Positions 1 through 64,000 of a stretch of 64,000 nucleotides of DNA are shown piece after piece. Numbering within the stretch: the stretch's first letter is position 1; the number at the start of each line of letters is the position of its first letter. A program made the translations under genes and the position numbers. Source of the stretch: Persephonella sp. KM09-Lau-8 (lineage in GTDB: Bacteria > Aquificota > Aquificia > Aquificales > Hydrogenothermaceae); NCBI RefSeq assembly GCF_000703085.1, contig NZ_JNLL01000001.1:186001-250000 (forward strand). Reading direction: 5' to 3'. The notes beneath the pieces were generated by a model that ran no database searches, was not told where the DNA came from, and worked only from the letters and a program-made list of their open reading frames with translations.

Positions 1-463
1 GCACGTAGCAAGTGAAAGAATTAATTATGAACTACTACTAAAAAAATACAGAACAACAGGCTTAGAGCTAAAAGAAATAAAACCTGTAAAAATTCCCCTT
101 GATGAAACCCAGATTGAAAAAATTAAAAATCTAAGGGACAAGCTTAAAAATGCAGGAATAGAATTTGAAATCACGCCTGACGGTATAGAAATTACAAAAT
201 CCCCCCTTGAAGGAGAAACCCTTAAAAATTTCATACTCTCCCTGACAGAAACAGAATATCCTGATATTGAGATAGAGAAATTTCTGGGGGAGGTTGCCTG
301 TGAGATTTCCATTGAAGCCGGAGAAATCCTCAATAATGAAGAAGCCAAAAATCTCCTTAAGATATGGCTTGCAACAAACAATCCAAATCTATGTCCCCAC
401 GGAAGACCTATTTATTATAAAATTCCAGTTGAAACCATAAAAAAGAAGGTAGGTAGGGTGTGA
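1..463 (+). CDS. mutL: DNA mismatch repair protein MutL, C-terminal part (5' truncated by window edge)
   Basis: The open frame begins at base 2 and ends at the TGA at 461-463, giving about 153 residues of the MutL C-terminal dimerisation/endonuclease domain. The first residues, HVASERINYE, are the end of the DQHA(X)2E(X)4E metal-binding motif of endonuclease-type MutL. The CPHGRP zinc-site motif lies near the end (bases 402-419), and an AC motif is also present (bases 296-301). MutL couples mismatch recognition by MutS to strand nicking. Retention of both metal motifs suggests a nicking MutL, as in most bacteria lacking MutH. The stop overlaps the glnD start by one base (TGATG), so the two are probably co-transcribed. 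The family assignment is firm; the N-terminal GHKL ATPase half lies outside the window. Confidence 0.9.
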   Translation, partial: HVASERINYELLLKKYRTTGLELKEIKPVKIPLDETQIEKIKNLRDKLKNAGIEFEITPDGIEITKSPLEGETLKNFILSLTETEYPDIEIEKFLGEVACEISIEAGEILNNEEAKNLLKIWLATNNPNLCPHGRPIYYKIPVETIKKKVGRV

Positions 464-3057
464 TGAACAAAACACTGGAAAAAAAGAAGCAAGAAATATT
501 AAAAAACTACTTTGATAAAAAAGAGGAAATCGTCCAGAAACATAGAGCAGGTGCCGACGGTCTGGAAACAGTCCGTTCATTATCAGACCTTACAGACGAA
601 ACCATAAAACAGCTTGCAGAGATATCCTTTAAAGATTTATCCCAGATAGCAATTGTTGTTTTAGGTGGATATGGAAGGAGAGAGCTCTGTTTTAAATCTG
701 ATATAGATTTGTCCCTTGTATTTGAGCCTGATAATTTTGAACAGCTAAAGGAAGGGATAGAAAATTTTTATTATGCTCTTTTAGACCTTAAAGTTGATAT
801 AGGTTTTTCGCCACGGGATATAAAAACTTTTCTTGATTTATCAAAAGAAGACCTTACCGTAGCAACTTCTTTGCTCCAAGGAAGATTTATCATTGGAAAT
901 AAAGAACTATATGACGAGCTGATAAAAAAATTCAAAAGATTAATCAGAAGAAAAAGGTCCGCCTACATAAATGCCACCCTCAGAGCTAGAAAAATGAGAT
1001 ACCAAAGAACCGGTTCAACCATTTACATGATGGAACCTCATATAAAAGAGGGTGAAGGAGGTCTGAGGGACTTCCATGAGGTTTTCTGGATTGCAAAAGT
1101 TTTAGATGACGTTCCTGATTATCACTACTTTGTAGAAAACAATATAATCCTTGAAGAGGAATATCAGGAACTTATCCGAGCTTATAACTTTCTCCTAAGG
1201 CTTAGAAATGAGATGCATCTAATATGCAACAAAAGATGTGATGTTCTTGTAAGACCTCTGCAGGAAGAAGTGGCTAAAAAGTTAGGCTATGTGGAAGCTC
1301 CATATGATGAGGAAGCCCTCAGGGAAAGTGTTGAAAAAATGATGAGGCTTTATTATCTGTATGCTAAATCAATCAATACTATAACCAGAAGAATTCTAAA
1401 AGCCCTTACTGAAGAAGATGAGCTGGAAATCCATGAACCAATAGATGATGTTTTCTCCAGGACATCAATAGAATTAGATGTGTTCAACAAAAACAAATTT
1501 GAAAAAGATGTAAAAAATATTCTGAAAGCATTCCTTTATTTCAAAGAATACAACCTTGATTTTTCTTCGGAACTGGAGTTTTTAATCAGAAAAAATGAAG
1601 GGAAAATAAGAGAAAACAGGGATAATCCAGAAATCAAAAGATTAGTAAGAAAAATATTCTCAGACCCTAAAAATCTGGCAAAAACCCTTAGAAAAATGCA
1701 GGACTTTTATGTCCTTGATGACCTTATACCTGAATTTGGCTACCAGAGATGCCATTTCCAGTATGATGCTTACCACAAATACACAACAGATGCCCATGCA
1801 ATAAAAGCTGTAGAAGAACTTGAAAGCCTTAAGAAAGTTGACCACCCCCACAGAAAGATGATGTATGAACTTTACAAAGAAATAGACAGGGTTGACCTGC
1901 TAATATGGGCTATATTCCTGCATGATATAGGAAAAGGACACAAAACAGACCACTGTATCCTTGGAGAAAAAATGGCAAGGGATATTATGCGTAGATTTGG
2001 ATATCCGGAAAGAGATGCAGAGATTGTTAGTTTTCTGGTGAGGCACCATCTTGATATGTCAAAAATATCCCAGAGAAGAAATCTAAACGACCCAAAAGTT
2101 ATAAATGATTTTGCAAAGACCATTAAAAATAAAGAATTACTAAAAATGCTTACAGTCCTGACCTGGTGTGATGCAAATGCTGTTGGGCCTAATATATGGA
2201 ATGACTGGAAAAATTCTCTACTTTGGGAGCTTTACCACAAAACAATGGAAGTCCTTGAAGAAAATGTCTCTTACGAGGAAATAGCAGCCAGAAAAATAGA
2301 AGAAAAAAGGAAAAAACTGTATGCACTCCTTGAAGCAGAACTTGGGGAAGAAAGGGCAAAATTCCATATGCAAAGATTTTCTGAGTATTATCTGCTTTCA
2401 ACTCCACTGGACACTATGATAAGACATATCAAAATGGAAGAACTTTTATTCAAAACAGGTAAACCCCAATTCTTCTTTGACAAAAATTACGGTGTAGGAT
2501 TTTCCGAGCTTATCGTTGTTCTGGATAGTAAAAAAGTAAAAAATCCATTACTTGTTGTAACAGGAATACTTTCTTATATGGGAATTAATATACTTTCTGT
2601 TTATAGCTATATGAGAAAAGATGGAATTGTTGTTATTGACCTTCAGATATCAACTTCATCCCTTGAAGTTGTTGAGGACAAAAAATTTGAGCAGTTTAAA
2701 GAATTATTTGCAAAATATCTTGATAAAAAACTTACCCTTGAAGACCTGTCCAAAAAAAGAAATACAACATTCAAAGCCTCTGTAATCCCTCCACCAACAT
2801 TTGTAAAAGTGGACAACAGCTCATCTGACATTTACACCATATTTGATATTTCAGGAGAAGACAGAATAGGTCTTCTATTTGATATCTTTAAGGTCTTTGC
2901 AAGATTTGACCTTTATGTTCATATTGTCAAAGTCGCCACACAGGGAGAAAGAATAAGAGATGCCTTTTATGTAAGAACACCAGATAAAAGAAAAATCACC
3001 GATGAAGCCCTTTTAGAACAGATAAAAGAGCAGTTATACAAAGTAATCAAAAAATAA
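463..3057 (+). CDS. glnD: [Protein-PII] uridylyltransferase / uridylyl-removing enzyme GlnD
   Basis: This 864-residue protein has the usual GlnD length. The domains in order are a nucleotidyltransferase fold with GGYGRRE at residues 68-74 and the catalytic SDID at 79-82, an HD hydrolase domain with HDIGKG at about 487-492, and two C-terminal ACT domains at roughly 684-740 and 792-845 that sense glutamine. GlnD uridylylates PII at Tyr51 under nitrogen limitation and removes UMP when glutamine is high. Its target glnB lies 2.3 kb downstream. The ATG at 463 was preferred to the GTG at 460 because it overlaps the mutL stop and sits better behind the purine-rich AAGGTAGG. All catalytic motifs are intact. 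Confidence 0.95.
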   Translation: MNKTLEKKKQEILKNYFDKKEEIVQKHRAGADGLETVRSLSDLTDETIKQLAEISFKDLSQIAIVVLGGYGRRELCFKSDIDLSLVFEPDNFEQLKEGIENFYYALLDLKVDIGFSPRDIKTFLDLSKEDLTVATSLLQGRFIIGNKELYDELIKKFKRLIRRKRSAYINATLRARKMRYQRTGSTIYMMEPHIKEGEGGLRDFHEVFWIAKVLDDVPDYHYFVENNIILEEEYQELIRAYNFLLRLRNEMHLICNKRCDVLVRPLQEEVAKKLGYVEAPYDEEALRESVEKMMRLYYLYAKSINTITRRILKALTEEDELEIHEPIDDVFSRTSIELDVFNKNKFEKDVKNILKAFLYFKEYNLDFSSELEFLIRKNEGKIRENRDNPEIKRLVRKIFSDPKNLAKTLRKMQDFYVLDDLIPEFGYQRCHFQYDAYHKYTTDAHAIKAVEELESLKKVDHPHRKMMYELYKEIDRVDLLIWAIFLHDIGKGHKTDHCILGEKMARDIMRRFGYPERDAEIVSFLVRHHLDMSKISQRRNLNDPKVINDFAKTIKNKELLKMLTVLTWCDANAVGPNIWNDWKNSLLWELYHKTMEVLEENVSYEEIAARKIEEKRKKLYALLEAELGEERAKFHMQRFSEYYLLSTPLDTMIRHIKMEELLFKTGKPQFFFDKNYGVGFSELIVVLDSKKVKNPLLVVTGILSYMGINILSVYSYMRKDGIVVIDLQISTSSLEVVEDKKFEQFKELFAKYLDKKLTLEDLSKKRNTTFKASVIPPPTFVKVDNSSSDIYTIFDISGEDRIGLLFDIFKVFARFDLYVHIVKVATQGERIRDAFYVRTPDKRKITDEALLEQIKEQLYKVIKK

Positions 3058-3145
3058 GCCGCTGAATTGCTTGTATCAAATACAGGAGCCATTTTGGCTC
3101 TGTAAAATCTTAGTCAGACTTAAGCATATTTTATATGTAAACTTA

Positions 3146-3174
3146 TTGCATTTTTTTGAATTCAGGAATATAAT
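3146..3174 (+). promoter_or_regulatory. Sigma-70-type promoter of groES-groEL
   Basis: A -35 TTGCAT (3146-3151) and a perfect -10 TATAAT (3169-3174) are separated by exactly 17 bases. They lie 42 bases upstream of the groES ATG. No CIRCE or sigma-32 type sequence is visible, so how heat induction is achieved is unclear. Confidence 0.75.
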
Positions 3175-3215
3175 ATTAAATAGTAAAAATAAAGGAAAAA
3201 AGGAGGTTATGCAGG

Positions 3216-3509
3216 ATGGCTAAAATCACACCACTCTACGATAGAGTAGTAATCAAGCCTGCAGAAGAAGTGGAAGAAAAAACTCCATCAGGAATTATCA
3301 TCCCTGATACAGCTAAAGAAAAACCATCTGAAGGTGAAGTAATTGCTGTTGGTGAAGGAAGACTTTTAGAAAATGGTGAAATCAAACCATTAAAAGTAAA
3401 AGTTGGGGATAAAGTTATTTACAGCAAATATGCCGGAAATGAATTTGTTGTTGATGGTGAAGAACTTATAGTTCTCAGAGAAGACGACATCCTTGCTATT
3501 ATCCAATAA
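3216..3509 (+). CDS. groES: Co-chaperonin GroES (Hsp10)
   Basis: The 97-residue protein has the standard Hsp10 length and signature. [10 protein letters not shown] is at residues 5-14, the mobile GroEL-binding loop follows with an [11 protein letters not shown] core, and the end is DDILAI. It forms the heptameric lid of the GroEL folding chamber in the cytoplasm. An AGGAGGT ribosome site lies 9 bases before the ATG. It is followed after 27 bases by groEL, forming the classic dicistron from the promoter at 3146-3174. Nothing is unusual. Confidence 0.98.
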
Positions 3510-3536
3510 CAAAAAAAACAAAGGAGGTGGAAATAG

Positions 3537-5174
<1,638 letters not shown>

Positions 5175-5201
5175 AAAAGCCCTTAATATAAAAAATTTTC
5201 C

Positions 5202-5229
5202 AAGCCCCCATTACGGGGGCTTTTTTTTT
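5202..5229 (+). terminator. Rho-independent terminator of groES-groEL
   Basis: An 8-bp stem, AAGCCCCC (5202-5209) paired with GGGGGCTT (5215-5222), closes a 5-base loop and runs into an uninterrupted T tract to 5229. Confidence 0.92.
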
Positions 5230-5288
5230 GCACAAATTCAGGTCAAAAATTACCCTTTTGCCCAATCTCAGTGCAAAATTCTCAGTAA

Positions 5289-5732
<444 letters not shown>

Positions 5733-5761
5733 AAAATAAATAAAAATCAGGAGGTTACAGT

Positions 5762-7063
5762 ATGAGAATTAAATCTTTATTATTTTGGGCTTTCTCCCTG
5801 CTGGTGCCGGCTATTTCCTTTGCAGATGAAGCAAAGTTAGATACCGGTGATACTGCCTGGATGATAACAGCAACAGCTTTTGTTGTTCTTATGACAGTGG
5901 GAGGACTTATCCTTTTTTATGGTGGAATGACAAGATACAAAAACATAGTTAACACTGTGATGATGGTTCTTATGGCTTATGCTCTTGCTATAGTTGTATG
6001 GTTTTTATGGGGTTATTCTATAGCTTTTACAGATGGTTATGGAGCTCTGGATGCGATAGCTGGAGGCTTTAGTAAATTCTTAATGAATGGAGTTGATTAT
6101 AAAGCATTAAGCGGAACATATCCTGAATGGGTATTTGCAACCTTCCAATCAACATTCGCAGCTATCACAATAGCTCTTGCTTCTGGAGCTGTTATAGAAA
6201 GAATGAAATTTTCCACATGGCTTGTTTTTGTAGTTCTCTGGATTACTTTTGTTTACGCACCAATTGCCCATGTTGTATGGGGTGGAGGTTTCCTTTTTGA
6301 TGCAGGAGCTTTAGATTTCGCTGGTGGAACTGTTGTTCACATAAACGCAGGGGTAACAGGTCTGGTTTTAGCACTTCTCCTTGGAAAAAGAAAAGATTAC
6401 AAAAAAACGGCAATCTTACCATCTTCAGTTGTTTTAACTGCCCTTGGTGCAGGTCTTCTGTGGTTTGGATGGTTCGGATTTAACGCAGGTTCTGCTTTCG
6501 GTGCAAACGAGGTTGCAGGTGTTGCTCTTCTTACAACAAATCTTGCAACAGCAGCGGCAGTTATTTCATGGGTATTAATAGAATGGATTACAGCTAAAAA
6601 ACCAACACTTCTTGGTGCTGCTTCAGGTGCTATTGCAGGTCTGGTAGCTATTACTCCTGCTGCAGGTTTTGTTAATGCTGCAGGGGCACTTGTAATTGGA
6701 TTTATAGCAGGTATAGTTGGATGGTTCGGTGTTTACGTTCTTAAGAAAGCCCTCGGATATGATGACTCCCTTGATGCTTTTGGGGTTCATGGACTTGCAG
6801 GAATATGGGGGGCTATAGCAACTGGATTTTTTGCACTTCAGCCTCTTGCATGGGACGGTTCTCCTCTTCAAAATGGAGATAGAATGGGTCAAATCATGGT
6901 TCAGGTGGAATCTGTTTTATTCACAATAGTATTCACAGCAATTATGACAGCAATTCTCTACTTTATATCTTCTGCTGTAACTGGTGGTGCCAGAGTTGAT
7001 GAAGAAACAGAAACAATGGGGCTTGATGAAGCAACACATGGAGAGAGAGGATTTAATTTATAA
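5762..7063 (+). CDS. amtB: Ammonium transporter AmtB
   Basis: This 433-residue polytopic membrane protein begins with a signal peptide (about residues 1-21, ending SFA|DEA), followed by about 11 membrane helices. It has the Amt hallmark DFAGGTVVHINAG with the first pore histidine, and the second pore histidine in DAFGVHGLAGIWG. It conducts ammonium/ammonia across the inner membrane. It lies directly behind glnB, the normal arrangement for PII-gated channels. A second, divergent Amt without a signal peptide or a linked PII is at 44227-45453. AGGAGGT lies 7 bases before the ATG. Confidence 0.96.
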   Translation: MRIKSLLFWAFSLLVPAISFADEAKLDTGDTAWMITATAFVVLMTVGGLILFYGGMTRYKNIVNTVMMVLMAYALAIVVWFLWGYSIAFTDGYGALDAIAGGFSKFLMNGVDYKALSGTYPEWVFATFQSTFAAITIALASGAVIERMKFSTWLVFVVLWITFVYAPIAHVVWGGGFLFDAGALDFAGGTVVHINAGVTGLVLALLLGKRKDYKKTAILPSSVVLTALGAGLLWFGWFGFNAGSAFGANEVAGVALLTTNLATAAAVISWVLIEWITAKKPTLLGAASGAIAGLVAITPAAGFVNAAGALVIGFIAGIVGWFGVYVLKKALGYDDSLDAFGVHGLAGIWGAIATGFFALQPLAWDGSPLQNGDRMGQIMVQVESVLFTIVFTAIMTAILYFISSAVTGGARVDEETETMGLDEATHGERGFNL

Positions 7064-7068
7064 ACATT

Positions 7069-7093
7069 ATGGGGCTTTAAAAGCCCCATTTTT
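7069..7093 (+). terminator. Terminator of glnB-amtB
   Basis: ATGGGGCTTT pairs perfectly with AAAGCCCCAT around a single A, followed by TTTT. The hairpin starts 6 bases after the amtB stop. Confidence 0.9.
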
Positions 7094-7152
7094 GCTATTT
7101 AGATTAAAAATGTGCTAATATTGGCTAATAAAAACTTTAAGGAGGTTACGGA

Positions 7153-8145
7153 ATGAAAAAAGCATTAGGTTTAGTGGCAGCAGGATTACTTGCAGCAGGT
7201 GCTGCACAGGCTGGAACTCTCACAGTTGCTAACTCTGATATTGAAATGACAGGAGGTGTAACAGCAGGTTATTTCTATGCAACAAATATTGGAAACACTA
7301 ACAATGATTACTTCAGAGTTCCAAACTTTGCGATAGACCTTACATCTAAAGTAAATTCTGTGATTGGTTTTACAGCAAGCTTTGGTAGAACAGAGCAAGC
7401 AACAATTTTAGATCCTAAGGCCGGAGATAATGCAGAATTTGGAGTTGATTATGCATGGGTTAGCATAAGACCACTTGAAGGTCTAACTGTAGATGCTGGT
7501 TTACTAACAACAAATATAGGATATGAACTTTATCACACTTACGACAACAAAAACTATATTTTTGGTCTTGTATGGAACGCACAGCCTGTAACTTACCCAG
7601 GGGCAAGAGTTACTTACTCAGTAATGGACGGAATTGATGTTTATGCTGAATACAACCAGGATGGAAGAGATGCTTTTGCGTTAGGTTCTCTCGGTTCAAT
7701 AGCAGGATTTAACTACGCTATTTCTTACTATGACTATGCTGCGTCCAAAAACCTTGTTGATGTAGTTCTTAGCACAGAAGTTGCCGGTATTGAACTTGGA
7801 ACAAATATTGATTATCAGTGGTTGGACGATTCTGCTAAAACACCAGGAAATGATGACTCTGCTTATGGTATAGCGCTTTATGCATCTGCGAAAGTAGATG
7901 TTTTTGAAATTCCTGTGAGAATTGAGTATGTAAATGACGGAACAAGTGGAATATACAGTGTCGCAGGTGATGATGCATGGACGTTCACAATCACTCCAAC
8001 ATGGAAACCAACTAAAAACACATTCCTGAGAGCTGAGTTTTCCTATATTTCAACAGATAAAAAGGGATTCCCAGATGACGATGGGAATGACGATAAAAAA
8101 GATAACAGAACAGTTATGGGTGTAGAAGCTGGATTTGTATTCTAA
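7153..8145 (+). CDS. Outer-membrane porin-like beta-barrel protein (paralogue 1)
   Basis: The 330-residue protein has a clear Sec signal peptide (residues 1-20, cleavage after GAAQA). The rest alternates polar and hydrophobic residues, is rich in Gly, Tyr and Asn, and ends in a terminal Phe (EAGFVF), the usual Omp C-terminal signature. It is probably an outer-membrane channel. The specific substrate is not evident. The N-terminal 30 residues and the WTFTITPTWKPTKNTF segment near the end are almost identical to the 390-residue paralogue at 8620, while the middle is diverged. The location behind the nitrogen genes could hint at nutrient uptake, but this is only an inference. Confidence 0.8.
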   Translation: MKKALGLVAAGLLAAGAAQAGTLTVANSDIEMTGGVTAGYFYATNIGNTNNDYFRVPNFAIDLTSKVNSVIGFTASFGRTEQATILDPKAGDNAEFGVDYAWVSIRPLEGLTVDAGLLTTNIGYELYHTYDNKNYIFGLVWNAQPVTYPGARVTYSVMDGIDVYAEYNQDGRDAFALGSLGSIAGFNYAISYYDYAASKNLVDVVLSTEVAGIELGTNIDYQWLDDSAKTPGNDDSAYGIALYASAKVDVFEIPVRIEYVNDGTSGIYSVAGDDAWTFTITPTWKPTKNTFLRAEFSYISTDKKGFPDDDGNDDKKDNRTVMGVEAGFVF

Positions 8146-8152
8146 ATTTTGC

Positions 8153-8176
8153 AAAGGGGCGAAAGCCCCTTTTTTA
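8153..8176 (+). terminator. Terminator of porin 1
   Basis: AAAGGGGC and GCCCCTTT form an 8-bp stem with a GAAA tetraloop and run into TTTTA. Confidence 0.92.
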
Positions 8177-8193
8177 TTTAATGGAGAAGAATA

Positions 8194-8388
8194 ATGGGAC
8201 AGGCATATAATCCAGATGATTTCTTATGTCAGATGTGTGCTTATAAATCCTGCCTTCACAAAAATAATGGTAGAAATATAATCCGTCAAAAAATCCTTCA
8301 GATGAAAAAAAAGACATCCAATACTTCTGTGTCAATCAAAGAAGAAAAAATTTTTAATTTTTGCAAAAGTGCAGAAGAAGATAAATAA
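8194..8388 (+). CDS. Small Cys-containing hypothetical protein
   Basis: A 64-residue frame is preceded by GGAGAA at 8183-8188. Cysteines at residues 12, 15 and 20, followed by Leu-His, form a Cx2Cx4C(x)H pattern that could hold a zinc ion or cluster. A fourth Cys is at 57. The C-terminal half is basic and low in complexity. It starts 18 bases after the porin 1 terminator, and no clear promoter is visible, so expression may depend on read-through. I do not recognise the family. The arrangement of the Cys residues and the good ribosome site favour a real gene. Confidence 0.45.
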   Translation: MGQAYNPDDFLCQMCAYKSCLHKNNGRNIIRQKILQMKKKTSNTSVSIKEEKIFNFCKSAEEDK

Positions 8389-8464
8389 TTCAATTTATTT
8401 CCTTTGAGTCAGCTTATGTTTGATTTCCAATCATTTCCTGAACTTGCTCTATTTTTTTAATTTC

Positions 8465-8480
8465 TGGCACAAATATTGCT
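8465..8480 (+). promoter_or_regulatory. Sigma-54 (RpoN) promoter upstream of porin 2
   Basis: TGGCAC (8465-8470), five bases, then TTGCT (8476-8480) matches the consensus TGGCAC-N5-TTGCW at every defined position. GG and GC are exactly 10 bases apart. Transcription would start near 8491 and give a leader of about 130 bases before porin 2. A small inverted repeat, TGATT-tcc-AATCA at 8421-8433, lies about 64 bases upstream of that start and is a possible activator site. Confidence 0.75.
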
Positions 8481-8550
8481 ATTTAAAATAATCAAAAAAC
8501 TAAAGAAAATATATATTAGTTACGAAAATTAGAGAAATAACATATTAGAA

Positions 8551-8579
8551 TAGACATATGAAATAAAATCTGGTATAAA
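8551..8579 (+). promoter_or_regulatory. Sigma-70-type promoter of porin 2
   Basis: TAGACA (8551-8556), a 17-base spacer and TATAAA (8574-8579) lie 41 bases upstream of the porin ATG. Together with the sigma-54 site this suggests two promoters for one gene. Confidence 0.6.
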
Positions 8580-8619
8580 ATAAAATTATGAAAAAAATCA
8601 TATTTAAGGAGGTTACAAC

Positions 8620-9792
8620 ATGAAAAAAGTATTAGGTTTAGCAGCAGCAGGATTACTTGCAGCAGGTGCTGCACAGGCTGGAACTCTTACAGTTGCTAAT
8701 TCTGACATTGTTCTGTATGGTGGAGTATCTGCTTCTTTTGATTGGCAAAATACAGACCATTTAGCATCTCGTTTTGCTAATGATGGAAATAATGATAATT
8801 TCCACGTATCTACTTTTGCTATCGGTTTAATGAAGAAAGCTGATGCAAACAGCCCAATAGGATTCAATGCTGCATTTGCAAACTTTACCGTTCCAACATT
8901 GGTAGCAAGCGATAATGTTGCTTCAAATCTATTAGCTTGGGGTTCTCCATCTGGGGACTTCAAACCATGGCTTGCTTATGTAACAATTGCTCCAATAGAA
9001 GGTCTTTCAATTGATGCAGGACTTCTCTGGAACAAATTCGGTGAAGCTCCATTAACAATTCTTAACAGAAACTACACAAGAGGTATTCTTTTCACAGGGC
9101 ACCCTGTAGCTTATGCTGGTGCAAGAGTTAATTATGATGCTGGAATTGCACAAGTATATGTTGGATACAACCAAGGTGGTGGTTTAAGACAAGGAAGTGG
9201 TCCTACTGTAGATCTTAACAATGATGGTAATGTAGGAACAACTGTAAATGTAAATACAGGATATAATATCTCAGATGCATTTGAGGCAGGAATTTCTTTC
9301 AACCTCTCAGATTTTGTAGGATTCGGCTCTAAAGTGGGATTACATACTTACAATGAAGCTGGAGGAAGAAACCTTTATGTTCTTTGCACAAGTGTTGATG
9401 CTGGTATTGTAAAAGCTGGAGTTGAAGTTGACTATACAAATTTAGATGATGCAGCTAAAATAAGAGGAGCTGATGATTCAGCATGGGGAGTAGCTCTTAA
9501 CATAGATATAGATTTACTTGATGCTCAAATTGCTAATGTAACATTCCCAATTAGAATTGAGTATGTAGATAATGGAAGTTCTACAGATAATTTAGGTAGT
9601 AGAATTTATCTCACAGGTAAAAACTCTGCATGGTCTTTCACAATCACACCAACATGGAAACCAACTAAAAACACATTCGCGAGACTTGAAGCTGCTTACA
9701 TTTCTACAGACAAAAAAGTATTCGAAGAAGATGATGGATCTCTCAAAGACAACAGAACAGTTTTAGCTTTCGAAGCTGGATTCCTCTTCTAA
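8620..9792 (+). CDS. Outer-membrane porin-like beta-barrel protein (paralogue 2)
   Basis: The 390-residue protein has a signal peptide nearly identical to that of the neighbour at 7153 (cleavage after GAAQA), beta-barrel composition and a C-terminal Phe (EAGFLF). It is longer than paralogue 1, with extra Gly/Asn-rich loops in the middle (residues about 180-230). The segment near residue 340 is again shared. AAGGAGGT precedes the ATG. Two candidate promoters, one sigma-54 and one sigma-70, lie upstream, so this copy is probably conditionally expressed. A role as a general or nutrient-specific outer-membrane channel is inferred; no substrate motif is recognised. Confidence 0.8.
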   Translation: MKKVLGLAAAGLLAAGAAQAGTLTVANSDIVLYGGVSASFDWQNTDHLASRFANDGNNDNFHVSTFAIGLMKKADANSPIGFNAAFANFTVPTLVASDNVASNLLAWGSPSGDFKPWLAYVTIAPIEGLSIDAGLLWNKFGEAPLTILNRNYTRGILFTGHPVAYAGARVNYDAGIAQVYVGYNQGGGLRQGSGPTVDLNNDGNVGTTVNVNTGYNISDAFEAGISFNLSDFVGFGSKVGLHTYNEAGGRNLYVLCTSVDAGIVKAGVEVDYTNLDDAAKIRGADDSAWGVALNIDIDLLDAQIANVTFPIRIEYVDNGSSTDNLGSRIYLTGKNSAWSFTITPTWKPTKNTFARLEAAYISTDKKVFEEDDGSLKDNRTVLAFEAGFLF

Positions 9793-9819
9793 GGAAATCC
9801 TTCTATAAATCTTTTTCTC

Positions 9820-9846
9820 AAGCCCCCGTTAATGGGGGCTTTTTTA
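9820..9846 (+). terminator. Terminator of porin 2
   Basis: AAGCCCCC (9820-9827) pairs with GGGGGCTT (9834-9841) around a 6-base loop, followed by TTTT. The stem is the same as in the groEL terminator. Confidence 0.92.
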
Positions 9847-9910
9847 TTTGCAAAATTTCCTTACATTCCATAAAATTAAAGTAAATTGCTATATTTAATA
9901 GAGGTAATTA

Positions 9911-10279
9911 ATGAAAAAAATCCTCTTTCCCCTTTTCTTAGCTTTAAGTATATTAGGATTTCCCCATGCAGAAGATAAAAATGTAAGAATAACTAATGAA
10001 ATGATTTATCAGAAACTCATAGATATAGATAAAAGACTAACTATCCTTGAAACACAGTTTAGAGATTTTAAAGAAGAAACCAACAAAAGATTTGAACAAA
10101 TAGATAAGCGTTTTGAAGAATTACGAGGAAACATGAATGCTCGTTTTGAACAAATATTTACTTTCCTTTGGATAATTACAGGAATATTTACCACCTTAAC
10201 TCTTGGAATTATAGGCTTTGCTTACTGGGACAGAAGAACAATTAAATATTCTTTAAAGGAAATCAGATGCTTGGAATAG
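9911..10279 (+). CDS. Membrane-anchored coiled-coil protein of unknown function
   Basis: The 122-residue protein has a signal peptide (about residues 1-20, ending PHA|ED). A heptad-rich coiled coil follows (about 30-80), containing the near repeats KRFEQIDKRFEE and ARFEQIF. One transmembrane helix (about 85-108) and a short basic tail complete it. The topology would place the coiled coil outside the inner membrane. It overlaps the next gene by 13 bases, suggesting translational coupling. I do not recognise a named family. The repeat is typical of small hypothetical proteins that form trimeric or tetrameric coils. Confidence 0.65.
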   Translation: MKKILFPLFLALSILGFPHAEDKNVRITNEMIYQKLIDIDKRLTILETQFRDFKEETNKRFEQIDKRFEELRGNMNARFEQIFTFLWIITGIFTTLTLGIIGFAYWDRRTIKYSLKEIRCLE

Positions 10280-11882
10280 AAAAACTACTTGAGAAAATTC
10301 TTCATAGACAGAATATTCCCAAGGAACAAAGGGAAGAATTTGATTTAGATATAAAAACCAAATATGTTCATGGGCTTTTATTCTACAACTCTTATTTTGA
10401 CCATGTAGCAAAAGCCCTTGGGAAAGATACAGTCTGCCTTATTGTCGGAGGCTGGATAAGAGATAGATTATTAAACAGACCTATTAAAAATAAAGTTGAT
10501 GTGGATTTTATTGTAACAACAGACCCATTTGAGATTGTTAAAAAACTGAAAAATATCCTTGGAAAAGGAAATATATTCTCTTTTGAAAAAGAAAAAGATG
10601 TGGCTACTATAATTTTCTATGAAGGGCAGACCCGCTATAGATTTGATTTTTCCTACATGGATATCTCCGATATTATGTCAAATCCACAGCTGGATTTTTA
10701 TGATAAAGAAAAAGAAATCATAGAGCGGGTAAATCAGGATTTATTCCAGAGAGATTTTACAATTAATGCAATGGCAATTGTTTTTGATGATGCTTTAGGT
10801 ATGGGTGCTTCTCAAACGGTTCTATTTGACCCATCCGGTGGTCTTGAAGACCTTCAGACAGGAATAATAAGGCCTGTTTCCTATGAAAACATACAAAAAG
10901 ACCCTGTAAGAATATTCAGAGGTTTTAGAATTGCCCAGCAGCTTGATTTTGAGTTAGATAAAGAATATGAAAAATGGGTCAAGAAAAATAAGGAAATAGT
11001 TAAAAACTCCCCTGTTGAAAGAGTAAGAGATGAAATTTTAAAGATTTTTGAAGGAGAAGACAGCTACAAAACAATTGAAAAATTAATATCAGTCGGGGTA
11101 TTCCAACAAATTGTTCCTGAAATAAATGAAATGGTAAAAATCAAAAATCAGGGAGAGTTCCATAAATATCCCTTATTGGAGCATTCTTTAAAAACTGTTG
11201 AGTATATGGAAGATTTTTTAAAAAAAAAGAATTATTAAAAAATAGTATCCATAAATCATTTTTAGAAAAATTAGGCAAGCAGGAATTCTTTACAGAGTTT
11301 AATGATATTTCCCTTTTGAAATTCACAGCCTTTTTCCATGATATAGGAAAGATATATACGGTAAAACAAAAATTCAAAGGTCATGATATAAAAGGCAAGG
11401 AAATCATTTTGAACTCTATAAATAAAGAATTATCTCTTGGAAAAAAAGCATCAGAATTTATTGGAAATCTTGTTGGTTCTCATCTGGAAATATTTAGATT
11501 GTTGGCTTTGAAAGAGTCAGACAACCTGACCAATAAGGATTTAAATTTTTTCTGGTTCAGGAATAAAAATTTAATTCCACATCTTTTTATCCTTGCCTAT
11601 GCAGATGCTTATGCCACTTCTGAGAATGAAGAATATCTGAAAAAGCTTGAACTTTTTGTGATTTTCTTACAGGAGTATTATTTTGATATTTATACTAAAG
11701 AAGTCATAGAGCAACCTTTGTTAAATGGAAAAGAAATTATGGAAATTTTGAATATAAAACCTTCCCCAATTGTTGGAAAAATTAAAGAAGAACTGCAAAA
11801 AAAGCAGATAGAAGGAAAAATAAAAATTAAAGAGCAGGCAATAGAGTTTATAAAAGAACTATACTATAACACCGCCACCTAA
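10267..11882 (+). CDS. CCA-adding/poly(A) polymerase-type nucleotidyltransferase with HD domain, frameshifted at 11220-11229
   Basis: Bases 10267-11238 encode 323 residues of a class II tRNA nucleotidyltransferase. It has the head motif CLIVGGWIRDRLL, the catalytic DVDFIV, the RRDFT-like QRDFTINAMA, and the FRGFRIA and SPVERVRDE motifs. The frame stops at 11236 just after a run of nine A. Moved one base back, reading continues without a break to 11882, with an HD domain (AFFHDIGK at about 11329) and a C-terminal domain. One extra A, or a -1 shift on A-AAA-AAG, restores a protein of about 538 residues. Aquificota often split CC- and A-addition between two such enzymes, so the exact specificity is open. 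The 3' end overlaps convergent mnmA by 24 bases. Confidence 0.85.
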
Positions 11883-12920
11883 CAGTTTATCATCTGTATA
11901 TATGGCAAGAATTTGCCCTGGTGCAAATTTAGGTTGTGGAGTTTTGAAATAAAATCTAAATTTATTTTTTTCTTTTTCTACTTTTTTTATTTTTACAGGT
12001 TTTTGTTTATATCTTCCCTGAACTAAAATTTCTTTTTCAAATAAAAAGTCTTCCGGAACAAACAAATTAAGATTTTCTGCTTCCACATAATCAGTTAAAA
12101 GTTTATCCTTTGTCCCTACAATCAATGAATTTGTTTTTATATCTTTGTCTAAGACATAAAGAGGCTCTTTCCATGCAACACCAAGCCCTCTTCTTTGACC
12201 TATAGTGTAATGGGATAAACCTTTATGCTTGCCAACTTTTTCTCCTGTATAAAGTAAAATATCTCCAGCAGTATTTATATTTAATCCAAGCTGGTCTATA
12301 TATTCTCCTGGAGTTTTTCCGGCAGTGAAACATATTTCAAAACTTTCTGATTTTTGGGCTACAGGGATTTTGTATTTCTGGGCTATCTGTCTAACTTCTT
12401 CCTTTGTTTTGTCTGACAGAGGAAATATTAAGTAGTCTAAAACCTCTTTCTCCAGAAGTGCCATAAAGTAAGACTGGTCTTTTTTAACGTCTTTACCTCT
12501 TCTTATAACTTTGTGTCCTTCTATATCCGAAATTCCTAAATAATGCCCTGTGGCAAGATAATCAACCCCTAAAACTTCAACAGCATATTTCGCAAGAAGA
12601 CCTGTTTTGACCTCACGATTACATATTGAACATGGGTTTGGAGTTTTTCCTTTTTTATATTCTTCTAAAAAGTAATTAATCACTTTTTTATGGAAAATAT
12701 CTTCCCAGTCTAAAACATAATGCTCTATACCTAAATACTGGGATACTTTTTTGGCATCTTTAACATCCTGGGGAGAGCAGCATATCTGGGTATCTGTTTC
12801 ACAGACTATAGATGATAACTTTAGAGTGATACCGATAACATCATACCCCTTTTCTTTAAGCAAGAGGGCGGATACTGATGAGTCCACCCCGCCACTTAAT
12901 GCAACTGCAACTTTTTTCAT
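11859..12920 (-). CDS. mnmA: tRNA-specific 2-thiouridylase MnmA
   Basis: The 353-residue protein begins MKKVAVALSGGVDSSVSA, the PP-loop SGGxDS that adenylates U34. The catalytic cysteines are in NPCSICNREVK (about residue 97) and in FEICF (about residue 197). The C-terminal beta-barrel domain ends GGGVIV. It thiolates the wobble uridine of tRNA-Lys, -Glu and -Gln. The start abuts the pilC stop with a one-base overlap, so it is transcribed with the pilus motor genes. That grouping has no obvious functional reason. Confidence 0.96.
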   Translation of the reverse strand: MKKVAVALSGGVDSSVSALLLKEKGYDVIGITLKLSSIVCETDTQICCSPQDVKDAKKVSQYLGIEHYVLDWEDIFHKKVINYFLEEYKKGKTPNPCSICNREVKTGLLAKYAVEVLGVDYLATGHYLGISDIEGHKVIRRGKDVKKDQSYFMALLEKEVLDYLIFPLSDKTKEEVRQIAQKYKIPVAQKSESFEICFTAGKTPGEYIDQLGLNINTAGDILLYTGEKVGKHKGLSHYTIGQRRGLGVAWKEPLYVLDKDIKTNSLIVGTKDKLLTDYVEAENLNLFVPEDFLFEKEILVQGRYKQKPVKIKKVEKEKNKFRFYFKTPQPKFAPGQILAIYTDDKLLGGGVIV

Positions 12921-14131
12921 TATGTTTGAATAAGTTCACCCATTTTGAATATAGGTAGGTAAAGAGCTATAAGAATTACACCTACAATTGTTCCTATGAA
13001 TACAATGAGCAATGGCTCAATAGTTGAAATAAGACCCTCTACTGTTCTATCAACCTCGTCTTCAAAGAAATTTGCAATTGTATCAAGCATCTCATCAAGT
13101 CTACCTGTGTCTTCACCTACCCTTACCATGGCGATTAATATAGGCGGAAAAATTTTAGGATCAAGGGACTTGTATATTTCTTGCCCTTTTTCTACTTTAT
13201 CTCTAGCTTCAAGTATTGCTTTTTCGATAACTACATTACCTGCAACAGATGCCGATATCTCAAGGGAACGCATTATAGGAACACCACCAGCAATAAGGGT
13301 TGCCAGGGTTCTTGCAAATTTAGCTATAGCTCCTTTTAAAAAAATATTTCCAAGGAGAGGAAGTTTAAGAAATAATCTATGATAGAACTCTTTACCAGCT
13401 CTTGTGCTGTAAATAAATTTATTAAGTATAACTAATCCAATAATTCCAACAATGATTAAAAGAATATTGTTTTTAACAAGATTACTTGCATCAATTAATA
13501 GTTGTGTAAGAAATGGAAGTTGTCCACCCATGCTTGCATACAGATTGGCAAATGTTGGAACAATAAAGGTTAAAATTCCCAATACTATAACTGTTGCAAT
13601 AACAACAACCATTGCAGGATACCATGAAGCACTTATGATTTTTCTCTTAATTGCGGCAATTTTTTCGTAATATTGAGTTGCCCTTTGAAGAATAACATCC
13701 AGATTACCTGATTCTTCTGCAGCTTCTATCAGATTAACCAGAAATTCAGGAAAAACTTTTGGATGTTTGGCCATTGCTTTTGAAAGGGACATACCTGAAA
13801 CAACGTCCTCTTTTACTTCATTTAATGCTTCCCTAAGCGTTTTGTTGGGCATTTGTTCTGCCAGTATTTCTAGAGCTTCTGCGATACCAACACCGGCGGC
13901 AATCATAGCTCCAAGCTGACGTGTAAATAAAGCAAGGTCTTTTTCTTTTACTTTTGGTTTGAATATATCAATATCCAGAGAGAATTTTTTTTGCGGAATT
14001 AATTGTAGTTTTATATCTTCAAATCCCTGTTTTTCCAGCTCTATTTGTGCTGCCCCTGCATCTGGAGCATAAATAACATCCTCCCTTTTGACACCATATT
14101 TATCCCGTGCTATATATTTAAACTTTGGCAT
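12920..14131 (-). CDS. pilC: Type IV pilus inner-membrane platform protein PilC (GspF family)
   Basis: The 403-residue protein begins with the family start MPKFKYIARDKYG. It has the two repeated T2SSF domains, each with a soluble helical bundle and membrane helices (about residues 70-195 and 270-395, helices near 170-190, 220-240 and 375-395). It is the platform on which the PilB and PilT ATPases act to assemble or retract pili. It is the third gene of the minus-strand block pilB-pilT-pilC, 12 bases after pilT. The same family serves type II secretion, but the neighbouring PilT argues for pili. Confidence 0.93.
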   Translation of the reverse strand: MPKFKYIARDKYGVKREDVIYAPDAGAAQIELEKQGFEDIKLQLIPQKKFSLDIDIFKPKVKEKDLALFTRQLGAMIAAGVGIAEALEILAEQMPNKTLREALNEVKEDVVSGMSLSKAMAKHPKVFPEFLVNLIEAAEESGNLDVILQRATQYYEKIAAIKRKIISASWYPAMVVVIATVIVLGILTFIVPTFANLYASMGGQLPFLTQLLIDASNLVKNNILLIIVGIIGLVILNKFIYSTRAGKEFYHRLFLKLPLLGNIFLKGAIAKFARTLATLIAGGVPIMRSLEISASVAGNVVIEKAILEARDKVEKGQEIYKSLDPKIFPPILIAMVRVGEDTGRLDEMLDTIANFFEDEVDRTVEGLISTIEPLLIVFIGTIVGVILIALYLPIFKMGELIQT

Positions 14132-14143
14132 TTATTTCCCCCT

Positions 14144-15229
14144 CTATTTAAGAGTTTTTAATAATCTTTCTAATTCTTGTGGTTCTGGAGATATCTTCAT
14201 TCCATCTTCTTCTGTGATTAAACCTTCTTTTATTGCTCGAACTATAGATTGATTCATTGTTTGCATACCTGTTCCAACCTGACCGGACTGCATAAGACCA
14301 TATATCTGATGAATTTTATTTTCTCTAATTAGATTTCTGATACCGGTTGTTGGTATCAAAACTTCATGTATAAGGACTCTTCCACCCCCGATTCTTGGTA
14401 GAAGCCTTTGTGATATTACACCCTGTAAAACAAAACTTAACTCTGTTCTAATCTGTTCCTGTTCATTTTCAGGGAAAACGTTGATAATACGGTTTATAGT
14501 CTGAATTGCTGTATTTGTGTGTAATGTTGCAAATACAAGGTGACCTGTCTCAGCAGCTGTAAGTGCAGCTCTGATTGTTTCTAAGTCTCTCATCTCACCA
14601 ACCAGAATAACATCTGGGTCTTCCCTAAGGGCATATTTTAGTGCTATAGCGAAACTGGAAGTATCATTACCGACTTCTCTTTGGGCAACAAGTGATTTTT
14701 TATGTGGAAATAAATATTCTATTGGGTCCTCAATTGTGATTATATGGTAAGGATAGTTTGTGTTTATATAATCTATCATAGAAGCAAGGGTTGTTGTTTT
14801 ACCTGAACCTGTAGGCCCTGTAACCAGAACCAGTCCCATACTCTTATGACATAAGCCTTTTACAGATGGTATAAGTCCAAGTTCTTCCATAGGTTTTATT
14901 TCATAAGGAATTCTTCTTAAAGCAGCAGCAACACTGCCTCTTTGTCTATAAACGTTTACCCTGAATCTACCGATTCCTTTTATTCCGATAGAAAAGTCAA
15001 CCTCATTTTTTTCTTCAAAAGTCCGTCTTTGTTTTTCATTCATAATTGAATAAATAAATTTCTGGGTATCTTTTGGATACATTACAGGATATTCAGATAG
15101 GTAAGTTATTTTTCCATCAATCCTGATGGTTGGAGGAGCCCCTGCTGTAATATGTATATCTGTAGCATCTTTTTCTATTGCAACTCTTGCTATTTCGTCA
15201 ATGGTGAATGCAAGTTTTTCTTGCTCCAT
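14144..15229 (-). CDS. pilT: Type IV pilus retraction ATPase PilT
   Basis: The 361-residue protein has typical PilT length. It has an N-terminal PAS-like domain, Walker A GPTGSGKTTT (about residue 134), the Asp box, Walker B LVGEMRDLETI, and the His box GHLVFATLHTN. The C-terminal region contains GGGRVLIHEVL, close to the AIRNLIRE-type retraction motif (here GIRNLIRE). It powers pilus depolymerisation, hence twitching and DNA uptake. It is located between pilB and pilC, 20 bases after pilB. Confidence 0.95.
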   Translation of the reverse strand: MEQEKLAFTIDEIARVAIEKDATDIHITAGAPPTIRIDGKITYLSEYPVMYPKDTQKFIYSIMNEKQRRTFEEKNEVDFSIGIKGIGRFRVNVYRQRGSVAAALRRIPYEIKPMEELGLIPSVKGLCHKSMGLVLVTGPTGSGKTTTLASMIDYINTNYPYHIITIEDPIEYLFPHKKSLVAQREVGNDTSSFAIALKYALREDPDVILVGEMRDLETIRAALTAAETGHLVFATLHTNTAIQTINRIINVFPENEQEQIRTELSFVLQGVISQRLLPRIGGGRVLIHEVLIPTTGIRNLIRENKIHQIYGLMQSGQVGTGMQTMNQSIVRAIKEGLITEEDGMKISPEPQELERLLKTLK

Positions 15230-15249
15230 AATAAATCTCCTTAAAAAAT

Positions 15250-16986
15250 TTATTTAACTAAAACCCTTTCTACTTCTGCAATGTCTGTTATTCCTCTTTT
15301 TACTTTTAAAAGGGCGTTTTGATATAGGGTTCTCATTCCATTTTTAATCGCAAGTTCTTTAAGCTGTGTTGCATTGGCTCCAGATAAAATAGCTTTTCTG
15401 ATATTATCGTCAATTTCCAGTATTTCATGAACTGCAGTTCTACCTCTATAACCTGTTTTGTTACAGCGTTCACAACCGCCTGGTTTATGGACGAAAAATG
15501 TTCCTTCTTCCACATCTTTTTCTGATAAACCAAGTCCTGTCCAGAATTCTTTAGGATAGTTAGCAGGTTGTTTACAATAATCACATAATTTTCGAACAAG
15601 TCTTTGAGCAATTATCATATTCACAGCTGTTCCCACAAGAAAGCTTTCAACTCCTATATCTATCAATCTTGTTATAGAAGATGGAGCATCGTTTGTGTGT
15701 AATGTAGAAAATACAAGGTGACCTGTTAATGCTGCCTTAATTGATATTTCAGCCGTTTCTCTATCCCTGATCTCACCTACCAGTATAATATCAGGATCCT
15801 GTCTGAGAAAAGATCTTAAAGCTTCTGCAAAAGTAAGTCCTATATGCTCTTTTATCTGAACCTGATTAATTCCAGGAATAGATACTTCCACAGGATCTTC
15901 TGCTGTTGATATATTTACATCATCTGTATTTCTTTCCATTAATGCAGTGTATAAAGTTGTTGTTTTACCTGAACCTGTTGGACCTGTTACTAAGACCATT
16001 CCCCATGGGCTATAAATAGCTTTTCTTATTTTTTCAAGGTCGTCAGGCTCAAAACCAAGGTCTTCTAACTTAAGCCCAAGATAAGACTGGGCATCCTGGA
16101 TACGCATAACAACCTTTTCACCATAAACGGTAGGAATGATAGATACCCTTAAATCTATAGGTTTTCTGTCTATTTTTACTCTGATCCTACCATCCTGTGG
16201 TAACCTTTTTTCTGCAATATCAAGATTTGCCATTATTTTGTATCTGGCAACAAGAGCATCTTTTATGCTAACAGGAAGTTTTTGAACAGTCCTTAATATC
16301 CCATCGATCCTGTATCTGACCCTTAATTCTTTTTCAAATGGTTCTATATGGATATCAGATGCTCCCTGTCTCACGGCATTTACTATAAATAATCTGGAGG
16401 CCTTTACTATAGGAGCTTCTTCTGCTTCGGCTATTGCTTCATTTACGTTTATTTCTTCTTCATGTTGATATTCTTCCTCAACATCTACGTCAAGACCAAT
16501 ATTATCAAGAATTTCTGTAGGAGATGCCATTCTACTGAAATTTTCAAGAAGAGATTGAACTTCTGAATATGTGGCAACAAGAATTTCAATATTTCTGATT
16601 CCTAAGAATTTAAGATAATGAATTATTTCCTTATCTATTGGATTGAATGCGGCAATTGAAAGCTGATTTTTATCTTTATCATAATAAACAGGAGCGAATT
16701 TCTTTTTTAACATATAGTTATAGGTAATATTAGACATTATTGAATCATCAACATCGATGTTTGTATTAGGGTCAAAAGGTTTGAGATTAAGAAAATTAAC
16801 AAAAAATTCTTTTATTTTGTTTTCATCTGCTATTTTACTTTCAACCAGGTAAGTTAAGATATCTGTAAAATCTTTTCCTTCTATATTTGGATTATTCCTG
16901 ACTTTTTCTGCAGGAACTATACCCTGGGATACCATTAGACGAAGAAATGTTAATTTCCTTCTACTTTTAAAATCTACATCTCCCAT
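15250..16986 (-). CDS. pilB: Type IV pilus assembly ATPase PilB (GspE family)
   Basis: The 578-residue protein has an N-terminal GspE_N (MshEN-like) domain (residues about 10-160) and an acidic linker rich in Glu (about 170-190). The ATPase core carries ASDIHIEPF, Walker A GPTGSGKTTTLY, Walker B ILVGEIRDRETAEI and GHLVFSTLHTND. A zinc site made of CDYC and CERC (about residues 480-520) is characteristic of PilB/GspE. It drives pilin polymerisation. It is the first gene of the minus-strand operon and is divergent from accC; a TATAAT core near 17027 reads as a -10 on both strands. No pilin or pilM-Q genes are in the window. Confidence 0.95.
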   Translation of the reverse strand: MGDVDFKSRRKLTFLRLMVSQGIVPAEKVRNNPNIEGKDFTDILTYLVESKIADENKIKEFFVNFLNLKPFDPNTNIDVDDSIMSNITYNYMLKKKFAPVYYDKDKNQLSIAAFNPIDKEIIHYLKFLGIRNIEILVATYSEVQSLLENFSRMASPTEILDNIGLDVDVEEEYQHEEEINVNEAIAEAEEAPIVKASRLFIVNAVRQGASDIHIEPFEKELRVRYRIDGILRTVQKLPVSIKDALVARYKIMANLDIAEKRLPQDGRIRVKIDRKPIDLRVSIIPTVYGEKVVMRIQDAQSYLGLKLEDLGFEPDDLEKIRKAIYSPWGMVLVTGPTGSGKTTTLYTALMERNTDDVNISTAEDPVEVSIPGINQVQIKEHIGLTFAEALRSFLRQDPDIILVGEIRDRETAEISIKAALTGHLVFSTLHTNDAPSSITRLIDIGVESFLVGTAVNMIIAQRLVRKLCDYCKQPANYPKEFWTGLGLSEKDVEEGTFFVHKPGGCERCNKTGYRGRTAVHEILEIDDNIRKAILSGANATQLKELAIKNGMRTLYQNALLKVKRGITDIAEVERVLVK

Positions 16987-17077
16987 CTTATATCCTTATA
17001 ATTTTAGTGTTATCCGCCAATTATTATATAATATTTAGGAAATTTAACAGAAAAAGCCATAGTACAGGAGAAAAGTA

Positions 17078-18439
17078 TTGTTAAAACTAAACAATATAAA
17101 GAGAATTCTGATAGCAAATAGAGGGGAAATCGCAGTAAGGGCTATAAGGGCAATAAGAGAGTTAGGCGGCGAAAGTATAGCAATATACTCTGAAGCTGAT
17201 AAGGATTCTATGCATGTCAAACTGGCAGATTATGCGATATGTATAGGTAAAGCCCCTTCAGATAAGAGTTATTTAAATATTCCTGCTATTTTATCTGCAA
17301 TAGAAATATCCTATGCTGATGCTGTTTATCCAGGATATGGTTTCCTTGCCGAAAATCCAAATTTTGCAGCATTATTGGAAAGGGCAAACATAAAATTTAT
17401 AGGTCCCCGTTCAGAAACTATTCGTTTAACAGGGGATAAAGCAGAAGCCAGAAAAGCAGCTCAGGAGGCAGATGTTCCTATAATTCCCGGAAGCCCACCG
17501 GTAAATACTTTAAAGGATGCCCTTGAGGTTGCAGATAAGATTGGATATCCAGTCTTACTGAAAGCTGCTGCCGGTGGTGGTGGCCGTGGAATGAGGGTTG
17601 TCCATTCTCCACAAGAACTGTCCCGACTATTGCCTGTTGCCCAGAGGGAAGCAGAAGCAAATTTCGGAGATAGTAGAGTTTATATAGAAAAGTATATCCT
17701 GAATCCTAAACATATAGAAATTCAGATCCTTGCAGATGAACATGGAAATGTTGTTTATATAGGTGATAGGGAATGTTCTGTTCAGAGGAGACACCAGAAA
17801 CTTTTAGAAGAATCTCCATCACCTTTTATAACCCCCGAAGTTCGTAAAAAAATGGGAGAGGCTGCTGTCAGATTTGCAAAACATGTTGGATTTACAGGTG
17901 CCGGCACTGTTGAGTTTATAGTTGATGAGAATATGAACTTTTATTTTATAGAAATGAATGGTCGTATTCAGGTTGAACATCCTGTTTCTGAAATGACATC
18001 AGGCATAGACCTTGTTGCATGGCAGATGCTTGTGGCAGATGGTAAAAAGCTTTCTTTTTCTCAGGAAGATATAAAACAGCAAGGTCATGCAATAGAGTTT
18101 AGAATAAATGCGGAAGACCCAGAAACTTTTACTCCAAATCCCGGAATTATTGAAGAGTTATACCTGCCAGGTGGTTTTGGGGTAAGGGTGGATACACATA
18201 TATATAAAGGATATAAAATCCCTCCATATTATGATTCCTTAATTGCAAAAATCATCGTTTATGGCAAAGACAGAGAAGAAGCCATAATAAGAGGAAAAAG
18301 AGCATTAAAAGAGCTTGTGGTAGATGGTATAAAAACCACCAGAGATTTCCATCTTAAAATCTTAGAAGATGAAGATTTTCTTTCAGGAAGATATACAACG
18401 GCCCTTGTTGACAAAAAATATCTGGGAATCAAAGAATGA
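17078..18439 (+). CDS. accC: Biotin carboxylase (acetyl-CoA carboxylase AccC type)
   Basis: The 453-residue protein has the whole biotin carboxylase fold. It has RILIANRGEIAVRAIRA at the start, the glycine-rich ATP-grasp loop AAAGGGGRGMR, EKYI for biotin/ATP contacts, and FIEMNGRIQVEHPVSE for Mg-ATP and catalysis. It carboxylates biotin on a carrier protein. Aquificota have two such enzymes, AccC and the CfiB subunit of 2-oxoglutarate carboxylase in the reductive TCA cycle. No carrier or transcarboxylase is adjacent to decide, and AccC is chosen as the more usual. The start is TTG at 17078 with AGGAG seven bases before it. An ATGA overlap joins it to the next gene. Confidence 0.85.
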   Translation: MLKLNNIKRILIANRGEIAVRAIRAIRELGGESIAIYSEADKDSMHVKLADYAICIGKAPSDKSYLNIPAILSAIEISYADAVYPGYGFLAENPNFAALLERANIKFIGPRSETIRLTGDKAEARKAAQEADVPIIPGSPPVNTLKDALEVADKIGYPVLLKAAAGGGGRGMRVVHSPQELSRLLPVAQREAEANFGDSRVYIEKYILNPKHIEIQILADEHGNVVYIGDRECSVQRRHQKLLEESPSPFITPEVRKKMGEAAVRFAKHVGFTGAGTVEFIVDENMNFYFIEMNGRIQVEHPVSEMTSGIDLVAWQMLVADGKKLSFSQEDIKQQGHAIEFRINAEDPETFTPNPGIIEELYLPGGFGVRVDTHIYKGYKIPPYYDSLIAKIIVYGKDREEAIIRGKRALKELVVDGIKTTRDFHLKILEDEDFLSGRYTTALVDKKYLGIKE

Positions 18440-19074
18440 TAAAAATCTTAACTGTTGGTCCCCTTGAGGAAAATACAATAATTATTGCTGATGAATCTAC
18501 AGGAGAAGCTGCTGTCATAGACCCTGGAGCTGAAGGGCCAAAAATAGAAAAGGAGCTTGAAAAATACAAGCTCAGATATATACTTGCTACCCATGGACAT
18601 TTAGACCATGTTGGACAGGTAGGATATTTGAAAAGCAAATATAATGTTCCTTTTTTAATGAATGAAAAAGATATCTTTTTGATAAATAATGATATCTTCC
18701 CTGGTTTTGCTCAGATGGTAGGAGCAGTTCAATGCCCTGAACCTGACAAAACCCTGAAAGAAGGAGATGTTATTTCTCTTGGTAAATTTTCACTGAAAGT
18801 AATAGAAACCCCGGGACATACACCGGGAAGTATATGTTTTTACGATGAAAAAAACAAATTCATAATTACAGGGGATACTTTGTTCAAAGGTAGTATAGGC
18901 AGAACAGACCTGCCTGGTGGTAATCCAGAAGATATGGTCAAATCCCTTGAAAAATTGAAACAATTACCGGATGATATAAAAGTTTATCCAGGACATGGTG
19001 AACCAACCACTATAGGCACAGAGAAAAAGATGAATCCGTATATAACAGGAATATTTAGGGTAAAAACATGGTGA
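18436..19074 (+). CDS. MBL-fold metallo-hydrolase (glyoxalase II-like)
   Basis: The 212-residue protein has the metallo-beta-lactamase metal motif THGHLDH (about residues 52-58), a downstream metal His in ETPGHTPGS, an Asp in FITGDTLF, and a final His in YPGHGEPT. These ligands match the hydroxyacylglutathione hydrolase/YcbL type. It probably hydrolyses a thioester, but the true substrate is unknown because glutathione use is not established here. It overlaps accC by 4 bases and nfo by 7, so it is translationally coupled in a long operon. Confidence 0.85.
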   Translation: MIKILTVGPLEENTIIIADESTGEAAVIDPGAEGPKIEKELEKYKLRYILATHGHLDHVGQVGYLKSKYNVPFLMNEKDIFLINNDIFPGFAQMVGAVQCPEPDKTLKEGDVISLGKFSLKVIETPGHTPGSICFYDEKNKFIITGDTLFKGSIGRTDLPGGNPEDMVKSLEKLKQLPDDIKVYPGHGEPTTIGTEKKMNPYITGIFRVKTW

Positions 19075-19922
19075 AAATCGGAACTCATGTATCATCTGCA
19101 AAATCTCTGGATTTGGTTTTTGATAGAGGTAAAGAGGTAGGAGCAGATACAATACAATTTTTTGTATCCTCCCCACGTTCATGGGCATGGAAGGAAAGAA
19201 CAGAAGAAGAGAAAGCTTTATTTTTGCAAAAAAGAGAGAAAACAGGCATACAGCCTGTCGTAGTTCATGCATCTTATTTATTTAATCTTGCCTCTGCAGA
19301 TGAGAATCTTAGAAAAAAATCTATTAACGGTGTGATAAATGAGTTAAAACTATGCGAAGAACTAAAAATAGATTATTATGTTATACATGCAGGTAAAGCG
19401 AAAGGACAACCTGAAGAACAAGCTATACAAAATATAATAGATAGTTTAAAGGTAGTATTTTCAGAAGTTGAGCTCAAAAATACCACTTTTCTCTTTGAAA
19501 CCCTTGCAGGCCAGAAAGGTGAAATAGGAAAAACAACAGATGAGATAGTAGCATTAATGGAACCTTTTTTAGATATAAAAACAGGCGTCTGTCTTGATAC
19601 CTGCCATTTATACTCAGCAGGATACAAAATAAATGAGGAAGAAAAGTTTTTTGAATATAAAGAGGAGCTAAAAGAAAAAATCGGACTTGAGAAGGTCAAA
19701 GTAATCCATTGTAATGATTCAAAAACACCTTTTAACTCCCGTAGAGACAGGCATGAACACATTGGAGAAGGCTCTATTGGTTTAAAAGGATTTGAATTAT
19801 TCCTAAATGATGAATATTTTAAAAATCTTCCATTTATACTGGAAACCCCGAAGGAAGGAGATTGGGATTTAATAAATATGGAAAGATTAAAAAATCTTAT
19901 AAAAGCGCCCGTAGCTCAGTAG
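19068..19922 (+). CDS. nfo: Endonuclease IV (AP endonuclease, Nfo)
   Basis: The 284-residue protein has the AP endonuclease 2 TIM-barrel fold, starting VKIGTHVSSAKS. It has the three-zinc-site segments VVHASYL, VIHAGKAKG, CLDTCHLYSAGY, the IHCNDSK plus DRHEHIGEG pair, and a C-terminal LETPKEG. It cuts 5' to abasic sites in DNA repair. Its last five codons (Ala-Pro-Val-Ala-Gln) and stop codon are the 5' end of the tRNA-Arg gene that begins at 19905. RNase P maturation of that tRNA from a common transcript would therefore remove the nfo stop codon. Confidence 0.95.
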   Translation: MVKIGTHVSSAKSLDLVFDRGKEVGADTIQFFVSSPRSWAWKERTEEEKALFLQKREKTGIQPVVVHASYLFNLASADENLRKKSINGVINELKLCEELKIDYYVIHAGKAKGQPEEQAIQNIIDSLKVVFSEVELKNTTFLFETLAGQKGEIGKTTDEIVALMEPFLDIKTGVCLDTCHLYSAGYKINEEEKFFEYKEELKEKIGLEKVKVIHCNDSKTPFNSRRDRHEHIGEGSIGLKGFELFLNDEYFKNLPFILETPKEGDWDLINMERLKNLIKAPVAQ

Positions 19923-19978
19923 GATAGAGCACCGGTTTCCGGGGCTGGGGGTCGCAGGTTCAAATCCTGCCGGGCGCA
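19905..19978 (+). tRNA. tRNA-Arg (anticodon CCG)
   Basis: A full cloverleaf of 74 bases can be folded. The acceptor arms are GCGCCCG and CGGGCGC with discriminator A, the D stem is GCTC/GAGC, and the anticodon loop TTCCGGG places CCG at 34-36. The T arm is GCAGG-TTCAAAT-CCTGC. CCA is not encoded. The first 18 bases are also the end of nfo. It is co-directional with its neighbours and probably excised from their mRNA. Confidence 0.95.
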
Positions 19979-19993
19979 CTTAAGGGAGAAAAG

Positions 19994-20950
19994 ATGGTAG
20001 AGAAAAAAGAGCTTGAAAAAATTGAAGAATACCTTTCAGAGTATATGGATTCTGATGTTGAATTTTTATTGAAAATAGGGAATTACATACTTTCCAGTGG
20101 TGGAAAAAGACTCAGACCTGTTTTAGTCCTTACATTCGCAAAACTACTTAGAGGTTACAACGAAGAAAGGGATTATCCCCTTGCAGTTGCTATGGAATAC
20201 CTTCACACAGCATCTCTGCTCCATGATGATGTTGTAGATGGAGCAGACACAAGAAGGGGAAAAAAATCAGCAAATAGAGTGTTTGGAAATGATACTGTAG
20301 TGCTAACAGGGGATTATATGTATGCAAATGCCCTTTATCTTTTCTCTATTTACGGTGATATAGATATGATTAAAAATGTATCAGATAGCGTTAAAAAAAT
20401 GGCAGAAGGTCAGCTATTGGAATTGAAAAAAATAGGAGATATGGATGTTACTCTTGATGAGTATTTTAGAATACTGGAAGGTAAAACAGCTGTTTTATTC
20501 GGTAGTTGCTGTTATGTAGGAGCCGCCTTAGGTGGTGCCCCCCAGGAGCAAAAGGACAGAGCTTATAACTATGGGTTAAATATAGGTCTGGCATTTCAGT
20601 TAATAGATGATTATCTTGATTACACCTCAACGGAAGAAAAATTAGGAAAACCTGTCTGTAACGACCTTAGAGAAGGAAAAATTACATATCCCCTTTTATC
20701 TGTGATGGATAAGCTTACAGAGGAAGAAAAAGAATTAGTCAAAAAAGTAATAAGAGACCTAAGCCCCTCCAAAGAAGATATAGACAGGGTAAAATCCATA
20801 GTAGAAGAAAAAGGCGGTATGACAAATACCATAGAAAAGGCCAGAGAGCTTGTAAATAATGCTATTACACAGCTTGAAACTTTCCCACAGAATGAATATC
20901 TTAAAAAACTGGAAGAACTTGCAAAATTTATTGTAGAGAGGGAATTTTGA
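19994..20950 (+). CDS. Polyprenyl (octaprenyl-type) diphosphate synthase
   Basis: The 318-residue trans-prenyltransferase has the GGKRLRP substrate motif, the first Asp-rich motif [12 protein letters not shown] (about residues 78-82 for DDxxD), and the second, LIDDYLDY. The small residues upstream of the first motif ([11 protein letters not shown]) suit a medium/long-chain product, so it probably makes the side chain of menaquinone-like quinones (IspB/HepT class). It fits with ispG in the same run and with ispH at 58 kb. It starts 16 bases after the tRNA with a GGAG site and overlaps panD by one base (TGATG). Confidence 0.9.
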
Positions 20951-21372
20951 TGAGAAGAACAGTTTTAAAATCAAAAATACATAGGATTACAATTACAGGA
21001 GCAGACCTTCATTATGAAGGTTCTTTGACTCTTGATGAAGCTATAATGGAAGCTGCCAACCTTGTTCCATTTGAAAAGGTTGAGGTGTTCAATATTAACA
21101 ATGGAAACAGATTTTCTACCTATGTTATTCCCGGAGCAAGATACAGCGGAGAATGCATCCTTAACGGTGCAGCAGCAAGACTGGGACACTCAGGAGACCT
21201 TATAATAATTGTTTCCTATGCAGATGTGGAAGATAATGAACTTAAAGACTTTAAAGTAAACTTAGTTTACATTGATGACGAAAATAATATAAAAGAGCAT
21301 AAAGTAACCGGAGTTTTTTCCGAAGAAGCAAAAGAAATAGCTCTTAGAAATAAAAATCTGATAAAGGATTAA
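20950..21372 (+). CDS. panD: Aspartate 1-decarboxylase PanD
   Basis: The 140-residue proenzyme has the Gly24-Ser25 self-cleavage site (YEGSLTLD) that generates the pyruvoyl cofactor. It also has the conserved [10 protein letters not shown] and [16 protein letters not shown] segments, with dots marking variable positions. It converts L-aspartate to beta-alanine for pantothenate and CoA. The ATG at 20950 (overlapping the previous stop) gives the correct spacing for Ser25; the TTG three bases upstream does not. It is followed after 4 bases by the transglycosylase gene. Confidence 0.95.
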
Positions 21373-21376
21373 AAGC

Positions 21377-22588
21377 ATGAAAAAAATCGGCCAGTATTAT
21401 CTCTTAGCAGGGATGATACTGGCCATTTTATTTTCATCCTGTAGCACCAAGAAACCAACCAATAAGACTTATATTATTCCCAAAAAAGATAAGACCTATG
21501 TAATAATCAAAAAAGAAGACCAGACCCGTGTAAAAGTTATCAAAAATTCTGAAAATACACCAGTTCCTAAAGAACCTGTAATTATAAAATCCGATGAAGC
21601 CGTTCATATAGACAGAGAAGACGAAGGTATTTTATACGAGGAGTTTATTAATTTAGGTTTAAGAGTTCCTAAATATTCTGATATTGAAAAGTACTTATAT
21701 TTTTACGGTGTAAAAAATAGGACATGGACAGAAGCAGCTCTGAATAGAGCAAATCTTTATATGCCAATGATAAAAAGTATTTTCAGGCAGTATGGACTGC
21801 CTGAAGAACTGGCATACCTTCCTGTTGTGGAAAGTGGATATGACCCATTTGCCACCTCATATTCAGGGGCAGCAGGAATATGGCAATTCATAAGGACAAC
21901 AGGTAGAAGATTTGGTCTCAGGATAAATAGATATGTAGATGAAAGGAGAGACCCTTATAAATCAACTATTGCAGCAGCCAAATACCTAAAACATTTATAT
22001 GGAATTTTCAAAAGATGGGATTTAGTCCTTGCTGCTTATAACTGTGGTGAAGGATGTGTCCTACGGAGAATGGAACATCCTTTTAATAATTTCTGGGAAA
22101 TAAAATACGACCTTCCCGACCAGACACAAAAATATGTTCCTAAATTTCTGGCTGTTGTATTGATTGCCAAAAATCCCGAAAAATATGGCATTAAAATAAG
22201 AAAAACAAATGTATACTATGTTAAAACCCAAAAAACACCAATTACAGCATCCCTTAACTATATTGCCAGAAATCTCAGAATAGATTACAAACTGCTGAAG
22301 AAATACAATGCACATTTTAGAAGGAACGTTGCAGTAAGAGGATATAATCTCAATATTCCATACAAGACCCTTGCACAGAAAAAATTATTTTTAAAACGGG
22401 TTAGTTATATTAAAAAGAAAAGATATAGATACCATAGAGTAAAAAAAGGGGATACCCTCTACAGAATTTCAAAAAAATATGGGGTTTCCATTGAAAAAAT
22501 CAAAAAATTAAATAAAATAAAGGGAAGCCTAATAAAACCAGGAATGGTTTTAAAAATACCTTTAAAAGAGGTCTCATACCGTAGATGA
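21377..22588 (+). CDS. mltD: Membrane-bound lytic murein transglycosylase with LysM domain (MltD-like lipoprotein)
   Basis: The 403-residue protein begins with a lipoprotein signal (lipobox around FSSC, Cys at about residue 22). A basic/Thr linker is followed by an SLT catalytic domain (about 110-260) with catalytic Glu in LPVVESGYDPFA and the GAAGIWQF and AAYNCGEG motifs. A C-terminal LysM peptidoglycan-binding module follows (about 352-398, VKKGDTLYRISKKYGVS). It cleaves glycan strands to anhydromuropeptides in the periplasm. It overlaps the ispG start by four bases (ATGA). Confidence 0.92.
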   Translation: MKKIGQYYLLAGMILAILFSSCSTKKPTNKTYIIPKKDKTYVIIKKEDQTRVKVIKNSENTPVPKEPVIIKSDEAVHIDREDEGILYEEFINLGLRVPKYSDIEKYLYFYGVKNRTWTEAALNRANLYMPMIKSIFRQYGLPEELAYLPVVESGYDPFATSYSGAAGIWQFIRTTGRRFGLRINRYVDERRDPYKSTIAAAKYLKHLYGIFKRWDLVLAAYNCGEGCVLRRMEHPFNNFWEIKYDLPDQTQKYVPKFLAVVLIAKNPEKYGIKIRKTNVYYVKTQKTPITASLNYIARNLRIDYKLLKKYNAHFRRNVAVRGYNLNIPYKTLAQKKLFLKRVSYIKKKRYRYHRVKKGDTLYRISKKYGVSIEKIKKLNKIKGSLIKPGMVLKIPLKEVSYRR

Positions 22589-23661
22589 TAAACAGGAGAA
22601 AAACAAGGCCTGTATATGTAGGTAATGTTAAAATCGGTGGAGATGCTCCTGTTATAGTCCAATCAATGACTGACACCAAAACCCATGATATAGAAGCTAC
22701 CCTTAATCAGATAAATCGTTTATATGAGGCAGGTTGTGAAATAATCAGGGTGGCGGCACCTACAGAAAAAGATGCAGAGGCACTTCCAGAGATAGTAAAA
22801 AGAAGCCCAATTCCTGTAATTGCAGATATTCACTTTTCACCAAGAATAGCATTTTTAGCTTTAGAAAGTGGAATACACGGAATAAGGCTCAATCCAGGAA
22901 ATATCAATAATAAAGGCAAAATAAAAGAAATACTTCAAGAATGCAAAAAGAAAAATATAGCCGTTAGACTTGGGGTTAACTCTGGTTCGCTGGAGGAAAG
23001 ATTACTTGAAAAATATGGATATCCTTCCGGAGAAGCCCTTGCAGAAAGTGCATTATACTGGTCAGAATTTTTTGAAAGTGTAGGGTTTACAAATTTCAAG
23101 GTATCAATAAAAGGCTCTGATGTTCTTCAAAATATTCAGGCTAATCAGATATTTGCAGAAAAAACAGATATTCCATTACATATAGGTATAACAGAAGCAG
23201 GACCAGCAGGTAAAGGCTCAATAAAATCTGCAGTAGGACTGGGAATTCTGCTTTATATGGGAATAGGAGATACAATCAGAGTTTCCCTAACAGCAGACCC
23301 GGTTGAAGAGGTAAAGGTTGCTTATCAGATACTCCAGTCTTTAGGACTTAGAAGAAAAGGGATAGAAATAATTTCCTGTCCAACATGTGGAAGAATAGAG
23401 GTTAATCTACCTGAAGTTGTCAAAAAAGTTGAAGAAAAGCTTGAAGGTGAAGACTTACCCATAAAAGTTGCAATAATGGGCTGTGTTGTAAACGCAATAG
23501 GAGAAGCAAGGGAAGCAGATATCGGACTTGCTTGTGGAAACAAGTCGGCAATTCTCTTTAAGAAAGGACAGCCCTTAAAAAGAGTTTCAGAAGAAGAAAT
23601 GGTTGACCAGTTGCTTGAAGAAATCCAGAAAATGAAAGAGGAAGAAAATGGAAGAGCTTAA
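22585..23661 (+). CDS. ispG: 4-hydroxy-3-methylbut-2-en-1-yl diphosphate synthase IspG (GcpE)
   Basis: The 358-residue protein is IspG of the short bacterial type. It begins RRKTRPVYVGNVKIGG and has the TIM-barrel segment QSMTDTKTHD. The three cluster cysteines are in ISCPTCGR (CxxC) and in MGCVVNAIGEA. It carries out the penultimate reductive step of the DOXP/MEP isoprenoid pathway with a [4Fe-4S] cluster. IspH, the final enzyme, is at 58.3 kb. It overlaps mltD by 4 bases and the next small gene by 14. Confidence 0.96.
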   Translation: MINRRKTRPVYVGNVKIGGDAPVIVQSMTDTKTHDIEATLNQINRLYEAGCEIIRVAAPTEKDAEALPEIVKRSPIPVIADIHFSPRIAFLALESGIHGIRLNPGNINNKGKIKEILQECKKKNIAVRLGVNSGSLEERLLEKYGYPSGEALAESALYWSEFFESVGFTNFKVSIKGSDVLQNIQANQIFAEKTDIPLHIGITEAGPAGKGSIKSAVGLGILLYMGIGDTIRVSLTADPVEEVKVAYQILQSLGLRRKGIEIISCPTCGRIEVNLPEVVKKVEEKLEGEDLPIKVAIMGCVVNAIGEAREADIGLACGNKSAILFKKGQPLKRVSEEEMVDQLLEEIQKMKEEENGRA

Positions 23662-23965
23662 TATAAAGCTAAATGCTGTGGCTGTTGATGTTTTATCAGA
23701 AGAATGGATGGAAGAGGATATTATTCAGAAAACCCCTGTTATTCTTGAAAAAATCACAAAAAGAAAAGGTGGATTTACACTGTATATGAAAGCCCCTTAT
23801 GAAAATGTAGAATGGTATTTTTCTAAGGGTTTGACAGAATTTCATATAAAAAACAATCAAGGTAAAAAAATACTCAGGATTGAGCATGAAGATGGTCAAT
23901 ACTGGGTGGATATGCCATATAATCAGCAGGTCGTAGATTTTCTTAAAGAATTTATGGAGGAGTAA
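23648..23965 (+). CDS. Small conserved-looking hypothetical protein between ispG and argB
   Basis: A 105-residue acidic soluble protein has mixed alpha/beta character. Aromatic-rich strand segments occur in the middle (YENVEWYFSKG, GQYWVDMPY) and a helical tail ends in FMEE. It has no Cys cluster, signal or membrane segment. It overlaps ispG by 14 bases and ends exactly one base before the argB ATG, with the GGAGG of its last codons acting as the argB ribosome site. This tight packing supports a real gene. I do not recognise the family and cannot assign a function. Confidence 0.65.
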   Translation: MEELNIKLNAVAVDVLSEEWMEEDIIQKTPVILEKITKRKGGFTLYMKAPYENVEWYFSKGLTEFHIKNNQGKKILRIEHEDGQYWVDMPYNQQVVDFLKEFMEE

Positions 23966-24865
23966 ATGGAAAGGCTTGTTGAAAAAGCAGAAACATTAAT
24001 GGAAGCCCTACCATTTATTACAAAATTTAGAGGAAAAACATTTGTTATAAAATACGGCGGAAATGCGATGGCAAAGGCAGACCTGAAGGCTGCTTTTGCC
24101 CAGGATATATTAATGCTTAAGTATATTGGAATAAATCCTGTAATTGTTCACGGAGGGGGCCCCCAGATAGGAGAAGTCCTGAAAAGAATGGGACTTGAAT
24201 CAAAATTTGTCGGAGGATTAAGAGTTACTGACAGAGAAACAATGGAAGTTGTTGAAATGGTTTTAGGGGGACTTGTTAACAAAAATATTGTGATGCTTAT
24301 AAATAGATACGCAGGTGGACATATAAGAGCTGTTGGTCTTACAGGTAAAGATGGTGGACTTATAAGAGCTAAAAAATTAGATGCAGAAGAATATTTCAGA
24401 CAAATGGGAGATTTCCGACCTACAGAGCTAATAGACCTTGGCCATGTAGGAGAGGTGGATTTTGTGGATGTCCAGATTTTGAAGCATCTTGAAGAGGATA
24501 ACTACATACCTGTTATAGCACCTATTGGATTTGATACTCAGGGAAATGCCTATAATATAAACGCTGATTTTGTAGCTGCAGCAATTGCAGGAGCATTGAA
24601 GGCAGAAAAGGTAATATTTTTGACAGATATAGAAGGCTTGAAAGATGAGAATGGTCAGACAATCTCTTCAATAAATATTGAAAAAATAAATCAGATGATA
24701 GAAGAAGGAACAATAAAAGGGGGAATGATTCCAAAGGTAAAAGCCTGTATAAATGCCTTACAACAGGGTGTCAAAAAAGCCCATATCCTTGACGGCAGAA
24801 TTCCACACTGCGTTCTTCTTGAGATTTTCACCTCAGAAGGAATCGGAACAGAGATAGTAGTTTAA
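23966..24865 (+). CDS. argB: Acetylglutamate kinase ArgB
   Basis: The 299-residue amino-acid kinase has KYGGNAM at the phosphate-binding lysine, VHGGGPQIG, the [19 protein letters not shown] substrate loop, the LTGKDGGL motif, and [10 protein letters not shown] near the nucleotide. It phosphorylates N-acetylglutamate in arginine synthesis. The N-terminal helix ([18 protein letters not shown]) is of the kind found in hexameric, arginine-inhibited ArgB. PII, which activates such enzymes in some phyla, is also in the window, but interaction is only a possibility. It is the last gene of the plus-strand run. Confidence 0.96.
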
Positions 24866-24956
24866 TGGCGGAGGGTGAGGGATTCGAACCCCCGGAGGGC
24901 TGTTAACCCTCAAGTGATTTCAAATCACCCGCCTTCGTCCGCTCGGCCAACCCTCC
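24866..24956 (-). tRNA. tRNA-Ser (anticodon UGA), with encoded CCA
   Basis: On the minus strand the acceptor GGAGGGT pairs with ACCCTCC, the discriminator is G, and CCA is encoded at the 3' end (plus-strand 24866-24868). The anticodon loop TTTGAAA gives UGA. A long variable arm (GAGGG...CCCTC) marks a class II serine tRNA. The T arm is GGGGG-TTCGAAT-CCCTC-like. It lies immediately after the argB stop on the opposite strand. Confidence 0.95.
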
Positions 24957-25010
24957 GCAAAGGAGAGTATATATTATAATATCTTCTAACAAAAAATCAA
25001 GGAGAGAAGA

Positions 25011-25592
25011 ATGGAAGACCTTATTATAGATATATTTGAAGAAAGTGCCTCATTAAAAAAGGAGTTTGTTTATGAATATTCAGAGCAAATAGCTGCATTA
25101 GGTATATTAATGGCAAAAAGACTTAAAGCCGGATACAAAGTTTTAATATGTGGAAATGGTGGTTCTGCTGCAGATGCTCAGCATTTCGCAGCCGAAATAG
25201 TGGGAAGATTTGAAAAAGAAAGGAAAGGGTATCCTGCCATAGCCCTAACAACAGATACATCTGCTTTAACTGCAATAGGAAATGATTATGGGTTTGAATA
25301 TATATTTTCCAGACAGGTTGAGGCTTTAGGGCAGAAAGGAGATATCCTGATAGGAATATCAACCAGTGGAAATTCTGAAAATGTGATTAAAGCTGTTGAG
25401 GTGGCTAAAGATTTAGGGATTTTTACCGTTGGATTTTTAGGTAAAGATGGAGGAAAGCTAAAAGATATTGTGGATACAGCTTTTATCGTTCCCCATAACA
25501 GAACAGCAAGAATTCAGGAGGTTCATCTTACGCTGGAACATGCATTATGTAACATAATAGACCTTTATTTAGCAGGAGAATTGGAAGAGTAA
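25011..25592 (+). CDS. gmhA: Phosphoheptose isomerase GmhA
   Basis: The 193-residue SIS-domain protein has the length of GmhA. It has [29 protein letters not shown] for phosphate binding, and the metal/catalytic [13 protein letters not shown] near the end. It converts sedoheptulose 7-phosphate to D-glycero-D-manno-heptose 7-phosphate for the lipopolysaccharide core. GGAGAGAAG precedes the ATG, and TATAAT at about 24976 may be its -10. It ends exactly where the convergent TPR gene ends, with no gap and no terminator between them. Confidence 0.93.
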
Positions 25593-26576
25593 TTACTGCA
25601 AGGAGATTATTTTCATTTCAACCTTTTGGCGTATATCTTCAGGAGTATTAGGGTCTTCGTAAATTTCCTGATATATCTGCATTGCAGAGACTTTATCGTT
25701 TAATTTTTCGTATATTCTTGCCAGCCCAAGTTTTCCCTCTATATATCCAAGGTCAGCAAGTGTTTTATAGATATCTTTAGCTACAAGTAGTTCATTTTGT
25801 TTTTCGTAGAGCTTTCCTAAATTTTCCAGTATGTCTTTGTTTTCAGGATGTAAAAAATATGCTTCTTCCAGAATTGCTTGGGCTTTTTTCATATCACCCT
25901 GTTTCTCACTAATTTTGGCACTAAGAATAACTGCTTGAATATCTTCTTTATTTATTCTCAGATACTGATCTAAATATTTTTGAGCTACGGTAAACTTACC
26001 TGCTTTAAAGTAGTTTAGAGCAATTCTGTATAAAATTTCGGGGTTTTTCTTTGTGATACTCCAGATTTTTTTGTATAGTCTGATTGCTTCATCATAGTTT
26101 TTGTTTATTTCTGCTGTTCTTGCTTCCTGTAATAATATTTTGTATTTTGAAGCTGGTTTTTGTTTTCTATAAGAAAGTTTTGGAATAGAAATATTTTTTA
26201 ATCCAAGGGATATTTCTTTGTGAATTTGGGATATATCTATTTCAAAGTCTGTATTCTTTGGGATAAAGGTTGTTTCAGGCTTTTTTTCGGTTTTGTCATA
26301 GGTTTTGGTATTTAATTTTTCTACGATATTTTCCCTTTTGGATATTTCCTGGGGTTTCTCTGTATTTTCAGTTATTTTTTCTTCAGAGCTATCTTTAAGC
26401 AAAAAATAAGCTACAGTTGCATATACAATTAATGTGGAAATTCCAAGAGCCACCAGAGCAATGTATTTTTTCCTTTTCCTTGGTTTGACCTGACTAAAGG
26501 GATGAATATCAGCTAAATCCTGTTCAATTTCTTCTTCTTCTGGTTTTTTGCTTAAAAATTTTCCTATTTTACTCAT
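25593..26576 (-). CDS. Membrane-anchored TPR-repeat protein
   Basis: The 327-residue protein has an acidic/charged cytoplasmic N-terminus, a basic stop (RKRKKY), one transmembrane helix (about residues 38-60), a Lys/Glu-rich linker (about 65-145), and four to five TPR units from about residue 150 to the end. Examples are NKNYDEAIRLYKKIW, GKFTVAQKYLDQYL and GDMKKAQAILEEAYFLHPEN. It is probably a scaffold on the periplasmic side of the inner membrane, as in PilF/PilW-like or assembly factors. No specific partner is visible. It lies behind the MFS gene on the same strand. Confidence 0.75.
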   Translation of the reverse strand: MSKIGKFLSKKPEEEEIEQDLADIHPFSQVKPRKRKKYIALVALGISTLIVYATVAYFLLKDSSEEKITENTEKPQEISKRENIVEKLNTKTYDKTEKKPETTFIPKNTDFEIDISQIHKEISLGLKNISIPKLSYRKQKPASKYKILLQEARTAEINKNYDEAIRLYKKIWSITKKNPEILYRIALNYFKAGKFTVAQKYLDQYLRINKEDIQAVILSAKISEKQGDMKKAQAILEEAYFLHPENKDILENLGKLYEKQNELLVAKDIYKTLADLGYIEGKLGLARIYEKLNDKVSAMQIYQEIYEDPNTPEDIRQKVEMKIISLQ

Positions 26577-26602
26577 TTTTTCCCTTTTTCTTTTAATTTT
26601 AT

Positions 26603-27718
26603 CTAAAAAAATCTTCTAATTAAAATAAAGGCAACTACTGAAGCTATACTTCCCATTATAAAAGGTGTTTCAGGATTTATTGTATCCCATAAATATCCTG
26701 CGACTACCCCTGCAAGTAGTGAGGAAAACCCTACAATAAAGTGGTAAGTTCCAAAAACAAACCCTTTTCTAAATTTTACCTTTTTCCCTACCGTTGCCCA
26801 TATTCCAATCTCAAGAAATGCATCTGCAAAAGCAAATATTATAAATCCTACTACAGGTAAGCCTATCATAAATAAATGGGATATAAAAAATAAAAAAATT
26901 GTTAAATACAAAAACCTCTTTTCTCCTAATCGGTCATAAAATTTTCCACTTAAGTATGAAGCTATAGCTATTATTAATGTAAATATAACATATATACCGA
27001 CTGTTTTATATTCACTTGAGGTCTGATTATAGACTTTCAATATGTAAAATGAATATCCAAAGTTTGCAAAAGATAGAATAAAAAATAGATATAGATACTT
27101 TGGGAAAAACATTTCCCAGGATATTATGGGTATACTATATTTTTTACCTGAGGGTTTATATTCTGGAAGGAAAAGAACTATAATTGCAGCAATCAAAAGA
27201 GGAACAATACTTAAATAAAAATATTTTTGATATGGAATATCCAGAAAATAGGCAGTATAAAAGAAAGCAGTTAAAATTCCAAGAAGCCCTCCAATACTCT
27301 CAATAGCTCTGTTTATACCAAATGTCTTTCCTAAACTTTTCTTTTTTTCAGAGGATAGAATTGTGTCCGATACTGGAACAATCGTTCCGTCTGATACCGA
27401 GTCTAAGATAGTTCCCATCAATATATCATCCCATTTTTTACCAAAGATAAAATAAAATCTGGCAGCTATAGACATAAAAATACCTGTCAGTAAAAATTTT
27501 TTCTTACTAAATAAATCAGACCAGTATCCTGCAAGTATTTTCACAAGATTTGAAACAAGATCATAACCACCTTCAATGATTCCTATAACTACCATAGAAA
27601 CACCAAGGGCATTAACAAGGAAAAAAGGCATAACTGTAAAAGTCATTTCATACGAAAAGGAAATCAAAAAAGTAAGTATATTTATAATCGCTATTGCAGA
27701 TATTTTTCTTTTATCCAT
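26603..27718 (-). CDS. Major facilitator superfamily transporter
   Basis: The 371-residue protein has about 11-12 hydrophobic helices and the MFS loop signature between helices 2 and 3 (GYWSDLFSKKKFLL, in place of GxLaDrxGrkxxl). A second version is in the other half (GKFYDRLGEKRFLY). It is a proton- or solute-coupled carrier in the inner membrane. The substrate cannot be told from sequence; similar proteins are often labelled drug or metabolite exporters. It is divergent from herA, with 62 bases between the starts. Confidence 0.8.
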   Translation of the reverse strand: MDKRKISAIAIINILTFLISFSYEMTFTVMPFFLVNALGVSMVVIGIIEGGYDLVSNLVKILAGYWSDLFSKKKFLLTGIFMSIAARFYFIFGKKWDDILMGTILDSVSDGTIVPVSDTILSSEKKKSLGKTFGINRAIESIGGLLGILTAFFYTAYFLDIPYQKYFYLSIVPLLIAAIIVLFLPEYKPSGKKYSIPIISWEMFFPKYLYLFFILSFANFGYSFYILKVYNQTSSEYKTVGIYVIFTLIIAIASYLSGKFYDRLGEKRFLYLTIFLFFISHLFMIGLPVVGFIIFAFADAFLEIGIWATVGKKVKFRKGFVFGTYHFIVGFSSLLAGVVAGYLWDTINPETPFIMGSIASVVAFILIRRFF

Positions 27719-27780
27719 AATGTTTTCTTATCTGTGTTTTTGTATAATGTGGAAAATAATATTTTATAAGGATGGGAAGG

Positions 27781-29364
27781 ATGAAACAAATTGGCATCTG
27801 TGTTGGGTCAACAAGACCTAACAGGGTAAATTTTTTATCAGAAGATGTTGTCCGAATAGGTCAATTTGTGGTTCTAAAGTATGAAGAAGAAGGAAAAAAT
27901 AAATCTTTACTTGGGATGATACAAAGGCTGGAAAGAGATAATCCTTATTTAACAGAGTCTATCAGAACTCCTCAGCAGGCAAAAAGCATAAAAAAATTTT
28001 CAGAGAAGGAGAATATCCTTAAAGGAGAGATTCAGATATTAGGTGAAATTATAGATGTAGGTGATGAAGTCTTCCTCCAGATACCAAGGACACCCCCTTT
28101 ACCTGCAACAGAAGTTTATGAAGCAGACCCACATCTTTTGAAAAAAATATTTGGAGCAAAAAGCAAAAAGTTTGTGAAAATTGGAAGACTCCTTTCTGAA
28201 AAAGAGGAAGTTCCTGTGTATGTTGATATAGAACAGATAGTCCTTAGGCATCTTGCTGTTCTTGCTGTAACAGGTGCAGGAAAATCGAATACTGTTTCAG
28301 TTCTTCTAAAGAATATAACGAATTTAGGTGGGACTGTTGCTGTTTTTGATTTCCACGGTGAGTATACAAAATCCAAAATCACAAGAAATGGAAAATCTGT
28401 AATTAACCATATACAGCCCCTTATTAACCCTGCACTGCTTAAACCAAAGGAATTTGCTTCTCTTATTGGAATCAAGCCAAATGCTTATGTCCAGTTCAGA
28501 TATTTCAGAATTGCCCTTGAATACACAATAAATAAATTCCTTGAGGAAAAAAGGGAGCAGTGGCAAAACCATACGGATACCCAGCAGTTTTTAAACAGAC
28601 TTAAACAAAATCTTGAGGATATGGCTGACCCTGAAAGTGAGATAGGAGGCTATATCAAGGGGAAAATAAGAGAGGACTCCTTATTTGAGGTTATAAACAA
28701 ACTGGAAGACCTGGAACTTGAACTTGGGCATATAGTGAAGTTAGGTGTTCCCCCTCTTATAGATAATATTAAGCCGGGAATGATAAATGTATTTGATTTT
28801 TCCGAGCTGGATGAAGATGTAGCAGATGCAATAGCCTCAAATATTCTAAGATGGGCACTTGAAGAAAGGAAAAAAGCCGTTAGGCAGGGAAATTCAAGAC
28901 TACCTTTCCCGCTTATGATAGTAGTAGAGGAAGCCCATATCCTTGCAGGAGAAAAAAGAAATACCGAAGCTAAATACTACCTTGCAAGGATAGCAAGGGA
29001 AGGTAGAAAATTTGGCTTGGGCATAACCGTTGTAACCCAGAGACCAAAAGGTCTGGATAAGGAAATACTATCCCAGATGAACAATATGATTATACTTAAA
29101 CTGGTAGAACCTGAAGACCAGAAGCATGTCCAGAGAGCCAGTGAAGCCTTATCACAGGAGCTTATGGATTATCTGCCAGGTCTAAACCCTGGGGAAGCAA
29201 TAATAATAGGAAATATGACAAAAATTCCTCTTCTTGTAAAAATTGACAAAGCAGAAGAAAAAATAGAAGGAAATGATATTGACGTAGTAGGTCAATGGGA
29301 AGAAATTTTAAAAGAAGAAGGAAATAAAGTTGAAGACATACTATCTGAATTGGATAATCTGTGA
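27781..29364 (+). CDS. herA: HerA-family hexameric ATPase/helicase
   Basis: The 527-residue protein has an N-terminal HAS-barrel (IGICVGSTRPNRVNF...), Walker A TGAGKSNT (residues 164-171) and Walker B LMIVVEEAH (about 378-386). The late motifs GLGITVVTQRPKGLDKEILSQ and LNPGEAIIIG are typical of DUF87/HerA. HerA pumps DNA and works with the NurA nuclease in archaeal-type end resection; no nurA is in this window. The ATG at 27781 was chosen over 27772 because AAGGA lies 8 bases upstream. The stop overlaps the next start by one base. Confidence 0.88.
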   Translation: MKQIGICVGSTRPNRVNFLSEDVVRIGQFVVLKYEEEGKNKSLLGMIQRLERDNPYLTESIRTPQQAKSIKKFSEKENILKGEIQILGEIIDVGDEVFLQIPRTPPLPATEVYEADPHLLKKIFGAKSKKFVKIGRLLSEKEEVPVYVDIEQIVLRHLAVLAVTGAGKSNTVSVLLKNITNLGGTVAVFDFHGEYTKSKITRNGKSVINHIQPLINPALLKPKEFASLIGIKPNAYVQFRYFRIALEYTINKFLEEKREQWQNHTDTQQFLNRLKQNLEDMADPESEIGGYIKGKIREDSLFEVINKLEDLELELGHIVKLGVPPLIDNIKPGMINVFDFSELDEDVADAIASNILRWALEERKKAVRQGNSRLPFPLMIVVEEAHILAGEKRNTEAKYYLARIAREGRKFGLGITVVTQRPKGLDKEILSQMNNMIILKLVEPEDQKHVQRASEALSQELMDYLPGLNPGEAIIIGNMTKIPLLVKIDKAEEKIEGNDIDVVGQWEEILKEEGNKVEDILSELDNL

Positions 29365-30005
29365 TGTTTAAGGATAGAGAGGAAGCAGGCTTATTACTAG
29401 CGGATTTACTGAAAGAATATATAGAAGAACCTGAAAATACAGTTATTCTGGCTATTCCACGAGGTGGAGTACCTGTTGCTTATAAAATTGCAGAAAAACT
29501 GGGCATTCCATTTGGGATGATAATTGCCAAAAAAATCACCCCTCCCGATAATCCTGAAGCAGCAATTGGTGCAGCAACACCAGATGGAACATATATACTC
29601 TCTCCTTATGCTTATGGGTATCCTTATATTGAGGAGGCAATACAAAAAGCCATTAACGAGGCCAGAAAAAAACTTGAGAAATACGCAGGTGGTAAAGAGC
29701 CTGATGTTGAAGGAAAAACAGTGATCATTGTTGATGATGGAATAGCCACAGGATACACCGCAATGGCTGCAGGAAAGTCTGTAAAAGAAAGGGGAGCTCA
29801 CAAAGTAATACTTGCAGTTCCTGTATGTCCTGTTGATAGCATATCAAGGGCAAGGGAGGTATTTGATGAAGTGATATGTTATCATAAAGTAGATACACCA
29901 TTTTTTGCAGTAGGTGCATATTATCAGGATTTTCATCAGGTTGAGGATTACGAGCTTTTTGAGTATCTAACAAAAGCAAAAGAAAAAAAATTACTGGCTC
30001 AATAA
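29364..30005 (+). CDS. Phosphoribosyltransferase-domain protein
   Basis: The 213-residue type I PRTase-fold protein has the PRPP loop VIIVDDGIATGYT (about residues 117-129), a PRGGVPVA loop and IAKKITPPDNPEAAIGA. These are typical of the stand-alone phosphoribosyltransferase family often annotated as erythromycin esterase- or dienelactone-linked PRTases. The true substrate of that family is uncertain. It is coupled to herA by a TGATG overlap. The tail is Lys-rich. The start at ATG 29364 follows the herA stop; the GTG three bases upstream is less likely. Confidence 0.82.
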   Translation: MFKDREEAGLLLADLLKEYIEEPENTVILAIPRGGVPVAYKIAEKLGIPFGMIIAKKITPPDNPEAAIGAATPDGTYILSPYAYGYPYIEEAIQKAINEARKKLEKYAGGKEPDVEGKTVIIVDDGIATGYTAMAAGKSVKERGAHKVILAVPVCPVDSISRAREVFDEVICYHKVDTPFFAVGAYYQDFHQVEDYELFEYLTKAKEKKLLAQ

Positions 30006-30015
30006 GGAGGAGAAG

Positions 30016-30630
30016 ATGAAGAAGATAACAGCAGTAGCTGCAATAATATCAGCAGGTTTACTCTTTTCCTGTGGGCAGCCTCAATATACCAATGTAGATA
30101 TGTCACCTAAAAAAGTTAAAGTTATTAAAGATTTTGGTGAAGATGCAGCCAAAATGCTCCTCCAGGATCTTAAAGCTGAACTTAAAAAAGCTCTTAAAAC
30201 TAAAGGGCCTGTAGGAGCCATTGAAGTATGTTCAAAAAAAGCAATGGAAATAACACAGGAAGTTGCCGAGGATTTTGGAGATATTGAAATAAAAAGAACA
30301 ACATTTAAATACAGAAATCCTAAAAACAAACCTGATCAGTATGAAGCTGAAGCACTTAAGTTTTTTGAGAAAACATATAAAGAAACAGGAAAACTTCCTC
30401 CTTATTATATACAGAAACTAAAAGGAGAATACAGATATTACAAACCTCTGAAAATTCAAGGTGTATGTCTTACATGCCATGGAGATCCAAAATCTATGGA
30501 TCCAAAAGTAGTTAAAAAATTAAAAGAACTATATCCTAACGATAAAGCAACTGGATATAAACTTGGAGATTTCAGAGGAGTTATAAGAGTTTCTATTCCT
30601 GAAGATGTTATTAAAAAGTCCTGTCTATAA
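30016..30630 (+). CDS. DUF3365 (Tll0287-like) haem-binding lipoprotein
   Basis: The 204-residue protein begins with a lipoprotein signal (LLFSC, Cys at about 19). The Tll0287-like domain contains a helical N-part (EVCSKKAMEI...) and a single c-type haem motif CLTCH at about residues 153-157, followed by GDPKSMDPKV. Such proteins are periplasmic single-haem sensors or electron carriers. An AGGAGGAG site and an 11-base gap from the PRTase gene put it in the herA operon. It is closed by a bidirectional terminator. Confidence 0.83.
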   Translation: MKKITAVAAIISAGLLFSCGQPQYTNVDMSPKKVKVIKDFGEDAAKMLLQDLKAELKKALKTKGPVGAIEVCSKKAMEITQEVAEDFGDIEIKRTTFKYRNPKNKPDQYEAEALKFFEKTYKETGKLPPYYIQKLKGEYRYYKPLKIQGVCLTCHGDPKSMDPKVVKKLKELYPNDKATGYKLGDFRGVIRVSIPEDVIKKSCL

Positions 30631-30631
30631 T

Positions 30632-30658
30632 AAAGGAGCCTTCAAAGGCTCCTTTGTT
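30632..30658. terminator. Bidirectional terminator between the herA operon and the polyferredoxin gene
   Basis: AAAGGAGCC (30632-30640) pairs with GGCTCCTTT (30647-30655) around a 6-base loop. T runs follow on the plus strand and TTTATTAT on the minus strand, so it can serve both convergent units. Confidence 0.85.
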
Positions 30659-30661
30659 CTG

Positions 30662-32068
30662 TTAATGTCCGAAATTAGATGAATAGAAAAATCTTATATA
30701 TAATTGAAATACCGTTAGAGCAATATAAAAAACTATAATTAAGGAAGAAAATACATAAGCAAGCATTTTCTTTAATCCTGAGATCTCAAAAAATCCTATT
30801 CTTTTCCACATGATAAAGCCACTCCAGAAGGCAGCTATAAATGGAAAAATATAAAAGATTCTTAACCATTTGTCTTTGTTACTTGCAAGAGGTTCTACTT
30901 CGATATTTAGAAAGAAAGCCTGGGAAAATCCATTTATGATCTCATGGTAGTAATGTGTAAAGAAAAAATGGGTTACATGAGATAGACTTCCGATTATCAT
31001 TAATGGTGCAAGAGCATAGCCAAGATTCAAAAATACTTCTTTGAAGGGTTTTTTAATTATTTTAGAGGTAATATAAAAGCCACCTAATACCAGTGAAAGA
31101 GTAATAATTACAGCCATAAACAGAGCTGTAAAACCAACCCAACTAAAAGGTTTGCCTATTCCTGTAACCGTTTCGAGCCATTTTCCTATGTTAACCCATG
31201 GAAGTTCATCTTTTATAGGAGAATGCCCTAATCCATGATGGAATCTCATGGTTATGGTAATGACAGCAAGTAAAATTATATAGATCCATATTTCCCAGCT
31301 ATTTGGTTTCTTGATTTTTTGTAATAAGGAATAAGACCATTTTCTTATAGAATATTTTATTCCTTCACAACTGCCAGCACATTCCATACATAGTGTGCAG
31401 CTTTCCATGGAATTATTTTTATCAAACTTATATGGACTTAATTTGTATGGACATGCAAAAGCGCAATCAGGTTTTTCACATTTAGAATCACATAGCTTCT
31501 TATTATATGCAGATAACCACATAAACCCAACTCTTGCAAAGGCTGGAGCTACTCTTCCTATTGGGCAAAAATATCTGCAAAAAGCTCCATTTGTATAAAG
31601 AAAAGAAACTATAACAGCAAGAATAAGAAAGAATAAGAAAAATAATGCTGTGGCAAAAGAGCTTCTCAATGTACCTGGGAATATGTAAAGAGGTATCCAA
31701 TAAAATAATAAAAGAAGAGAAAATCCTATATATGGATTTTTTAAAACTTTAGGAATTTTTCTTTTTGATCCATATTTACTAATTGTTCTTGATAAAAAAC
31801 CCATCGGACAAATCATACAAAAAATATTACCTAAAAAAGGTAGAGTTATTACCATAAAAAAGGGCCAAAAAAGGCCCCAAAAAAGACCAGTCGTAAAAGC
31901 ATTCTTCGGAGAGAGTAAACCCCATAAAATAGCATATAGGAATAGCAGCAGCAGGATTGTCCTGAAGATATTTAAAAAGTTAGGGTTTCCAATAGTTGCA
32001 TGTATTGAGCGCAATCTAAATATATCATTTTTATCTCTTTCAAATGGAAATTCACTAAATTTCCTCAT
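30662..32068 (-). CDS. Membrane polyferredoxin (NapH/NosR-like 4Fe-4S protein)
   Basis: The 468-residue protein has about 9-10 membrane helices. Cys motifs are CMICPMG and CRYFCPIG at membrane edges, then a two-cluster ferredoxin-like insert, CDSKCEKPDCAFACP and CTLCMECAGSC (about residues 190-232). The C-terminal half has further helices with an unusual His-rich stretch, HVTHFFFTHYYHE (about 355-367), suitable for binding haem or metal. It would carry electrons across or along the inner membrane. It is 13 bases behind the TonB receptor gene in the same operon, so a role in reductive uptake of a metal or metallophore is inferred. It is not a standard NapH, CcoG or NosR. Confidence 0.8.
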   Translation of the reverse strand: MRKFSEFPFERDKNDIFRLRSIHATIGNPNFLNIFRTILLLLFLYAILWGLLSPKNAFTTGLFWGLFWPFFMVITLPFLGNIFCMICPMGFLSRTISKYGSKRKIPKVLKNPYIGFSLLLLFYWIPLYIFPGTLRSSFATALFFLFFLILAVIVSFLYTNGAFCRYFCPIGRVAPAFARVGFMWLSAYNKKLCDSKCEKPDCAFACPYKLSPYKFDKNNSMESCTLCMECAGSCEGIKYSIRKWSYSLLQKIKKPNSWEIWIYIILLAVITITMRFHHGLGHSPIKDELPWVNIGKWLETVTGIGKPFSWVGFTALFMAVIITLSLVLGGFYITSKIIKKPFKEVFLNLGYALAPLMIIGSLSHVTHFFFTHYYHEIINGFSQAFFLNIEVEPLASNKDKWLRIFYIFPFIAAFWSGFIMWKRIGFFEISGLKKMLAYVFSSLIIVFYIALTVFQLYIRFFYSSNFGH

Positions 32069-32081
32069 TTTTAAACCTCAC

Positions 32082-34208
32082 TTAAAATTTATAAGATGCT
32101 CTGATCATATAAGTTCTTGGTGGGGCTGGATAAATATAATAATCGTCGTCTGCATCACCGGTATCACTTTTGACATATTGAGAGGCATATTTTTTATCAA
32201 ATAAATTTCTTACATCTAAGGATATTTCAAACTTTTTGCCCTTTTCATATCCGACCATGACATTTGTTATGTTTTTATAATCATCATACTTTTCTGTGTT
32301 TGCATTATCTATGTAATATGGACCCCAGGTGTTAAGCTCAATTCTAAATTTGATTCCAGTTTTATGTTTCCCAGTAAGAAACAGGCTATACATGTATTCT
32401 GGTATATAGTAAAGTTTATTTCCACTGAAATCGTAGGTGTTTCCATTCCTATCTTTAAATACGAAACTGTCGTATTTGAAGTTATAGTATGTGTAAGAAC
32501 CTCCAAAGAATACACCGTCAAATAGATTTATTTTCCCTTCAAATTCAAAACCCTTTTTTGTGGTTTTCCCTGCGTTTACATATATTCTTTCCCTATTTGA
32601 ATCATAAGTTTGAACAATTTCTTTGTCTGTTTTCATCATAAAAATACTGGAGGCTATATAAATTTTGTTGTTTACAAATCTGGTACCAATCTCATAATTA
32701 ACGGTTGTAGATGCATCTAAATCTGGATTTGCTAATAGTTCGCTATCTTGAGGAGTTTGAAAACCTGTTGATACAGTTCCGTATACTGACCAGTTAGGTA
32801 TAAATTTATAAACAATACCTAATCTTGGACTGACCATATTCCATGTTTTTGATGTCTCAGTATATTCAGGTGTGTCAAGTTTACTATAATAATAACCTGG
32901 CCAGTACTTAAGCTCGTAGTAGGAAGTTTTTTCTATATCAAATTTTACCGTATCAAATCTTATTCCTAAATCTAAAATAACTTTTTCTGTAGGATAAATA
33001 GTTTCTTGAGCAAAAATACCTAAAGTATAGTTCCTATTTTTCTGGTCGTCATAGAGTCGATCTTTATCATCAGTAAGAACATATTTTATAGGATTTGTTC
33101 GAGAAGCATTTCTACAGTAATCAACAGTACCATCCTCCAGAATACAGACTTGATATAGATATCTTTCTGTATTGTAATGGTCATATCTTCCTTGTATTCC
33201 TGTTACAAGAAGAGCATTTTTGCCAAAAAGTTTATGTTTTAGTTCCATTTGAGTATCTATTCCTCCAACATAAGAACCACCATCGTTTACTCTTGCAAAT
33301 ACTGGGTGATAATGAGCCCATCTTTGTAAATAAATTGTTGATTTTAAAGTTAAATTTTCGGAAACTTCTTTAGTGTATTTATTACTCCAGAAAAATATTC
33401 TTGAATATCTTCCTGATCTTCTCCAAGTATTATAGACCGATTGTTTTGTTATATCTCCTGATTCAAACTCTGATTTTGATAGGCTTCCTGGAAGTTGTAA
33501 ATCAGATTTAGTAAAACTTATCATTGTTTCTAAAGAAGAACTTTCATCTATTAACCATCCAAGTTTAACGGCGGTTTGAAAAGATTCAAATCTATTCCAT
33601 TCCCTCCAGGAGTCGGATTTTTTGTAAGAAAAACTGGCATTATAAAATAATCCTTCTCCATTATTTCCGCCATATAAGAGCCTTGACATGTAAGTTCCAT
33701 AGTTACCATATCCAGCTCTAATCTTGAAACCTTGAAATTTGAAAGGATTTATTGTTATAAAGTTAACTACTCCACCAGCTGAGTTTGCTCCATACAGAGT
33801 TGAATTTGGACCTTTAACGATATCTATTTCCTCTAAAAGTTGGGGATCTACAAAATCAAGTCTTGTAAAACCATCTGGATCTGTAATTGGAACTCCATCA
33901 AGAAGAATATTGATTTCCCTTACTGCATAAGGTGCTTTGAGTCCTCCTCCTCTAATAATTAATCTTACATCATATCCTCCATTTTTAGTTGTTGCTTGAA
34001 TTCCAGGAAGGCTTTCTAAAAATTCTGAAACGTTGTACTGTCTTTCCATTTCAATTTCATCTTTTGTGACAGTTTCTACTCCTGCTGGAATGTCTAATTC
34101 TGGTCTTTCTACTCTTGTTGCTGTGATCTGTGTTTTTTCCAACTTGAGGACTTCTTCAGAAAATGCCGTAGTTGAGATTAAACAAAAAATCAAGAGATGT
34201 TTTTTCAT
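32082..34208 (-). CDS. TonB-dependent outer-membrane receptor
   Basis: The 708-residue protein has a signal peptide (cleavage near AFS|EE), a TonB-box-like KLEKTQITATRVE, a plug domain (PAGVETVTKDEIE to about residue 170, with RGGGLKAPYAVREINILLDGVP and GPNSTLYGANSAGGVVNFIT), and a 22-strand barrel ending in Phe (MIRASYKF). It imports a ligand too large for porins, usually a siderophore, cobalamin or metal chelate. The ATG at 34208 has GGAGGCGG upstream; an in-frame TTG at 34226 is rejected. The polyferredoxin gene follows directly. Confidence 0.93.
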   Translation of the reverse strand: MKKHLLIFCLISTTAFSEEVLKLEKTQITATRVERPELDIPAGVETVTKDEIEMERQYNVSEFLESLPGIQATTKNGGYDVRLIIRGGGLKAPYAVREINILLDGVPITDPDGFTRLDFVDPQLLEEIDIVKGPNSTLYGANSAGGVVNFITINPFKFQGFKIRAGYGNYGTYMSRLLYGGNNGEGLFYNASFSYKKSDSWREWNRFESFQTAVKLGWLIDESSSLETMISFTKSDLQLPGSLSKSEFESGDITKQSVYNTWRRSGRYSRIFFWSNKYTKEVSENLTLKSTIYLQRWAHYHPVFARVNDGGSYVGGIDTQMELKHKLFGKNALLVTGIQGRYDHYNTERYLYQVCILEDGTVDYCRNASRTNPIKYVLTDDKDRLYDDQKNRNYTLGIFAQETIYPTEKVILDLGIRFDTVKFDIEKTSYYELKYWPGYYYSKLDTPEYTETSKTWNMVSPRLGIVYKFIPNWSVYGTVSTGFQTPQDSELLANPDLDASTTVNYEIGTRFVNNKIYIASSIFMMKTDKEIVQTYDSNRERIYVNAGKTTKKGFEFEGKINLFDGVFFGGSYTYYNFKYDSFVFKDRNGNTYDFSGNKLYYIPEYMYSLFLTGKHKTGIKFRIELNTWGPYYIDNANTEKYDDYKNITNVMVGYEKGKKFEISLDVRNLFDKKYASQYVKSDTGDADDDYYIYPAPPRTYMIRASYKF

Positions 34209-34232
34209 GGCCCGCCTCCATTTCAAATTATG

Positions 34233-34264
34233 ATAATTTTAATTTAATTTAAATTTAAAATTAT
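34233..34264. promoter_or_regulatory. AT-only palindrome upstream of the TonB receptor (candidate operator)
   Basis: ATAATTTTAA (34233-34242) and TTAAAATTAT (34255-34264) are perfect inverted arms separated by 12 bases. The adjoining TTATGATAAT at 34228-34237 resembles two Fur hexamers (GATAAT-like). It lies 25 bases upstream of the receptor start. Because the stretch is pure AT, chance is a real alternative. Confidence 0.35.
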
Positions 34265-34458
34265 AGAAAGTAAAGTGTTAAATAAACTTTAATTTAACTA
34301 TAAAAATATAATCAACTGATATAGAAGTATTCTTTGATATCTGGATCTAAATAGGAAAGTTTAATTACGTGAAGGATATAAAGAACGTAAAGAGAAGGAT
34401 TGGGTCAATCACGGAAGAAAAATGATTTATAAATGTTAAGTTTAATTTTATTTTACTT

Positions 34459-34896
34459 TTATTTTTTTAACTCTTCTAAAACAATTCTATCAAATTCTTT
34501 AGCCTGAACTGTATCCCCTATATGTTCAAAGGGTATTTTACCTGTTACACTTGCACCGGGGAATAGATTGTCCACAACTTTTTCAACTTTCATTTCAAAT
34601 ACAGAAATAGGAAAAGGTAATTCTCCTATTTCGTCTACAATAAGCTTTGTTTTCCCTGAAATACTCAGGGCAAACCCTTCGCCAAAAACCTCAACACTTG
34701 CATAAGGGTTTTCTTTTAGATTTTCTGTGGAATAACTGTCCTTACTTAAAGCAAATCTGATGGTATTTTTATCCTTTGCAATTAACCAGGTTATAAATGT
34801 GGTATAAGGCTTATTATCCCTGCTGGTAGCCAGCACCGAAGGAGTTAAATCCTGTAGATAGGGTAGTATATTATCTGGAATAGACTTTTCTGCCAT
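34459..34896 (-). CDS. Pyridoxamine-5'-phosphate-oxidase-fold (flavin-binding) protein
   Basis: The 145-residue protein has the split-barrel fold pattern of the PNPOx-like family. LTPSVLATSRDNKPYTTFITWLIAKD at the start is followed by TIRFALSKDSYSTENLKENPYASVEVFG. Such small members bind FMN, F420 or haem and act as stress-related reductases. The true cofactor here is unknown. AGGAGGAAGAAC precedes the ATG. It stands alone: 250 bases separate it from the TonB receptor start, and speH lies behind its own promoter on the same strand. In the gap 34265-34458 I see no gene, only AT-rich sequence. Confidence 0.75.
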   Translation of the reverse strand: MAEKSIPDNILPYLQDLTPSVLATSRDNKPYTTFITWLIAKDKNTIRFALSKDSYSTENLKENPYASVEVFGEGFALSISGKTKLIVDEIGELPFPISVFEMKVEKVVDNLFPGASVTGKIPFEHIGDTVQAKEFDRIVLEELKK

Positions 34897-34970
34897 TGTT
34901 CTTCCTCCTTTTTAGATTTAAATATAGTAATCCCTTTCAGGAAGAACAATGGTTCATATCACAAAAAACA

Positions 34971-34999
34971 TATAAAGGAAACAGTATTAAACTGTTTCC
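34971..34999 (-). terminator. Probable terminator of speH
   Basis: On the minus strand GGAAACAGT pairs with ACTGTTTCC (plus 34977-34999) around a 5-base loop. The hairpin spans the speH stop codon and is followed by TTTATATGTTTTTTG. Confidence 0.6.
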
Positions 35000-35388
35000 A
35001 GTTCTATCTTTTCTATATTGGTTGCAGCTTCGTTTACAGGAACAACTCCCCTTTCCGCAACCTTCTCATCAACTCTCTTAGGCTTGAGCACTTTTAAGAT
35101 ATATTCCATTGCTTTGAATGTTTTTTCCTTTCCGCCACAAGTATAAACATCTATCGCTGCATAGCCATGCTCTGGCCATGTGTGGATTGAGATGTGGGAT
35201 TCTTCAAGAAGGATTACACCTGTTGCACCATGTGGATAGAATTGGTGAAAGTGGGAAGATAATTTACTTAGACCTGCATGCTTGACTGCTCCTTCCAGGA
35301 GCTCTCTTACGTCTTCGACATGGTCAATTTTGTCGAACTCCACTCCATAAAGGTCAGCTAAGATATGCAGTCCGAGGGTTTTTTCCAT
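34987..35388 (-). CDS. speH: S-adenosylmethionine decarboxylase proenzyme SpeH
   Basis: The 133-residue prokaryotic class 1B proenzyme has the self-cleavage site Glu63-Ser64 in EESHISIHTWPE, with Ser64 becoming the pyruvoyl group. The active-site His and Cys are in HTWPEHGYAAIDVYTCG. It makes the aminopropyl donor for spermidine and the long polyamines typical of thermophiles. GGAGGATAG precedes the ATG. This ribosome site and start lie inside a 29-codon leader frame (35358-35447 minus), which suggests translational regulation. It is divergent from metH, another methyl-cycle gene. Confidence 0.95.
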   Translation of the reverse strand: MEKTLGLHILADLYGVEFDKIDHVEDVRELLEGAVKHAGLSKLSSHFHQFYPHGATGVILLEESHISIHTWPEHGYAAIDVYTCGGKEKTFKAMEYILKVLKPKRVDEKVAERGVVPVNEAATNIEKIELETV

Positions 35389-35447
35389 TTTCTATCCTCC
35401 ATTTTCGTTTTTTCAATTAAAAATCGCGTCGGGCTACAACTGCCCAT
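35358..35447 (-). CDS. Candidate leader ORF overlapping the speH start
   Basis: On the minus strand AAAGGAGG is followed nine bases later by ATG at 35447 and a 29-codon frame ending with TAG at 35358-35360. The peptide begins MGSCSPTRFLIEKTKMEDRK. It runs across the speH ribosome site and ATG (35388) in another frame and stops 10 codons inside speH. Its first codons are noticeably GC-richer than the surroundings and include a GGGC/GCCC hairpin. It lies downstream of the predicted speH promoter. A regulatory uORF is inferred; no known leader-peptide family is recognised. Confidence 0.5.
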   Translation of the reverse strand: MGSCSPTRFLIEKTKMEDRKWKKPSDCIS

Positions 35448-35491
35448 GACAAAAAACCTCCTTTAAGGTTTAATAAAATTCGCAACAATAT

Positions 35492-35521
35492 ATTATATGT
35501 TAGCTTTAAATTTTTTTGCAA
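35492..35521 (-). promoter_or_regulatory. Promoter of speH (with leader ORF)
   Basis: Read on the minus strand, TTGCAA (35521-35516), an 18-base spacer and TATAAT (35497-35492). The start of transcription would be near 35485, giving a leader of about 95 bases that contains the leader ORF. Confidence 0.65.
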
Positions 35522-35602
35522 TATTAAATTAATCATACCCTGTGAAAAGGCAATAAATTTTGATAAGTTATTAATTCCAAAAATTTAAAAAAGGTATGTG
35601 GA

Positions 35603-38600
35603 ATGGCAGATTTAAGACAGCTCATAAAAGAAAAGGTTCTTGTTATAGATGGTGCTATGGGAACAATGATTCAATCTATGATTGTTCCCATGGATGCATG
35701 GCAGGGAAAGGTAGGTTGTAATGAGGTTTTAAATGTAGGAGCTCCTGACATAATCCGTTCTATCCATGAAAAGTATGCACAGGCAGGGGCAGACCTTATA
35801 AAAACAAACACATTTGGAGCTTTGCCATGGGTTTTAGAAGAGTATGATATTTCAGATAGAGCCTATGAGCTTGCAAAAGCTGGGGCAGAGCTTGTAAGAC
35901 AGGTATGTGATAGATACTCAACCCCTGAAAAACCACGATTTGTTGCAGGTTCTCTGGGACCCGGAACAAAACTGCCTTCCCTTGGACATATCCACTACGA
36001 TGAGATGTATGAAGGATACAAAATAGCAGCAAAAGGTCTTATACACGGCGGTGTTGATGTATTCCTGCTGGAAACATTTCAAGACCCATTACAGATAAAG
36101 GCTGCTCTACATGCTGTTCAGGACGCAGCAAAGGAGGAAGGAAAAGATATTCCTGTTATGGTTTCTGCAACCATTGAGCTTTCTGGGACAATGCTTATTG
36201 GAACAGATGCCCAGACCCTTGCTGTTATTATGGAGCCTTTTGATATTCTGTCCCTTGGTTTTAATTGTGGAACAGGTCCAGATCAGATAGAACAGCATCT
36301 AAAAAAACTTTCAGAAGTCTGGCCAAAGCCTATTTCTATACACTCAAACGCAGGTCTACCAGAAAACAGAGGTGGTCATACATACTACCCCATGGGAGCT
36401 GAAGAGTTTGCAGAAAAGGAAAGCAGATTTTTAGATATAGATGGTGTTGCTATTGTAGGTGGATGTTGTGGAACAACCCCTGCCCATATAAAAGTCCTTG
36501 CTGACAAGGTAGCAGGAAGAAAACCAAAACCCCCTAAAGGAAAACAGCCAAGGGCTTTAGCCTCTCTATACGGCATACAGCCTTTAAAACAGGAGCCTCC
36601 TCCGTTTCTGGTAGGAGAAAGAACAAACGCAACAGGTTCTAAAAAATTCCGTGAGCTGCTTCTGGAAGAAAACTATGATGCTATTTTGTCTGTAGCACAG
36701 GAGCAGGTGAAAGCAGGAGCCCATGCCCTTGATGTTTCTGTAAACTTTGCAGGTAGAGATGAAATAAAAGATATGAAAGAGGTTATCAGCAGATTTAATG
36801 AAAAAATCCCTATTCCTCTTATGCCTGACAGCACACAGCCACCTGCACTTGAAACCGCCCTTAAGCTAATAGGTGGAAGACCAATCCTGAACTCTGCAAA
36901 CCTTGAAGATGGAGAAGAAAAATTCAATAAGGTCTGCCAGCTTGCAAAAAGATACGGAGCAGCTGTCGTTCTTCTTACCATAGATGAAAAAGGAATGGCT
37001 AAAACAAAGGAAAGAAAAGTTGAAGTTGCAGAAAGGATGTATAAGCTGGCAACAGAAAAGCATGGTTTGCATCCAGAAGACCTTGTTTTTGATGTTCTTA
37101 CCTTTACTGTAGGTTCCGGAGATGAGGAATACAGGGATGCAGCTATCCAGACAATAGAGGCTATTAAGGAAATCAGGAAAAGACATCCAGAGGTTGGATT
37201 TGTTCTTGGAATATCAAACGTTTCCTTTGGGCTTGATATGACAGCAAGAAAATATCTGAACTCAGTTTTTCTCCATCACTGCGTTGAAGCTGGTCTTACA
37301 ATGGCAATAGTAAACCCTAAACATCTTATCCCTTATCACAAAATATCAGAGGAAGACAGAAAGGTATGTGAAAATCTACTTTTCAATAGATGGGAAAATG
37401 GGGAAGACCCGCTATTCAAATTTATACAGCATTTTTCAAATGCAAAAGACAGGGACTTAAAAGCTGAAGAAGATGAGCTGAAGAAACTACCTATTGAAGA
37501 AAGAATAAAAAAACTCCTTATAGACGGAGAAAAGGACAAGCTAATACAGGCTGTTGAGGAAGCAAGACATACAATACCACCTGAAAAAATAATTAATGAA
37601 ATTCTCATTGATGCGATGAAAGTTGTGGGTGACCTGTTTGGCGAAGGAAAGATGCAGCTTCCTTTTGTTCTCCAGTCTGCTGAGGCTATGAAAGCTGCCG
37701 TTGATTATCTAAACCAGTATCTACCTAAAAAGAAAAAGGAAAAGCAAACAACCCTTATCCTTGGAACAGTTAAAGGGGATGTTCATGATGTTGGGAAAAA
37801 CCTTGTTGATATTATCCTGACAAATAATGGATTTAAGGTTGTGAATATTGGGATAAAAGTTGAGCTTGAGGAGTTTTTAAAAGCTTATGAGGAGCACAAT
37901 GCAGATGCAATTGGGATGAGCGGTCTCCTTGTAAAATCAACTCTTGAAATGAAAAACAATCTTGAAGAGATGCAAAAAAGAGGACTGAAAGTCCCTGTCC
38001 TTCTTGGTGGAGCTGCCTTAAATAAAGCCTTTGTTGATGAATACTGCAGACCTATCTATGATGGACCTATTTTTTACTGCAGGGATGCCTTTGATGGAAT
38101 AGAGGCAATGACAAGAATAGAAAAATGGGATGGTGTATCTCCCCTTGATACAGACCTTGGTTATGACAAAGAGGAAGAAAAGATTGAAGAAAAACTGAAA
38201 GAACCTAAAGAAGAGGTCAAAATACCTCCAATAAGCCAGATTAAAATGCCAGATAGAAGCGTTCCTGTTCCTGTTCCTCCATTCTGGGGAAGAAAAATCT
38301 GGATTTATCCTGATATGGAAGATAAAAAACTTTACAGGTATATACAGGATCTTGCTTTTAAATGGATAAATAAAGGTGGGCTATTCAAAAGAGCATGGGG
38401 ATATACAAGGTCTGGAAAAACAAAAGAAGAGTATGAAAAACTGAAAAAAGAGGAGATACTCCCAACATTTGAAAGACTGAAAAATCTGCTAATAGAAGAA
38501 AATATATTCCAGCCAAAAATCATTTATGGATACTGGCCTTGCAGGTCTGATTTTCCTGAGGAAAATGAGGAAAATAGAGAGTGTTCTCTGCTTATCTTTC

Positions 38601-39163
38601 CTGAAACAGAAGGCTGGCAAAAAGATGAGGATGCAAATAGAGAACCCCTTGAAAATATAATAGGTACTGCAGAACTTGTTATGAACTTTCCCCGTTCAAC
38701 GAAACCACCTTACAGATGTCTTGCAGATTATTTCCACAATGACAGGCATGATGTTGTGGCTTTTACAGTGGTTTCTGCAGGGGATAAGCTTTCTGAGTAT
38801 GAAAACCAGCTTTTCAAGGAAGGAAAATACAAGGAATACCATCTTATTCATGGTCTTGGTGTAGAGCTTGCAGAAGCACTGGCAGAGATAGTTCACAAAC
38901 AGATTAGAATAGAGCTTGGAATTGCAAAAGATGAAGGGGGAAGCCTTGAGGATGTAAACTGGCAGATTAGAAAGTATCAGGGAGCAAGATACTCTCCGGG
39001 TTATCCAGCCTGCCCAGACCTTAGCTTGAATGAAAAAATATTTAAACTCCTGAAACCTGAAGAGCTTGGAATAACCCTTACAGAAAACTATCTGATAGTC
39101 CCAGAACAATCAACAGACGCTATAGTGGTCTATCACCCAGAGGCAACTTATTTTGCAGTTTAA
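35603..39163 (+). CDS. metH: Cobalamin-dependent methionine synthase MetH
   Basis: This 1186-residue protein is a full-length, four-module MetH. The homocysteine/zinc domain is at about residues 1-300 (DGAMGTMIQ, GGCCGTTPAHI). The methyl-THF pterin domain is at about 335-600 (LVGERTNATGSKKF). The B12 cap and binding domain is at about 640-880, with the cobalt-ligand His in GDVHDVGKN. The C-terminal activation domain is at about 900-1180, with AdoMet motif ARYSPGYPACPDL. It methylates homocysteine with B12. No cobalamin riboswitch is visible in the 214-base gap before it, which holds the divergent speH promoter. The ribosome site is weak (AAGGTATGTGGA). Confidence 0.97.
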   Translation: MADLRQLIKEKVLVIDGAMGTMIQSMIVPMDAWQGKVGCNEVLNVGAPDIIRSIHEKYAQAGADLIKTNTFGALPWVLEEYDISDRAYELAKAGAELVRQVCDRYSTPEKPRFVAGSLGPGTKLPSLGHIHYDEMYEGYKIAAKGLIHGGVDVFLLETFQDPLQIKAALHAVQDAAKEEGKDIPVMVSATIELSGTMLIGTDAQTLAVIMEPFDILSLGFNCGTGPDQIEQHLKKLSEVWPKPISIHSNAGLPENRGGHTYYPMGAEEFAEKESRFLDIDGVAIVGGCCGTTPAHIKVLADKVAGRKPKPPKGKQPRALASLYGIQPLKQEPPPFLVGERTNATGSKKFRELLLEENYDAILSVAQEQVKAGAHALDVSVNFAGRDEIKDMKEVISRFNEKIPIPLMPDSTQPPALETALKLIGGRPILNSANLEDGEEKFNKVCQLAKRYGAAVVLLTIDEKGMAKTKERKVEVAERMYKLATEKHGLHPEDLVFDVLTFTVGSGDEEYRDAAIQTIEAIKEIRKRHPEVGFVLGISNVSFGLDMTARKYLNSVFLHHCVEAGLTMAIVNPKHLIPYHKISEEDRKVCENLLFNRWENGEDPLFKFIQHFSNAKDRDLKAEEDELKKLPIEERIKKLLIDGEKDKLIQAVEEARHTIPPEKIINEILIDAMKVVGDLFGEGKMQLPFVLQSAEAMKAAVDYLNQYLPKKKKEKQTTLILGTVKGDVHDVGKNLVDIILTNNGFKVVNIGIKVELEEFLKAYEEHNADAIGMSGLLVKSTLEMKNNLEEMQKRGLKVPVLLGGAALNKAFVDEYCRPIYDGPIFYCRDAFDGIEAMTRIEKWDGVSPLDTDLGYDKEEEKIEEKLKEPKEEVKIPPISQIKMPDRSVPVPVPPFWGRKIWIYPDMEDKKLYRYIQDLAFKWINKGGLFKRAWGYTRSGKTKEEYEKLKKEEILPTFERLKNLLIEENIFQPKIIYGYWPCRSDFPEENEENRECSLLIFPETEGWQKDEDANREPLENIIGTAELVMNFPRSTKPPYRCLADYFHNDRHDVVAFTVVSAGDKLSEYENQLFKEGKYKEYHLIHGLGVELAEALAEIVHKQIRIELGIAKDEGGSLEDVNWQIRKYQGARYSPGYPACPDLSLNEKIFKLLKPEELGITLTENYLIVPEQSTDAIVVYHPEATYFAV

Positions 39164-39215
39164 CAATTATTAATCTTTCGATAGCTTTTTTAAAGTGCCT
39201 GTCCCGAGATTATTT

Positions 39216-39258
39216 CTAATTAACTATTGATTTTTATCAATAATTAGTAAAAATCAAT
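39216..39258 (+). promoter_or_regulatory. Two mutually exclusive hairpins upstream of the large lipoprotein gene
   Basis: Structure 1 pairs CTAAT plus TATTGAT (39216-39231) with ATCAATA plus ATTAG (39236-39247). Structure 2 pairs ATTGATTTTTA (39226-39236) with TAAAAATCAAT (39248-39258) over 11 perfect base pairs. The two share bases and cannot form together. It could be an operator for a dimeric regulator or an attenuator-like switch. Its AT-richness lowers confidence. Confidence 0.35.
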
Positions 39259-39321
39259 TTCAATATAAGAATATATCCATATTTTTATTAATGAATGAAC
39301 TCGGGAAGGAGGTTTATAATC

Positions 39322-42237
39322 ATGAGACATTGGAAAACTGGATTGGCTGCTATGTTTTTATTAGGAATTTCTTCTATTTTTTACAGTTGTTGGGATAGTG
39401 ATGATAGTGGCTCTTCGAGTTCATCAGAACCTTTAGTAACAATATCGGAAACAGGAAAAGGATATGCCATGTTGGGTAATCTTGCAGGTGCAACAGTAGA
39501 AATATTTAAATTAAATTCTGATGGAACCATAAAGTTAGTAGCAACAGAAGAAACATCCGATGGAAACACATTGGATGAGATAGGACTATTCAATACTCAT
39601 TATAATGAACTTGAGGATAACTCCTTATATATTTATCAGGTGAAAGGAGGATGTGACTGGGATGCGGATGATGATGGAATAAAAGATAATCAATGTACAC
39701 CGAATAATGGAGTAATCAGAGCTCTGGTAACTGGGGAAGAAGTAAAGAATCTTAAAGATTCAAAATTAATTATAAGTTATTTAACTGAATTGCAATATAA
39801 ATTCGTGGTTAAGTACCTAAAAAACTATTTACATGATGGAGATGGTTTAAATATAGATGAAATTAATAATATTCTGAAAATAAGAGATGAAATTATTCTT
39901 GATTTAATTAAAACCGATTTGAACAAAGATGGAAAAATAAATGAAATAGATATCCTCTCTTTTAAACCTGCTAGAGATAAGGAAACTTTGAGTGAATCTG
40001 TTAAGAAAGATATGGACTCTATAATAAGCAGTATTAGAGATAATGAATTTCCAGATATTACAAAAATTTCATGTTTATATAATGAAGATAGGAATTACGG
40101 ATTTGATCTAACAGCAATAGGAATAGAACCTCCTGTAATGCTTATTCAAAAAATGGACTATGAAGATAGTCAATATATTTACCTCTTAAAATATACTTTG
40201 GATCTGCCAAATATTGTCCCGCAGTATATTTATAAATTGGATATTTCTAATATTAATGATTTGAAAGTTGTTGGCTCCTACAATCTGGAAAATATAGGTA
40301 GTGATGGTAATAATAACTCTTTAAAAGATATATTAGTGAGTAATGGGGAAATTTACATTATTATAGGTGGAGTTCCATATATAATAAATATGAGTGATAA
40401 TTCTATTTTGGAATTACCAATTTTAGAAAACGATGAAATTGCTACATATATCCGTGTGTTTGATTCTATTGCCGTTTTAAAAATCCATACATCTACAGGG
40501 AATAGGATAAAAGTAGTGGATCTTTCAAACAATCAAATTTTGGATGAATTTGAAGAACCTGATGGAACTACAAACGTAGCTTTTTATAGAGGTAAGCTTT
40601 ATATAACATCGCATTTTGGTATATATACAAAAAGTGTAGGAGAAAATAGTTCTTATGAAAGGTTGTATGAAGATGAAAATATTGATTGTATTGATATTGC
40701 AGCAAAAGATAATTATATCTATGCTTTATGCCAAGATGAGGAGTATAAACTCTATATTTTTGAAGCATCAGATAGTAACCAACCTATAGGAAATGTTACT
40801 CTTTTCTCAGAAGAATCAGGAGGTTTTATATTAGACTCAAATATGATAACTCGTATTAAAAAGATTTCAAATAATTTTGTTTATCTAACTTTAAATGGTA
40901 AAGTAAATGTAGTAAATATAGTTGATAAGTCACATCCATACGTATCATACGTATCTTTTACCGAAGAAACTCCTTTTACATTAATGGGAAATATGGGTCT
41001 AATTATGATAGGTAATTATCTTATTTCAGGAGATTCTGAATTTTCGGATAGAGACCCTCAAAATAATTCAGCAGTTCTCTATATATCTCAATTAGAATTT
41101 CCTGAAAATCCACATGTAGTTTATAATATTGATGATAGCTATTTTAGTGGAAATATGTACAAAAAAGATAATACTCTTTATTTCTTTTTATATCCCATGA
41201 ATGGAACAGCAAGAATAAAAGAAATAGACTTAGTTGAGAAGTTCCCTAAATTGGCAAATTTAAGTGAATTTTGTTCTATGTTATATAGTGATAGATTCAA
41301 CAATAACATGTCTAAAATGTTAGTAGATATTGTTTCTTTGGATAGTTCAGAGAAAAAAGTAGTGCATGTTTTTGGACGCTATCTTTATAGTTATATATGT
41401 GACGATGAAGGTACAGGAGACTGGATTGAATATAAAGGTGTATTAAAAGAAGATTCTAATCGTAGCGATTTAACAAATGTTTATGACATGTATGTATTTA
41501 ATTCTAGCTTTAATGTAAATAATGAATATAGTACAGAGATTTATATTGCTGGTGAGAGAGGGTTTTATAAAGCAAGAGCAGTAACTACATATGATAGTAA
41601 TCAGGATAAATATTACATTGATGTAAATATTGAAACAAATTTACAAATAGGTAAACCCTGTAAATTATTTATAAATAAAGAAAATACTTATGCTTATGTT
41701 CTAAGCAAATCCGTAACAAATAAATATTTATACATTATTCCATTGGATGATGCTTCTCTAAATAATCTCCAAAATCGTGAAGTAAGATGTGATGGAAATC
41801 TTGAAATTCCTTGTCTTCTTGTAGAGAATAATGCTGATACAGATGACATTGGTATTGCTGACTTGATAAAAGATGGAGATTATATTTATGTTTTAACTGA
41901 AAGTGGATTAAAGATAATAGATGTATCTATACCTGAAAATTCACAAATTATTGGTCAGTTTAATGGCGAATTTAGTAAAATTGCAAAAGAAGGAGATATT
42001 CTATATTTATTAACAGCATCTCATGGTTGTTATAGCATTGAATGTGGTTTTGAAGAGTTTACTCAAATTGTTATTATGGATGTTTCTAATCCGGGAAATC
42101 CTCAGAAAATAAAAAATATTTCTATATCAGCTCGAATAGTGGATATTAAATTATACAATGGTAAAATTTATGCATCTTCAGATAAAGGAATGTTTATAAT
42201 TGATCCATACATAGATGATCCATTAAAAGCTGAATAA
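39322..42237 (+). CDS. Large surface lipoprotein with LVIVD-type beta-propeller repeats
   Basis: The 971-residue protein starts at the ATG at 39322, behind GGAAGGAGGT. An in-frame ATG at 39295 is rejected because it lies before that site. A lipoprotein signal (Cys at residue 23) is followed by a Ser/Asp spacer. A calcium-type loop DWDADDDGIKDNQC (about 111-124) and an EF-hand/dockerin-like DLNKDGKINEIDI (about 204-216) come next. A long series of repeats then reads ...IYVLTESGLKIIDVSIPENSQIIG... or similar, as in LVIVD propellers. It is probably exported and attached to the outer membrane. Function is unknown; adhesion or a cell-surface scaffold is a guess. Confidence 0.7.
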   Translation: MRHWKTGLAAMFLLGISSIFYSCWDSDDSGSSSSSEPLVTISETGKGYAMLGNLAGATVEIFKLNSDGTIKLVATEETSDGNTLDEIGLFNTHYNELEDNSLYIYQVKGGCDWDADDDGIKDNQCTPNNGVIRALVTGEEVKNLKDSKLIISYLTELQYKFVVKYLKNYLHDGDGLNIDEINNILKIRDEIILDLIKTDLNKDGKINEIDILSFKPARDKETLSESVKKDMDSIISSIRDNEFPDITKISCLYNEDRNYGFDLTAIGIEPPVMLIQKMDYEDSQYIYLLKYTLDLPNIVPQYIYKLDISNINDLKVVGSYNLENIGSDGNNNSLKDILVSNGEIYIIIGGVPYIINMSDNSILELPILENDEIATYIRVFDSIAVLKIHTSTGNRIKVVDLSNNQILDEFEEPDGTTNVAFYRGKLYITSHFGIYTKSVGENSSYERLYEDENIDCIDIAAKDNYIYALCQDEEYKLYIFEASDSNQPIGNVTLFSEESGGFILDSNMITRIKKISNNFVYLTLNGKVNVVNIVDKSHPYVSYVSFTEETPFTLMGNMGLIMIGNYLISGDSEFSDRDPQNNSAVLYISQLEFPENPHVVYNIDDSYFSGNMYKKDNTLYFFLYPMNGTARIKEIDLVEKFPKLANLSEFCSMLYSDRFNNNMSKMLVDIVSLDSSEKKVVHVFGRYLYSYICDDEGTGDWIEYKGVLKEDSNRSDLTNVYDMYVFNSSFNVNNEYSTEIYIAGERGFYKARAVTTYDSNQDKYYIDVNIETNLQIGKPCKLFINKENTYAYVLSKSVTNKYLYIIPLDDASLNNLQNREVRCDGNLEIPCLLVENNADTDDIGIADLIKDGDYIYVLTESGLKIIDVSIPENSQIIGQFNGEFSKIAKEGDILYLLTASHGCYSIECGFEEFTQIVIMDVSNPGNPQKIKNISISARIVDIKLYNGKIYASSDKGMFIIDPYIDDPLKAE

Positions 42238-42240
42238 TCA

Positions 42241-42266
42241 AAAAGGGGCTATATAGCCCCTTTTTT
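42241..42266. terminator. Bidirectional terminator between lipoprotein and HDOD genes
   Basis: AAAAGGGGCTATATAGCCCCTTTT is a perfect palindrome, 42241-42264, with T runs on either strand. It lies between two convergent genes. Confidence 0.92.
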
Positions 42267-43431
42267 AAACAAGATTTATTTCTTCAAACCAGGCGAATGC
42301 TTTTAACTGGGCAGACATAACATCATTCAGGTGGAGGCCTAATTTTTCAATGGTATCTGAGGCCTCTCCTATTTTTCCCTCTTCTGTTTTTTCAACTATA
42401 AACAGAAGTTTTCCTAACACTCCTTCTTTTTTAGAAATGGCGTTTATAATTTCCTCATCAAGATTTAATTCTTTACCTAATTTTTCAGGGGAGACTCCGA
42501 GTAATTTATCAACGAGGGATAAAATTCCAACCAAGAAAGCCTTTTCAGTTTCTTCATCAGGAAGGCCTATCTGTTGGGCTAAAATTTCCATTGTTTTTCC
42601 TCTTTCTGCAGAAACCTCAAGTAATGTTTCTGCAAAAGGCTCATTTTCTCCTGCCCTATACAGAAATAGCAATAACCACTGGAGCAGATTTCTCTGACCC
42701 AGTATTGATATTGCATGCCTGATAGAAGTAATCTTACTACGGAAGCTAAAAGCTGCAGAGTTAACATATCTTAAGAGACTAATGCTTAAATCAGGATTTC
42801 TTTTGATTAATTCTTCAATCTCTTTAGGATTAAAGTTCTCCCTTACCTTTGTAAAAAGTTCCATTACAGCAAGTTTTGAAGGGTTTATCTTTTTCTCAAC
42901 AATAGTTGCAGGTTTGAATATAAAATCACCTTTAAAATACTTGAATCCCTCATTTACAAGGTCATTGAACTCTTCCATAGTGTATATATCTGTGATTATG
43001 GCCTTATCCTTTAGCATATAAATCTGTGAGTCTATATCATCAATACTGACAAATATATAATCAGCAAGGTCTTTAACCTTTTCAAAATCTGAATCATAAA
43101 CAAAAGAAAATCTAAAAAATTCCTTTTTTAACTCTTTTATAATTGCAATTAGCTCATCGCTAAGAGAAAAAGTGTCAAGTAAAAATATAATCTGGTCAGT
43201 GGGAAGATAATCAAGGATATCATGGGTTAGTATTTCAGGTTCAACTTTCAGAAATACAGGATAACTTCCTGAAAGTTTTTTCAGGTCTGTATGGACAAGA
43301 ATGTCTGCCAGTTCCTTTACGGATACAGGTTTATCTTCATAATCTTTCACAGACAGAAAATATCCAAAAATTTTTTTATGTTTGTCCAGTATGGGAACTT
43401 TGGTAAGGTAGAACTCTCCGGAAAAGGCCAT
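42265..43431 (-). CDS. EAL-like/HDOD signalling protein (YuxH-type)
   Basis: The 388-residue protein has an N-terminal half with EAL-fold spacing (FYLTKVPILDKHKKIFGYFL..., GDFIFKP near residue 170) but without the catalytic ExLxR, so it is probably inactive toward c-di-GMP. The C-terminal HDOD domain is at about 190-390 (NPDLSISLLRYVNSAAF, SIRHAISILGQRNLLQWL). Such proteins work in regulatory networks for motility and pili. The ATG at 43431 is chosen; a GTG at 43443 overlapping the ymdB stop has its purine-rich site too close. It is last in the minus-strand run. Confidence 0.8.
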   Translation of the reverse strand: MAFSGEFYLTKVPILDKHKKIFGYFLSVKDYEDKPVSVKELADILVHTDLKKLSGSYPVFLKVEPEILTHDILDYLPTDQIIFLLDTFSLSDELIAIIKELKKEFFRFSFVYDSDFEKVKDLADYIFVSIDDIDSQIYMLKDKAIITDIYTMEEFNDLVNEGFKYFKGDFIFKPATIVEKKINPSKLAVMELFTKVRENFNPKEIEELIKRNPDLSISLLRYVNSAAFSFRSKITSIRHAISILGQRNLLQWLLLFLYRAGENEPFAETLLEVSAERGKTMEILAQQIGLPDEETEKAFLVGILSLVDKLLGVSPEKLGKELNLDEEIINAISKKEGVLGKLLFIVEKTEEGKIGEASDTIEKLGLHLNDVMSAQLKAFAWFEEINLV

Positions 43432-43439
43432 AATTTTTT

Positions 43440-44213
43440 TCACTCCTCTTCAAGCTTTAGTCTTATAATTTCGGTTTTTTCTTCTGTCTTTTTAACAAAT
43501 ATTGCCTGAAATATTAAGGGGCCCTTTGCTACATCATATTTAACAGGCATTCCTGTTATAAATTTCTGGATTGGTTCCTCAATTTTCATCCCAATTACAG
43601 AGTATTTGGGTCCCGTAAGGCCTACATCTGTGATATAGGCTGTTCCTTTTGGAAGTATCATATCATCGGCGGTAGCCACATGGGAATGGGTTCCAAAAAC
43701 AATATCTGCCCTCCCATCAACATAATATCCAAAGGCTGTTTTTTCTGAAGTTGCTTCTGCATGGAAATCCACAATTATGTAATCAACTTCCTCTTTAATT
43801 TTTTCATAAATCTCATCAAATTTTCTAAATGGACAATCAAGGGGAATTCCCATAAAAACCCTTCCCATCAGATTTATAACTGCTATCTTTTTGCCATTTT
43901 TTTCGTAAATGCCGTATCCTCTACCAAGGGCCTGGGGAGGGTAGTTGGCAGGTCTTAAAAGTTTTTCTTCCTGATCAATAAACTGGGTAATCTCTTTTTT
44001 GTCAAATATATGATTTCCTGAGGTTATTACATCAATTCCCATAGACAGAAGTTCATCATAAACTTTTTTTGTTAAACCAAAACCACCTGCAGCATTTTCT
44101 CCATTTAAAACTATAAAATCCGGCTGATGTTTTTCCTTAACCTCAGGGAGAAAACGCTTTAAGGCATTTCTCCCTGTTCTTCCGATAACATCGCCAATAC
44201 ATAAAAATTTCAT
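43440..44213 (-). CDS. ymdB: YmdB-family metallophosphoesterase
   Basis: The 257-residue protein matches the YmdB/TIGR00282 family throughout. It has FLCIGDVIGRTGRNAL, the metal ligands in NGENAAGGFG and TSGNHIFDKKE, DFHAEATSEK, and GTHSHVATADD. In Bacillus YmdB hydrolyses 2',3'-cyclic nucleotides and affects biofilm and flagella, and its gene is next to rny. Here rny is close by (45566-47227) but an ammonium transporter lies between. It overlaps the downstream HDOD gene region at its stop. Confidence 0.92.
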   Translation of the reverse strand: MKFLCIGDVIGRTGRNALKRFLPEVKEKHQPDFIVLNGENAAGGFGLTKKVYDELLSMGIDVITSGNHIFDKKEITQFIDQEEKLLRPANYPPQALGRGYGIYEKNGKKIAVINLMGRVFMGIPLDCPFRKFDEIYEKIKEEVDYIIVDFHAEATSEKTAFGYYVDGRADIVFGTHSHVATADDMILPKGTAYITDVGLTGPKYSVIGMKIEEPIQKFITGMPVKYDVAKGPLIFQAIFVKKTEEKTEIIRLKLEEE

Positions 44214-44226
44214 TTTCTTTCCTTAC

Positions 44227-45453
44227 CTAAAACTTTATTGGTTCGTTCATAACCCTTTCACCATGAATTCTTTCATCAAGTCCTTCTATTTCATAATCTT
44301 TAGGAACTCTAAGACCAACAATAATATCAACTAATTTGAATATGATTGCAGAAACAACGATTGTATATATACCCACAGCAATGATACCAATTATCTGTGG
44401 CATTAATTGTGAAGCACTTCCATAAATAATTCCGGCAACATCTCCTATCTCTGGATTTGCAAATACAGCCAGTAATAAAGCCCCAAGCATTCCACCTACA
44501 CCGTGAACACCGAAAACGTCCAGAGAGTCATCGTAGCCAACTTTATTTTTAACATATACAACAGCTATAAAACATACAATACCTGCAAGAATTCCGATAA
44601 TTAAAGCTGCACCAAGGTCAACAAAACCTGAAGCAGGTGTTATTGTTGCAAGTCCTGCAATTATTCCTGTAAATAATCCTAAGGATGTTGGTTTTTTGAA
44701 TAATATCCATTCAAGGAACATCCATGTTAAACCACCCATGAATGCAGCGATAGATGTTGTAAATGCTGCTGATACAGCCTGTGCTGATATTCCAAGTGCG
44801 GAACCACCGTTAAATCCAAACCATCCAAACCATAAAAGACCTGTTCCTATTGCAACGAGTGCAAGATTAGCAGGTAACATTAAAGGCTCTTTCCTTTTAC
44901 CTAATATAAATGCCCCAACCAGTGCACCAAGTCCTGACGTTTCATGAACAACCAGACCACCTGCAAAATCAAGTGTTCCTACGTTGGAAAGCCATCCACC
45001 ACCCCAAATCCAGTGGGCTACAGGGAAATAAACGAATATTCCCCATAATGCAGATACAAGCAGCCATGCAGAGAATTTCATTCTTTCAATAAAGGCACCT
45101 GCCATAAGGGCAACGGTAATTGCTGCAAATGTCATCTGGAAAAATATAAATAAATAATGATAAAGATTTTCTGCTGCAGGTGCAGGGTCAGAAGGTTTTA
45201 TTCCTGATAATAGGAAATACTGTAGATTTCCTATTATACCACCAATATCATTTCCAAATGTTAAAGAGTATCCAAATAAAATCCAGAGCAGGCTAACAAC
45301 ACCAAATGTTGCAAAAACCATCATGATAGTGTTCAAGATATTCTTTGTTCTGGTGAGACCTCCGTAAAAAATAGCAAGTCCTGGAATAGACATTAATAAA
45401 ACAAGGGCTGTTGAAACTAAAATCCAGACGTTATCTGCAGGGGCGATTTTCAT
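44227..45453 (-). CDS. amt: Ammonium transporter (second Amt paralogue)
   Basis: The 408-residue protein has about 11 helices and all Amt hallmarks: FYGGLTRTKN, AHWIWGGGWL, DFAGGLVVHETSG, and the second pore His in DVFGVHGVGGM. Unlike AmtB at 5762 it starts directly with helix 1 (MKIAPADNVWILV) and has no signal peptide. No PII gene is adjacent. It could be a high-affinity or regulatory Amt, or a sensor, but nothing fused to it supports sensing. AGGAGGAG precedes the ATG. It sits between rny and ymdB, which are neighbours in many bacteria. Confidence 0.95.
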   Translation of the reverse strand: MKIAPADNVWILVSTALVLLMSIPGLAIFYGGLTRTKNILNTIMMVFATFGVVSLLWILFGYSLTFGNDIGGIIGNLQYFLLSGIKPSDPAPAAENLYHYLFIFFQMTFAAITVALMAGAFIERMKFSAWLLVSALWGIFVYFPVAHWIWGGGWLSNVGTLDFAGGLVVHETSGLGALVGAFILGKRKEPLMLPANLALVAIGTGLLWFGWFGFNGGSALGISAQAVSAAFTTSIAAFMGGLTWMFLEWILFKKPTSLGLFTGIIAGLATITPASGFVDLGAALIIGILAGIVCFIAVVYVKNKVGYDDSLDVFGVHGVGGMLGALLLAVFANPEIGDVAGIIYGSASQLMPQIIGIIAVGIYTIVVSAIIFKLVDIIVGLRVPKDYEIEGLDERIHGERVMNEPIKF

Positions 45454-45532
45454 TTTTTGCTCCTCCTAACCTTATTATTTATGAGGATAACCTGAAAATT
45501 ATAAATCAAAAGAGAAAAAGGAGGAAATAAAG

Positions 45533-45558
45533 AAAGGGGCTAACTATATAGCCCCTTT
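45533..45558 (-). terminator. Terminator between rny and the second amt
   Basis: AAAGGGGCTA (45533-45542) pairs with TAGCCCCTTT (45549-45558). On the minus strand it follows the rny stop and runs into TTTCTTTATTT. Confidence 0.8.
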
Positions 45559-45565
45559 AAACTGA

Positions 45566-47227
45566 TTACTTGGCAACTTCTACAAATCTTGATTCTCTGA
45601 TGGTTGTTACCTTGATTTGCCCTGGGAACTCTACTTCTTTTTCAATTCTTTTTGCGATTTCTTTTGTCAGGAGATATGCCTCTTCATCTGATAATTTCTC
45701 TGCATTTACGATAATTCTAACCTCTCTACCTGCCTGTATAGCAAATGATTTTTCAACATTTTCAAATGAGTTTACAATAGCTTCAATTTTTTCCAGTCTG
45801 TTGATATAAGACTGGAGTGCTTCTCTTCTTGCCCCTGGTCTGGCTGCTGATAAAGCATCTGCAGCAGCTACTAAAACTGCTTCTGGATATCTTGCAGGCT
45901 CATCATTGTGGTGGTAAAGGATTGCGTTTATAACCACGTCAGGCTCTCCATATCTTTTTGCAAGTTCTGCACCAACTTTTGAGTGGGAACCTCCTACCTC
46001 GTGGGAGATAGACTTTCCAATATCATGCATTAAACCACCTCTTCTGGCTGCTTTTTCATCAAGCCCCAGTTCAGCAGCCATCATTCCTGCAAGGTATGCA
46101 ACTTCTTTTGTATGCAGCAGAACGTTTTGGGTATAGGATGTTCTATAGTATAGTTTTCCTATGTAGTAATAAAGTTCAGGATGGACATCTGTAAATCCAA
46201 GCTCAAGACATGTTTCCTCACCAAGTTTTCTGACCTTGGCTTCCATTTCTTCTTTTACTTTTGATACTACCTCTTCGATTCTTCCTGGATGTATTCTTCC
46301 GTCTGCTATTAATCTCTCGAGGGATTCTTTTGCTATTTCCCTTCTGAGAGGGTCAAATGATGAAATTGTAACAATATCAGGGGTGTCATCAATAATCAGG
46401 TCAACTCCTGTTTCCATCTCAAATGCTCTGATATTTCTACCTTCTCTTCCGATAATTCTACCTTTCAGGTCGTTGGAAGGCAGGTCTACAACAGAAATGG
46501 TGTATGAGGTTGTAATTTCTGGGGCAAGTCTCTGGATGGCTGTTACCAGGTTCCATTTTGCCTCTTTTTCGGCCTCTTTCCTTGCCTCTTCTTCTATCTC
46601 TTTCATCAGTTTGGCAGCTTCTAACCTTGCTTCTTCTTCAACTTTTTTCATAAGCTCTTCTCTGGCTTCTTCTTTTGTCATAGAGGCAATTCTTTGCAGT
46701 TCAAGGATATACTGCTCCTCTGCAGCTTTGATTTTCTGTTCTTTTTCTTCAATCTCTTTCTGGATGGCCTTGATTTCTTCTTCTAACTTTTTGATCTCGT
46801 CCCATTTTTTCTCAAGTTCTTCTTCTCTGTGCTCTATTCTTGCAATTCTTTTCTCAAGCTGTGCTTCCCTTGTCATAAGGGTTTTTTCAAGGTTTTGAAG
46901 TTCTTCTTTCTCTTTCTTAAGCTCTTCTTCAAGTTGTTGTTTTCTTTTGAGAATTTCTTTTTCAATAATAATCTCCTGCTCTTTTTTCAGTTGCAGGGCT
47001 TCATTCTCAATCTCTCTGGCTTTTATTCTTGCCTCTTTTTCTGCCTGTCTGATAATTTCTTCAGCTTTTCTTCTGGCTTCCTCTTCAATTCTATTTTTTT
47101 CAGCAATTATTTTTTCTGCTTCTTTCTCTTTTTCCTGTAATGCTTTTCCTACAGTTGTCTTGCATGCTGCAAATCCTGCAGCACCTCCTACTGCTAAAGC
47201 CGAAACTCCAACTATTATCTCTATCAT
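45566..47227 (-). CDS. rny: Ribonuclease Y
   Basis: The 553-residue protein has an N-terminal membrane helix (about residues 3-24), a very long Glu/Lys/Arg coiled coil (about 30-200), a KH domain with GRIIGREGRNIRAFE, and an HD domain with GGLMHDIGKS and the later His/Asp (ILYHHND). It is the membrane-bound endoribonuclease that begins mRNA decay. The start overlaps the formyl-THF cycloligase stop by four bases. Long plus-strand open frames across its coiled coil are codon artefacts. Confidence 0.96.
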   Translation of the reverse strand: MIEIIVGVSALAVGGAAGFAACKTTVGKALQEKEKEAEKIIAEKNRIEEEARRKAEEIIRQAEKEARIKAREIENEALQLKKEQEIIIEKEILKRKQQLEEELKKEKEELQNLEKTLMTREAQLEKRIARIEHREEELEKKWDEIKKLEEEIKAIQKEIEEKEQKIKAAEEQYILELQRIASMTKEEAREELMKKVEEEARLEAAKLMKEIEEEARKEAEKEAKWNLVTAIQRLAPEITTSYTISVVDLPSNDLKGRIIGREGRNIRAFEMETGVDLIIDDTPDIVTISSFDPLRREIAKESLERLIADGRIHPGRIEEVVSKVKEEMEAKVRKLGEETCLELGFTDVHPELYYYIGKLYYRTSYTQNVLLHTKEVAYLAGMMAAELGLDEKAARRGGLMHDIGKSISHEVGGSHSKVGAELAKRYGEPDVVINAILYHHNDEPARYPEAVLVAAADALSAARPGARREALQSYINRLEKIEAIVNSFENVEKSFAIQAGREVRIIVNAEKLSDEEAYLLTKEIAKRIEKEVEFPGQIKVTTIRESRFVEVAK

Positions 47228-47781
47228 TTTCTCTCTTCCTCCTTTGTCTTTATTACTCTGGTAGGGGTAATGATTAAGTCCACAGGAATGTCATGTTCTT
47301 CTGCTGGAAGTTCATCAACAACCTGAAAATCAAATGCAAACCCTACCTTTAGTGCATTAGTTTTACTCAAAAACCTGTCGTAGTATCCTTTACCATATCC
47401 AAGTCTATGCCCTCTTTTGTCAAATGCAATAGCCGGAACCACAACAATATCAAGTTTTTCTGGCTTTACAGGCAATCCTTCTGGTTCTTTAATTCCTGCA
47501 TAGCCTGACTTCAGAGAGGACAGATCTTTGATCTGAACAGGTAAGATATCTTTGCCTGAAACTTTAGGGAGGAAGACAGAAACTTCTGTCTTTTTAAGAA
47601 GTTTTTTTATAAGAGGTCTTGTATCTACCTCATTTTTATGGGGGTAGTATAGGAGTATATTCTTTGCGTTTTTTACCTCAGGCAGTGAGCAGAATTTTTC
47701 TGCTATCTGAATAGACTGCTCCTCAATCTGCCTGTGACTTAATCTCTTGTTTAAAATCTCTTTCCTAATACTCTCTTTCAA
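47224..47781 (-). CDS. 5-formyltetrahydrofolate cyclo-ligase
   Basis: The 185-residue protein has the family start IRKEILNKRLSHRQIEE, the substrate segment FLPKVSG, VVPAIAFDKRGHRLGYGKGYYDRFL and a late VDLIITP. It converts 5-formyl-THF to 5,10-methenyl-THF with ATP, relevant to one-carbon metabolism and B12-dependent MetH. A structured RNA of the 6S type lies directly upstream (47812-47985), as in the ssrS-fau arrangement of proteobacteria. It overlaps rny by four bases. Confidence 0.94.
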   Translation of the reverse strand: MKESIRKEILNKRLSHRQIEEQSIQIAEKFCSLPEVKNAKNILLYYPHKNEVDTRPLIKKLLKKTEVSVFLPKVSGKDILPVQIKDLSSLKSGYAGIKEPEGLPVKPEKLDIVVVPAIAFDKRGHRLGYGKGYYDRFLSKTNALKVGFAFDFQVVDELPAEEHDIPVDLIITPTRVIKTKEEERK

Positions 47782-47811
47782 TCTGACCTCCCATTAACAT
47801 GGAAGGCCAAT

Positions 47812-47985
47812 GCGGTATAAAACCCCGCGGAGGGCCGACGGGATGGTGAGTCCCTTTCTGGACCCAAATCAAAGGTGGGTGCCCGCACCGTGCTCCCACG
47901 GGATGCACGGGATATAAGGCTCCCTTTTTAGTAGCTATAGCCCAGAAACTACCGTCACATCCCTATCGAGCCCCGCAGGAAACCT
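47812..47985 (-). ncRNA. ssrS: 6S RNA-like structured RNA upstream of the formyl-THF cycloligase gene
   Basis: The segment is far more GC-rich than its surroundings and folds on the minus strand into a long rod. CCTGCGG pairs with CCGCGGG, GGGC with GCCC, and GGGATG with CATCCC; the next helix is GTTTCTGG with CCAGAAAG, and a terminal stem contains CCCGTG and CACGGT. A large central bulge fits 6S RNA, which binds sigma-70 RNA polymerase. TATAAA (plus 47991-47996) is a suitable -10 for a start near 47985. The position before fau matches ssrS in other bacteria. Exact ends are estimated. RNase P, SRP and tmRNA signatures are absent. The name rests on fold and synteny only. Confidence 0.72.
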
Positions 47986-48036
47986 ATTCTTTTATAACAA
48001 TTTATATAAAATTTCATTATTACCGCTTTAGCCTTC

Positions 48037-50451
48037 CTATGCTCTAAGTTTCAGGTTTTCAAAAGTTTCTTCAAGCTTTTTAATCATTTCTTCAGAAACT
48101 TTATTTACCTCTTCATCAGACAGAGACCTGTCCTCTGCCCTGAACTCAACAGAAACAGCAACGCTTTTTCTGTTTTCATCAATAAAGTAAACATCAAACA
48201 GCTCAACCTTTTCCACAAGGTCTGAGCTATCCTTTATAGCTTTTAATAATTTATCCACCTGTAGATTTTCGTCAACTTCAAAAGCAAAATCTCTTTTAAC
48301 AGATGGATATTTAGGAAGTTCCTTAAACTCAGGAAGTTTTCTTGTTAAATACAGGTTAAACAGATATCCTTTTTTGTTTAAGCTATCTTCCTGTAGTTTT
48401 CTTGATACATATCTCAGTTTGAGTTCTCCAACATAAACATCTTTCGGAATTTCCAGCTTGTCTGCTTTTTCCGGATGTATTCTGCCTAAATAACCAACAT
48501 TCTGGCCATTTACGTAAATTTCAGCAGCTTCGTAAGGGTTAAGGAATGGTTTTTCTGAAGGCTTATACTCAATATCTGTAAAACCTAAACCATGTAGATA
48601 GCTTTCTATAACACCTTTCAGTTTGAGGAAATTCCATTTTTCAGTGGTGGAAAATTTCTTATCACCTTTGGTGTAGTTAAATCCTTTTATGTATCTACCT
48701 GTTGCCAGAATTCCTACCCTTATCTCCTCGTGGTTTTCAAAGAATGCAGATGAAATCTCAAATATTTTCAGGTCTCTGTTTTGGAATCTTAAGTTATGCT
48801 GCAGAGTTTTTATCAGACTAACTGCAAGATTGTCCCTCATTATACTCTGTGTCTTAAGCAGGTAGTTCTTAATCTGTATCGGAGGGACAGGAAGTCCTAA
48901 AATGTTGTAAATATCCTCATCAACAAAGGTATAGGTTACAACCTCATCAAAGCCATTATCCTTGAAGAAATCCCTTGTTCTGAGTTCAAAAAGGAAGTTT
49001 TCACTTTTTTGATAGCTTTTTACAGATATTGATGGATATGTTTCTTCCAGTTTGTTTAGACCTTCTAATCTACCAACCTCTTCAACAAGGTCTATTTCCC
49101 TTTCTAAATCAAATGCTCTGAATGCCGGTATTTCTGAGATTGTTCCATCTTCTACAATTTCTGTGGGGATTTCAAGTCTTACCAGTAGCTCCTGTGCTCT
49201 TTCTTTAGGAATATCTATTCCCAGAATTCTGCTGGTGGTTTTTTCTCTCAGTTTTATTTTTGCAGGTTGATAAGGTTTAGGGTATATATCAGTTTCACCT
49301 ATAGCCTCTCCACCTGCAAGTTTCACAATAAGCTCAACTGCTTTATCCTGAGCATTTGGGAGATTTTCTATATCCACTCCCCTTTCAAATCTGTATGAGG
49401 ATTCTGTGCTGATAGCCAGTCTTTTTGCTGTTTTTCTGACGGAGATATTATCAAAAATCGCAGCTTCAAGGAGAATGTCTGTTGTGTTTTCTTCAACTTT
49501 TGTGTTTTCTCCGCCGATTACACCGGCTATTGCAATTGGTTTTTCTTCATCTGCTATTACAATATCTTCAGCTGTTAGTTTTCTCTCTTCTCCGTCAAGG
49601 GTGATAATTGTTTCTCCTTCTTTTGCATTTCTAACTATAACTTTACCTTTAATCTTTTTTAAATCAAAGGCATGTAAAGGTTGCCCTTCCTGAAGGAGAA
49701 TATAATTGGTGATATCCACCACATTATTGATTGGGTTTTGTCCACATTTTATAAGTTTTAGCTGCAGGTCAAATGGAGAAGGCTGGATTTTTACCCCTTT
49801 GATTACTATTCCTCTGTATCTACTTACTTTGTCTGTTTGGAGTTCTATCTGTGGTGGATTTTCCTGTGCTATTGAAACAACAGGATATTTTTCTTTTCTT
49901 TTAATACCGAAAATAGCCCCTATTTCTCTGGCGAGTCCCCTAACGCTGAGAGCATCTCCTCTGTTCGGGGTTATCTCAATCTCAAATATATAATCCTCTC
50001 CCAGTCCAAGTAGTTTGTTTGGGTCTGTGCCTTCCTTTATTTCATCAGGAAGTATAAGAACCCCTTCTGCTTTTTCTGCAAGACCTAATTCCTCAAGGGA
50101 TAAGAACATTCCTTCAGATTGGACAGAGCCGAATTTTACAGGTTTTATGGTAATATCACCTATCTGGGCTCCTTCTTTTGCCAGTATAACCTTTGCACCT
50201 GTAAAAACATTTTTAGCTGCTGTTACTACCTGATACTCTCTATCTCCGTCAGTAACCTTGCATATAAGGAGTCTATCCCTTTCAGGATGTTTGTCTACAG
50301 AGAGTATTTTTACAACAACAATATTGTCTATCGGTTGGCCAAACTTTTCTACAACTGTTTCAATACCTGTTTCGTTAAGTTTTTCTGCTACCTTCTCTGC
50401 AGGTTCATCTATATCCAGAAACTCTTTTATCCATGAATAAGGAACTCTCAT
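48037..50451 (-). CDS. pheT: Phenylalanyl-tRNA synthetase beta subunit
   Basis: The 804-residue protein has the full B1-B8 layout. It has an N-terminal tRNA-binding EMAP-like domain (VVKILSVDKHPERDRLLICKV), the B3/B4 core with ITPNRGDALSVRGLAREIG, the B5 DNA-binding-like part, and the C-terminal anticodon-binding FDX-ACB domain (YPSVKRDFAFEV). It forms the alpha2-beta2 enzyme that charges tRNA-Phe. It overlaps the pheS stop by 4 bases. The 255-base gap after it contains the 6S-like RNA. Confidence 0.97.
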   Translation of the reverse strand: MRVPYSWIKEFLDIDEPAEKVAEKLNETGIETVVEKFGQPIDNIVVVKILSVDKHPERDRLLICKVTDGDREYQVVTAAKNVFTGAKVILAKEGAQIGDITIKPVKFGSVQSEGMFLSLEELGLAEKAEGVLILPDEIKEGTDPNKLLGLGEDYIFEIEITPNRGDALSVRGLAREIGAIFGIKRKEKYPVVSIAQENPPQIELQTDKVSRYRGIVIKGVKIQPSPFDLQLKLIKCGQNPINNVVDITNYILLQEGQPLHAFDLKKIKGKVIVRNAKEGETIITLDGEERKLTAEDIVIADEEKPIAIAGVIGGENTKVEENTTDILLEAAIFDNISVRKTAKRLAISTESSYRFERGVDIENLPNAQDKAVELIVKLAGGEAIGETDIYPKPYQPAKIKLREKTTSRILGIDIPKERAQELLVRLEIPTEIVEDGTISEIPAFRAFDLEREIDLVEEVGRLEGLNKLEETYPSISVKSYQKSENFLFELRTRDFFKDNGFDEVVTYTFVDEDIYNILGLPVPPIQIKNYLLKTQSIMRDNLAVSLIKTLQHNLRFQNRDLKIFEISSAFFENHEEIRVGILATGRYIKGFNYTKGDKKFSTTEKWNFLKLKGVIESYLHGLGFTDIEYKPSEKPFLNPYEAAEIYVNGQNVGYLGRIHPEKADKLEIPKDVYVGELKLRYVSRKLQEDSLNKKGYLFNLYLTRKLPEFKELPKYPSVKRDFAFEVDENLQVDKLLKAIKDSSDLVEKVELFDVYFIDENRKSVAVSVEFRAEDRSLSDEEVNKVSEEMIKKLEETFENLKLRA

Positions 50452-51482
50452 CTTATCCCCTTGAACTGATGGTTAAATCTCATGTTGTTTTCAAATAGTA
50501 GTCTGATATCGGTAATTCTGTATTTGAGCATAGCAATCCTTTCTATCCCCAGACCGAAAGCAAATCCTGAGTATTTGTCAGGGTCAATTCCCACTGCCTT
50601 GAATACATTAGGGTCAACCATTCCACAGCCAAGTATCTCAAGCCATCCAGTTCCTTTGCAAACTCTACATCCTTTTCCACCGCAAACTGTGCAGCTTATA
50701 TCAACTTCTGCTGAAGGTTCGGTAAATGGGAAATAGCTCGGTCTAAATCTTATACCTACGTCTTTGCCGAATACAGATTCTAAGAATATTTTCAGAATGC
50801 CTTTCAGGTCTCTAAATGTCACATTTTCATCAACAAGTAAGCCTTCAATCTGATGGAACATAGGTGAGTGGGTTGGGTCTGCATCTTTTCTGTAAACACG
50901 GCCAGGTGCAATTATTGCAATTGGTGGTTTCCTGGTAAGCATTGTTCTAATCTGAACTGGAGATGTATGAGTCCTTAAAATATCCCCATTGTTCAGGAAG
51001 AATGTATCCTGCATATCCCTGGCCGGATGGTCCTTAGGAATATTTAGCATATCGAAGTTATACTCTTCCTTCTCAACTTCTGGGCCTTCTGCAACAGAAA
51101 AGCCCATAGATATAAAGATTTCCGAAATCTCAATCAATGTTGATATAACAGGATGGGAAGAACCAATATCTATCCAGCTGGCTGGAAGAGTGATATCAAT
51201 CTTTTCTTTACGAAGTTCTTCCTCTAAAGCTTTTTGCTTTAAAGCTTTTTCCTGAGATTTTAAAAGCTCTTCTAACTCTTCTTTTATTTTATTGGCAAGC
51301 TGACCTATCTCTTTTCTTTCCTCAGGGGATAGTTTCCCCAGAGTTTTCAGGATATTTTTTAGCTTACCTTTTTTGCCTAAAAACTCTACCCTTATATCAT
51401 TGAGCTGTTTCAGGTCAGTTGCCTTCTGGATAAGGGCTTTCGCCTCTTCTCCTAAGCTTTTAATATCTTCTTTCAGGCTCAA
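50448..51482 (-). CDS. pheS: Phenylalanyl-tRNA synthetase alpha subunit
   Basis: The 344-residue class II synthetase has an N-terminal coiled coil (about residues 1-85) that binds tRNA-Phe, motif 2 around GRVYRKDADPTHSPMFHQIEG, and motif 3 GFAFGLGIERIAML. The substrate-pocket segment CTVCGGKGCRVCKGTGWLEI has paired Cys and is usual for many PheS. It is co-transcribed with rplT (14 bases) and pheT (overlap). Confidence 0.97.
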   Translation of the reverse strand: MSLKEDIKSLGEEAKALIQKATDLKQLNDIRVEFLGKKGKLKNILKTLGKLSPEERKEIGQLANKIKEELEELLKSQEKALKQKALEEELRKEKIDITLPASWIDIGSSHPVISTLIEISEIFISMGFSVAEGPEVEKEEYNFDMLNIPKDHPARDMQDTFFLNNGDILRTHTSPVQIRTMLTRKPPIAIIAPGRVYRKDADPTHSPMFHQIEGLLVDENVTFRDLKGILKIFLESVFGKDVGIRFRPSYFPFTEPSAEVDISCTVCGGKGCRVCKGTGWLEILGCGMVDPNVFKAVGIDPDKYSGFAFGLGIERIAMLKYRITDIRLLFENNMRFNHQFKGIR

Positions 51483-51495
51483 GTTTACCCTCTGC

Positions 51496-51852
51496 TTATT
51501 TTGATGCCAGTGCTGATTTTGCTGTTTCTGCTAATTTTGCAAATCCTTCTGGGTCTGTAACAGCAATGTCAGCAAGCATTTTTCTATTAAGGTCAACACC
51601 TGCAAGCTTGAGCCCATGGATAAACTGGCTGTAAGAAAGGCCATTTAATCTTGCAGCTGCATTAATTCTTGTTATCCAGAGTTTTCTGAAATCTCTTTTT
51701 CTGAGCCTTCTATCTCTATACTCATACTGGAGAGACCTTAAAACCTGCTCCTTAGCTCTTCTGTAAGAGCGGTGTTTTGCTCCGTAATAACCTTTTGCAA
51801 GTTTAAGAATTTTTTTCTTATGTTTTTTAGATGATGGTCCTTTTACTCTCAT
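51496..51852 (-). CDS. rplT: Ribosomal protein L20
   Basis: The 118-residue protein is L20 throughout: [24 protein letters not shown]..., [25 protein letters not shown], and [12 protein letters not shown]. It is an early-assembly 50S protein with an extended basic N-terminus. It lies 14 bases after rpmI. L20 often represses its own operon, but the leader here is only about 45 bases and shows no obvious L20 site. Confidence 0.98.
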
Positions 51853-51866
51853 TTATCTTCCTCCTT

Positions 51867-52073
51867 TTACACTTGATAAGGGATTAAAGCAGCGACTTTG
51901 TCCTTGAGATTTTCAGGAACGTATTGTGCTTTTCTCCCCTGTCTTTTTCTTTTTCTTGTTTTCTTAGTATTGTAGTGGGATACTCCACCTTTCCAATACT
52001 TTATTTTGCCTTTGGCTGTAACTTTAAATCTTTTTGCAGCTGTTTTGTTAGTTTTCATTTTAACTTTAGCCAT
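51867..52073 (-). CDS. rpmI: Ribosomal protein L35
   Basis: The 68-residue basic protein has the L35 core: KMKTNKTAAKRFKVTAKGKIKY, followed by TKKTRKRKRQGR and a terminal ALIPYQV. It is part of the 50S subunit. AGGAGGTTTATT precedes the ATG. Unlike many bacteria, infC is not the first gene of this operon; the gene is transcribed from its own promoter at 52123-52151. Confidence 0.97.
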   Translation of the reverse strand: MAKVKMKTNKTAAKRFKVTAKGKIKYWKGGVSHYNTKKTRKRKRQGRKAQYVPENLKDKVAALIPYQV

Positions 52074-52122
52074 AATAAACCTCCTTTTTTATTGCAGGAA
52101 AATATCAGGAAATAGACTTAAT

Positions 52123-52151
52123 AGTATAAAAAGTTTTTGGAAAATAATCAA
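52123..52151 (-). promoter_or_regulatory. Promoter of rpmI-rplT-pheS-pheT
   Basis: On the minus strand TTGATT (52151-52146), a 17-base spacer and TATACT (52128-52123). It overlaps a divergent plus-strand promoter. Confidence 0.7.
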
Positions 52152-52166
52152 ATTGTAGTATATAAT
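52137..52166 (+). promoter_or_regulatory. Promoter of the SGNH-SGNH-MBOAT cassette
   Basis: TTGGAA (52137-52142), an 18-base spacer and TATAAT (52161-52166). Transcription would begin near 52174, so the first gene must start at 52203 and not at an upstream TTG at 52137. Confidence 0.55.
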
Positions 52167-52202
52167 TACTCGTTGCAGGTCATACATGGGGGAATTTTCA
52201 TA

Positions 52203-52931
52203 ATGAATATAAAAATTATAAATTTTGTATTTGTTTTGTCCTTTGGTTTTTTTATGATTTCCTGTGCCCAAAAAGATTCTACAACAAAGGCGAAAGAAAC
52301 TTTTATTCCTAATAAAACAGCTGCTAAAGTTGAAAAAATAAAACCTAAAGTAGAAAATACTCCCCGAAAAACTGTAAAACTTAAACCTGTTTCCTATAGA
52401 CCTAAAAAACTAAGTATTCTATTTGTTGGAGATAGTATGGTTGAAGCTATAAAAAAACCCTCTCAAGAAATCTGTATGCAAAAAGGATTTGAATGTGAGT
52501 ATGCATTTAAAAGAGGTTTACGAACAGAAAAATGGTTTGAGGATGAACTTTATAAGGGAAATTTAATGTTTTTCCTGCTTACCCAAAAACCTGATATTGT
52601 AGTTATATCCACAGGAACCAATGATATATACAATAAAGAAAGTAACGAGAGAATCTATATAGAGTTAAAACAGGTTATAAACTTTATAAAAAAAATTGCC
52701 AGTCATTATAAAAAACAACCTGAGTTTGTGATAGTTGCTCCACCTATACCAAATGATAACAATTTAAATGAATACCTGATGGAAAAATTCAGCCAGCAAA
52801 ATATAAAAATAATCATGTCCAAGTATTATGATTTCTCCTTACGGGATGGAGTCCATCCTGATGCAGAAAGTAACAAACTCTGGGCAAAGATAATACTAAA
52901 AGAAGCAGTTCCAGCGGTAGATGCAAAATAA
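52203..52931 (+). CDS. SGNH/GDSL-family hydrolase lipoprotein (first of two)
   Basis: The 242-residue protein has a lipoprotein signal (MISC, Cys at 21) and a Lys-rich linker. The SGNH fold has Ser78 in FVGDSMVE, the Asn block in STGTNDIY, and the catalytic Asp/His in RDGVHPDAE. Together with the next two genes it resembles O-acetylation systems in which an SGNH protein transfers or removes acetyl groups on a polysaccharide or peptidoglycan (AlgX/J- or PatB-like). The ATG at 52203 follows GGGGGAA. It overlaps the next gene by 11 bases. Confidence 0.8.
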   Translation: MNIKIINFVFVLSFGFFMISCAQKDSTTKAKETFIPNKTAAKVEKIKPKVENTPRKTVKLKPVSYRPKKLSILFVGDSMVEAIKKPSQEICMQKGFECEYAFKRGLRTEKWFEDELYKGNLMFFLLTQKPDIVVISTGTNDIYNKESNERIYIELKQVINFIKKIASHYKKQPEFVIVAPPIPNDNNLNEYLMEKFSQQNIKIIMSKYYDFSLRDGVHPDAESNKLWAKIILKEAVPAVDAK

Positions 52932-53724
52932 AAGTATTCTTCTCATCTTTATTACCCTGATGGTAGCATGGCTTAATATTGTTTATTCATGGGTTGTGGA
53001 AAGTTCTGAGTTAGAGCCTCCTGTGCCATCAAATAAATGTGTTCAGCTTGCAAAAATTGTATTAGAAAATAAAAAAACCGTAGTGACCGAATCTAAATCA
53101 GAAGAAAAGCCTAAAGTAGCAAAGGTAGAAATCCCTGAAAATCTGGAATTAAACATAAATCTATCAGATATCTTAGATATTGATATCCAACCTGAGGGCA
53201 AAAGATTCCTTGATGGTATTTTAGTCGTTGGTGACTCACTTGGAGAAGGCCTTTATCTTGAGTATATAAAGCATGTAAGGAAAGAACATTGCTTCAAAAA
53301 TATCAAATTTTTTGTTGCCCATTCCACAACCACATATAAATGGATGTCTGATAAGGATTTTTTAGAAGAATTAAAAAAACCTAAATACAAGCTGCTTCTT
53401 GTTGTCCTTGGAGCTAACCAGTGGAAAATGGATAGGGTTAGTATGCTTGTGTCAGTTAAAAAGTTCTATAAAAAAATACACAAAATTAATCCAAATATAG
53501 ATATATACTGGGTTGTTCCTGCTGTAAAAAATGAGAATCTGAAACTGGTAATTGAAGATACTATCGGTAAAGACAGAACAATTGCAATGGATGAGTTTAT
53601 AGATGAAATTCCTCTGAAAAAAGACAGGATTCATCCCTCCATTAAAAAAGGTGGTTATAAGGTGCTGTGGAAGAAGATACTTGAAAGGCTTAAGGATAGA
53701 TGGGAGATAGTATGCAAGAGCTGA
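52921..53724 (+). CDS. SGNH-family hydrolase, membrane-anchored (second of two)
   Basis: The 267-residue protein has an N-terminal membrane helix (about residues 5-22). After a Glu/Lys-rich spacer the SGNH core has VVGDSLGEG, an atypical third block LGANQW in place of GTND, and DRIHPS with the final Asp-x-x-His. The DSLGEG type of block I is like that of DUF459 proteins. It is sequence-divergent from the preceding SGNH protein, so the two probably have different roles. It overlaps the MBOAT gene. Confidence 0.78.
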   Translation: MQNKSILLIFITLMVAWLNIVYSWVVESSELEPPVPSNKCVQLAKIVLENKKTVVTESKSEEKPKVAKVEIPENLELNINLSDILDIDIQPEGKRFLDGILVVGDSLGEGLYLEYIKHVRKEHCFKNIKFFVAHSTTTYKWMSDKDFLEELKKPKYKLLLVVLGANQWKMDRVSMLVSVKKFYKKIHKINPNIDIYWVVPAVKNENLKLVIEDTIGKDRTIAMDEFIDEIPLKKDRIHPSIKKGGYKVLWKKILERLKDRWEIVCKS

Positions 53725-55121
53725 TAACAGGATGTATTGACCACCTTAGAATCGGTAATGTTCTGTTTTTTTTACTCCTTCCTCTATTATTTTTGCTGAG
53801 CTATTTTTCCTCCAGACTAAGCATTACAGGTTATAAACTTTTTCAGGTTTTTATTGGATTTATTTATTATCTTCTGATTTTAAAAGGTAATCTGCCTGCA
53901 CTTTTTGTATTTTTGAACCTTATTGCTGTTAACTATCTCCTGCTTAGGAATATGGACTTATTTGATAATAAACCCTCTGTCCGTAGAGCTATTTTGATTG
54001 TAGCCATTGTTATAAATCTTATTCCCTTAATTATGATGAAGGATTATCTGCCTCTTTTGAAAACAGAGCCTAATTATTTTATCCAGATAGTAGGCCTTTC
54101 TTACTTTTCCTTAAATGTAATTTCTATGTTTGTTGATTTTTATAAAAGAAAATTTAGAAAATTTTTCCTGATAGATTTTCTGCTTTATTCAATATATTTC
54201 CCTAAGATATTTGCAGGACCCCTTGTTAGATACAGAGAATTTATCCGGCAGGTAAACTGGAATTACAGAAATAAAACTTTTAATGACCTGAATCTTGGAG
54301 TCTTTTTGCTGGCACTGGGGATTATCAAAAAATGGTTTGCCGATTATCTATTCCAGTATTCCTCGGCTGTATTTTCAAATCCTGCAGGTTTTAGCGGCGA
54401 AGAGTTATTTATGAATATTTATGTTTATACAGCTTATATATTTCTGGATTTTTCAGGATATACAGATTTAGCAAGGGGAACCTCTCTGCTTATGGGAATA
54501 AACCTCCCTGAGAATTTCAGGTCGCCATATCTGTCTAAAAGTTTCAGGGAGTTCTGGAGAAGATGGCATATCACACTTTATCAATGGATAAGGGATTATG
54601 TTTATATTGATTTATTAGGTGGGAATAGAAAAGGAAAAATCAGGACATATATCAATATATTGATTGCCTTTATCCTGAGCGGAATATGGCATGGTAATTA
54701 CTTTAACTATATTATCTGGGGATTTTCCCATGGACTTGGTGTGATTTTTACAAGGGATTTAAAGGAAGATAGCAAAATAAAAAGATATCTGATGTGGTTT
54801 TTGACATTTAATCTAATTGCTGTTTTGTGGATTGTTTTTGCAATTACTGATATTTCCACTTTGAAGGATTATTTTGTGACTATGGTTACAGGCTTTAATC
54901 CTGCAGGGCTGGCTTCTTTTGTTGTTTTCAGGACAGATATTGTTATTCCCTTAATTCTTGGATTTGGAATAGCCTTTATAGACAGCTGGCTAAAGGAGAA
55001 GTTTGTTGTAAACCTCCCTCCATATAGATTTTATGCAGTATCTTCTATTTTATTTTTAATAGCTATCTTCTTACTTAACTATAAGGTGGCTGTTTCACCG
55101 TTTTTATATGAAAGCTTTTAA
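53712..55121 (+). CDS. MBOAT-family membrane O-acyltransferase
   Basis: The protein of about 469 residues has 11-12 helices and the MBOAT core. [14 protein letters not shown] is followed by [19 protein letters not shown], and the presumed catalytic His is in [20 protein letters not shown]. It is of the AlgI/PatA/DltB class, which passes acetyl or other acyl groups across the membrane to a periplasmic acceptor. The two SGNH genes before it likely act with it. The ATG at 53712 with GGGAG was preferred; ATG 53700 is also possible. The chemical target is unknown: exopolysaccharide, peptidoglycan or LPS. Confidence 0.88.
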
Positions 55122-55735
55122 AGGAGTTTCTGCAGCTTTTCCACTAATTTTCTAACTGCCTTTCCTCTATGAGATATCTTATTTTTTTCTTCAGGTGTAA
55201 GCTGTGCCATTGTTACTGAATATCCTTCAGGAATAAAAATCGGGTCATATCCAAAGCCTTTATTCCCGACAGGCCTATCTGTTATTTTCCCGTAGCAGTA
55301 TCCTTCTGTCCACAGGCCAAAATCTTCTGGATTATAAAAAACAACAACGCTGACAAATCTGGCCTCTCTATCCTCAACTCCTTCCATAAGTCTGAGGAGT
55401 TTTTTAATATTGGTTTTGTCCTTATTTTCTTCTAAAGGCTGTTTACCACCAAACTCAATATCATAAAATCTTGCAGAATACACACCGGGATATCCGTTTA
55501 AAGCTTTAACCTCTAAGCCTGCATCCTCAGCAATAACAGGTATTTTGTAAAACTGGGCATATTCTCTGGCTTTTTTTATGGCATTTTCCAGAAAAGTTTC
55601 TTTGTCTTCCTCAACCTCTATTTTTGCTGGCATATCCTCAAGGGATAAAACCTGTATTCCGTATTTTGATAAAAGTTGTCTAAACTCCCTTAATTTTCCT
55701 TTATTCGTTGTTGCTACCAGAACTTTGTCAATCAT
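55118..55735 (-). CDS. rdgB: dITP/XTP pyrophosphatase (RdgB/HAM1)
   Basis: The protein of about 205 residues begins [18 protein letters not shown], the HAM1 signature. It has [38 protein letters not shown] and a late SHRGKA. It removes deaminated purine nucleotides such as dITP and XTP. The start is one of two adjacent ATGs (55735 or 55738) behind GGGGG, both overlapping the ruvC stop; an upstream ATG at 55762 lies inside ruvC and is unlikely. It is convergent and overlaps the MBOAT stop by four bases. Confidence 0.93.
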
Positions 55736-56195
55736 CATTTCCCCCTTGATAAAAGATGACAAAATGCAACGGCAATAGCATCAGCTTCATCATGGGTCTG
55801 GGTTTTGACTCCCAGAATTTTTTCTACCATTAGAGAAACTTCCTCTTTTTTAGACCAACCATATCCGGTAATGGCATTTTTTACCTGCTGTGGTGTGTAT
55901 TCAAACAACTTGATATTATTTATTGAAGAGATTAAAAGAATTATACCTCTTACCTCCCCAAGTCTGATTAAAGATTGGGGATTTTTTCCATAAAATGCAG
56001 CCTCAAGGGCTATCTCATCTGGAGAATGGTTATCAATAATCTCCTGTAAGCTGTTAAATATATTTTTTAGATTGTCAGGTCTTTTTCTGGATTTTATTGT
56101 TCCTGAATGTTCAACCTTAAAGTTGTTTCCTTTGCCTATCAAAACAGAAAACCCGGTGGAATAATTCCCGGGTCTATGCCAAGAACTTTTATCAT
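55735..56195 (-). CDS. ruvC: Holliday-junction resolvase RuvC, frameshifted near the N-terminus
   Basis: On the minus strand the ATG at 56195 overlaps the yebC stop (ATGA) and encodes [12 protein letters not shown], with the first catalytic Asp (GIDPG). It then runs out of frame near 56160 and stops. The other frame takes up at [10 protein letters not shown] and continues to 55735, with the remaining catalytic acids in [13 protein letters not shown] and [10 protein letters not shown]. One missing base in ATTATTCCACC, most simply a T giving ATT-ATT-TCC-ACC, restores all of RuvC (about 154 residues). No slippery site is visible, so sequence error or a real inactivating deletion are the options. 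Confidence 0.87.
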
Positions 56196-56944
56196 GCTAC
56201 CTGATTTATCAGTTCATCTGACATTTCAAAGTTTGAGTAAACTTTTTGAACATCATCGCTATCTTCAAGAGCATCAAGGAGTTTAAGAAGCTTTTGTGCT
56301 GTTTCAGGGTCTTTTATTTCAACTGTTGTTGTTGGAATCCTTGTTATTTCTGCTTTTTCTATGGTAATTCCTTCTTTCTCAAGGGCTTCCTTAACAGCAT
56401 ACAGGTCTTTGGGTTCTGTTCTGACTTCATAGTAGTTTTCATCATCGGTTATAAGGTCTTCTGCACCTGCTTCTATTGCTTTCTCAAAGAGTTCTTCTTC
56501 AGAGATGCTGTCCTTAGGGACAAGAATTATCCCTTTTTCTTCAAAAAGGAATGATACACAACCGGATGCACCAAGGTTTCCACCGTGCTTTGTAAACAGG
56601 TGTCTTACTTCAGATGTTGTTCTGTTTCTGTTATCTGTGAGACATTCAACTATAATAGCAACGCCTTCAGGGCCATATCCTTCATAAACAACCTCTTCGT
56701 AGTTTACACCTTCTAACTCACCTGTTCCTCTTTTGATTGCTCTTTCAATATTCTCAATGGGCATATTTGCTTTTTTAGCCTTTTCAATGGCAATTCTGAG
56801 CCTCGGGTTAAATTCAGGGTCACCACCACCCTGTCTTGCTGCAACTGTTATTTCCCTGAGAAGTTTTGTAAAAAGCTGTCCTCTTTTTGCGTCCTGTTTT
56901 GCTTTTTTGTGTCTTATATTGTGCCATTTACTATGTCCAGCCAT
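56192..56944 (-). CDS. yebC: YebC/TACO1-family protein
   Basis: The 250-residue protein is the full YebC family: [27 protein letters not shown]..., [11 protein letters not shown], and [18 protein letters not shown]. It was long annotated as a transcription regulator; members are now linked to ribosome stalling at proline stretches. Its gene precedes ruvC in many genomes, as here (ATGA overlap). AAGGAGGTGTTTCTTAG precedes the ATG. Confidence 0.95.
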
Positions 56945-57038
56945 CTAAGAAACACCTCCTTGAATTGTTCACGGTCTTTAATTTATTTCTATTTTGAATA
57001 TTGCAATATGGGATAAAACTATTATAAATTTTTAGCTT

Positions 57039-57677
57039 ATGGAAAACAAAATTTTTACTATTTATGAAAAACTTTTATATGCTTTTGGTTATCAAAACTG
57101 GTGGCCTGTTCATCAAGGTATAGATAGATTTCTTGAAGTTTCTGTCGGGGCAATCCTGACCCAGAATACAAACTGGTCAAATGTTGAAAAAGCTATTGAA
57201 AATTTGATAAAGGAAAATCTGCTTGAATGGGATGCTCTTGCAAATATAGAAACAGAAAAACTTGGAAAATTAATAAGACCGGCAGGATTTTACAGACAAA
57301 AAGCAGGATATATCAAAAATTTTGTGAATGTCGTAAAAAATAAGCCAAAAAAGGATATAACAAGGGATTTTTTATTATCCCTTACAGGTATTGGAGAAGA
57401 AACTGCAGACAGTATTCTCCTTTATGGACTGGATAGACCTTATTTTGTGGTTGATGCATATACAAAAAGGCTGTTTTATCGTGCTGGTATCATAAATAGC
57501 TCAAAAATTAAATATCCTCAGCTACAAAAATTAATAACAGATAATATTCCTCAGGATTTAGAAATTTACAAAGAGTATCATGCACTTATAGTTGAACTTG
57601 GGAAGAATTATTGCAAGAAGAAACCTGTATGTGAAAGCTGCCCTATAAAGAATACCTGCCAGCAGAATTTGAAATGA
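57039..57677 (+). CDS. HhH-GPD DNA glycosylase (EndoIII-like, 3-methyladenine glycosylase type)
   Basis: The 212-residue HhH-GPD protein has the hairpin LTGIGEETADSILLYGL and the catalytic Asp in YFVVDAYTKRLF. It has a C-terminal iron-sulfur loop CX5CX2CX5C. The position of the bifunctional-glycosylase lysine (KTA in Nth) is Glu (EETAD), so it is probably a monofunctional glycosylase, similar to MagIII or MpgII. It would remove alkylated bases. No strong ribosome site precedes the ATG. It is unlinked to known repair genes other than nearby ruvC. Confidence 0.82.
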   Translation: MENKIFTIYEKLLYAFGYQNWWPVHQGIDRFLEVSVGAILTQNTNWSNVEKAIENLIKENLLEWDALANIETEKLGKLIRPAGFYRQKAGYIKNFVNVVKNKPKKDITRDFLLSLTGIGEETADSILLYGLDRPYFVVDAYTKRLFYRAGIINSSKIKYPQLQKLITDNIPQDLEIYKEYHALIVELGKNYCKKKPVCESCPIKNTCQQNLK

Positions 57678-57717
57678 AAAATATAATTAATATAATTTTT
57701 AGGCAAAGGGTTAAAAA

Positions 57718-58322
57718 ATGGAAAACTTTGAATATTCTAAATTTGGATATAAACTCTGGTTTTTAATAAGGCCGATATTTAGGCTGATTTTTAGAATATC
57801 AGCAGAAGGGATAGAGAATGTTCCAAGAGAAGGTGGATGTATCCTTGCTGCAAATCACAGGAGTAATCTTGACCCTTTTGTTCTAAACACGATATCCCCA
57901 AGACCCATATTTTTTATGGCAAAACATGAATTATTCAAAATTCCTATTTTAAGCTGGATTATCAGAAAAGCAGGAGCAATTCCTGTAAAAAGAACAACAA
58001 GGGATATAGGAGCTTTAAAGAAGGCTATAGAACTGGTTAATAATGGCTATTGCATTGGTATTTTTCCTGAAGGAACGAGGGCAAAACCAGGTCAGTTCAG
58101 AAAACCCAGAGTGGTGTTGGACTTCTTGTATCCAAAACATCAGGAGAAGTTGTCCCCGTTAGAATAGAAGGAACAGACCTTGTCATGCCTGTTGGAAGCA
58201 GTTTTCCAAAAATATGGAAAAGCCCTATAAAAATAAAGTTTGGAAAACCATTAAAAATAGATAAAAATAAGGAATATATGGAAATTGCAGAGTATATAAT
58301 GGAAGAAATCAAAAAGCTATAG
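57718..58322 (+). CDS. plsC: 1-acyl-sn-glycerol-3-phosphate acyltransferase (PlsC), frameshifted
   Basis: From ATG 57718 the frame encodes the acyltransferase motif NHRSNLDPF (HX4D; about residues 48-56), PVKRTTRDIGA and GIFPEGTR, then leaves the frame near 58105 and stops at 58167. In the other frame the sequence continues SGVGLLVSKTSGEVVPVRIEGTD to 58322, which is the expected family C-terminus. One missing base at CCCAGAGTGG (probably CCCAAGAGTGG) reconnects a protein of about 201 residues. PlsC makes phosphatidic acid. Both catalytic motifs precede the shift. It is followed by ispH after 12 bases. Confidence 0.86.
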
Positions 58323-58334
58323 GAGGAGATAAGC

Positions 58335-59189
58335 ATGGCTAATATAAAAGTTGCAGAAACAGCAGGGTTTTGTTTTGGAGTTAAGATAGCCGTTGATAGT
58401 GCTATTGAAGCAGGAAAAAAATATGGTAAAGCATACACAAATGGTCCAATAATCCATAACAAACAGGTTGTCCAGTTTCTTGAAAGCCTGAATGTGAGAG
58501 AGCTTGGCAGCTATGATGAATTAAAGGCAGGAGATACAATTCTAATTCGTTCCCATGGTGTTCCTCCTTCCACAGAAAGAAAACTACAAGAGCTGGGCGT
58601 CAATGTTATTGATGCCACCTGTCCATTTGTTAAAAAAGTCCATGAAAAGGTTCGTCAGCTTGTTGAGGAAGGATATTTTGTGGTTATTATTGGAGAGGAG
58701 GGACACCCTGAAGTTATCGGAATTCTTGGGCATCTTGAAGAGGTTGGAGGAAAAGGAATTGTTGTTGAGAATATGGAAGACCTTATTAGAAAATTTCCTA
58801 AGAGGAATAAAGTTGGTGTTGTGGCCCAGACAACCCAGAATGAAGAATTTTTTGAAGAAGCTGTTGGATATATAGCTTCCAATGTTGAAGAACTCAAAGT
58901 GTTCAATACAATATGTGATGCTACATCTGTTCGTCAGGAAGAGGTTAAAAAACTGGCAAAAGAAGTTGATGTAATGATTATTATTGGTGGAAAGCACAGC
59001 GGAAATACCAGAAGACTGGCACAGATATCAAAGGCCTTAAATCCAAATACATACCACGTAGAAAAGGCGGATGAACTTCAACCTGAATGGTTTGAAAATG
59101 CTGAAAATATAGGAGTATCAGCAGGAGCATCCACTCCAGATTGGATAATAAAGGAAGTTGTTGAGAAAATTCAGGAAATTACGAAATAG
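58335..59189 (+). CDS. ispH: 4-hydroxy-3-methylbut-2-enyl diphosphate reductase IspH (LytB)
   Basis: The 284-residue protein has the three cluster cysteines in TAGFCFGVK, DATCPFVKKV and FNTICDATSVRQEEV. It also has IHNKQVV, RSHGVPP and a C-terminal SAGASTPDWII. It makes IPP and DMAPP in the last step of the MEP pathway and uses ferredoxin-type electrons. Unlike some thermophile homologues it has no fused S1 domain; a separate S1 protein (rpsA) begins at 62577, four genes downstream. AGGAGGAG precedes the ATG. Confidence 0.96.
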   Translation: MANIKVAETAGFCFGVKIAVDSAIEAGKKYGKAYTNGPIIHNKQVVQFLESLNVRELGSYDELKAGDTILIRSHGVPPSTERKLQELGVNVIDATCPFVKKVHEKVRQLVEEGYFVVIIGEEGHPEVIGILGHLEEVGGKGIVVENMEDLIRKFPKRNKVGVVAQTTQNEEFFEEAVGYIASNVEELKVFNTICDATSVRQEEVKKLAKEVDVMIIIGGKHSGNTRRLAQISKALNPNTYHVEKADELQPEWFENAENIGVSAGASTPDWIIKEVVEKIQEITK

Positions 59190-59224
59190 TTAAAAACCTA
59201 TTTCTTACCAGTCTGGAGTAAAAT

Positions 59225-60280
59225 GTGGATGAAAGGGTAAATATTGTTGTTGATGCATTTAGAACAACAATAGAACATGTAAATCTTATAGCAGTTTTTA
59301 TAGTAATACTTATTTTTGTTTTAATTGCTTTTTTTCTGTTTTTCTGGGAGAAGTTTGAGGAGTTTATCTCCCAGAGATATATGAAAAGGCTATTTTTCAG
59401 AAATGGTGAAGCCTACGGCTTAACACGAAAAGAACTGGAAATTCTCTGGGAGTACTCCCATAAAACCCATAAAGACCCTTTTCTGGTTCTTGAATATAAA
59501 GCCCCCTTTGAAAAAGTAGTGCAGGCTTATATAGAAAACAATCCTGATTTTGATGAAAAACTTATAAAAAATATGCGTAAAAAATTAGGATTCGACAAAA
59601 TACCGCCATTCATGCCTCTTATATCAACCAAAGATATAGACCTCTTCCAGACAGGAAATCTTCTTTATCAGAACAGAACCTTTCCTGTAGCTCTCTATGA
59701 TAAAGATGAAAAATATATGTACTGGTATCTTATAGACCAGAAACCTCCTTTTCCTTTTAAGGAAGGGGATAATGTGAAAATAAAATTTATAAGGGAAGAT
59801 GATGCCATCTATCTGATTGATGGTCGTATAGAAGAAATCTTTGAAGAGGATGGAAAATACATAATAAAAATCCCCCATACATTCAAGTTCCTCCAAATTC
59901 AGAGAAGAAAGGATTTCCGTGTCAAAAAAGAAATTCCTTTAATTTTAGAGACTTACGACATCAACGGAAATAAGGTAAAAAAAGAGTTCAAAACAACCGA
60001 TATTAGTATTGACGGGATAGGTTTTTGTATTCCAATAAAAGAAGCACGGAATCTGAAAATGAATATTGGAGCAGAGATAAATCTTGTGCTTGAGTTTGAA
60101 GATGTCCAGATACCTGTTCAGGCCGTCATTAAAAATATAAGAGAAATTGGCAAGAATATATGTTACGGGGCAGAATTTAAAGACCTGAAAGGAGAAAATA
60201 AAAACTTTATTATAAAATTCGTTCAGGCCGAGCAACAGAAATTACTTAAGGAATATCGACGATTAAAATTATTTGAATAG
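59225..60280 (+). CDS. Membrane-anchored PilZ-domain protein (c-di-GMP receptor)
   Basis: The 351-residue protein starts with GTG at 59225 (GGAG six bases before). It has one N-terminal membrane helix (about 20-42), an EF-hand-free helical/beta part (about 50-215), and a C-terminal PilZ domain. The c-di-GMP motif RRKDFR (RxxxR, about residue 224) is followed by DISIDGIGF (DxSxxG, about 258). It would act as a YcgR-like regulator of the flagellar stator. It lies 11 bases before motA. This gene context supports motor braking, though pilus control is also possible. Confidence 0.85.
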   Translation: MDERVNIVVDAFRTTIEHVNLIAVFIVILIFVLIAFFLFFWEKFEEFISQRYMKRLFFRNGEAYGLTRKELEILWEYSHKTHKDPFLVLEYKAPFEKVVQAYIENNPDFDEKLIKNMRKKLGFDKIPPFMPLISTKDIDLFQTGNLLYQNRTFPVALYDKDEKYMYWYLIDQKPPFPFKEGDNVKIKFIREDDAIYLIDGRIEEIFEEDGKYIIKIPHTFKFLQIQRRKDFRVKKEIPLILETYDINGNKVKKEFKTTDISIDGIGFCIPIKEARNLKMNIGAEINLVLEFEDVQIPVQAVIKNIREIGKNICYGAEFKDLKGENKNFIIKFVQAEQQKLLKEYRRLKLFE

Positions 60281-60291
60281 AGAGGATAACC

Positions 60292-61056
60292 TTGGATATA
60301 GCCACACTTATTGGTATTATTGGTGCATTTCTTCTATTGGTTATCTCAATAGCTCTTGGTGGAAGTCCTCTCGCCTTCGTAAATATACCTTCATTACTTA
60401 TAGTTGTAGGTGGAGGACTTGCAGCATCCCTTGCATCTTATCCTCTTAAAGAGATGATAACAGGGCTTAAAGCTATATTGAAAGCTTTTAAACCTGGGCT
60501 TCCTGACCCTGTTGAACACATAGATTTTCTGGTTGATGTTGTTAACAAAGCCAGAAAAAATGGAATTCTGGCACTGGAATCAGACATTGACAATTTCTAT
60601 GAAAAAGACCCATTTTTTGGGGATTTAATGAGGATGCTTATAGATGGCCAGGATATAGAAGAGATTAAAAGTAATGCAGACACAGCCCTTATGAAAATAG
60701 ACCAGGATTTATCCACAGAAGTTGCTATCTGGGAAGCTTTGGGAGAATTATTCCCAGCTTTCGGTATGATAGGAACATTGATTGGTCTTATCCAGATGCT
60801 ACAAAACCTGAATGATCCATCTGCACTGGGTCCCGGTATGGCTGTTGCTATGATTACCACCCTTTACGGTGCTGTTCTTGCAAACGTTTTATGTGTGCCT
60901 GTATCCAAAAAACTAAAATATTATAAAGACCTGTCCCTACTACTAAAAGAAAGTTATATACTGACTATAGAGGCTATCAATAGTGGAACCAACCCTAACG
61001 TTCTCAGAGCAAAACTAATGTCCCTGCTTGGCGTTAAAGCCGGAGAAGAAGGATAA
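60292..61056 (+). CDS. motA: Flagellar motor stator protein MotA
   Basis: The 254-residue protein is MotA/PomA-like, with four membrane helices. There are two at the N-terminus (about 5-25 and 30-50) and two later (about 150-175 and 180-205, the latter in MAVAMITTLYGAVLANVLCVP). A cytosolic loop between them contains the torque-generating charged residues. It starts with TTG at 60292 behind GAGAGG. With MotB it forms the ion-driven stator. It is followed directly by two motB genes; the end overlaps the first by one base. Confidence 0.94.
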   Translation: MDIATLIGIIGAFLLLVISIALGGSPLAFVNIPSLLIVVGGGLAASLASYPLKEMITGLKAILKAFKPGLPDPVEHIDFLVDVVNKARKNGILALESDIDNFYEKDPFFGDLMRMLIDGQDIEEIKSNADTALMKIDQDLSTEVAIWEALGELFPAFGMIGTLIGLIQMLQNLNDPSALGPGMAVAMITTLYGAVLANVLCVPVSKKLKYYKDLSLLLKESYILTIEAINSGTNPNVLRAKLMSLLGVKAGEEG

Positions 61057-61754
61057 TGGCACGTAAAAAAAAAGAGGAATGTAAAAAAATACCCGGCTGG
61101 CTGATAAGTTTCGGTGACCTTATGTCACTGCTTTTAACCTTCTTTATTCTACTATTCTCAATGGGAACCATATCACTGGAAAGATTTCATATGGTTATAA
61201 AGGGTGTTACAGAGAGTTTAGGAGGCAGAAAAATATTCTTAGAACAAAAATTACTCAATCAGTCCAATGTCCCAGTAGAATTTCCGGATATGTATCCCAA
61301 AATAAAAAGAAGAAAAATGCTAACGAAGGCATTGCTCGATATCCAGCAAAAGTTGAAAAAAGCAGGTATAGATGCAGATATAATTCAACATGGAAGTATT
61401 ATTAGATTCAGATTAAATACAGACAAAATCTTTCCTCCTGGAAGCGAAACACCTTATCCTGAAGTTGTGCCATTTATACTTGAGATATGTAAAAGTCTCA
61501 AACAGGCTGGTTTTACGGTAATAATTGAAGGACATACAGATAATATTCCTATTAGAAGTGGAAAATATAAATCAAATCTTGAGCTTTCTGCCCTTAGGGC
61601 TTTAAGTATCTTAAAACTTTTTAGGCAGTGTGGATATCCTGAAAAAGATATGGCTGCCAGAGGATACGGTCCTTACAGACCCATTGCACCAAATAACACA
61701 CCACAGGGCAGAGCTAAAAACAGAAGGGTTGAATTTGTTATAAATGCTTCATAA
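61056..61754 (+). CDS. motB: Flagellar motor protein MotB, paralogue 1
   Basis: The 232-residue protein has an N-terminal MARKKKEECKK and one membrane helix (about 22-42). The proton/sodium-binding Asp is at residue 21 (ISFGDLMSLLLTFF). An OmpA-like peptidoglycan-binding domain is at about 125-230, with IEGHTDNIPI and GRAKNRRVEFVI. It is the stator partner of MotA. It overlaps motA by one base. It is close kin to the next gene, but with a different periplasmic plug region. Confidence 0.92.
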   Translation: MARKKKEECKKIPGWLISFGDLMSLLLTFFILLFSMGTISLERFHMVIKGVTESLGGRKIFLEQKLLNQSNVPVEFPDMYPKIKRRKMLTKALLDIQQKLKKAGIDADIIQHGSIIRFRLNTDKIFPPGSETPYPEVVPFILEICKSLKQAGFTVIIEGHTDNIPIRSGKYKSNLELSALRALSILKLFRQCGYPEKDMAARGYGPYRPIAPNNTPQGRAKNRRVEFVINAS

Positions 61755-61766
61755 AAAGGATTAAAA

Positions 61767-62483
61767 ATGCCAAGGAAGAAAAAAGAGGAATGTCCCAGTG
61801 CACCGGCTTGGTTAATAAGCTTCAGTGATTTGATGTCACTGCTACTTACATTCTTTATTCTTTTGTATTCAATGTCTGTCCTTGATATAAAAAAATTAAT
61901 GAAATTTTTGTGGTATTTTCAGGGTGAGAAAGTTCTCCAATACACAAAAACAACTGCATTATTACCCCCAATCAGTTTATTACCTAAGGATATGGCTTTA
62001 TCCCTTAAGGAAAGAATAAAAAGAGTTTTACCTGTTCATGCATACCAGATAGAAGTAATTGAGGATTATGTTATAGTTCGTCTATTTAATGATGTTGTTT
62101 TTAAGCCGGGTAGTGCTGAGCTTACAGATGAAGCTAAAAAGGCTTTAAAGCAAGTGGCGAAAGTTTTAAAAGGTTTATCTAAGAATGAAACCGAAATTTT
62201 AGTAGAAGGACATACAGATATAGATGTTCCTAAAGGGATTGACCCGTGGAAACTCTCAATTGAAAGAGCTGTTAATGTGGCAGAATTTCTTATACAAAAT
62301 GGCGTAGACCCCAAAAAAATATCAGCTACAGGATATGGGAATACAAAGCCTCTCTATACATGGAATCATCCACTTTTAAGAAGACGAAACGACAGAGTTG
62401 AAATAATAATAAAAGTCAAAACCCAGAGAAATGATTTGATGAAAGAAAATAAAAATAAAGCAGAAAACAAAACCTCAAAATAA
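61767..62483 (+). CDS. motB: Flagellar motor protein MotB, paralogue 2
   Basis: The 238-residue protein has nearly the same start as paralogue 1 (PRKKKEEC), with the ion-binding Asp again at residue 21 (ISFSDLMSLLLTFF). A different linker is followed by an OmpA domain (about 120-225, VEGHTDIDVP and RRRNDRVEIII) and a Lys/Asn-rich tail. In the canonical NxxLSxxRA-type segment it reads KLSIERA. It may form a mixed stator with MotA and MotB-1 or replace the latter under other ionic conditions. Confidence 0.9.
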   Translation: MPRKKKEECPSAPAWLISFSDLMSLLLTFFILLYSMSVLDIKKLMKFLWYFQGEKVLQYTKTTALLPPISLLPKDMALSLKERIKRVLPVHAYQIEVIEDYVIVRLFNDVVFKPGSAELTDEAKKALKQVAKVLKGLSKNETEILVEGHTDIDVPKGIDPWKLSIERAVNVAEFLIQNGVDPKKISATGYGNTKPLYTWNHPLLRRRNDRVEIIIKVKTQRNDLMKENKNKAENKTSK

Positions 62484-62576
62484 CTTCTTATCAAAACCTA
62501 TCTTGATTTTATAACCATGCAAAAAAATGATAAAATTTTAGTTTAGCTATTAATATCAAATTAGAGGTCTTAAATT

Positions 62577-64000
62577 ATGGAAAATTTCCAGTCAGAATTT
62601 GAAAAACTTCTTGAAGAAGAATCAGCCAATATTCACCACTATTCAAAAGGTGAAGTAATAAAAGGCAAAATTGTAAAAATTCAGAATGATGTTGCATTTG
62701 TTGATATTGGACAAAAAACAGAAGTTGTTATAGATTCCTCTGAAGTTCAGGGATTACAGGAAGGAGACGAGATAGAAGCCGTATACCTGGGCAAAAGAAA
62801 TAAAGAAGGTTATGCAATAATATCAAGAAAACCTATTCTTTATCAGCAAGCATTACAGAATGTTGAGAATGCATTTAATACAAACTCTAAAATAAAGGCA
62901 AAACTAATTAAGAAAGCCACAAAGGGCTTTCTCGTAGATATTGGAGGTGTAAGAGCTTATCTGCCATTTTCAGAATCAGGACTGAAAAAAGGAGAAGAAT
63001 TCCCACCTGCAGAATTTGATGTATATATCCTGAAATTTGAAAAAACAGGAAAAACTCCTAATATCGTTGTTTCCAGAAAACAGGTTATCCAGGAAGAAGA
63101 AGATAAAAAGAAAAAAGAAATATTTGACCTTCTTCAGGAAGGGCAGGTTGTCCGTGGAAAAGTGGTAAAAATAACGGACAAAGGAGCAGTTTTATCCCTT
63201 GAAAATGTAGTTTTTGGATTCTTACCACAGGCTTTATACTCCTGGGATAAAAACAAAAAGCTACAGGACGAGTTATCTGTCGGTGACGAAATAGAAGTTA
63301 AAGTAAAGAGCATAGACAGGGAAAATCAAAAAGTTGTTTTCTCAAAAAGAGACCTTGAGCCAAACCCATGGACAGAGTTTGACAAAGAAGTTGGAGATAT
63401 AGTTGAAGCAGTTGTTAAGGAGATAAATGATTACGGCATTGTTGTGAGAGTCGGTGATTTGGAAGGGTTTATCTATAAAATGGAAACTGACCATTTAAAG
63501 CCACTTGCTTACAAAGAAAAATTCAAATCGGGACAAAAAGTTCAGGCAAAGATTATTGAGTTAGACAGAGATAATAGAAAGCTCAAGCTCAGTATAAAAC
63601 AGGCACAGCCCCATCCAGTTGATAAATTCCTTGAAGAAAATCCAGAGGGTTCAGAAGTAGAAGGAAAAATCAAAGAAATCAAAACAAAAATGGCAATTAT
63701 AGACCTTGGAAATGAACTGGAAGGTGTTCTTCATCTGATAGATGCCACATGGAACCCGAAAGTTAAAAATATTTCTACCGTTTTAAAAGGTAAAAATATC
63801 AAAAAATTTAAAGTCCTTGGCAGAGAAGGAAACAGAATAAAACTTGGCCTAAAACAATTTAAAGAAAATCCGTGGGAAATATTCCTGAAGACCCATAAAG
63901 TTGGAGATATAGTAAAAGGAAAGATTATCAAATTGATAGATAGAGGAGCCTTTGTTGAACTAACAGATGAAGTAGAAGGGTTTATTCCTGTAAATCAGAT
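62577..64000 (+). CDS. rpsA: Ribosomal protein S1 (S1-repeat RNA-binding protein), 3' truncated by window edge
   Basis: The frame is open from ATG 62577 to the window end (about 474 residues). It comprises successive S1 motifs, each beginning GxxVxGKVxxI and containing G(A/G)FVDIG or similar. They start at about residues 22 (GEVIKGKIVKIQNDVAFVD), 105, 195 (GQVVRGKVVKITDKGAVL), 277, 360 and 447 (GDIVKGKIIKLIDRGAFVEL). It is the translation initiation protein S1 or a close homologue. AGAGGT precedes the start. The 3' end lies outside the window. Confidence 0.9.
   Translation, partial: MENFQSEFEKLLEEESANIHHYSKGEVIKGKIVKIQNDVAFVDIGQKTEVVIDSSEVQGLQEGDEIEAVYLGKRNKEGYAIISRKPILYQQALQNVENAFNTNSKIKAKLIKKATKGFLVDIGGVRAYLPFSESGLKKGEEFPPAEFDVYILKFEKTGKTPNIVVSRKQVIQEEEDKKKKEIFDLLQEGQVVRGKVVKITDKGAVLSLENVVFGFLPQALYSWDKNKKLQDELSVGDEIEVKVKSIDRENQKVVFSKRDLEPNPWTEFDKEVGDIVEAVVKEINDYGIVVRVGDLEGFIYKMETDHLKPLAYKEKFKSGQKVQAKIIELDRDNRKLKLSIKQAQPHPVDKFLEENPEGSEVEGKIKEIKTKMAIIDLGNELEGVLHLIDATWNPKVKNISTVLKGKNIKKFKVLGREGNRIKLGLKQFKENPWEIFLKTHKVGDIVKGKIIKLIDRGAFVELTDEVEGFIPVNQ

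Follow-up and report, generated by a model that had tools for sequence, protein, structure and literature searches.

A dual-coded leader ORF conserved across Aquificales may control the AdoMet decarboxylase gene speH

We found that speH, the gene for S-adenosylmethionine decarboxylase (AdoMetDC), is accompanied in Aquificales by a short leader ORF that starts upstream of the gene and ends inside it. In 102 of the 103 Aquificales loci, the leader begins with ATG, keeps one and the same frame with respect to speH, and terminates with a TAG on speH nt 29-31. A short ORF alone could be due to chance, and it is this degree of conservation that speaks against it. The C-terminal residues of the leader appear to be selected so strongly that synonymous sites of speH are held fixed. 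We lean, with some reserve, towards a translated leader peptide that controls speH in cis, its C-terminus pausing the ribosome at the leader's own stop codon.

Results

The window analyzed here is the whole stretch of 64,000 nucleotides from a contig of Persephonella sp. KM09-Lau-8, in which speH and its leader are encoded on the minus strand (Table 1). The first-pass annotation had described a 29-codon ORF with a strong ribosome site overlapping the speH start, and we located the ORF, its Shine-Dalgarno (SD) sequence AAAGGAGG, and its ATG, at 35447, as claimed; the leader passes the SD and the ATG of speH (35388) in a different frame. The GC-rich beginning of the leader does form a hairpin (GGGC/GCCC). 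The predicted promoter, TTGCAA-N18-TATAAT at 35521-35492, is also present, with 2 matches versus 1.2 expected, which is weak by itself. A TATAAT-like box is found upstream of the leader ATG in 97 of 100 loci and within the leader in 2, suggesting that the leader is probably part of the speH mRNA; transcription is expected to start at about 35485, upstream of the leader.

Table 1. Features of the leader and speH start region, in window coordinates.
Feature	Positions	Strand	Remark
-35-like hexamer TTGCAA	35516..35521	-	
-10-like hexamer TATAAT	35492..35497	-	TATAAT-like box, same place, in 97/100 relatives
Leader SD AAAGGAGG	35457..35464	-	SD present in 96/103 loci
Leader ORF, 29 codons, MGSCSPTRFLIEKTKMEDRKWKKPSDCIS then stop	35358..35447	-	in-frame ATG and same-place stop in 102/103 Aquificales loci
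Hairpin GGGC-N7-GCCC from G of leader ATG	35431..35445	-	Hydrogenothermaceae only, 39/39 versus 2.9 expected
speH SD GGAGG, within leader ORF	35396..35400	-	invariant in Hydrogenothermaceae
Conserved leader C-terminus codons WKKPSDCIS, dual-coding with speH	35361..35387	-	
CCTC, could pair with GAGG of speH SD	35374..35377	-	possible weak SD-masking hairpin
Leader stop codon TAG (speH nt 29-31)	35358..35360	-	102/102
speH, S-adenosylmethionine decarboxylase proenzyme, 133 aa	34987..35388	-	matches to TIGR03330 and PDB 2iii

The gene downstream of the leader is a genuine AdoMetDC family member, since its product matches TIGR03330 (E 6.7e-41) and is near PDB 2iii (E 1.7e-56), deposited as an AdoMetDC proenzyme. 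A spermidine-synthase-family gene lies elsewhere in the same genome. AdoMetDC is the source of the aminopropyl group for spermidine and longer polyamines. Hydrogenothermaceae genomes also hold a second AdoMetDC homologue, about 32% identical and without a leader (L002, G000:C1:845226-845576, plus strand), which could be a neofunctionalised arginine/ornithine decarboxylase; pairs of an AdoMetDC homologue and a neofunctionalised decarboxylase have been described (PMC10407285). The suggestion that the divergent neighbor metH ties the locus to methionine was not borne out: within the flanks examined, metH adjoins speH in 12 of 39 Hydrogenothermaceae loci and in 0 of 64 others, and because this adjacency is lineage-specific metH was ruled out as a part of the mechanism. 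We also observed, between speH and the gene that follows it (34459-34896), a perfect 14-bp inverted repeat at 34893-34952 of the window (minus strand; CCATTGTTCTTCCT / AGGAAGAACAATGG, loop 32), which would mask the SD and ATG of that next gene; at the same spot in many Hydrogenothermaceae the arms differ yet are complementary (e.g., L034, L020, L015, and L009).

For the census, speH loci were gathered through SpeH homology alone and the upstream region was then inspected for a leader, the 103 Aquificales loci being those with an intact speH start. The 102 leaders end in the consensus W[KQS][KR]PSD[CS][IT][SL] followed by the stop, most often as WKKPSDCIS (40), WQRPSDCIS (30), WQKPSDCIS (15), or WSKPSDCIS (7), while the few remaining variants end in PSDCTL, PSDSIL, or PSDCTS. 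All 102 leaders have P, S, D, and the stop, and in every one the residue preceding PSD is K or R. The N-termini, in contrast, are highly variable and the leaders range from 19 to 49 residues, with length changes in multiples of three that retain the ATG and the frame (the leader of L158, for example, reads MRHVIFEKLFKNFSREDRKWQRPSDCIS; in L175, an extra in-frame ATG upstream makes the leader formally longer). A visible SD is absent from four f3 leaders (L042, L047, L057, and L058) and from one Aquificaceae leader, L173, and L052 is the sole Aquificales locus without a leader. Conservation of the ATG, frame, and codons in relatives, which the first-pass annotation had proposed as a check, came out strongly positive, with order-wide preservation of the ATG, the frame, the stop, and the residues at the C-terminus. 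Its emphasis on the MGSCSPTRF start has to be shifted: this start is present, but MGSxSPT is limited to one family, Hydrogenothermaceae, and it is the C-terminus, within speH, that is conserved.

An exact search for the DNA motif across 84,980 species gave 77 matches, of which 4 (records of Clostridia, Sphingomonadales, Spirosoma, and Limisoma) lack SpeH and look like chance, the others being Aquificota or SpeH-bearing contigs that carry the same leader. The same motif was observed in a record titled Gammaproteobacteria MAG (L089), a title that is probably wrong.

Throughout the overlap, position 3 of each speH codon is position 2 of a leader codon, so that speH cannot take a synonymous change at a third position without altering the leader peptide. 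This stretch inverts the usual codon pattern, with speH third positions frozen and leader-silent first positions varying. On a set of loci unbiased by motif, third-position entropy was 0.0 at T4, L5, G6, and L10 of speH, compared with 1.36-1.88 bits at Leu codons and 1.61-1.94 bits at Gly codons in the rest of the gene (Fisher test, 4e-5 for all loci and 5e-10 for Hydrogenothermaceae, p-values that are optimistic as the sequences are related). Variability in speH codons 4-10 falls mainly on position 1, silent in the leader (codons 4, 5, 7, and 10, the last not being leader-silent where the final residue of the leader changed for other reasons). The frozen stretch stops exactly at the leader stop: codon 10 has A at position 3 in all 102 loci, and position 3 of codon 11 is free at once (G/T/A 54/24/24). 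Two loci are instructive. In L171, SpeH Leu5 is replaced by Ile and the leader Pro is unchanged (CCC to CCA), and in the leaderless L052 speH has drifted at its synonymous sites, which read GGT, TTA, and ATT. As read from the alignments, the C-terminal residues of the leader are under selection strong enough to freeze synonymous sites of speH.

Part of this constraint may have another cause, since synonymous diversity at these codons is likewise reduced in Desulfurobacteriales, which lack the PSD leader (0.42 versus 0.76 elsewhere, in loci partly preselected by motif). This milder constraint is what would be expected if ordinary codon or start-region constraint acted on speH and the leader ORF were a passenger. 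We consider that explanation very improbable, because position 3 of codon 10, invariably A in Aquificales, is A/T/G 13/7/1 in Desulfurobacteriales, the leader ATG and frame survive length changes in multiples of three, and an SD and a promoter precede the leader. Within this outgroup, the ATG leader of family f4 (L142 and L155) likewise stops at the +29 TAG but ends in RWQKHWESTL in place of PSDCIS, suggesting that the overlapping architecture may be older than the PSD motif. The leader of one genus (L138-140 and L147) possibly starts with TTG, and several Desulfurobacteriaceae (L143, L149, L152, L157, and L177) have only an SD and TTGAGTGTTATTTAA before speH, a possible four-codon mini-ORF encoding MSVI.

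Outside the overlap, the in-frame pN/pS of Aquificaceae leaders was 0.44 versus 0.85 in column shuffles, of which 1 in 600 was as low, and the other two frames gave 0.9-1.7 in the three larger groups. The non-overlapping part of the Aquificaceae leader thus carries the signature of a translated protein. By the same comparison, no coding signature was seen in the non-overlapping, N-terminal part of Hydrogenothermaceae leaders. In this family, all 39 loci have a stem of at least 4 G-C pairs on or close to the leader AUG, compared with 0 of 63 elsewhere, and L011 shows a compensatory exchange (GGCC/GGCC) by which the peptide becomes MASGGPT. The presence of the hairpin in all members, together with the missing coding signature, suggests that the N-terminal part represents an RNA hairpin which a single family has acquired, and the MGSxSPT segment is probably at least partly of this nature. 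In one Aquificaceae genus (L045, L049, and relatives), the leader start may form another hairpin, GCAGTTTAAACTGC, unrelated to GGGC/GCCC.

A structural role could also be considered for the overlap itself, which would be kept as an RNA element (a GAGG/CCUC helix, then a CGGACUGC...GC hairpin), perhaps a riboswitch or thermometer. RNAalifold gives the same helices in both Aquificaceae and Hydrogenothermaceae, GAGG/CCUC pairing is possible in Desulfurobacteriales too, and the Hydrogenothermaceae hairpin at the leader AUG is real. These helices, however, are without covariation, no pair having changed on both sides, and L171 has an intact leader peptide but a disrupted SD helix. The Rfam search of the region gave only scores far below the gathering cut-off, hence no match to a known riboswitch or other Rfam element. 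With the constraint ending exactly at the leader stop codon and a coding signature upstream of the overlap, we regard an RNA element as quite improbable. Pairing between the leader ribosome site and the speH start is no better than with permuted partners in Aquificaceae, and this duplex was rejected as a conserved switch.

The leader might otherwise act blindly with respect to its sequence, the translation of any ORF through the speH start damping speH or coupling to it while the peptide senses nothing. This would agree with the strong SD on both ORFs, the stop fixed at +29, and the widely varying N-termini and lengths. Coupling, however, needs no particular C-terminal residues, and the invariant P, S, and D with K or R before them make this reading, in our judgment, unlikely. 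Two further candidates were rejected: a programmed frameshift from the leader into speH, because the A6 stretch is missing in most lineages outside Hydrogenothermaceae, and a trpL-type amino-acid attenuator, there being neither a conserved codon run nor a terminator-like site.

Discussion

The start, frame, stop, and peptide of the leader are conserved in cis and overlap a single gene (102/103), as in the leader peptide class, and conservation is concentrated C-terminally, with a nearly fixed nonapeptide and a variable N-terminus, as in arrest peptides. In the mechanism that we favor, a leader peptide pausing the ribosome at its own stop, the nascent C-terminus would slow termination at a high signal level. 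Taking the standard footprint, a ribosome whose A site holds the TAG would cover about nt 11-43 of speH, and the next ribosome in the queue would be placed on the speH AUG. The stalled ribosome and any queued behind it would occlude the SD and AUG of speH, and enzyme synthesis would fall. When the signal is low, termination would be prompt and speH would be initiated freely or through re-initiation 28 nt back. With the stall site downstream of the start of speH, repression is predicted, in keeping with end-product feedback; a leader so placed could hardly activate speH through stalling. The likeliest candidate for the signal is spermidine or a longer polyamine, although this is the least certain step and we would put it somewhat short of an even chance; polyamine feedback fits the gene and the geometry. 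In Hydrogenothermaceae, the extra hairpin on the leader AUG probably adjusts how the leader is initiated.

Polyamine-responsive uORFs on AdoMetDC genes are textbook cases in animals and plants, and a bacterial case of this logic had been raised by the first-pass annotation. Of this idea, the uORF logic is now well supported by the order-wide ATG, frame, stop, and C-terminus, by the synonymous constraint in the overlap, and by the coding signature in Aquificaceae, polyamine sensing being a putative addition to it. We found no published uORF on a bacterial AdoMetDC gene in the open-licence literature, and the main text of the Aquifex aeolicus dRNA-seq paper does not mention speH (PMC4227106).

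On the mammalian AMD1 mRNA, ribosomes pause at the stop of the MAGDIS uORF at high spermidine and initiation is blocked (PMC13025110, PMC4505036). The Aquificales leader is likewise a short uORF before an AdoMetDC gene, it also ends in I-S-stop with a nearby Asp, and a ribosome paused at its stop would block initiation of the main ORF. It differs in being bacterial, 19-49 residues long, dual-coding, and overlapping the main ORF, which encodes another class of AdoMetDC, and it would block an internal SD and AUG, not scanning. The MAGDIS hexapeptide itself was not found, the leaders ending in PSDCIS and also in PSDCTL or PSDSIL, and the DxIS likeness, three residues with an offset, may be chance.

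SpeFL, a bacterial leader peptide on the mRNA of a polyamine gene, ends upstream of speF, and its stall induces speF. The stop of the Aquificales leader, in contrast, lies inside the main ORF and its geometry predicts repression; informally, we noticed no peptide similarity. SpeFL is the E. coli leader peptide of speF, linked to ornithine, and stalls ribosomes beside its own stop codon (PMC7815308). MdtU, the E. coli leader uORF of mdtJI, has a conserved C-terminus and must be translated for the spermidine response; its target is an exporter, Rho takes part, 106 nt separate its stop from the gene, and spermidine induces (PMC7815308). Like MdtU, the Aquificales leader has a conserved C-terminus and a putative polyamine link, but it ends within the main gene.

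In plants, the polyamine-controlled SAMDC uORF likewise encodes a conserved peptide on an AdoMetDC mRNA, but it is eukaryotic, has about 50 residues, and is not dual-coding with its main ORF. Polyamines are listed among uORF signals in PMC3426882.

In conclusion, the Aquificales leader resembles the AMD1 uORF, SpeFL, and MdtU in anatomy and probably in working, a likeness that is no claim of homology. The fullest reading, a dual-coded arrest peptide inside the AdoMetDC gene that detects polyamine within the ribosome tunnel, stalls at the leader stop, and represses the gene, as a bacterial counterpart of the MAGDIS switch, is put forward tentatively, our doubts outweighing our belief. If true, two domains of life would have arrived independently at one control logic for the same enzyme, and the leader allows such convergence in feedback control to be tested. 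This dual-coding arrangement is out of the ordinary, as the leader would hold part of the enzyme's N-terminal coding sequence fixed, and a motif nearly fixed in 102 thermophile loci provides structural studies with a stable peptide for asking how a ribosome might sense a small cation.
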